From positions 1 to 30,396 of IMG/VR virus record IMGVR_UViG_3300022200_000455: a stretch of 30,396 nt of DNA; one strand, written 5' to 3'. The stretch is from a virus. The number at the start of each line of letters is the position of its first letter. Positions within the stretch are counted from its first letter, which is position 1. Below are positions 1 through 30,396 of the stretch, one piece after another. The position numbers and the translations under genes were made by a program. The notes beneath the pieces are model-generated. The model searched no databases. It was not told where the DNA came from and was given only the letters and a program-made list of their open reading frames with translations.

Positions 1-1
1 G

Positions 2-487
2 AAGAGGACATTATCAAAGCAGACTTTTAGGTCTGGATTTGAAGAGAGAATAGCATCACAACTAAGACGATGTGGTATAAAGTATACTTACGAATCGTTA
101 GTGATCGAGTACAAGCGTCTTAGTACTTACACTCCTGACTTCATCCTCCCCAACGGAATCATTATTGAAACCAAGGGGAGGTGGGTCACGGAGGACAGGA
201 CTAAACACTTGTTAATCAAGGAACAACATCCTGACTTAGACATTAGGTTGTTATTTCAAAATGCTTACAACAAGATTCGTAAAGGAAGTAAGACTACCTA
301 TGCGATGTGGTGTGAGAAGAAAGGAATATTATATGCACATAAACAAATACCAAAACAATGGCTTTCACTAGAACGCACCAGCAGTGTGCAAAGTGTGGAT
401 CGAGTGACGCTCTTGCAGTCAACGACGACGGAAGCACAAAATGTTTCAGCTGTGATTCATACAGTCGAGGCAGACAACAAACTATGA
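2..487 (+). CDS. T7 endonuclease I-like Holliday junction resolvase (gp3), 5' end cut by window edge
   Basis: Cuts branched DNA such as Holliday junctions and replication intermediates; in T7 it also degrades host DNA and prepares concatemers for packaging. The frame is open from base 2, before any start codon, and gives FRSGFEERIASQL near the left edge. This matches the T7 gp3 N-terminal FRSGLEDKVSKQL, so only a few residues are likely missing. The PD-(D/E)XK core is visible: TYTPDF followed by ETKGRW (catalytic Asp, then Glu-x-Lys), with the N-terminal Glu in FEER. HLLIKEQHPDLDIRLLF is also gp3-like. The first in-frame GTG at 101 lies inside the conserved fold and is not the true start. The last about 43 residues, past the conserved IPKQW, overlap the helicase start in another frame and look unconstrained. 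Confidence 0.93.
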   Translation, partial: KRTLSKQTFRSGFEERIASQLRRCGIKYTYESLVIEYKRLSTYTPDFILPNGIIIETKGRWVTEDRTKHLLIKEQHPDLDIRLLFQNAYNKIRKGSKTTYAMWCEKKGILYAHKQIPKQWLSLERTSSVQSVDRVTLLQSTTTEAQNVSAVIHTVEADNKL

Positions 488-1956
488 CACTACCAACAAC
501 CAACGATACCACATTTATCACAGGCAAACCACAAGAAGTAGCCAGAAGGAACTTAACAAAGGAGACTTGTCAGAAGTGGGGGTATCACATTGGAACTCAC
601 AACGGAGAACCAGTACACATTGCTAACTACAAGAGTAGAAACGGAGCACTTGTCGCACAGAAACTACGATTCGCTAACAAAACTTTCTCTATCAAAGGAG
701 AGCTGTATGGCTTATACGGACAGCACCTTTGGAGTAGTGGTGGAAGAAGAGTAGTAGTATGTGAAGGTGAGATTGATGCGTTAAGTGTCAGTCAAGCTTT
801 CGGAAACAAGTGGGCTGTGGTTAGTGTACCTAACGGAGCAGGAGGAGCAAAGAAGTATGTCAGCCAAGCAATTGATTGGTTGGAAAGCTTTGAGAAAGTA
901 ATCTTCTGCTTTGATAATGATGATCCAGGAAGAGATGGAGCAGCTAAATGTGCTGCACTATTGACACCAGGAAAAGCACACATTGCAGAGTTACCTCTTA
1001 AAGATGCTAACGATATGTTAGTGGCAAAGCGTAGCGAGGAGTTGGTGAATTGTCTATGGCAAGCGAGGGAATATAGACCTGATGGGATAGTGGGAGGAGA
1101 AGATATATGGCAAGCTGTTATAAAGGAGGATACTTCTGAGTCACAACCTTATCCGTATGCTTCTTTGAATGGTATGACACACGGTATAAGACGAGGAGAG
1201 TTGGTGACACTTTGTGCTGGTTCAGGGATTGGAAAGTCCTTGTTCTGTCGTGAAGTTTGTCACCATCTCCTTGGACTTGGCGAGACCGTAGGTTATATAG
1301 CACTTGAAGAATCAGTAAGAAGAACTGCACTTGGCATCATGGGCATTCATCTTAACAAACCACTCCACCTTGAGAATGATTTAAAGGAGGAGGAGTTACG
1401 CAAAGCATTCGATGAGACGATGGGTAACAAGAACTTCTATACCTATGATCACTTCGGAAGTACAGAGAGTGATAACTTGTTAAGTAAGATACGCTACCTG
1501 TGCAAAGGACTAGGTTGTAAGTGGATATTCCTTGACCATCTATCTATTGTAGTTAGTGGTATCCAAGGAGATGATGAACGACGGTTAATTGATAACACAA
1601 TGACACAACTTAGAAGCTTAGTAGAAGAGACTGGATGTGGAATGGTGTTAGTATCTCACCTTAGAAGACCACCGAATGGTGGAGGACATGAGGAAGGAGG
1701 AGTCACTAGACTTGCAGACCTGAGAGGTAGTCATTCGATACCACAACTTAGTGATATGGTCATAGGACTAGAGAGAAACCAACAAAAAGAAAACAATAAC
1801 GAAACAAAAGTAAGAGTCTTAAAGAATAGATTCTCAGGAGAAACTGGACTAGCTACTACCTTGTTCTACGATCAAGACAGTGGTAGGTACACAGAAGATG
1901 AGAACCAATTCAAAGACAAAACAATAACAACCAACAACGGACCAAGTCCGTTTTAA
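358..1956 (+). CDS. DNA primase-helicase (T7 gp4-like)
   Basis: Bifunctional replication protein that makes primers and unwinds DNA ahead of the polymerase. The N-terminal zinc-binding domain has Cys10, Cys13, Cys29 and Cys32 (CAKC...CFSC). A TOPRIM primase follows with CEGEIDAL (Glu136) and FDNDDPG (Asp186). The RecA-like helicase has Walker A GSGIGKS with Lys293 and later HLRRPPNGGG and LRGSHSIPQLSDM motifs. At 532 residues it is close to T7 gp4 (566). The start at 358 must be real or nearly so, because the first zinc ligand is residue 10; this forces a 130-base overlap with the endonuclease gene. No Shine-Dalgarno site precedes it, which suggests translation coupled to the upstream gene. 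Polymerase begins 4 bases after its stop. Confidence 0.96.
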   Translation: MAFTRTHQQCAKCGSSDALAVNDDGSTKCFSCDSYSRGRQQTMTLPTTNDTTFITGKPQEVARRNLTKETCQKWGYHIGTHNGEPVHIANYKSRNGALVAQKLRFANKTFSIKGELYGLYGQHLWSSGGRRVVVCEGEIDALSVSQAFGNKWAVVSVPNGAGGAKKYVSQAIDWLESFEKVIFCFDNDDPGRDGAAKCAALLTPGKAHIAELPLKDANDMLVAKRSEELVNCLWQAREYRPDGIVGGEDIWQAVIKEDTSESQPYPYASLNGMTHGIRRGELVTLCAGSGIGKSLFCREVCHHLLGLGETVGYIALEESVRRTALGIMGIHLNKPLHLENDLKEEELRKAFDETMGNKNFYTYDHFGSTESDNLLSKIRYLCKGLGCKWIFLDHLSIVVSGIQGDDERRLIDNTMTQLRSLVEETGCGMVLVSHLRRPPNGGGHEEGGVTRLADLRGSHSIPQLSDMVIGLERNQQKENNNETKVRVLKNRFSGETGLATTLFYDQDSGRYTEDENQFKDKTITTNNGPSPF

Positions 1957-1960
1957 CAAT

Positions 1961-3835
1961 ATGAAAATACTATTCTTTGATATAGAAACAAACGGCATCG
2001 AGGACTTCACTAATCTGAGTGACCTCAAGGTCTGTCATTGCATATCCATCTACGATCCTATAGCAGCTAAGATGATTACCTTTGAAGGTGAAGGGATAAA
2101 GGAAGGACTTAATATGTTAAGCAAAGCAGACAAGATCATAGGACATAATGTGATAGGGTTTGATCTACCTGCGTTAGCTAAGTTGTATAACTTCCATCCA
2201 CCTTTGGTCCGAGTACAAGACTCGCTTGTTATGAGTAGGTGTGTACATCCTGACCTTAGAGAAGATGACTTCAAGCGTAAGAACTTTGACCCTTCTATGA
2301 TAGGTAGTCACAGTTTAAAAGCTTGGGGACACAGGATGGGTGAGATGTTAAAGCTTACTTACGGAGAAGAGGAGGGTGCATTCGATCACTACAACGAAGA
2401 GATGAAGAAGTATTGTGAACGAGATGTGTTAGTAACTAAGACCTTGTATGAATACTTAACTAAGTTTGAACCTAGTAGGAAGATGTTAGCTATTGAACAT
2501 TGGTTTGCTTACATCATCAGATTACAAGAGAGTCAAGGCTTTGCTTTTGATATAGATAAAGCTGAACAACTGGAGCAGAAGTTAAACGCAGTACGAGCAA
2601 AGCTACAAGATAAGTTACAAGAGATGTTTGAACCTACTGTTGAGAAGATGAAGAGTGCTTCAGGATGGAGCTTGGAAATAAAACACAGCAACTTCATCGA
2701 AGTAATCAACGCACCTACTAAAGCAAAGTTAAAGGAGGAGTTAAAAACTAGAGGATTAAAACAGACCTTAGTTAAAGAAGCTGTATCGTTAGGTGCTCAA
2801 GAGAAGATCATACCTTTTAATCCTGGTAGTCGTAAACAAATTAAAGAAAGACTTGAAGCTTTAGGTTTTGAAATACCTGTATCCAATGACGGAAAGACTG
2901 TGAAGATTGATGAGTCTACTTTAAAATCTATTAACCATCCATCAGCGAAGCTTTTGCTGGAGTATTTGTTAGTAGTCAAGAGACTAGGGCAACTAGCTGA
3001 AGGCAAGAATGGATGGCTAAGATTAGTTAAGGATGGCAGAATCCACGGACGAGTCAACACAAACGGAGCAGTCACAGGCAGATGTACTCATAGCTTACCT
3101 AACCTAGCACAAGTACCAGCTACAAGAGCAGAGTACGGTGAGGAATGTCGTTCTTTATTTATAACTAAAAAGGGATACAAGTTAGTAGGTGTTGATGCCA
3201 GTGGTTTAGAACTTCGTATGCTTGCACACTACCTGTCAACTTGGGACGGAGGAGAGTACACTAAAGCTATTCTTGAAGGAGACATACACTCTGTTAATCA
3301 GAAGGCAGCAGGGTTAAAGACTAGAGACCAAGCTAAGACATTCATCTATGGATTCCTTTACGGAGCAGGTGATGCAAAGATAGGAGAGATTGTAGAGGGT
3401 ACAGCACAAGATGGTAGTAGATTAAAGAAGAAGTTCTTATCTAACTTACCTGCGTTGAAGATGCTTAAACAATTAATCCAACAGAAGGCAGAACAGAATG
3501 GATGTTTAACAGGACTAGACGGTAGGATTCTACCTATAAGAAGTGAACACGCTGCACTCAATATGTTACTTCAATCTGCTGGTGCTGTCCTTATGAAGGT
3601 AGCTTTAATAAAACTAAATACCAAGCTTACTGACATTGGATGGCAACACGGAAGAGAGTATGCTTTTGTAGGTAACATACACGATGAGTTCCAAGCTGAA
3701 GTTAAACCTGAGTTAGCAGAGACATACGGAGAGTTAGCTGTCAAAGCAATCCAAGCAGCAGGTAGAGAGCTAAACATGAAGTGTCCTATGGACGGTGAAT
3801 ATAAAGTAGGAGAGTCATGGGCAGAGACACACTAA
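1961..3835 (+). CDS. DNA polymerase, family A (T7 gp5-like)
   Basis: Replicative polymerase with 3'-5' proofreading. The exonuclease domain starts at once with FFDIETNG (Asp7, Glu9) and includes IIGHNVIGFDLPAL. The polymerase domain has NPNG-like NTNGAVTGRCTHSLPNLAQVP, motif A VDASGLELR (Asp412), motif B around RDQAKTFIYGFLYGAG and motif C NIHDEF (Asp575). It is 624 residues against 704 in T7. The segment in the thumb that forms the thioredoxin-binding loop in T7 is replaced here by a shorter Lys-rich stretch between LQEMFEP and IPFNPGSR. It lies 4 bases after the helicase and its end overlaps the next gene by 19 bases, so the replication genes read as one operon. Confidence 0.97.
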   Translation: MKILFFDIETNGIEDFTNLSDLKVCHCISIYDPIAAKMITFEGEGIKEGLNMLSKADKIIGHNVIGFDLPALAKLYNFHPPLVRVQDSLVMSRCVHPDLREDDFKRKNFDPSMIGSHSLKAWGHRMGEMLKLTYGEEEGAFDHYNEEMKKYCERDVLVTKTLYEYLTKFEPSRKMLAIEHWFAYIIRLQESQGFAFDIDKAEQLEQKLNAVRAKLQDKLQEMFEPTVEKMKSASGWSLEIKHSNFIEVINAPTKAKLKEELKTRGLKQTLVKEAVSLGAQEKIIPFNPGSRKQIKERLEALGFEIPVSNDGKTVKIDESTLKSINHPSAKLLLEYLLVVKRLGQLAEGKNGWLRLVKDGRIHGRVNTNGAVTGRCTHSLPNLAQVPATRAEYGEECRSLFITKKGYKLVGVDASGLELRMLAHYLSTWDGGEYTKAILEGDIHSVNQKAAGLKTRDQAKTFIYGFLYGAGDAKIGEIVEGTAQDGSRLKKKFLSNLPALKMLKQLIQQKAEQNGCLTGLDGRILPIRSEHAALNMLLQSAGAVLMKVALIKLNTKLTDIGWQHGREYAFVGNIHDEFQAEVKPELAETYGELAVKAIQAAGRELNMKCPMDGEYKVGESWAETH

Positions 3836-4338
3836 AACAAGAACCTGAGTTTGATTACTACTTGTCCCTTGCAGAATTGTATGATACAACTGAATTAAAT
3901 GTTCACTGGGATTGGAAGAATGAACAAACTTATAATACTATGCCCTCATCAAAGACCCAACGAATCGGAGCAATAGCAGAGTCAAGGTTTACAACTGAAT
4001 GTTTAGAGCGAGACTTTGAACCTCATGTACCTACTACGCCTATGCCTTGGGACTTCATTGTTACTTGTCCAGCAGGTACTTTAAAAGTACAGATCAAAGC
4101 CTCAGGTAATAAATCATCAGCTAATACATATCATATAAACAGTGGATCAGGATGCACAGGAAAGTCTTATATGTGTGACTCGATAGATGTGGTAGGATGT
4201 TATATTGTACCTGAGAAGATGTGGTGGTTAATACCAAGAGAAGAAATAAATGGAGTAACATTAAAGTTAAGTCTCCTACCTGATAGTAAATCAAAATATA
4301 AAAAACACCAAGAGAACTGGAGCATATTCTATGAGTAA
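3817..4338 (+). CDS. PD-(D/E)XK nuclease-like protein
   Basis: A 173-residue protein with a likely nuclease fold. Residues 47-95 contain TQRIGAIAESRF (Glu55), PMPWDFIV (Asp79) and LKVQIKAS (Gln92-x-Lys94). This is the E / D / (E,Q)xK spacing of PD-(D/E)XK enzymes close to the group I intron-associated or Holliday-resolvase-like branch. The start at 3817 is chosen because GGAGAG lies 3-8 bases upstream, although Met42 (base 3940) sits just before the conserved core and could be the true start. It overlaps polymerase by 19 bases and the exonuclease by 8, so it is co-translated with the replication genes. Function is inferred from the motif only; recombination or DNA repair is plausible, and it would be a second nuclease of this fold after the gp3 homologue. 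Confidence 0.7.
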   Translation: MGRDTLKQEPEFDYYLSLAELYDTTELNVHWDWKNEQTYNTMPSSKTQRIGAIAESRFTTECLERDFEPHVPTTPMPWDFIVTCPAGTLKVQIKASGNKSSANTYHINSGSGCTGKSYMCDSIDVVGCYIVPEKMWWLIPREEINGVTLKLSLLPDSKSKYKKHQENWSIFYE

Positions 4339-5260
4339 AACAACCATACTAATTGACGCAGATGTATTAGCATTTGAATCGTCAATCATAGCACAAGAAA
4401 ATATACAATGGGAAGAAGAGTTGTGGACTGTACACGCAGACATGGCAGTAGCAAAGGACCGAGTCATTGGAAGGATAGAACAATTCAAAGACTTACTTAA
4501 AGCAGATGAAGTAGTGTTAGCGTTGAGTGACCGAGCAAACTTCAGAAGGAAACTATTCCCTGAGTACAAGTCGAACAGAAGGAAGTCAGTGTTACCTATC
4601 ATCTTAAAACCTATGAAGGAATGGATGATCAATGAACTAGACGCACAACTGTGGGCTAACATAGAAGCTGATGATGTGTTAAGTATCTTAGCTACTGAAA
4701 GACCTAACAGACAAGACAAGCGTATCATCGTATCAATAGACAAGGACTTCAAAAGTGTACCAGGAATCTTCTATGATTATAACAGAGAAGAATACCACGA
4801 ACCTACAGAAGAAGAAGCAGATCACTTCCACCTACTACAAGCTTTGATGGGAGATTCAACAGATGGATTCAGCGGAGCAAAGGGAGTAGGAGCTGTGACT
4901 GCTAAGAGATGGTTGGATGATAACGGATACACTTGGGAATCTGTTGTTGCTTTGTACGAGAAGAAGGGACAAACAGAACAGGAAGCTTTGATGAATGCGT
5001 GGATGGCACGACTACTAAGAAAACAAGAATACAATAAAAAACAAAAACAAATAACAAAACTATGGACACCGAAGAACTACCAAACTCTGGAGAGAAAGAA
5101 CATTATGCCACTGGTGCGGAGCGTGACAGGGCTACTGGACGAGGACGATTCAGCCTTATTCCTCCAATCGCCCTTCGATCCCTTGCCCGACGATTTGAAG
5201 AAGGAGGAAAACTCTACGGAGACAACAACTGGCACAACGGATTCCCCCTCAGTAGATTAA
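4331..5260 (+). CDS. 5'-3' exonuclease (T7 gp6-like, FEN/PIN family)
   Basis: Removes RNA primers and trims 5' ends during phage replication and recombination. The acidic metal-binding residues of the family are visible: ILIDADVLAFES near the N-terminus, FRRKLFPEYKSNRR, IEADDVLSILA, VSIDKDFKSVPG and the helix-hairpin-helix-like QALMGDSTDGFSGAKGVGAVTAKRW. At 309 residues it matches T7 gp6 (300). The start overlaps the preceding gene by 8 bases. The C-terminal about 66 residues, rich in Asp, Glu, Ser and Thr at the very end, overlap the next gene in another frame and are probably disordered and under little constraint of their own. Confidence 0.93.
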   Translation: MSKTTILIDADVLAFESSIIAQENIQWEEELWTVHADMAVAKDRVIGRIEQFKDLLKADEVVLALSDRANFRRKLFPEYKSNRRKSVLPIILKPMKEWMINELDAQLWANIEADDVLSILATERPNRQDKRIIVSIDKDFKSVPGIFYDYNREEYHEPTEEEADHFHLLQALMGDSTDGFSGAKGVGAVTAKRWLDDNGYTWESVVALYEKKGQTEQEALMNAWMARLLRKQEYNKKQKQITKLWTPKNYQTLERKNIMPLVRSVTGLLDEDDSALFLQSPFDPLPDDLKKEENSTETTTGTTDSPSVD

Positions 5261-5424
5261 TAGACAGCATGAGTAGACACTTGTTAGCACTTAGTGAAGG
5301 AGATGATACAGAAGACCACGCAGGTGCTATACTTTGGAATGCTAGTGCTTTCCTGTGGACCGAGGATCAAATCAGAAAAGGTAGACTACCACAAGAACTA
5401 GAAGATAGGAGTTATAAAGCATGA
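5062..5424 (+). CDS. dATP/dGTP diphosphohydrolase-like protein (DUF5664 type)
   Basis: A 120-residue protein resembling the small phage family annotated as dATP/dGTP diphosphohydrolase N-terminal domain (DUF5664). Family features are GAERDRATGRGRFSLIPP at residues 18-35, then YGDNNWHNGFPLSRLIDS, RHLLALSEGDDTEDHAGA and LWNASAFLW. The Glu/Asp-His cluster fits an all-alpha nucleotide pyrophosphatase. It would hydrolyse dNTPs or keep the nucleotide pool in balance during phage replication; the substrate is not shown by the sequence. Its conserved N-terminus lies inside the last 199 bases of the exonuclease gene, so the start at 5062 cannot be moved far downstream. An A-rich stretch with little purine-ladder Shine-Dalgarno character precedes it. 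Confidence 0.72.
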   Translation: MDTEELPNSGEKEHYATGAERDRATGRGRFSLIPPIALRSLARRFEEGGKLYGDNNWHNGFPLSRLIDSMSRHLLALSEGDDTEDHAGAILWNASAFLWTEDQIRKGRLPQELEDRSYKA

Positions 5425-5437
5425 CCCCACTATACAT

Positions 5438-5653
5438 ATGGATTGGAGACACGGAATAATGGAAGATGAACTAATGCCTCTTATAAGCGAGGCTATGATT
5501 AAACGATTAGAGCAATTATATCCTGACAAATGTCCTGACTTGACGAACTCTGAAAAAGATGTTTGGTTTAAGAGTGGACAAGTGTCTGTAATTAGATTCC
5601 TTAGACAAACTTATAACGATCAACTACAACAAAACATTTTAACAAAAGACTAA
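5438..5653 (+). CDS. Conserved hypothetical phage protein
   Basis: A 71-residue protein of a type seen often in podoviruses, with MIKRLEQLYPDKCPDL, SEKDVWFKSGQ and VIRFLRQTYNDQ. It is probably helical and soluble, with no signal peptide or membrane segment. The start at 5438 lies 13 bases after the previous stop; Met8 at 5459 is an equally good alternative because the recognisable part begins after it. Function is not known. It sits between the nucleotide enzyme and the small virion-type proteins and is part of the same transcript by spacing. Confidence 0.75.
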   Translation: MDWRHGIMEDELMPLISEAMIKRLEQLYPDKCPDLTNSEKDVWFKSGQVSVIRFLRQTYNDQLQQNILTKD

Positions 5654-5655
5654 CT

Positions 5656-5862
5656 ATGTGTATGTCAGCACCAGATATTCCACCGCCTCCTCCACCTCCA
5701 GCACCTATCCCTAATGCACCTGAGAAAGAGAAGGTAGCAGTAACCGCAGCACAGATGAAGCCTAAGAAGAGAAGAAGAGGAGCACAAGCACAGTTAGCAC
5801 GGTCTTCTAGACCTACACTTGGTGGTTCTGCTGGTGGTACTGGTGTCTATATGTCTTCTTAA
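5656..5862 (+). CDS. Small proline-rich basic protein, T7 gp6.7/gp7.3-like
   Basis: A 68-residue protein that starts MCMSAPDIPP with seven consecutive prolines, continues with a Lys/Arg cluster (KPKKRRRGAQ) and ends in a Ser/Gly-rich tail (ARSSRPTLGGSAGGTG). T7 gp6.7 and gp7.3 are small basic virion proteins ejected with DNA and placed between exonuclease and portal; gp6.7 also opens with MC-x-SP and gp7.3 ends in a basic Ser-Gly tail. Position and composition both fit, but the assignment is an inference from low-complexity sequence. It begins 2 bases after the preceding stop. Confidence 0.6.
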   Translation: MCMSAPDIPPPPPPPAPIPNAPEKEKVAVTAAQMKPKKRRRGAQAQLARSSRPTLGGSAGGTGVYMSS

Positions 5863-5885
5863 TAACAACATAACTATATAATATC

Positions 5886-6203
5886 ATGCTTCGCACACTC
5901 TCAAAAAAGACTTTGCTATCATCTGTTACTTCAACAGGGGCTGGCAGTTCATTCTCAGTAGAGCGTTCTAAGGGTTGGACCTTTGTAATCGCTTCTTCAT
6001 CAGTAACCACAGGAGGTACGGTAGACATAGAAGCCTACATAGGTGGTTCTTGGTATGTCATTCACTCTGAAGCTGTAACAGCTAACGGTGCTATCATGGT
6101 CAGAGATGATCACGGACACTACGAACAAATAAGAGGTAATGTATCAGCTAGAACAGATGGTACTTATAGCGTCTTTGCTACTGGAACTACTGACTCTCTT
6201 TAA
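5886..6203 (+). CDS. Hypothetical beta-rich protein, possible virion decoration
   Basis: A 105-residue protein with alternating hydrophobic and Ser/Thr/Gly residues, for example FSVERSKGWTFVIAS, TVDIEAYIGGSWYVIHSEAV and GHYEQIRGNVSARTDGTYSVFA. The pattern suggests a small beta sandwich, and the phrase around EQIRGNVSARTDGT is like short structural proteins of many phages. No membrane segment. It starts after a 23-base A/T-rich spacer with no Shine-Dalgarno site. A role on the virion surface is only a suggestion. Confidence 0.65.
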   Translation: MLRTLSKKTLLSSVTSTGAGSSFSVERSKGWTFVIASSSVTTGGTVDIEAYIGGSWYVIHSEAVTANGAIMVRDDHGHYEQIRGNVSARTDGTYSVFATGTTDSL

Positions 6204-6207
6204 TTAG

Positions 6208-6390
6208 ATGTCTTTAATCTTTCCATACGGTTCTCAAGATAAACCTAACAACCAAGTTATAATACCTAATCGTCTTATAAGACCTGAGTTTGGTGAGATA
6301 TATGATTTCTATGAAAGAGATAATATGCTTACGACTGAAGGGGAAGAAGCTTTATTGACAGAAGATGATATGCGTTTAGAAATAGAATAA
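6208..6390 (+). CDS. Hypothetical small acidic protein
   Basis: A 60-residue protein not recognised. It has a loose N-terminal half (MSLIFPYGSQDKPNNQ) and an acidic C-terminal half (EGEEALLTEDDMRLEIE). It starts 4 bases after the previous stop and 13 bases before the next gene, consistent with membership in this string of small genes. No motif or membrane segment is visible. Confidence 0.55.
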   Translation: MSLIFPYGSQDKPNNQVIIPNRLIRPEFGEIYDFYERDNMLTTEGEEALLTEDDMRLEIE

Positions 6391-6403
6391 AATTTAAAAT
6401 ACG

Positions 6404-7033
6404 ATGGCTAATAAAAAGATTTCAGAATTACCCTCATTAACAACTCCAGCAAGTGGCGATCAAATAGCTGTTGTTGATGTTTCAGGGACACCCACTACTA
6501 AAAGAGTAACAGCGAATAACTTAATGACTCTTGCTCCTGTTCAATCGGTAGCAGGTAGGACAGGTACAGTAACACTTAGTAACACAGATATATCAGGGTT
6601 AGGTTCAGCAGCTACTACTGCAAGTACAGACTATGCAACAGCAGCTCAAGGAACTTTAGCAGATAGTGCTTTACAATCAGTCAGTGCAGGTGAATTAACA
6701 GACGGTAACTTTGACGGAACTGCAATCTTAGGCTTTGACGCTAGTATAAACGACCAAACAGGAACGGCATACACTTTATTAGCTGGAGATGCTGGAAAGG
6801 TAGTAGTCCTTAATAATGGATCAGCAGTTACAGTTACAGTTCCTAGCGGACTAGGTGCTGGGTTTACCTGTTCAGTTGTGCAAAAAGGTGCTGGTCAAGT
6901 TACATTTGTTGCATCTTCAACAACAATTAACAATCGCCAATCGCATACCAAGATTGCTGGTCAGCATGGGGTAGCCACATTAATATCCACTGCCTCTGAT
7001 GTATTTGTATTAGCTGGAGACACAGCTTCCTAA
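6404..7033 (+). CDS. Fibre-like structural protein
   Basis: A 209-residue protein with a modular fibre look. Residues 1-40 carry KKISELPSLTTPASGDQIAVVD and TTKRVTANNL, an N-terminal module common to phage fibre and appendage proteins. Then come VAGRTGTVTLSNTDISGLGSAA repeats typical of fibre shafts. The C-terminal part (YTLLAGDAGKVVVLNNGSA, VTVPSGLGAG, GAGQVTFVASSTT, AGQHGVATLIST) matches a beta module found at the ends of many phage fibres. Likely a secondary fibre or accessory appendage. It precedes the LamG-like gene by 1 base, and the two may act together in adsorption. Confidence 0.75.
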   Translation: MANKKISELPSLTTPASGDQIAVVDVSGTPTTKRVTANNLMTLAPVQSVAGRTGTVTLSNTDISGLGSAATTASTDYATAAQGTLADSALQSVSAGELTDGNFDGTAILGFDASINDQTGTAYTLLAGDAGKVVVLNNGSAVTVTVPSGLGAGFTCSVVQKGAGQVTFVASSTTINNRQSHTKIAGQHGVATLISTASDVFVLAGDTAS

Positions 7034-7034
7034 G

Positions 7035-7775
7035 ATGCCAATTTGTTTACCAAGTTTTGCCGGGACTGTTGCACCAGCTAGTGGAGGAGGTGCATTCGCA
7101 AACCAATATTCAATTTCACTAGACGGAACTGATGATTTTATCAATTGCGGAAACGCTTCTTCATTAGCACCTGCTAATATTACACTCTCCGCATGGATTA
7201 AAGTAAGTGGAAGTGTTAATACTTTTAACTACATACTTTCTAAAGCAGGGTCAAGATACGGATCAATCCATTTAAGGTACACATCTGGTAATAAATTTAA
7301 TGTTCATCTAGGCTTTGCATCTGCTGCATTTATAAACAACATAACTAGTAGCAGTAGTTATACACTTACTGATTGGCATCATGTTGTTTTCACTTACGAT
7401 CAAACAAATGTTAAATTATATGTTGATGGTGTAGAAGAATATTCAGGAGCCGAAACAAGAGCTATTGACTATGCACAGGATAGTGGACAAAGCACGGATT
7501 TTAATATAGGCAGAACTGCTTATGGGTATGCGTCCCCAGCAGAAGGACTTATTGACGAAGTTTCTTTATTTGACTCAGCACTATCATCTTCCGATATAAC
7601 CTCTATCTACAACAGCGGAGTCCCTAACGATATATCCTCTCTAAGTCCCGTAGGATGGTGGAGGATGGGTGAAAACGATGGTGGTACAGGTGTTACTATT
7701 ACGGATCAAGGTAGTGGAGGAAACGATGGAACTCTTACAAATGGTCCTACCTTTTCAACCACAGTACCATCTTAA
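7035..7775 (+). CDS. LamG/concanavalin A-like lectin-domain protein
   Basis: A 246-residue protein dominated by a laminin G-like jelly roll: YSISLDGTDDFINCG, ITLSAWIKVSG, DWHHVVFTYDQTNVKLYVDGV, FNIGRTAYG, GLIDEVSLFDSALSSSDI and YNSGVPND, then GWWRMGEN and a Gly-rich end. Such domains bind sugars or proteins, so cell-surface recognition on the virion is likely. It sits with the fibre-like gene in a position that in T7 holds only small gp6.7-7.3 genes, which points to an acquired adhesin block. No Shine-Dalgarno site; the start almost touches the preceding stop. Confidence 0.8.
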   Translation: MPICLPSFAGTVAPASGGGAFANQYSISLDGTDDFINCGNASSLAPANITLSAWIKVSGSVNTFNYILSKAGSRYGSIHLRYTSGNKFNVHLGFASAAFINNITSSSSYTLTDWHHVVFTYDQTNVKLYVDGVEEYSGAETRAIDYAQDSGQSTDFNIGRTAYGYASPAEGLIDEVSLFDSALSSSDITSIYNSGVPNDISSLSPVGWWRMGENDGGTGVTITDQGSGGNDGTLTNGPTFSTTVPS

Positions 7776-7779
7776 AATT

Positions 7780-8013
7780 ATGAGCAGAAAATATGTAATA
7801 ATAAATGCGGACGAAGTAGACTCCGTTGATTTCAGTCAAGTCGATGAGACAAGTGCAGATACAATCCGTTACTCAGTCGATGGTAGTAAGACTTTTGTTA
7901 AGTTTGATTCGGACACAACACCTTCATTCTTGGCTGGTAAAACACAATACACCCACTCTGAAATACTAACTATATTAGCAACTGACGAATGGACATCTGA
8001 CACACCTATCTAA
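7780..8013 (+). CDS. Hypothetical protein before portal
   Basis: A 77-residue protein starting MSRKYVIINADEVDSVDFSQ, with DTIRYSVDGSKTFVKFD and a Thr/Asp-rich end. The frame is open further upstream into the LamG gene, but the ATG at 7780, 4 bases after the LamG stop, gives a sensible N-terminus and is chosen. Small phage proteins of this YVIINADEVD...IRYSVDGSK style occur next to portal or fibre genes, function unknown. The next gene starts 3 bases later. Confidence 0.65.
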   Translation: MSRKYVIINADEVDSVDFSQVDETSADTIRYSVDGSKTFVKFDSDTTPSFLAGKTQYTHSEILTILATDEWTSDTPI

Positions 8014-8016
8014 CTT

Positions 8017-9573
8017 ATGCAAGAAACAGCCCAAGGTCTATACCACTCCTTAGAGAACCAACGGTGGTCTTTCTTGGATAGAGGTCGTACCTCATCTGAG
8101 TTGACTATACCTTACATAATGCCACCTGATGGACACAACTACGCTACTAAGTATTACACACCTTATCAAGGAGTAGGAGCTAGAGGAGTTAACAACTTAG
8201 CATCTAAGTTATTGTTAGCACTGTTACCACCTAACGCTCCGTTCTTCCGTCTTGTTATAGATAGGTATGAATTAGATAAAGCAAAGCAGGAGTTAGGACC
8301 AGAGGGAGGAGAGCAATTACGATCTGACTTAGAGAAAGCGTTAGCAGATGTAGAACGAAGTGTATCTCAAGAAGTAGAAGTTGAAGCATTTCGAGTAGGA
8401 GTGTTTGAAGCGTTAAAGAATTTATTAGTGACAGGTAATACTTTGTTATACTTACCAGATGACGGTGGGATGAGAGTATTCAGACTGGATCGTTACTGTG
8501 TTAAGAGAGACCCAATGGGTAATGTAACACACATAGCTATCAAAGAAACTGTTGCTCCAATGATGTTACCTGAGTCTGTAAGAGAGGAAGTATATCGTCA
8601 AGAGAAAGAGAATAGCTGTGACTTGTACACCTCTGTAGTTAGAGAAGGTAATGAATATGTAGTACAACAAGATGTTAAAGGAATTGTTATTGAAGAGTCA
8701 AAGGGTAGGTATCCTATCGAGAAGACTCCATTCCTACCTCTTCGTTATACAAGAATAGATGGTGAAGACTACGGACGAGGATTTGTTGAGGAGTACATTG
8801 GTGATCTTAAATCTTTAGAGTCGTTAACAAAAGCGATAGTCGAAGGCAGTGCAGCAGCAGCTAAGGTATTGTTCATGGTTAATCCTAACGGTACAACCAG
8901 GGCTAAGACTTTATCTGAATCTCCTAACGGTGCAATTGTACAAGGTAGTGATGGAGATGTATCTGTTTTACAACTTAACAAGTTCAATGACTTCCGTACT
9001 GCACAAGGAGTAATGAATGGGATTAGTGATAGACTATCTCAAGCTTTTCTACTTAACAGTGGTGTGGTCAGAGATGCAGAACGAGTAACAGCAGAGGAGA
9101 TAAGAATGTTATCTCAAGAGTTGGAAGCTGCACTTGGTGGTCTGTATTCTTTATTGTCACAAGAGTTTCAAATGCCTGTCGTTACTAGGTTAATGGCAAG
9201 GATGAGTAAAGAAGGAAGACTTCCTAAGTTACCTAAAGACATTGTTAAACCTACTATTGTTACTGGTGTTGAAGCACTAGGACGAGGTAATGATTTACAA
9301 AAGCTCGATCTGTTTCTTGCAGGAGCTAATCAAATCGTTGGTCCACAAGCAGTTGCACAATATGTTAATGTATCTGACTACTTCAAAAGAAGAGCCACAG
9401 CGTTAGGTATCGAGACTGAAGGACTGATTAAATCAGAAGAAGAAATTCAACAAGCTATGCAGCAAGCCCAACAACAAGAGATGATGATGAAGTTGGGTGG
9501 ACCTGCTGTAGCACCTGCTATCAATGCTGCACAAGAGCAGTACATGGCATCACAACAACCACAAGAAGAGTAA
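8017..9573 (+). CDS. Head-tail connector / portal protein (T7 gp8-like)
   Basis: Forms the dodecameric portal through which DNA is packaged and ejected, and on which the procapsid starts. At 518 residues it matches T7 gp8 (536). Family features are RTSSELTIPYIMPP, YQGVGARGVNNLASKLLLALLPPNAPFFRL, NTLLYLPDDGGMRVFRLDRYCV, RIDGEDYGRGFVEEYIGDLKSLE and VVRDAERVTAEEIRMLSQELEAALGGLYS. The C-terminus is Gln-rich (QQAMQQAQQQE), as is usual for podovirus portals. It leads directly into scaffold with a 9-base gap. Confidence 0.96.
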   Translation: MQETAQGLYHSLENQRWSFLDRGRTSSELTIPYIMPPDGHNYATKYYTPYQGVGARGVNNLASKLLLALLPPNAPFFRLVIDRYELDKAKQELGPEGGEQLRSDLEKALADVERSVSQEVEVEAFRVGVFEALKNLLVTGNTLLYLPDDGGMRVFRLDRYCVKRDPMGNVTHIAIKETVAPMMLPESVREEVYRQEKENSCDLYTSVVREGNEYVVQQDVKGIVIEESKGRYPIEKTPFLPLRYTRIDGEDYGRGFVEEYIGDLKSLESLTKAIVEGSAAAAKVLFMVNPNGTTRAKTLSESPNGAIVQGSDGDVSVLQLNKFNDFRTAQGVMNGISDRLSQAFLLNSGVVRDAERVTAEEIRMLSQELEAALGGLYSLLSQEFQMPVVTRLMARMSKEGRLPKLPKDIVKPTIVTGVEALGRGNDLQKLDLFLAGANQIVGPQAVAQYVNVSDYFKRRATALGIETEGLIKSEEEIQQAMQQAQQQEMMMKLGGPAVAPAINAAQEQYMASQQPQEE

Positions 9574-9582
9574 AAGAGAGAT

Positions 9583-10359
9583 ATGGCTGAATTACACCGA
9601 GTAGAGATAAATGAGAAAGCACCACAGGAGATTGACCCTGAGACAGAAGAATCTGTTGAAGCAGTACCTGAAGAACAAACGCAAGAGGATAGACCTGAAT
9701 GGTTACCTGAAAAGTTCAAGAGTCCTGAAGACATGGCTAATGCCTATAGTGAACTTGAAAAGAAAATGGGAGCAGGGGCTAACGAAGATCAACAAGAAGA
9801 AGAAGGAGAAACAACCAATGAAGAAGAACAACCAGATGACAGCACTAAGGAAGATACGAATACTAATGATGTTATTGTGGAAGCTAGTAAAGAGTTCTTT
9901 GAGAATGACGGTGTTATATCTGAAGAGACCTATAAGAATCTTGCTGAGATTGGGTTACCGAAGGAGTTAGTAGATAGCTACGCTGCTGGTCAACAAGCAC
10001 TACAACAAAGTGAAGAAGGTAGTATAAAATCTGTTACTGAAGGTAATTGGGATCAAATGGCAGAGTGGGCTGCTAACAATCTATCACCTGAAGAAGTAAA
10101 TACTTTTGATGAAATCGTACAGAACGGTACAGTTGAACAAGCTAAATTAGCTACCAAAGGATTATACGCACAATTTAAAGCAGAGAATGGAGTTAGTCCT
10201 AAGCTAGTACAAGGTGCTGTAAGTGGTTCATCTACAATGCCTTTTAAATCTAACCAAGAACTTGCACGAGCAATGTCTGATCCTAGATACAAGAGTGGTG
10301 ACAAAAGTTATCACGAAGAGATTGACAGACGCATAGCAGCAAGTCACAATTACCTATAA
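9583..10359 (+). CDS. Capsid assembly scaffolding protein (T7 gp9-like)
   Basis: Internal scaffold for procapsid assembly, placed between portal and capsid as in T7. The protein has 258 residues and is strongly acidic, with long Glu/Gln/Asp runs at residues 15-95 and the recognisable RPEWLPEKFKSPEDMANAYSELEKKMG segment. The C-terminal part has NQELARAMSDPRYKSGDKSYHEEIDRR, which is typical of gp9-like capsid-binding ends. A GAGAGAT purine stretch just before the ATG can serve as ribosome binding site. Confidence 0.9.
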   Translation: MAELHRVEINEKAPQEIDPETEESVEAVPEEQTQEDRPEWLPEKFKSPEDMANAYSELEKKMGAGANEDQQEEEGETTNEEEQPDDSTKEDTNTNDVIVEASKEFFENDGVISEETYKNLAEIGLPKELVDSYAAGQQALQQSEEGSIKSVTEGNWDQMAEWAANNLSPEEVNTFDEIVQNGTVEQAKLATKGLYAQFKAENGVSPKLVQGAVSGSSTMPFKSNQELARAMSDPRYKSGDKSYHEEIDRRIAASHNYL

Positions 10360-10384
10360 TTTTTTATCAAGTTGGTTCATAGAT

Positions 10385-10801
10385 ATGAAGCCTTGGACTC
10401 TATCTTTTTTCTTGCCAGTGTTGGTTCTGGTTCTTTTAGGTGGATGTTCCAAGGCTTCTTTTTATCCGTTAGCAGGGAGTGTAGGTGGAGCTACTGTTGG
10501 TAGCCTTGGTGGTCCTGGTGCTGCTGCTGGTGGTGCTGCCCTCGGATGGGGAGTAGGAGAAGGAGCTAAGTTGATGGAGGAGAACAAAGGATTAGCTAGT
10601 AAAGTAAAAGCTTTATCTGAAGGAGATGTACAAAAACTTGTACAACAACAACTCAACGAAGAGATGGATAATGGATTCTTTGATTCTATGTTGGATGAGA
10701 TATATGGGTTCTTGAAACTCTGTCTTATCGGTGTTATTCTTTGGAATGTAGTACCGTTGATCTACACACGCTATGTTCACAATAAAGCACAAAACAAATG
10801 A
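10385..10801 (+). CDS. Lipoprotein with C-terminal membrane segment (u-spanin-like layout)
   Basis: A 138-residue protein. The N-terminus is a lipoprotein signal: Lys2, a hydrophobic stretch (FFLPVLVLVLLGG) and lipobox LGGC with Cys21. Residues 31-60 are a Gly/Ala zipper (GSVGGATVGSLGGPGAAAGG). A soluble helical part follows, then a C-terminal hydrophobic helix (FLKLCLIGVILWNVVPLIY) and a basic tail RYVHNKAQNK. Outer-membrane lipid plus inner-membrane helix with basic cytoplasmic tail is the layout of unimolecular spanins (such as phage T1 gp11, 134 residues), which fuse the two membranes in the last step of lysis. The Gly zipper also allows a superinfection-exclusion lipoprotein. It sits unusually between scaffold and capsid, and is coupled to the next short gene. 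Confidence 0.75.
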   Translation: MKPWTLSFFLPVLVLVLLGGCSKASFYPLAGSVGGATVGSLGGPGAAAGGAALGWGVGEGAKLMEENKGLASKVKALSEGDVQKLVQQQLNEEMDNGFFDSMLDEIYGFLKLCLIGVILWNVVPLIYTRYVHNKAQNK

Positions 10802-10902
10802 ATAAATTAATAAAATTATATAACTCACTTACAAAGAAGGAGAAAGCTATTGTCTTGACTGTTCTTTGTTTAGGTGGAATTATTATACTAAATACACTTT
10901 AA
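10798..10902 (+). CDS. 34-residue membrane peptide
   Basis: Starts at an ATGA overlap with the stop of the lipoprotein gene, so it is translationally coupled. The peptide has a basic N-terminus (MNKLIKLYNSLTKKEK) and one hydrophobic helix (AIVLTVLCLGGIIIL) reaching the C-terminus. This predicts an N-in inner-membrane peptide. Size and topology would fit a tiny holin-like, antiholin or exclusion protein working with the lipoprotein, but function is inferred from pairing alone. Confidence 0.6.
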   Translation: MNKLIKLYNSLTKKEKAIVLTVLCLGGIIILNTL

Positions 10903-10908
10903 CAGACA

Positions 10909-10923
10909 ATTAGTATAACTAAT
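10909..10923. promoter_or_regulatory. Inverted repeat upstream of capsid gene
   Basis: ATTAGT-ATA-ACTAAT is a perfect 6-3-6 dyad, extended by GAC/GTC across a one-base bulge. A second small dyad, CCAC-TGCG-GTGG at 10932-10943, follows. They lie in the only appreciable gap before the capsid gene, where T7 has a strong late promoter. They could be an operator, an mRNA 5' hairpin or a processing site; the sequence does not decide. No convincing sigma-70 promoter with proper spacing is seen here. Confidence 0.35.
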
Positions 10924-11035
10924 GTCAAGACCCACTGCGGTGGACAATCTCGAACGAAGGTTACAACGAAAGTCGCAAAACAAATACATAAACATTAATA
11001 ACAAAATACATAAGGAGATAATATATCATGGCTAA
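10922..11035 (+). CDS. Possible 37-residue leader peptide
   Basis: An ATG at 10922 opens a frame starting MSRPTAVDNLERRLQRKSQ that ends at 11035, just inside the capsid gene in another frame. The N-terminal half looks like real protein and is basic. It has no clear Shine-Dalgarno site and the second half is Asn/Ile/Lys low complexity. It might be a leader that couples translation to the capsid start, or chance. Confidence 0.3.
   Translation: MSRPTAVDNLERRLQRKSQNKYININNKIHKEIIYHG
11012..11017 (+). promoter_or_regulatory. Strong Shine-Dalgarno site of the capsid gene
   Basis: AAGGAG lies 10 bases before the ATG at 11028. This is the best ribosome binding site in the window; most genes here start without one. 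It fits the need for very high capsid expression. Confidence 0.8.
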
Positions 11036-12089
11036 TGGAGATACATCCCCCTCACGTGTAGGACAAGTTAATAGTGCTGGTGACGTAGATGCTTTGTTTC
11101 TTAAAAAGTTCAGCGGAGAAATCTTGCAGACCTTTGAGGAGTCCAACATCTTTAAACCACTACATACTGTTCGCACAATCGAAAACGGTAAATCAGCTCA
11201 GTTCCCTGTAACAGGCGTAGCTTCTGCTGACTATCACACACCTGGCGAAAACATCGCTGACGGTGGAAACTCATACTTGAGCGACATCAAGAAAGCAGAG
11301 AAAGTAATTACAATCGATAAGATGTTACTTGCTTCTACCTTCTTGGCTAACATCGACGACGTAAAGAATCACTACGACATCCGCAGCGTTTACGCTAACG
11401 AGTTGGGTAAAGCTCTTGCAGTTCGTTTTGATACTGCTATTGCTAAAGTATTCATCGCTTCTGCTCGTTCAGCTGCTGCTGTTACTGGCGGTAAAGTCGG
11501 AGGAATCCTCGATGTTTCTGCTAACGCAATGGGAGACGGAGCTGATTCAACTGATGACGCTGACAACACTGATCCAACAGGAGCAGAACTTGTTGCTGCT
11601 TTATTCACTGCTGCTCAGAAGCTAGACGAAAACGACGTTCCTAGTGATGGTCGTTTCTGCGTACTTCGCCCTCAAGAGTATTACAAGTTAATCACTGGCG
11701 GTGCTGGTGCGTTGGCTATCTCTACTTCAGCTGTCAATAAAGACGTTGGAGGAGTAGGAAGTATTGCTTCAGGATCAATTCCTCAAGTTGCAGGTATCAC
11801 GATCTACAAAAGTAATCACATCCCTTCGACTGATTTATCAGCTGTTACTACTGGAGACGGTGCTGCAAGCAATGATGTCTTTGGTTCAGGTGGAGCAGGT
11901 TATAATGGTAACTTCACCAATACTCTTGGTATCGTTGCTCACTCTGCTGCTGTCGGAACAGTTAAGCTTCTTGATCTTGCTACTGAAAGCGAGTATCAAA
12001 TCGAGCGTCAAGGAACACTTTTTGTTGCTAAGTATGCTATGGGTCACGGAGTTCTCCGTCCTGAGTGTGCTATCGAGTTACAGAAATAA
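11028..12089 (+). CDS. Major capsid protein (T7 gp10-like)
   Basis: Main shell protein of the icosahedral head, HK97 fold. It has 353 residues, as T7 gp10A. Family-typical sequence: ALFLKKFSGEILQTFEESNIF, TVRTIENGKSAQFPVTG, YHTPGENI, KVITIDKMLLASTFLANIDD, NELGKALAVRFDTAIAK, DGRFCVLRPQEYYKLI and KYAMGHGVLRPECAIELQK at the end. Codon choice is visibly biased to C-ending Asn, Asp, Phe, Ile and to CGT Arg, unlike neighbours, which fits high expression. A hairpin terminator follows. No gp10B-type frameshift extension is evident. Confidence 0.97.
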   Translation: MANGDTSPSRVGQVNSAGDVDALFLKKFSGEILQTFEESNIFKPLHTVRTIENGKSAQFPVTGVASADYHTPGENIADGGNSYLSDIKKAEKVITIDKMLLASTFLANIDDVKNHYDIRSVYANELGKALAVRFDTAIAKVFIASARSAAAVTGGKVGGILDVSANAMGDGADSTDDADNTDPTGAELVAALFTAAQKLDENDVPSDGRFCVLRPQEYYKLITGGAGALAISTSAVNKDVGGVGSIASGSIPQVAGITIYKSNHIPSTDLSAVTTGDGAASNDVFGSGGAGYNGNFTNTLGIVAHSAAVGTVKLLDLATESEYQIERQGTLFVAKYAMGHGVLRPECAIELQK

Positions 12090-12100
12090 TTCTCTCTTCG

Positions 12101-12153
12101 GTGTTGGGGAGGTTTGGATTCGTTCCACTCCCCTTCACTGATATTTTTATTTA
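12101..12153 (+). terminator. Terminator after capsid gene
   Basis: GGGGAG at 12106-12111 pairs with CTCCCC at 12128-12133, with an inner TGGA/TCCA stem (12115-12118 with 12124-12127) and an outer GTG/CAC pair. An A/T-rich stretch with five consecutive T follows about 9 bases later. T7 has its late terminator in the same position after gene 10, so partial termination that lowers tail gene expression relative to capsid is likely. Confidence 0.65.
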
Positions 12154-12165
12154 TAAAGAAAAGCG

Positions 12166-12744
12166 ATGGCACTGACTACTAAACTAGAAGCGGTAAACAT
12201 AATGATCTCTGTAATAGGAGAATCACCTGTTAATACTTTAAGTGGAACTAGTGTTCCTGTAACCGTTACACAGGCAGTCCATGCGTTAGACGAAACCAGC
12301 AAAGCTATCCAATCAGAAGGATGGCATTTTAATACAGAGTATGATTATCCTTTAGTACCAGATTCTGTTACTAGTAAGATTACTCTTCCTGTTAACACTT
12401 TAAAAGTAGATTTAGACCCTGAGTTAAACACAGACACAGACGCTGTACAAAGAGGTCTTAAATTATACGACAGGAAAAACCACAGGGACACTTGGACCAA
12501 AGACTTAAAAGCTATTATTACTTTTGAGTTAGAGTTCGAGGAACTACCTGAACAATTTAGACATTACATATCTGTTAAATCAGCTCGCATCTTTGCTGCT
12601 AGGTTCTTAGGTAGTCGTGAGATAGAAGGGTTTGCTTTAAGAGATGAGATAGAAGCTAAAGCTAGGGCTATTGAAAGCGACTCAGAGAATGCTGACAGAA
12701 CTATCTTTGATCACTATAGCGTAATGCGAGTAATTGACAGATAA
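12166..12744 (+). CDS. Tail tubular protein A (T7 gp11-like)
   Basis: Adaptor ring joining portal and nozzle of the short tail. It has 192 residues, close to T7 gp11 (196). Typical sequence is TKLEAVNIMISVIGESPVNTL, AVHALDETSKAIQSEGWHFNTEYDYPL, GLKLYDRKNHRDTW and a helical end with SARIFAARFLGSREIEGFALRDEIEAKARA. It starts after the capsid terminator and its TAA shares a base with the next ATG (TAATG). Confidence 0.95.
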   Translation: MALTTKLEAVNIMISVIGESPVNTLSGTSVPVTVTQAVHALDETSKAIQSEGWHFNTEYDYPLVPDSVTSKITLPVNTLKVDLDPELNTDTDAVQRGLKLYDRKNHRDTWTKDLKAIITFELEFEELPEQFRHYISVKSARIFAARFLGSREIEGFALRDEIEAKARAIESDSENADRTIFDHYSVMRVIDR

Positions 12745-15700
12745 TGCCTTTGCTCAACACCAGCGTTCCCAACCTTGCCCAAGGTGTATCACAACAGCCT
12801 GACAATTTAAGATACCCTGGACAGTGTGATGAACAAGTAAACGCTTGGTCCACTGTAGTAGAGGGATTAGTAAAAAGACCTAATAGTAGGTTCTTATATG
12901 ATACTGACTTAGGTGCTAATGTTAGCTCTAATTTATTTAGTCACTATGTAGATAGAGATGAACAGAATAAATATGTTATTACCTATGACTCTGTTAACGG
13001 ATTAAAAGCTTTTGATCTTACTGCTAATGTTAAGACTTCAATACATATTAACGTTCCTTCTATTGCAGCTTCTAACTATCTAAGTACATCTAATCCTTTA
13101 CAAGACCTAAGAGCTTTAACAATAGCAGACTCTACCTTTCTTGTTAATACACAGAAGACTATACAAAGAAACACAGACGAAGAGTTTAGAACAGCAGACC
13201 TAGAGACAGACGCTTTAGTATTTGTTAAGCTTGGAGACTACGATAAAGCTTATAGTATTTTTTTATCAGGACAGTTAGTTCCTGTATCTAGTAGTTTAGC
13301 AGCTGAACATGATTACACTACACACGGTGATGCTCCTGCTACTTATATAAGTGGAAGAGCGGGACACAGTGATGGTAAATACGCAGATACTGAATACATC
13401 GCTAAAGACCTTACAACCTGTTTAACTGATTATGTTAGTTCTGCTAAAGCTGTTAAATCAGTTAATATAGCAGGCGGTTCAGGTTGGACTCCTACAGGAG
13501 GAAGTAGTTGGAGAGGTACTGCTTATACTTATGAGTTCTTCATTGACCAATACGATTCTGGAACAGGGTTGCTAACAGCTTCAGGAGCTAAGGGTTGGGT
13601 TGTATTTGGAGGAAACGGTTCAGTGTCATCTTTTCAACTAACACACGAAGGAGCTGATTACCAACCATCCAATACAGCTGGTGTAAACACTAAGTACACA
13701 ATAAGACAAGTAAGAGAGTGGACTAAAAGGTATTATGGAAACTTTAAAAAACAACAACATAGAAGTGCGTTCACAGACAGCAGTGTAACTTTAGATTCTA
13801 CAGGTGCTGTAATAGCTTCTGTTAATCCTTTTTCTGTTACCTTTCCTACTACGCTTTCAATAAATGTACCTGGAGATTTCGTAGGTGTAACAGTAACTCA
13901 ACAAGGAAGTGTTATAAAAATATCTAACACTATAGACTTTCAAATAAGAGTTTCTGATGGATTAGCAAATCAAGGATTAGGAGTAATATATAAAGAAGTG
14001 GACAGTATTACTGACCTTCCTAAATCTTGTTTTAATCGCTTTAGGGTTAAGGTAATTGGCGAAGCTGAATTAGAACAAGATGATTACTACGTGCAATTTA
14101 AAACAAAAGATAATGAAGATTACGGAGAAGGTTCTTGGATAGAGACATCAGGTTGGAACAGTGATTTAACATCGGCAGATAAGTTGTCAGGAATAGACAG
14201 TGCGATAGATATTGAAACTATGCCTGTCAGATTAATCCCTTCTCCAGCTACAGGTAAGATTACAAGTTTTGACTTGCAATTAATTAATTGGACACAAAGA
14301 GAATCAGGTGATGATTATACTAATCCATACCCTTCTTTTGTATCTGAAAGCGGACAGTTTGTTACATATTCAGGTTCTAATTATTCTTGCATCAAGTCTC
14401 ATACTTCCAGTGGTTCAATCTTACCTACGAATACTACTTATTGGAAAGCACAGACAACAGTACCTAGTAACACGAAGGAATGGGCTTCAGGCATTGAATA
14501 TTTAAAAGGAGCAGAAAAACGAATTAACGATATCTTCTTCTTTAAGAACAGGTTAGGATTGTTAACAAATGATTCCATTGTGTTCTCAGAAGCAGATGAA
14601 TACTTTAATTTCTTTAGGACCACAACACAAACCTTATTGGATTCTGCTCCTATAGATGTAGGAATATCTCACACTAAGATCAGCATTCTTAAATACGCAC
14701 AAGCGTTCCAAGAGAAGCTCATGTTATTCTCAGCTAAGACTCAATTTGTGCTTAGAGGTGGGGATTTGTTAACTCCTAAGACTGTTACTATATCTCCAGT
14801 TACTGAGTATGATGTATCAGAAAGTATAAGACCGTTAGCACTTAGTAGTCACATATACTTTAACTTTAAAAGAAATAGCTTTGAAGGTTTGCTTGAATAC
14901 ACTGTTGATAATAACACAGAGACATACGGAGCAACTGAGATAACAGAACAAGTTAATAAGTACATCCCATCTAATATCGTAAGGATGGAAGGTAGTGCAT
15001 CAGAGAATATGATTATTGTACAGACAGACTCCGACTATAAGAAGTTGTTTGTATATAAATACTTTTGGCAAGGCAGAGAGAAGATACAGAGTTCCTGGAT
15101 GACCTTTACTTTTAATAAAGATGTAAGAAGTTTTTACTTTATTGAATCTACTTTGCATATCATTACCACAGACAGTGACGGTACTTATCTAGAAAAGATA
15201 CCAATGGAGAATGGATTGGTGGACACAGGTAAGAACTATTCTTTATTGTTAGACCACAGAGTAGACGGTAATTCTTCTTATGTAGGTCTAGGTGGTTGGT
15301 ATCCTACAGGAACTCCTACTCCTTTAAGTATTAACGGTACTAACCTTACTAATGTCAGTTTGATCGTAGGTTCTAATGGTTTTGAATTTAAAAGCGGTAT
15401 GTCTTTCTATACTAAGAATGGAAACAAAAGGACATTGACTATAGATAACGCAGACCCTACTAGAGCAGCTGTGAGTGGTCTTATCGCTAGTTTTGTATCT
15501 TACTCTAGTCATGTAACGCATAACAATAAGACATATAAATGCACACAAAACCACACAGCAGACGCAGCTAAAGAACCTGGAGTGGGTGCAAATTGGGAAG
15601 ACTATTGGAGTGAAATTACTACAACTATACAAGCGTTAGCTTGGTCTTTATCAACTTCTTACATTACAGGAGGTTTATATCTTTGTACTACAGGTCATAC

Positions 15701-16214
15701 TTCATCACCTACTATCCTTCCTGATGCTGCTGGTTCTTTATATTGGAACGACGCTACTGGGCTTATTGATTCTGCACCTGCTTGGAGTCCAAATGGTTAC
15801 GAATACATTAGTCAATATGATTTCTTTGTAGGCTTTGAATACGATATGTTATATAGGTTCTCTAAGCAGAACTTAAAACAACCTACAGAAAGAGGAGGAC
15901 GATCTGCATCTGATTATACTTATCAAACGATTCGTAACGGTAGTATTGAATACTCAGAGACAGGACACTTTAATGTGGAAGTCACACCTAAATTTAGAGA
16001 CACCTACACTTACACCTACAACCCAAGTTTGTTAGCCTCTGTCAGTACCCTTAATAAATTCACACCTGAGACTGGATTCTTTAAGTTTGCTGTACAAGCT
16101 CAACCTAATGATGCCACTATCGAAATTAAATCTTCTAGTGCTTTACCAGTGAAGTTACTATCTGCTGAGTTTGAATCTACAATCATATCAAGGAGTAGAC
16201 GCTATGGAGGTTAA
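12744..16214 (+). CDS. Tail tubular protein B (T7 gp12-like), enlarged, with three Cys/His/Tyr-Trp modules
   Basis: Nozzle of the tail. The N-terminus is gp12-like (NTSVPNLAQGVSQQPDNLRYPGQCDEQVNAW, VVEGLVKRPNSRFLYD) as are KRINDIFFFKNRLGLLTNDSIVFSEADEYFNFFRTT and FVLRGGDLLTPKTVTISPVTEYDVS. At 1156 residues it exceeds T7 gp12 (794) by about 360. The extra sequence includes three related modules with pattern Y-x-C-x3-H-(T)-x-Pro-x-YW: Cys549/His553, Cys933/His937 and Cys981/His985. They look like small carbohydrate-binding modules of the CBM5/12 style. They would give the nozzle sugar-binding surface; this is inferred from pattern only. The end overlaps the gp13-like gene. Confidence 0.93.
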   Translation: MPLLNTSVPNLAQGVSQQPDNLRYPGQCDEQVNAWSTVVEGLVKRPNSRFLYDTDLGANVSSNLFSHYVDRDEQNKYVITYDSVNGLKAFDLTANVKTSIHINVPSIAASNYLSTSNPLQDLRALTIADSTFLVNTQKTIQRNTDEEFRTADLETDALVFVKLGDYDKAYSIFLSGQLVPVSSSLAAEHDYTTHGDAPATYISGRAGHSDGKYADTEYIAKDLTTCLTDYVSSAKAVKSVNIAGGSGWTPTGGSSWRGTAYTYEFFIDQYDSGTGLLTASGAKGWVVFGGNGSVSSFQLTHEGADYQPSNTAGVNTKYTIRQVREWTKRYYGNFKKQQHRSAFTDSSVTLDSTGAVIASVNPFSVTFPTTLSINVPGDFVGVTVTQQGSVIKISNTIDFQIRVSDGLANQGLGVIYKEVDSITDLPKSCFNRFRVKVIGEAELEQDDYYVQFKTKDNEDYGEGSWIETSGWNSDLTSADKLSGIDSAIDIETMPVRLIPSPATGKITSFDLQLINWTQRESGDDYTNPYPSFVSESGQFVTYSGSNYSCIKSHTSSGSILPTNTTYWKAQTTVPSNTKEWASGIEYLKGAEKRINDIFFFKNRLGLLTNDSIVFSEADEYFNFFRTTTQTLLDSAPIDVGISHTKISILKYAQAFQEKLMLFSAKTQFVLRGGDLLTPKTVTISPVTEYDVSESIRPLALSSHIYFNFKRNSFEGLLEYTVDNNTETYGATEITEQVNKYIPSNIVRMEGSASENMIIVQTDSDYKKLFVYKYFWQGREKIQSSWMTFTFNKDVRSFYFIESTLHIITTDSDGTYLEKIPMENGLVDTGKNYSLLLDHRVDGNSSYVGLGGWYPTGTPTPLSINGTNLTNVSLIVGSNGFEFKSGMSFYTKNGNKRTLTIDNADPTRAAVSGLIASFVSYSSHVTHNNKTYKCTQNHTADAAKEPGVGANWEDYWSEITTTIQALAWSLSTSYITGGLYLCTTGHTSSPTILPDAAGSLYWNDATGLIDSAPAWSPNGYEYISQYDFFVGFEYDMLYRFSKQNLKQPTERGGRSASDYTYQTIRNGSIEYSETGHFNVEVTPKFRDTYTYTYNPSLLASVSTLNKFTPETGFFKFAVQAQPNDATIEIKSSSALPVKLLSAEFESTIISRSRRYGG
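16190..16195 (+). promoter_or_regulatory. Shine-Dalgarno site deciding the gp13-like start
   Basis: AAGGAG lies 8 bases before the ATG at 16204. It favours that start over the upstream in-frame ATG at 16171, which has no such site and would add 11 unrelated residues. Confidence 0.7.
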
Positions 16215-16644
16215 GATAGAAAAAGCTTATGCAGTGGAAGACGCTCCTTTGTTATATGATGATTTACGGGAAGAAGATATGATGGAATGTATAGGTTTAA
16301 TGCACCACCCTAGAGACGCTGTGTACGGATCATTTGAATCAAGTAGTAAATGCTATAGCGTCAAGACAGATCAAGACGGATTATTAGCGAGCTTTGGAGT
16401 GAGTCCTAGAGGGAACATTGGAGTTTGTTGGTTGCTGGGTACAAGGAATTTTTATAAAGTAAAGAAGAAGTTTGTTAAAGAATCACAGATGTGGATAGAC
16501 GATTTAATGGATGGATTTGATTACTTAACAAACTATGTCATGGAAGCTAATACACTAAGCGTCAAGTGGTTGACTTGGTTAGGAGCTACTTTTCAGGATT
16601 GCAATATCCCTGGTTATAAGGCATTTAAGATAGAGAGGAAGTAA
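16204..16644 (+). CDS. Internal virion protein A-like (T7 gp13 / acetyltransferase-like)
   Basis: A 146-residue protein starting MEVKIEKAYAVEDAP. Position between tail tubular protein B and gp14, and the shape of the sequence (LASFGVSPRGNIGVCWLLGT, KKKFVKESQMWIDDL, YDYLTNYV-like helix, TLSVKWLTWLGATF, GYKAFKIERK) fit T7 gp13, which is an N-acetyltransferase-like fold without proven activity. In T7, gp13 is needed for core assembly. The start overlaps the preceding stop by 11 bases. Confidence 0.8.
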   Translation: MEVKIEKAYAVEDAPLLYDDLREEDMMECIGLMHHPRDAVYGSFESSSKCYSVKTDQDGLLASFGVSPRGNIGVCWLLGTRNFYKVKKKFVKESQMWIDDLMDGFDYLTNYVMEANTLSVKWLTWLGATFQDCNIPGYKAFKIERK

Positions 16645-16645
16645 T

Positions 16646-17269
16646 ATGTGTTTACCATTAGCAGCAATAGGAGCAATAGCAGGTGTAGCATCGGCAGGTG
16701 CAGGGTATATAGGACAAAGACAACAAGCTAAAGCACAAGCAGCCTATCAAGCACAGTCAGCAGCAGCGGAGCGTCAAAGAGCGTTACAGGAACAGTCCTC
16801 AATTAGGATGCGACAAGCACAAGAGCAAGAAGCTACGGCTAGGGAACTTGAACAAGTCAGTAGGAAATCCCAAGAAGCGTTAGCTAGAGCTAGGGTTTCA
16901 GCAGGGGAAGCAGGTGTTGCAGGTGCTAGTGTACAAGCTTTGATGGATGACTATACTAGACAGGAAGCAGGGTATAGAGCAGCAACTTTAAGACAACAAG
17001 AGTTAACAGGAGTAGGTACACAGCTGGGATTAGAACAAGCTGGATTAGCTTCTCAACAAAGACTTATAGGGATTCAACAACCTATCAGTAAACCTAGTTT
17101 CTTAACAGCAGGGTTAAGTGCGATAAGTGGCGGACTTAGTGGATACAGAGCAGGTTTAGATATTAGTAGTAGGATGGGTTCACCGTCTACTATAGATATA
17201 GGAGGAGGACAGGTTTCTAGGTATATGCCCAAGACAGATCAATATAGCATTCCTACACCAGGTTATTAA
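16646..17269 (+). CDS. Internal virion protein B (T7 gp14-like)
   Basis: Core protein ejected with DNA into the host outer membrane or periplasm in T7. The 207 residues begin with a short Ala/Gly-rich hydrophobic stretch (LAAIGAIAGVASAGAGYIG), then a Gln/Ala/Glu-rich coiled coil (residues 22-95), then GEAGVAGASVQALMDDY and TRQEAGYRAATLRQQEL, all typical of gp14 homologues. It starts right after the gp13-like stop and leads to gp15 with a 2-base gap. Confidence 0.92.
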   Translation: MCLPLAAIGAIAGVASAGAGYIGQRQQAKAQAAYQAQSAAAERQRALQEQSSIRMRQAQEQEATARELEQVSRKSQEALARARVSAGEAGVAGASVQALMDDYTRQEAGYRAATLRQQELTGVGTQLGLEQAGLASQQRLIGIQQPISKPSFLTAGLSAISGGLSGYRAGLDISSRMGSPSTIDIGGGQVSRYMPKTDQYSIPTPGY

Positions 17270-17271
17270 TT

Positions 17272-19470
17272 ATGGCTAAAGAACGAGTACAAGTACAAGG
17301 ATTAGGAGGTGCAGTTCCAGGCATTCAACCTACTATTCAACGAGCAGGTCAGTACAGTGTAGCACAGGTACGAGCACCAAGGAATAAGTTGATGGACCTT
17401 GCTGATGCTTTGTCACAAGTTAATCCTATCTTACAGCAGTACGGTGCTTTACAACAAACTCAAGAAAGAATAGGTACTGAAGAAGCTGAACTTATTGAAG
17501 AACAGAATGTTATAGCTGAGTTAAAGAAGACCAAAGATATAGGAGGTTTTAGTCCACTAGCTAGATATAACAGAGACAGAGCATATAGGGATGTACTTTT
17601 AAAAAGAGCTGTTAACAATAACTTAATACCTCAACTAGAAGCTGATACAGATGATTTATTAAACTTAGATTCTTTCAAGACAAGACAAGATTTTGAGAGT
17701 AACTTAGAAGAGTACATGAATAAACAGTGGTCTTCTTTTTCTAGTGAAGTAGGGGAAACAGCTGCTTCTTCTACCGCTGCTAAAGCTTTGTGGAGTACAG
17801 TTTCTATTCCTTATAAAAATAAATTATCTTTAGCTTACGAAGCAAACAAACAAAAAGCTGTAGAGTTAGGTCTTCAAGATGAATTAGCTTTTACTCTTTC
17901 TAATGTTACAAGAGATAAAGGTTTTGATACATCTGTTTTAGCTGATGTTGCCAGTAACTTTGAAACGATTCTAGCTGATTCAGGAGTAGATAAAGGACAA
18001 AGAAACAAATTAATTGTTGACGGTTATGCATCTACTGTCGATCAACTATACGCACAAAGAAGATACAACGACGCTAAACGTTTGTTGGATTCTATGGGTA
18101 CTATACGTATCAATAAGAAACCAGTATTTGGAACAAAGGAAGCGGTTAGACAGCTTACACCTTTACTATCGAAAGTTAATACTAAACTAGCTGAAGTTAG
18201 CAATCAATCAACAACTCAACAAAGTGATGTTTTAAAAGGACGAATTTATTCCGTGTTATCTTCAGGGGTTCGTGATCGTGAAGATATGCCAACTTCTAAA
18301 TTAATTACATTGCGTTCTATATTTACAAGTATGAATCCTGAGATGCAACAGGAGCAAGTAGATCAATATATAGATAAAGTTTTTGCAGGGACAGGTGATA
18401 TAGGACAAAACCTTTTAAACGTATTGGATGAAGTAGCTGCTACCGAAGGTGATTTAGCTTCTTCTTTATACTTTAAAATTAACGACGACGTTATTCGTGA
18501 TTATGAACAGATAAAAGGAATAGGGATAACACCTGTAGCAATTACTGAAGAGACCTTACCTGAAGTGCTTAAAGATTTTAGAGCGTATGTAAAAGATAAT
18601 CCCGAAGAAGATGAACCTTGGAAGGGTTATTTATCCAGAGAAGGTGGTCGTATTCCTAAATTCCAAGAGTTAATAGATGAATCTGAAAGATTAACAGCTG
18701 GTAACTATGTGCTTAAAAAAGAATACTACACAAATATAGCAAGCCAGTTATTAGCTAACTTAGGTGTTATTGATGATCAATTAAAAGATAGTGATATAAC
18801 ATTAGATGATAGAAGTTATTTCTTCAATTCAGGTGCTGTTAGTTACATAAAGAACGAAGTAAAGAAAGAAGCGTTTAGATTACAAGCTGCGGATGAAGAC
18901 GTTAGAGACGCTGCTTTAGAAGATTTAACTACTAAATTAATACAAGACGAAAGAAGGCGGTACGAAGGAATGGCAAAAGCTTCTGCTGTCAGTTTGGGTG
19001 ATGAGCCTACTGCAAAAATTCCATTAGAAAAAAGGGTAGGAGTAACAAAAGCTGAAGAGTTACAAAAGAAATATAAAACGATGTTTCCTGAAGCTTTGTT
19101 AGAACAGAAAAGAAAAGAGATACCGTTTTTTAGAAGAGATATAGAAGCGGACAGAAAACAGATGTTTACGGAGGGTGATATACAACCTTTATCAATTTCA
19201 TTAACTAGATACGGTTACAATATGTTCGACCCAGAAAGTTACAAGATGTTACAGAAAGCTAATTTAGACGCTGACGATGTAAAGCTGTTTGGAACTATAG
19301 GCGAACTTAACAGGATGTATTTAGAGTTCGACGATATACTGAAAAAGGATTTAGAAAGACAATCATTGTCAGAAGAAGAAAAGAAAGTAAAAGAAACATA
19401 TCAGGGTCTAGGTGTTTTTAACTCAGAGTCGTTAGACAATTTCTATAACGCACAAAAGAGCTATTATTAA
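17272..19470 (+). CDS. Internal virion protein C (T7 gp15-like)
   Basis: Part of the internal core that in T7 forms the trans-periplasmic channel with gp16 after ejection. At 732 residues it matches T7 gp15 (747). Mostly predicted helical, rich in Lys, Glu and Asp, with GGFSPLARYNRDRAYRDVLLKRAVNN near residue 85, which is a usual gp15 feature. No catalytic motif. Placed by order between gp14- and gp16-like genes and sharing a TAATG junction with the latter. Confidence 0.9.
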   Translation: MAKERVQVQGLGGAVPGIQPTIQRAGQYSVAQVRAPRNKLMDLADALSQVNPILQQYGALQQTQERIGTEEAELIEEQNVIAELKKTKDIGGFSPLARYNRDRAYRDVLLKRAVNNNLIPQLEADTDDLLNLDSFKTRQDFESNLEEYMNKQWSSFSSEVGETAASSTAAKALWSTVSIPYKNKLSLAYEANKQKAVELGLQDELAFTLSNVTRDKGFDTSVLADVASNFETILADSGVDKGQRNKLIVDGYASTVDQLYAQRRYNDAKRLLDSMGTIRINKKPVFGTKEAVRQLTPLLSKVNTKLAEVSNQSTTQQSDVLKGRIYSVLSSGVRDREDMPTSKLITLRSIFTSMNPEMQQEQVDQYIDKVFAGTGDIGQNLLNVLDEVAATEGDLASSLYFKINDDVIRDYEQIKGIGITPVAITEETLPEVLKDFRAYVKDNPEEDEPWKGYLSREGGRIPKFQELIDESERLTAGNYVLKKEYYTNIASQLLANLGVIDDQLKDSDITLDDRSYFFNSGAVSYIKNEVKKEAFRLQAADEDVRDAALEDLTTKLIQDERRRYEGMAKASAVSLGDEPTAKIPLEKRVGVTKAEELQKKYKTMFPEALLEQKRKEIPFFRRDIEADRKQMFTEGDIQPLSISLTRYGYNMFDPESYKMLQKANLDADDVKLFGTIGELNRMYLEFDDILKKDLERQSLSEEEKKVKETYQGLGVFNSESLDNFYNAQKSYY

Positions 19471-22400
19471 TGAGTACTATTGCGGAACAGCTTAGAAAAG
19501 CTAAAGCTGAAGGTAATCTTGATACATTTAGAATACAAGAGAACCCTGAGTTAGATATACAACCAGCTCCTGCTATTGACGCTAATCTCGACTATCTACC
19601 TCCTGAAGTATTAGAGAGTGTAACTATAGCTGAAGATGAAGTAAGCACTGGTCAGTATATAACAGGTACAGCTTTAGGTGCGGTAGGTGAGATAGGTTTA
19701 GGGTTATACGGAACTCATAAACTTCATCAATCCCAAAAGTATTTAAGGTGGGCAAACAACGCTAAAAGATTATCTACGATAGGAATAGTATCACCAGAAC
19801 CTACTACAACTGTTTTAGGTGTTGCTGGTTTAGCTGCATCAGAGGCTGCTATATGGGCAGGTTCTAATTTTGTAGGTCAAACAATACGCAAATCTTACGG
19901 TGTGCAAGACAGTTATTCAGCAGGTGAAAGTATTGCTTCTTCGGTGTTTGGTATTGGATTGGTAACTAAAGCTGCTGATAAAGTATTTAGGTTAGGTGCT
20001 CCTAGCTTGGCTTCTCAAAGTGCTTGGAAAGGTAAGGAGTTAGTTGTCAATGGCACTAAGACTTTTGTTAGCGGTGCTGCTTTAGGTGCAGCTGAGTCTG
20101 CGTTACGACAGGAAATAGAAGTACACTTAAACGGTACTGATCGTAATGTATATGATTATATGTTTTCTTCTGTTGCTGGTGGTAGTTTTAATACTATATT
20201 CTCAGTGTGGGCAAGAACAGGTAAGTGGGGAAGGAATAAAAGTAAAGAAGTAATAGCCAATGCTAAAGAGAGTTTAGAAGCACAAAAGAGAGAATTACAA
20301 CAACAAGTAAAAGAAGCCGAAACACCTTTACCTGCTCAAGTTCAATACGGCATAGGAGGTGGGGCAGCTGTTGGAGCTAAAAGTGCGTCTAGGCATCAAG
20401 CTTTAAAGCAGATAAAAGACATTGAGCAAGCTCAAGCTATGCTGGATGATTCCATAGCGGAGATGACAGCAGCTGATAAGGCTTTATCTAAACAAGAAAC
20501 TAATCCTACTGTAAAAGAAGAACCTGAAGTAGAAGTTGAAGATGTAAGTAAACAATTAGAGGAAGCTGATCCAATAGTCGAACGAGAAGGAGAACAGTTA
20601 ACTGAAAAAGATTTAGAAGTACCACCTGAGCGTAGAGTAGCGGAAGAAGAACCTGAAGTTGTTGCAGAACCTAAGAAACTTGAAGCCCCTAAAAGAGAAA
20701 GAAACGTAGAAGACGCTAGAGAAGATCAGCTAGATACTTTAATAGAACGAATTAAGAATATAGACACAACACCTGAAAGTGGTACGCTCTCTATAGAAGC
20801 ACCTCCTATTAATCGTGAGGGTAAAAAGATAGCTGACGCAAACATACAGCGTATGAATGATTTGATTCGTGCGTTTGTTAAAAACCCCAGCGACAAGAAT
20901 ATAGCACAAGCTATGTTGAAAGAGATAAAGTTTAGCCGTTCCTTTAACAGAAATGTTACTGATTGGTTAAATACTACAGGTGGTCGATTAGTTCAATCAC
21001 AACGTGGTGATTCTAAAGATTTTGCTTGGGCTACTAAGTACAGTATTCGTGCACAACTGCAAGACGAAGCTTTAAGCAGGTTGCAAGCTACCTTAGAAGC
21101 TAAGACTCGTGGTATTGTGGATGGTGATGAAGCTGATATTCAAGGTATGTTTGACGAGTACCTAGCTATACCTGAAGAACTAAAAAAGAGAAGACCAAAG
21201 GTAAAAAAAGAAGAAGAGGATGTTACTGATGTATTTAAAGAACCTAAAGTAGAAACTGAAATAGATGTTGAAAAGAAACCCACCAAAGAAGTTAAAGATA
21301 GTTTAGGTAAAAGAAAAAAGAAATTAAATGAAAGACTAAAAGAACTTCAAGAAAGGTTTGGAGATAGAAGTAAATTAACACCTAAGCAAAAGAAGGAACT
21401 CCAAGAAGACCCTGACATCGCTGATCTAAAACAGCGTATAAAATTTTACGAGGAAGCTGAAGCAGGTACATTAGAGCTAGAAAGACTTGAAGCTGAGTTA
21501 GCTAAGGTAGCAGAGTTAGATGTAGCACCACTAGGTGAACAAAGAGCAGCTGTAGAACCTAAACCTACAGGACCCAAAAAAGTAAATTTAAAAGCATCTA
21601 AAATACGCAAGCAGATAGCAGCCACTAAAGCTAACATAAAGCAAAGGTTGAAAGAAATTGACCAAGCGAGAAGGGAAATGGATGAAGGTTTCCAAGCTGA
21701 AAAGGCAGAGCAAGAGTTAAATAAAAAGATAAACAGTTTAGAACAAGAGTTAGAGGAATTAAGAACTACCTTTGGTGACGAACCTGTAGAGGGTGTTGTT
21801 GTTACTCCTAAAGAAAAAGCTCCTGAAGTAAAAGATTTAGAAGATAAGATCAGATTCTATAAGGAAGCACAAGCTGAAGTTAAAAGGATTAAAGAACTAG
21901 AAGCTGAAAGAGCAAGGTTGTTGGAAATAGAAACAGGACCACTAGGAGCACAACGAGCAGAGATAACTCCTAAACCTAAAGGACCAAAGAAAGCACCAGG
22001 GAAAGTAGACGAACTCAATAAAGAAATAGCTTTTCTTAGAAAGAACATGAGAAATCGTGTAGCGGAAATTGATCGTGCTAGGGTTGAGATGTCTGACGAG
22101 TTTAAAGCAGAACAGTTACGTAAAGCCTACGAAAACAAACGTAACAAACTACAAAAAGAATTAGACGGTTTACGTTCACGCTTTGCTAAAATAGATGAGC
22201 AAGAGAAAACAGCAGGATTAAAACCAAGCAAGGAAAAAGACCCAAGAATAAAAGAGCTAGAAGAGAAGGTAAAGTATTATAAAGAAGCAGAGGTAGAGGC
22301 ACGTGCTGTTGTAAAACTTGAACGAGAACTTGCTAGAATAGCTGATATAGAAGGGCGTGCTATTGTTGGTGAATTAAGAAAAGAAGTAGCACCTACTCCT

Positions 22401-24824
22401 AAAGGACCAACTAAACCTGCTAGATCACAACAATTACGAAAAAAGATAGCTGATTCTAAAAAACGTATGCGTCAAAAGCTCAGAGATTTAGATAGAGCTA
22501 GAAAAGAAATAGAAGAAGAAAAACTAAACGCTAAAGCTTTCAAAGAACTAGAAGAATCTTTTTACAAAGCATTAGAAAAGGACACAGCTAGTTGGTTAAG
22601 TAAAGGTTGGGGCTATGTTAAAATGGCACGTCAGTTGTCGTTGATCGACCAGTTACCGTCAGTGCTTGCTGGTTTACCTACAGGTGTTGGTGCAGTAGTG
22701 AAACAATTCTATCGACCACTCACTAATTTCATGTACAACGCACATAACGTTGCCTTACCTGTTAGAAAAAGGTTAGCAATGGCAGATGCTGCTGGTGCTG
22801 TTAAAATATTAAGCGACACTAAAGGATTGTGGGCAGAGATGCGTCGTACATTTGCTGAGAATGTTTCAGCTGTAGATAGCAGGGCTGGTAGGATGTCAGA
22901 TGAAATAAACCCTACATCATTAAAAAGAGGTGAACATTCTTTAGTTTCTAGAGCTTACAAGTCGGCAGAAAGAAGAGTACAAGCTTTAGAGAATACATCT
23001 AACTGGTTTACTGACGCTATAAAGAATGGTCAGTTTTGGCAATTATGGACGCTCGGTGTGCGTGGTATTCAGACACTTGATTCAGCTTTTAAACGGCAAT
23101 TAATTAAAGGAAGGCTACACGCAGAAGCACATAAGAAAGCTATATTAGAGTTTCCTAATGATCCTGCTAAAGCACAAAAAAGAGCACTTGAATTGTATGA
23201 CGGGGCTTGGAGAGACAGCGACGGATTAGCAGTGCTTAACGATGCACACGAATTTGAAGACACTGTTAATCAAATACGAGAAGAGTTATTGTTTGCAGCT
23301 GATGGGGATTTAGAAGACATACCAATAAACGGTGCGGAAAAAATAATAAGAGGAATTAAAAAACTAACAAACGACAACGGAGCGTTATCAGCTTTTATCG
23401 ATGCGTTTCTGCCTTACGTGGGTGTTCCTATTAGAGCGGTATACAGAGGTGCAAGGTTCTCACTATCTCCTGTATTGGCTACTGGCTCGGTAACACCTGG
23501 AGTTAGAAGATTCGCAAATCCGTTCAGTGGTAAAATAAAAGAGTTAGATATAAAATTAAAAGAGCAATATAACAGACTAAGGAAGATAGATGATCCTAAG
23601 TTGCAGAGTGATATTAACGAAGAGATAAAAGACTTAACACGCAGAAAGAACCAAGCGGAAGAGCGTAGATTAAGATACAACGAAGACATTCTAACGGACG
23701 CAATGCTATCTACTTCTCTTTATGCGATAGGTGGTGTTGCTGCTTTTAATGGCATGGCTACAGGATCGCTTGAATGGATGACTGTAGATCAACGTAAAAA
23801 AAATAAATTACAATCTTTCAATATAATGGGATCAGATTACTCAGCTGCCTTACCTTGGTCTTTTCCTCTTGCAATGGCAGCTGATGTGATGTCTTGGCAT
23901 AAAATAAAAAAAGAAGAAAGAGATACAGGACAGACGATACTCACCAAAGATCAGACGTTGGATTTTGTTTTAGGTCAGTCTTTTAAGAAGCTTGCAGAAG
24001 CGATGCCTTTAGCTCAAGGTGTTGAGACAGCACAAGAAATAGCTAAATTTGAAGGGGATGTTACACGTAATGCTTTATCACGTTTACTTGCTTCATATAT
24101 TCCAGTGCCAGCTGAATTACGCAAAATAATACAAACAGTGTTTCAAGAAGGTGTGCCTGATTTAAGAGGACAAGGATATTGGAAGCGTATCGCTTACTCG
24201 ATATTAGGTGCAGGGGCTGTTAACTTGAAGACTGATTTACTTGGAGAAGATTTAGAAAGCACACACACTTGGGTAACGCAAACTATTATAAGACAAGCAC
24301 CTAGAAAAGAATTAGATATGACTAGGTTTGAAGAAATAGTAGCAAGTGATACTCACGCTAACATCGTTGGGAAACCTAGTATGATAGCAGATCGACTGAA
24401 TATGGTTGATTTTGTAGATGACGATACTGGCATGACCTTAGCTTATTCCTTTGACCAACGTTTAAAAAGACAGCTAGTTAAAATTAAAAAGATAGAAGGT
24501 ATTAAAGGACTAGCAGGCAAACGAATGAACATTAATCAAGCAGTAAACAATTTAATTACGAACGCTGACTGGATAAAGAAATACAACAAAGGCTTTCAAG
24601 TTACTGAAACAGGTAAATATGCTAACGAAGGTTTACTAGCATTGAATAGTTTACTGAATCAATTTTATAATCAAACTAAGAAAGATATACTAGAAGATAA
24701 AGCATTTTTAGCTAGTTTTATAAACGAAAATGAAGACACTCTTTACAGTATTTTAGAAACAAGAGGAACGGTAAAAGCACCTGAAGTACCGCCTGTTGCT
24801 CCGTTTGAAATACTACAACGATGA
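19470..24824 (+). CDS. Internal virion protein D (T7 gp16-like), enlarged with triplicate coiled-coil repeats
   Basis: Largest core protein, ejected to span the cell envelope. It has 1784 residues against 1318 in T7. The N-terminal part (to about residue 250) has Gly/Ala-rich hydrophobic segments (YITGTALGAVGEIGLGLYG). Residues 340-600 are Glu/Lys-rich. Residues about 612-1017 hold three repeats of about 140 residues, each ending in a PLG-x-QR...PKP-x-GPKK element and EIDRAR-type helix. The C-terminal 750 residues resemble gp16 core regions (ARQLSLIDQLPSVLAGLPTG, ENTSNWFTDAIKNGQFWQLW, SAFIDAFLPYVGVPIRAVYRG). The lytic transglycosylase motif of the T7 gp16 N-terminus is not visible. Confidence 0.88.
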   Translation: MSTIAEQLRKAKAEGNLDTFRIQENPELDIQPAPAIDANLDYLPPEVLESVTIAEDEVSTGQYITGTALGAVGEIGLGLYGTHKLHQSQKYLRWANNAKRLSTIGIVSPEPTTTVLGVAGLAASEAAIWAGSNFVGQTIRKSYGVQDSYSAGESIASSVFGIGLVTKAADKVFRLGAPSLASQSAWKGKELVVNGTKTFVSGAALGAAESALRQEIEVHLNGTDRNVYDYMFSSVAGGSFNTIFSVWARTGKWGRNKSKEVIANAKESLEAQKRELQQQVKEAETPLPAQVQYGIGGGAAVGAKSASRHQALKQIKDIEQAQAMLDDSIAEMTAADKALSKQETNPTVKEEPEVEVEDVSKQLEEADPIVEREGEQLTEKDLEVPPERRVAEEEPEVVAEPKKLEAPKRERNVEDAREDQLDTLIERIKNIDTTPESGTLSIEAPPINREGKKIADANIQRMNDLIRAFVKNPSDKNIAQAMLKEIKFSRSFNRNVTDWLNTTGGRLVQSQRGDSKDFAWATKYSIRAQLQDEALSRLQATLEAKTRGIVDGDEADIQGMFDEYLAIPEELKKRRPKVKKEEEDVTDVFKEPKVETEIDVEKKPTKEVKDSLGKRKKKLNERLKELQERFGDRSKLTPKQKKELQEDPDIADLKQRIKFYEEAEAGTLELERLEAELAKVAELDVAPLGEQRAAVEPKPTGPKKVNLKASKIRKQIAATKANIKQRLKEIDQARREMDEGFQAEKAEQELNKKINSLEQELEELRTTFGDEPVEGVVVTPKEKAPEVKDLEDKIRFYKEAQAEVKRIKELEAERARLLEIETGPLGAQRAEITPKPKGPKKAPGKVDELNKEIAFLRKNMRNRVAEIDRARVEMSDEFKAEQLRKAYENKRNKLQKELDGLRSRFAKIDEQEKTAGLKPSKEKDPRIKELEEKVKYYKEAEVEARAVVKLERELARIADIEGRAIVGELRKEVAPTPKGPTKPARSQQLRKKIADSKKRMRQKLRDLDRARKEIEEEKLNAKAFKELEESFYKALEKDTASWLSKGWGYVKMARQLSLIDQLPSVLAGLPTGVGAVVKQFYRPLTNFMYNAHNVALPVRKRLAMADAAGAVKILSDTKGLWAEMRRTFAENVSAVDSRAGRMSDEINPTSLKRGEHSLVSRAYKSAERRVQALENTSNWFTDAIKNGQFWQLWTLGVRGIQTLDSAFKRQLIKGRLHAEAHKKAILEFPNDPAKAQKRALELYDGAWRDSDGLAVLNDAHEFEDTVNQIREELLFAADGDLEDIPINGAEKIIRGIKKLTNDNGALSAFIDAFLPYVGVPIRAVYRGARFSLSPVLATGSVTPGVRRFANPFSGKIKELDIKLKEQYNRLRKIDDPKLQSDINEEIKDLTRRKNQAEERRLRYNEDILTDAMLSTSLYAIGGVAAFNGMATGSLEWMTVDQRKKNKLQSFNIMGSDYSAALPWSFPLAMAADVMSWHKIKKEERDTGQTILTKDQTLDFVLGQSFKKLAEAMPLAQGVETAQEIAKFEGDVTRNALSRLLASYIPVPAELRKIIQTVFQEGVPDLRGQGYWKRIAYSILGAGAVNLKTDLLGEDLESTHTWVTQTIIRQAPRKELDMTRFEEIVASDTHANIVGKPSMIADRLNMVDFVDDDTGMTLAYSFDQRLKRQLVKIKKIEGIKGLAGKRMNINQAVNNLITNADWIKKYNKGFQVTETGKYANEGLLALNSLLNQFYNQTKKDILEDKAFLASFINENEDTLYSILETRGTVKAPEVPPVAPFEILQR
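21300..22520 (+). repeat. Three-unit protein repeat within the gp16-like gene
   Basis: Units align through GPLG/IVG elements at residues 687, 824 and 965 (spacing 137 and 141). Shared features in order: a Lys/Leu-rich helix with RFGD-like end, DLE-x-KI-x-FYKEAEA, a Leu/Glu/Ala helix, PLG-x-QR, PKPKGPKK and EIDRARxEM. DNA identity between units is low, so the duplication is old or the units are under protein-level selection. Confidence 0.85.
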
Positions 24825-24870
24825 CTAAGTGCTTGAACTTTTACAACAAACAAATTAATAATAGATTACC

Positions 24871-26496
24871 ATGGCTAATACATACGTAGACTACACAGTT
24901 GGAGCAGGTCAAACAGACTTTGCATTTTCTTTTCCTTATCTTGATGACACTCATGTAGTTGTACAGTTAGACGATTCAACAGGCAGTTCTCCAGGAGGTA
25001 AGTTTTATACTGTCTCTACAGGAGATTACACTATTATAACATCTCCTTCTGCTCTTATCAGATTTACTACTGCTCCTGAGACTGGTGCTAGGATAAGAAT
25101 TAAAAGAGACAGTGCATCTAATACTGCTCTTGTAGACTTTGAGAACGGTAGTGTACTTACTGAAGTAGAACTAGACCGTGCTTACTTACACAACTTATAT
25201 CTGAACGAAGAGATAGAAGAAGGTAGTGGTAAGAACACAATGACCAAGAATGCTGATGGTAACTATGACGGTGATAAAGCAAGAATAGTAGATGTTGCTG
25301 ATCCTGTTGATCCTCAAGATGCTGTAACTAAGAACTACGCAGATACTACTTTTGTTGATGTTGCTGGTGATACGATGACGGGTAACTTGGACATGGGAGC
25401 TAATAAAGTCACTTCCTCTGCTGTTCCTAGTACAGGTAATGATCTTACTAACAAGACTTATGTAGACGGACAAGACGCACTACAAGTTACTAAGAGTGGC
25501 GATTCAATGAGCGGAGCTTTAACATTACCTAACTCTGACCCCACTGACGGAAACCACGCTACTAGAAAGACTTATGTAGACGCTCAGATAGCTGCTACTT
25601 TAGCTACAGGTACAGCAGGTGGTCCTATAGATACAGTTAACATTGCTGATGATGCTATAACTGCTGATAAGCTTGCTGACACCACTGTTACTCCAGGGTC
25701 TTATACGAACACTAATTTAACAGTAGATCAACAAGGACGAATCACAGCTGCTGCTAGTGGGTCAGGTGGAGCAGGTACTACTAATCTTTCAACCACAGCT
25801 AACGGTACTTCTTTAATAGTTGCTAGTGACACAGGTACTGACGCTTCTATCCCTGCTGCTACTACAAGTGCTTGGGGAGCGATGACAGATGAAGATAAGA
25901 CTAAGCTTGATGGTATTGCTGCTGGTGCTGAAGTAAACCCAACAAATACAGACGGACTTACACAAGGTTCTACTAATCTTTACAACCAAACACATACAGG
26001 TGATGTTACAGGTTCTACTGCTCTGACGATAGCTGATAACGCTGTAACACCTGCTAAGATAAGTAGCACCGACACTTTATTAAATGTCAATGATACTCAC
26101 CAAACTATAGGACTTGGTATTTTAGCTAATGCTTTGAGTAGTAGTCCTAAAGTAAACATGGATGGTGGAGTTCGTGTTGGAAATCAAGCACCTTCTGTAG
26201 CAGGAGAGTTAGAGGTTACAGGTAATGGAAGTGCAAACATCTTAGTAGTCGAGAACACTTCTACCACGGCAACGGATCAATCAATCATTACCTGTAGAGG
26301 TCCACAAGTCACTCTTCAGTTAAAAGATACAGTAGCACCTGCTGATAGTGGTATTTACAATATAACAGTCGATGGTGGTTATCTTCAAATAAATTTAATA
26401 AGTGATGATGGTTTAACTACAACAGGTTTATTAAGGTTAAGACCTAACGGCAATCTTTCTATAGCTGGTACACTCTCTCAAAATGGATTAACATAA
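24871..26496 (+). CDS. Tail fibre protein (T7 gp17-like N-terminus)
   Basis: Receptor-binding fibre. Residues 1-120 are the T7 fibre N-terminal domain that binds the tail: YVDYTVGAGQTDFAFSFPYLD, VVVQLDD, RIKRDSASNTALVDFENGSVLTEVELDRAYLHNLYLNEE. Shaft elements follow: DTMTGNLDMGANKV, KTYVDGQDAL, DSMSGALTLPNSDPTDGNHATRKTYVDAQI, then GDVTGSTALTIADNAVTPAKI. The C-terminal part is beta-rich and has no recognised chaperone. 541 residues, against 553 in T7. Preceded by a 46-base A/T-rich gap without Shine-Dalgarno site. Confidence 0.94.
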   Translation: MANTYVDYTVGAGQTDFAFSFPYLDDTHVVVQLDDSTGSSPGGKFYTVSTGDYTIITSPSALIRFTTAPETGARIRIKRDSASNTALVDFENGSVLTEVELDRAYLHNLYLNEEIEEGSGKNTMTKNADGNYDGDKARIVDVADPVDPQDAVTKNYADTTFVDVAGDTMTGNLDMGANKVTSSAVPSTGNDLTNKTYVDGQDALQVTKSGDSMSGALTLPNSDPTDGNHATRKTYVDAQIAATLATGTAGGPIDTVNIADDAITADKLADTTVTPGSYTNTNLTVDQQGRITAAASGSGGAGTTNLSTTANGTSLIVASDTGTDASIPAATTSAWGAMTDEDKTKLDGIAAGAEVNPTNTDGLTQGSTNLYNQTHTGDVTGSTALTIADNAVTPAKISSTDTLLNVNDTHQTIGLGILANALSSSPKVNMDGGVRVGNQAPSVAGELEVTGNGSANILVVENTSTTATDQSIITCRGPQVTLQLKDTVAPADSGIYNITVDGGYLQINLISDDGLTTTGLLRLRPNGNLSIAGTLSQNGLT

Positions 26497-26497
26497 G

Positions 26498-26749
26498 ATG
26501 CCAGAAACAATATCACACTTTCTCGACACTGCTCTAGCTGTTATACTTGGAGTCATTGGTTGGATGATTAAAAAGCTTACAGATCGTTTAGAAAAAGATG
26601 AAGAGCGTCTAACTAAGATAGAAGTAGAACTAGCTACCCAAAGAGAACGAGACACTGCTGTGGAGAATAGAATGAGTGGTCTTGAAACTACGGTTAAAGA
26701 GATTAACGGTAAACTAGATAGAATGATGGAGATGTTAATGAAGAAATGA
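26498..26749 (+). CDS. Small membrane protein in T7 holin position
   Basis: An 83-residue protein with one hydrophobic helix (FLDTALAVILGVIGWMI, residues 7-24) followed by basic KKLTDR and then a charged coiled coil to the end. The basic residues after the helix predict N-out, C-in. T7 gene 17.5, the holin, is in this place after the fibre, so holin is the first guess. The cytoplasmic coiled coil makes an i-spanin unlikely. It shares an ATGA with the next gene. Confidence 0.7.
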   Translation: MPETISHFLDTALAVILGVIGWMIKKLTDRLEKDEERLTKIEVELATQRERDTAVENRMSGLETTVKEINGKLDRMMEMLMKK

Positions 26750-26871
26750 AAAAAGGACTATACGCAAATATAAACAGAAGAAGAAAGCTAGGCATTAGTC
26801 GTAGCAAGAAGAAGTCTACTATATCACCTCAGTCATACGCTAATATGAAGCGTGGGTTTAAAAAGAAGTAA
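26746..26871 (+). CDS. 41-residue basic protein
   Basis: Starts at an ATGA overlap with the previous stop. The sequence MKKGLYANINRRRKLGISRS...SYANMKRGFKKK is very basic. Short proteins opening with MKKGLYANI are widespread in marine phages beside DUF6321-like genes, as here. Function unknown; nucleic-acid binding would fit the charge. Confidence 0.75.
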   Translation: MKKGLYANINRRRKLGISRSKKKSTISPQSYANMKRGFKKK

Positions 26872-26872
26872 G

Positions 26873-27115
26873 ATGGCTAGAAGTGTATCACTATCTCTAG
26901 GTAGAGGTGAGAAGAGTCGTAAAGGAGGTCTCACTAAGAAAGGAAGGGATAAGTATAACAAGGCTACTGGTTCTAATTTAAAAGCCCCTCAACCTGGTGG
27001 TGGTCCTAGAAAGCGTAGCTTCTGTGCTCGTATGAGCGGTAACAAAGGACCAATGAAAGATAGTAAAGGTAGACCCACTAGAAAAGCTTTAGCTCTTAGA
27101 AGGTGGAAGTGTTAA
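26873..27115 (+). CDS. DUF6321-like basic protein
   Basis: An 80-residue protein with the conserved pattern LGRGEKSRKGGLTKKGRDKYN, ATGSNLKAPQP, GPRKRSFCARMSG and GPTRKALALRRWKC-like C-terminus. It is strongly basic with two Cys. The family is common in marine and lake phages, function unknown; small size, charge and gene position suggest a DNA-associated or packaging-linked role, which is a guess. The ATG at 26873, 1 base after the previous stop, is preferred over the in-frame ATG at 26852. Confidence 0.85.
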   Translation: MARSVSLSLGRGEKSRKGGLTKKGRDKYNKATGSNLKAPQPGGGPRKRSFCARMSGNKGPMKDSKGRPTRKALALRRWKC

Positions 27116-27128
27116 AGAAGTCCATGAG

Positions 27129-27437
27129 ATGAAAGAGATAAACGCAAACGCATCCGCTAAAGTACAACTCGCTTTTGCTGCGAAGGTAATTGCCTTGGTC
27201 GGGACGTGTGTTTGGGGCTATTCTGTAATTGTCAATCGACTAAATACTATTGAAATGGATATAGCTAGGATTCAACATGAGCTTTCTTTAAATTCGGAAT
27301 TCAGGATAAAATGGCCGCGTGGCGAGATCGGAGCTTTACCTGCTGACGCTACCCAAGATATGAACATTGAACACCTAAAGACTAGGGTGAATAAACTAGA
27401 CGAGCACGTAGACAAGTTGCGTTACGGTGTTGAGTAG
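27129..27437 (+). CDS. Membrane-anchored coiled-coil protein, possible spanin or holin
   Basis: A 102-residue protein with one membrane helix at residues 14-35 (AFAAKVIALVGTCVWGYSVIV), preceded by Lys2, Lys11 and followed by a soluble part with WPRGEIGALPADATQDM and a coiled coil (LKTRVNKLDEHVDKL). Basic N-terminus predicts N-in and a periplasmic C-terminus, as in Rz-type i-spanins. The WPRGE(I/L)GALPAD segment is shared by many marine phage proteins of unknown role. In T7 the Rz-like gene 18.5 is in the same region. No nested Rz1-like lipoprotein frame was noticed. Confidence 0.65.
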   Translation: MKEINANASAKVQLAFAAKVIALVGTCVWGYSVIVNRLNTIEMDIARIQHELSLNSEFRIKWPRGEIGALPADATQDMNIEHLKTRVNKLDEHVDKLRYGVE

Positions 27438-27452
27438 AGAAGAATAACAACT

Positions 27453-27692
27453 ATGAAAACAAGAGAAGAACTAGGTAACTTACACATCCTTCTAACAGAT
27501 ACTTTAAGTAAAGGTATTCAATTAATGCAAGCAACTGAAGAGTATAACCCTGCTTTACTTAACTGTGCCAGGCAACATTTAAAAGATAACGATGTAATTC
27601 TTATGAGTGGTAAAGATACTCCTCTTAATGATCTACTAGGAGAAGTGTTACCTTTTGAAGAGAACCCTGAACTTAAAGAAAAGATTAAGTAA
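27453..27692 (+). CDS. Terminase small subunit (T7 gp18-like)
   Basis: A 79-residue protein directly before the large terminase subunit. HILLTDTLSKGIQLMQAT, EYNPALLNCARQHLKDNDV and an acidic end resemble small podovirus TerS (T7 gp18, 89 residues). It would bind phage DNA ends and load the large subunit. The assignment rests on position, size and the helix pattern. Confidence 0.7.
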   Translation: MKTREELGNLHILLTDTLSKGIQLMQATEEYNPALLNCARQHLKDNDVILMSGKDTPLNDLLGEVLPFEENPELKEKIK

Positions 27693-27711
27693 TTACAGTT
27701 ATAACACCGAA

Positions 27712-27727
27712 AGAGAGAGAGAGAGAG
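27712..27727 (+). promoter_or_regulatory. GA dinucleotide repeat as ribosome binding site of terminase
   Basis: About eight GA units lie 7 bases before the terminase ATG at 27735. The purine run can pair with anti-Shine-Dalgarno in several registers. Length variation by slippage could change initiation. Confidence 0.5.
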
Positions 27728-27734
27728 TTGAAGC

Positions 27735-29417
27735 ATGAGCATTGAAAAGCTTAAACAACTCAAGGACTTCCGTAACTTCTTATATGTAGTTTGGAAACAC
27801 TTGAACCTACCTAATCCTACTGATCTACAATACGACATAGCTGACTTCATGCAACACGGTCCTAAACGATCTGTTATCATGGCGTTCCGTGGTGTAGGTA
27901 AGTCCTGGATATGTTCTGCCTATGCTGTTCATCAACTACTACTAGACCCTACTAAGAACATACTTGTTGTATCTGCCTCTAAGAACCGTGCTGATGACTT
28001 CTCCACCTTTACTTTGAAAATCATACACGACATTCCTGTTCTTCAAGGACTAATACCTAAAAACGATCAAAGGTTCTCTAAGATAGCTTTTGATGTAGGA
28101 CCTGCTCCAGCTGCTCACGCACCTTCCGTTAAGTCACTAGGTATATCCTCCCAGTTAACAGGTAGCCGTGCTGACATCATCATTGCTGACGATATAGAAG
28201 TACCTAACAACTCTGCTACCCAAGGTATGCGTGATAAGCTAGATGAACAAGTAAAAGAGTTTGAAGCTATTATAAAGCCCTTAGACACCTCCAGGATTCT
28301 CTTTCTAGGTACACCGCAGTGCGAAGACAGTATCTACAACAAACTGCGTGAGAGAGGCTATGACGCTCGTATATGGACATCTGAGTATCCTAGTGAGGAT
28401 TTAGTGTTAAAGAACTACGATAACGATATAGCTCCTTTTATAACAAATCAGATAACAGAAGAGACAGTAGGACACACTACAGAGCCTCTTAGGTTCTCAG
28501 ATATGGACCTAGAAGAGCGTAAGCTGTCTTATGGGCGTACAGGGTATGCTTTGCAGTTCATGCTTAATCCTAGGCTATCTGACGCTGATCGCTACCCTTT
28601 AAAGATAAATGATCTGATTATAACAGATATTGATAACGACTTAGCTCCTGAGAAGATTATATGGTCCAGTGATCCAGATAACGAAAATAAAGACCTTCCT
28701 AATGTAGGACTAGGTGGAGATAGATACCACAGACCTTCTAAGACTATAGGTGATATGGTAGAGTATACTGGTTCTGTTCTTTCTATTGACCCTAGTGGTA
28801 GAGGAAAAGATGAAACAGGGTTTGCTGTTGTTAAGATGCTTAACGGTCAACTCTTTGTTCCTGAAGCTGGTGGTCTAAAAGGTGGGTACGATGATCAAAC
28901 ACTTAAACAACTAGTACACATAGCCAAGAATAACAAGGTTAACAAGATTATCATAGAGTCTAACTTTGGTGATGGTATGTTCATGGAACTACTTAAACCT
29001 TTACTTATGACTTCCTACCCTTGTTCCGTTGAAGAAGTAAGACACAGTAAACAAAAAGAACTTAGAATCATTGATGTCCTGGAACCTGTACTTAATCAAC
29101 ATAAACTTATCGTAGACCCTTCTGTTGTTCAACATGACTATAAGAGTGCTCAAGGATATCCTATAGAACATCAAGCTAAGTATATGTTATTCTATCAACT
29201 TAGTCGTATAACAAAAGATAAAGGTAGTCTTAATCACGATGATAGATTAGATGCTTTAAGTATTGCTGTTAACTACTGGGTAGAACAAATGAACCAGGAT
29301 GTAGATAATAACATTAACTTTAGGAAACAAGAACTACTAGATAAAGAGTTAACAAAGTTTACTGATAGCTTTTATAAAAGAAGTCTTAAAGGTCCTAGAG
29401 CTATGCTTTGGCAATAG
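27735..29417 (+). CDS. Terminase large subunit (T7 gp19-like)
   Basis: ATP-driven packaging motor and DNA-cutting nuclease. The ATPase domain has Walker A FRGVGKSW (Lys56), acidic Walker B region IIIADDIEVP (Asp152, Asp153, Glu155) and LFLGTPQCEDSIYNKL. The RNase H-like nuclease domain has SIDPSGRGKDETG (Asp352), IIIESNFGDGMF and HDDRLDAL (Asp502, Asp503). 560 residues, close to T7 gp19 (586). It ends the late transcript block and is followed by a 432-base hairpin-rich gap. Confidence 0.97.
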   Translation: MSIEKLKQLKDFRNFLYVVWKHLNLPNPTDLQYDIADFMQHGPKRSVIMAFRGVGKSWICSAYAVHQLLLDPTKNILVVSASKNRADDFSTFTLKIIHDIPVLQGLIPKNDQRFSKIAFDVGPAPAAHAPSVKSLGISSQLTGSRADIIIADDIEVPNNSATQGMRDKLDEQVKEFEAIIKPLDTSRILFLGTPQCEDSIYNKLRERGYDARIWTSEYPSEDLVLKNYDNDIAPFITNQITEETVGHTTEPLRFSDMDLEERKLSYGRTGYALQFMLNPRLSDADRYPLKINDLIITDIDNDLAPEKIIWSSDPDNENKDLPNVGLGGDRYHRPSKTIGDMVEYTGSVLSIDPSGRGKDETGFAVVKMLNGQLFVPEAGGLKGGYDDQTLKQLVHIAKNNKVNKIIIESNFGDGMFMELLKPLLMTSYPCSVEEVRHSKQKELRIIDVLEPVLNQHKLIVDPSVVQHDYKSAQGYPIEHQAKYMLFYQLSRITKDKGSLNHDDRLDALSIAVNYWVEQMNQDVDNNINFRKQELLDKELTKFTDSFYKRSLKGPRAMLWQ

Positions 29418-29557
29418 CTTCGCTATTACCTTTCGTCTTTACTCACTCTGTTCGATAAAGACTCTGTAGCTTCTATTAACAAATCTTTACATCTTAGTGA
29501 TTAATATAAGTGCTGTTATAGTTAGTTTAAATACATAATTATAAAGTATCTATAAGA

Positions 29558-29592
29558 GAGGGTCGTCCCTGACAAAGACCCTCCCTCCTTTT
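29558..29592 (+). terminator. Terminator after terminase
   Basis: GAGGGTC at 29558-29564 and GACCCTC at 29577-29583 form a 7-bp GC-rich stem with a 12-base loop, followed 5 bases later by TTTT. An alternative smaller hairpin AGGG-TCGT-CCCT (29559-29570) uses the same left arm, so the two are mutually exclusive. Confidence 0.6.
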
Positions 29593-29715
29593 AAAACTAT
29601 CTATAGATATATGTTATTGGTCTTTAGACACACCTATCCTTAAAAAGGTTTTGTTAATATAAAGTATTTAAAGGACAGGGTCTTCTTGTTGTTACAAGCT
29701 AAGAAGGAGAAGAAC

Positions 29716-29738
29716 GAAGTATCGACTTCTTTATTTTA
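29716..29738 (+). terminator. Second weak terminator-like hairpin
   Basis: GAAGT-ATCG-ACTTC followed by TTTATTTT. A short 5-bp stem, so weak alone, but the tail is U-rich. Confidence 0.35.
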
Positions 29739-29849
29739 AGTCGCTATTATTCTTGTAAGACCTTATTGTTTTAATAGGTACACCTTGAGGAGTCCCTAGA
29801 TAAACATTATAAACGATTTTCAGATTTGTAAAGCCTTAAATTTAACATC

Positions 29850-30065
29850 ATGGACATAGATACTCAGACAGACTTGTTAACCAACGACTTATGCAATATA
29901 ATAAATCGCTATAAAGGGGAGTTCGATTTGAATGACCAAACAATCATAGGGGTCCTGGAGTTCGTTAAATATGACTTATTAGCTACCAGTGTTATAGAGT
30001 TTGATGCAGACTTTGACCTAGAAGAAGATGATGACGATGATGACTTTGAAGATACTAAGGTTTAG
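29850..30065 (+). CDS. Small protein with acidic tail, in T7 gene 19.5 position
   Basis: A 71-residue protein with a helical N-terminal part (DLCNIINRYKGEFDLNDQ, IGVLEFVKYDLLA) and an acidic C-terminus: residues 51-68 contain 14 Asp or Glu with one run of seven Asp. The N-terminal pattern resembles small phage proteins of unknown function. The acidic tail could mimic nucleic acid or bind a basic partner. Lone gene after the terminators, with its own hairpins upstream and no clear Shine-Dalgarno site. Confidence 0.7.
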   Translation: MDIDTQTDLLTNDLCNIINRYKGEFDLNDQTIIGVLEFVKYDLLATSVIEFDADFDLEEDDDDDDFEDTKV

Positions 30066-30116
30066 TACAAGGCTAGTTCAATTGTATTAGATTTTAATTT
30101 TAGTTGAAAAAATTTG

Positions 30117-30156
30117 AAGGGGTTACGCTATATACGCTGTCGTAAAAAACCCCCTT
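30117..30156 (+). terminator. GC-rich hairpin after the last gene
   Basis: AAGGGGTT at 30117-30124 pairs with AACCCCCTT at 30148-30156 with one bulged C, enclosing a 23-base loop with a duplicated ACGCT. No U-tract follows at once, so it may be a terminator aided by other signals or a structural element. Confidence 0.35.
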
Positions 30157-30206
30157 GGCACTCTCTAAAATTTAGCTGTGGGGGAGGTATTGTTAACAAA
30201 TCGACA

Positions 30207-30296
30207 ATCAATGCTTTTCATAAATCCCTGGTAATCAATGTACTTATGAAACTAAATCGCACTATATGGGTTATGTCTAATTACTGATTATCAATG
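30207..30296. repeat. Three ATCAATG direct repeats
   Basis: Copies at 30207-30213, 30234-30240 and 30290-30296, each followed by a CTT-containing stretch. Spacing is 27 and 56 bases. Iteron-like but short. Confidence 0.45.
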
Positions 30297-30319
30297 ACTT
30301 AGGTAATAATCTACCGCTA

Positions 30320-30396
30320 TTGAGACATTGTTGAGACTGATACTTAATCTATCTTTATTGCAAGTTGTTTGCATTAGCTTGTTGAGACCTTGTTGA
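30320..30396. repeat. TTGAGAC repeats in 11-base pairs at the window end
   Basis: TTGAGAC at 30320 and 30331 are 11 bases apart. TTGTTGAGAC at 30379-30388 is followed 11 bases later by TTGTTGA, which the window end cuts. The two pairs are about 51 bases apart. One-turn spacing fits binding of a protein to one DNA face, or the start of a terminal repeat array. Confidence 0.6.

Follow-up and report, generated by a model that had tools for sequence, protein, structure and literature searches.

The gene pair and its borders

The window considered here, that is, the whole stretch of DNA that was analysed, is a 30.4-kb fragment (30,396 nucleotides) of a T7-like phage (Autographiviridae). Two genes on the plus strand lie in the gap between its scaffold and major capsid genes. 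The first one (10385..10801) encodes a u-spanin-like lipoprotein of 138 residues, and its stop codon overlaps, in the sequence ATGA, the start of the second one (10798..10902), which encodes a membrane protein of 34 residues. Both reading frames and their coupling are confirmed as the preliminary description of this locus had given them. The gap is bordered on the left by the scaffold gene (9583..10359, plus strand; PHROG 1052, E 5e-52; Pfam PF05396, E 2.4e-11), which is preceded by the portal gene (8017-9573), and on the right by the gene of a Gp10A-type major capsid protein (11028..12089, plus strand; Pfam PF21703, E 1.5e-68), after which come the tail, internal virion protein, fibre and terminase genes. 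A conserved hairpin, CCCACTGCGGTGGAC (10931..10945, plus strand), lies downstream of the pair and ahead of the capsid gene. The same element stands 5' of the capsid gene of phage S45C18, and it is kept at the equivalent place in many relatives. Repeated phage-promoter motifs were also sought, and none was found.

That both ORFs are real genes is shown by the recurrence of the pair in T7-like (Autographiviridae) phages of IMG/VR, with protein identities of 64–100% and median dN/dS values of 0.17 (lipoprotein) and 0.39 (micro-ORF). The lipoprotein family was searched for three times in IMG/VR, and the last search gave 133 matched places. The aligned members are 64–96% identical to the window protein, and exact or nearly exact copies exist too. 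The micro-ORF follows 220 of the 221 lipoprotein-family ORFs having room downstream, a count that includes the same contigs fetched repeatedly, so that the events are not independent; the distinct sequences behind it are 62 for the lipoprotein and 43 for the micro-ORF. In the sole exception, the gene is interrupted by Ns in the assembly. Given this pairing, the arrangement is no chance ORF pattern. The lipoprotein family was not found in bacterial and archaeal genomes, a tblastn search of 50,697 phage records gave no match to the pair, and comparisons with Pfam, PHROG, NCBIfam, PADLOC and PDB sequences yielded nothing significant.

Architecture of the lipoprotein

The lipoprotein begins with a signal peptide, residues 1–21 (10385..10447, plus strand), in which MKPWTLSFFLPVLVLVLLGGC is followed by SKAS. 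Cys21, inside the lipobox LGGC, is the predicted lipidation site. Judged from the sequence, the signal is of the outer-membrane type, with a lipobox and a residue other than Asp at +2, namely Ser. Among 28 aligned relatives the stretch GCSKASFYP at the lipobox, including Cys21, is invariant, and the signal peptide upstream of it is variable.

The next element is a Gly-zipper segment, residues 29–58 (10469..10558, plus strand), with two Gly/Ala-rich stretches flanking GGPG. Its residues G31, G35, A36, G39, G42, G43, P44, A47, A48 and G49, among others, are invariant in the alignment, and its hydropathy is moderate, reaching at most 0.9. With a lipobox and then a Gly/Ala zipper with a turn, the protein presumably resembles the Glycine-zipper 2TM lipoproteins (Rick_17kDa_Anti, PF05433). 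However, the PF05433 profile is not matched, and the C-terminal transmembrane segment is an extra element here. In Pfam, with E values up to 1, only Reticulon appears, at 0.17. A second gene embedded within the lipoprotein gene was considered as well, and was rejected, the synonymous suppression over the Gly-zipper region being only mild (permutation p 0.018).

The ectodomain, residues 22–107, comprises 86 residues and contains no cysteine. Its residues 61–106 are polar and probably helical. The AlphaFold model of the protein is all-helical at low confidence (pLDDT about 50), and is too uncertain for a fold search. The 19-residue mean hydropathy peaks at 2.09 over residues 108–126 (10706..10762, plus strand), which qualifies this part as a C-terminal transmembrane segment, and the basic tail YTRYVHNKAQNK comes after it. 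In one subgroup of the family the tail is longer and strongly basic, and ends in KKSNNNDKSIKKTKKNL.

One way to read this architecture is as an inner-membrane lipoprotein that has both ends in the inner membrane and is, instead of a spanin, an effector of host takeover or stress. The Gly-zipper segment may indeed be membrane-embedded, and the residue at +3 is Lys, which in certain Gram-negative hosts can influence sorting to the outer membrane. The Ser at +2, however, suits outer-membrane sorting by the E. coli rule, although the host may differ, and the context of the gap is lysis-type, as discussed below. We regard such an effector as improbable.

The architecture fits the u-spanins better, which are defined by an outer-membrane lipoprotein signal together with a C-terminal transmembrane segment, and of which none of 58 surveyed has a periplasmic cysteine (PMC6139136). 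In the same work, gp11 of phage T1 was found to complement RzRz1 (PMC6139136). The present protein is similar to gp11 (PHROG 1804) in size (138 vs 133 residues), in the lipobox with Ser at +2, in the Cys-less periplasmic domain, in the C-terminal transmembrane segment and in the short basic cytoplasmic tail. The u-spanin plan noted in the preliminary description is supported by the sequence (outer-membrane-type signal, Cys-less ectodomain, C-terminal transmembrane segment and basic tail), while the corresponding function is a prediction. Beyond the lipobox, homology to gp11 is absent. Namely, hhalign gives a probability of 7.5% over 16 columns, and the protein does not match PHROG 1804, whereas gp11 itself scores 9.7e-45, which sets it apart from the gp11 family. 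Moreover, the ectodomain of gp11 is predicted to be beta-rich, whereas here it carries the Gly-zipper and is probably helical, and the gene is located between scaffold and capsid, with no recognised holin or endolysin neighbours.

The 138-residue protein is therefore best read as a u-spanin-like protein whose ectodomain carries a Gly-zipper and is probably helical, and which has no sequence relationship to T1 gp11. This assignment is based on the plan, the size, the absence of cysteine, the genomic context and the cassette swap described below. That the Gly-zipper is atypical of known u-spanins, as was remarked earlier, is borne out by the lack of a match to the gp11 family, PHROG, Pfam and NCBIfam. 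With the Rz/Rz1 (i-/o-spanin) systems the protein would share the expected function, and in the gap of sister phages a coiled-coil protein with an N-terminal anchor accompanies an embedded lipoprotein ORF; the difference is that both membrane anchors are on one protein here. Spanins comprise many unrelated families, to which the pair would add an apparently unrelated, probably helical Gly-zipper type.

The scaffold–capsid gap in other phages

Lysis genes between scaffold and capsid had been called unexpected, but this turns out not to be the case. In the T7-like Rhizobium phage Pasto (MT708545), the gap between the scaffold and major capsid genes holds an annotated endolysin, a class II holin, an i-spanin and an o-spanin, and no sequence related to these is found here. 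In Pseudomonas phage LUZ100, the gap protein gp38 (L170:2229-2420; OP329100 20426-20617) matches the Rz-like spanin family phrog_1275 with an E value of 1.6e-12, despite the report that no spanin genes were found in this phage (PMC10134795). The sister phages discussed in the next section have another lysis-type cassette at the same place.

Further phages show a range of contents. Those of the S45C18 type encode in the gap a 62-residue membrane protein (PHROG 9685) together with an N-anchored protein, and also have there a lipoprotein ORF that is out of frame and unannotated. In S45C18 itself (AP013544) the latter lies inside the BAQ94255 gene (L072:2906-3109), and it is conserved in relatives. 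Synonymous suppression over this ORF was examined, and the divergence is too small to judge it. The deep-sea phage KM23C739 (KT997847) has a 64-residue lipoprotein and a 36-residue transmembrane peptide there, in addition to one membrane protein and one N-anchored protein. The genes of the lipoprotein and the peptide overlap (L169:4519-4823), and their likeness to the present pair is one of plan. The gap of CRP-361 is empty, and those of P-SCSP2 and RHEph01/TRX32 contain other small proteins. In some distant relatives (L292:1948-2442 and its relatives) there is a secreted or lipobox-bearing gap protein of 164–201 residues with a conserved WEV...GxYQIH motif. A lysozyme identity of this protein (L292, L297 and others) was suggested by the motif when inspected by eye, and was dropped when neither the profile search nor Foldseek supported it. 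For marine T7-like phages, the scaffold–capsid gap is a place where annotators could seek missing lysis genes.

Exchange of cassettes among close relatives

For the close relatives, 80 phages with capsids of 85–99% identity were fetched, 67 of which have a complete gap. The pair is present in 50 of these and absent from 17. All 17 encode instead an unrelated multi-transmembrane protein of 154 or 155 residues, which in 16 of them is preceded by an N-anchored coiled-coil protein of 107–124 residues that is related to the product of window positions 27129-27437. Family searches with the 155-residue protein gave no assigned family.

The 155-residue gene was found to have a stretch, codons 58–82, with a pS of 0.108 compared to 0.372 overall, and none of 2000 permutations was as low (p<0.001). 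In the other frame, these codons encode a lipoprotein signal ending in LLLSGC. The analysis supports the embedded lipoprotein ORF, which would be an o-spanin-like gene inside another gene that is atypical for an i-spanin. The embedded lipoprotein has weak matches to PHROG spanins, the best being 0.0025. The out-of-frame ORF is seen within the 155-residue gene at L363:2636-3100 and at 14 further loci.

The pair and the 155-residue protein were in no case found together in eight large contigs or genomes. Since the two cassettes are never seen together, the situation looks like a module swap. Taken with the counts from the 67 relatives and the embedded ORF, this suggests that a cassette of a multi-transmembrane protein and a spanin-like lipoprotein is exchanged for one of a u-spanin-like protein and a micro-transmembrane protein. 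Nearly identical phages that carry either the pair or the unrelated lysis-type cassette constitute a natural replacement experiment on the minimal needs for spanin and holin.

The swap also bears on two other explanations. The first is that the pair is a superinfection-exclusion moron, with both products residing in the envelope and preventing related phages from entering. Such a role is known for small phage lipoproteins, Cor for example, T1 carries one, and exclusion genes can, like this locus, be swapped between close relatives. Here, however, the pair substitutes for a lysis-type cassette and not for an empty site, and it is located inside the late structural block and is universal in its subclade. 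The lipoprotein has, in addition, a C-terminal transmembrane segment, a feature not known from the outer-membrane exclusion lipoproteins; PADLOC and PHROG gave no match to an exclusion or defence family. Exclusion is thus an unlikely role. The preliminary description had left the choice between a new lysis pair and an exclusion moron; because relatives use the scaffold–capsid gap for lysis-type genes, the lysis pair is now favoured.

The second is a virion or assembly protein, such as a minor capsid protein or a scaffold partner, encoded beside its partners. The position between the scaffold and capsid genes would agree with this, but not the invariant lipobox and the C-terminal transmembrane segment, nor the fact that the gene is missing in sister phages with 90–96% identical capsids. 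We find this option very hard to reconcile with the data.

The micro-protein and the proposed lysis module

The 34-residue peptide has a Lys-rich N-terminus, followed by a single C-terminal hydrophobic segment, residues 16–34 (hydropathy 2.11). In some family members, the start of the micro-ORF is well upstream, inside the lipoprotein gene. Known holin families in PHROG, Pfam and NCBIfam are not matched by the peptide, and it is by its context that it may be a small holin-type partner of the lipoprotein.

On balance, the two genes probably form a late lysis module, consisting of a u-spanin-like protein and a small membrane partner. In the mechanism envisaged, Cys21 would be lipidated and hold the 138-residue protein in the outer membrane, while the ectodomain, mainly helical and with the Gly-zipper segment, would cross the periplasm, and the C-terminal helix would anchor the protein in the inner membrane. 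The co-translated 34-residue peptide would enter the inner membrane, most likely as a small holin-type partner. By the positive-inside rule, the basic ends of both proteins, that is, the tail of the lipoprotein and the N-terminus of the peptide, should be cytoplasmic. Once the cell wall is weakened, the lipoprotein would draw the two membranes towards each other and cause their fusion or disruption.

It is against this proposal that spanin and holin families match neither protein of the pair, and that no recognised endolysin or holin adjoins the lipoprotein. Scanning the larger unassigned proteins in the phage genomes of the group against known families revealed no recognised endolysin, nor did tblastn with the amidases and lysozymes of relatives or an inspection of accessory ORFs in another seven contigs or genomes; an unfamiliar endolysin may nevertheless be present. 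Two genomes, G001 (L080 and L081) and G003 (L082 and L083), close on themselves at about 37.2–37.8 kb and have no recognisable endolysin. In G003, a predicted lipoprotein of 94 residues (MKWLILSLLFAGC) is encoded downstream of the small terminase gene (26085-26369, in L083), with no match in G001. A further option is that the pair is a complete minimal lysis module, in which the Gly-zipper u-spanin and the 34-residue single-transmembrane peptide replace a holin and a two-component spanin, and the peptide attacks the inner membrane, and perhaps the cell wall, unaided. To us this appears rather unlikely.

Finally, the lipoprotein could be a u-spanin while the peptide is an antiholin, a regulator or a spanin stabiliser, the holin being instead a conserved N-anchored protein of 83 residues (26498-26749). 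The latter is present with both cassette types and, as in LUZ100, at the T7-like holin position, and the micro-ORF invariably overlaps and accompanies the lipoprotein gene, which would be consistent with such an auxiliary role. The PHROG matches of the 83-residue protein include one holin family and one spanin family, but they are weak and probably coiled-coil-driven. This division of roles is a possibility to be taken seriously, yet one that we would bet against. The window also encodes, at 27129-27437, an N-anchored coiled-coil protein of 102 residues (PHROG 20984), which adjoins the small terminase here and in another genome, G005. It is missing from some relatives, and homologs are located in the scaffold–capsid gap of others.
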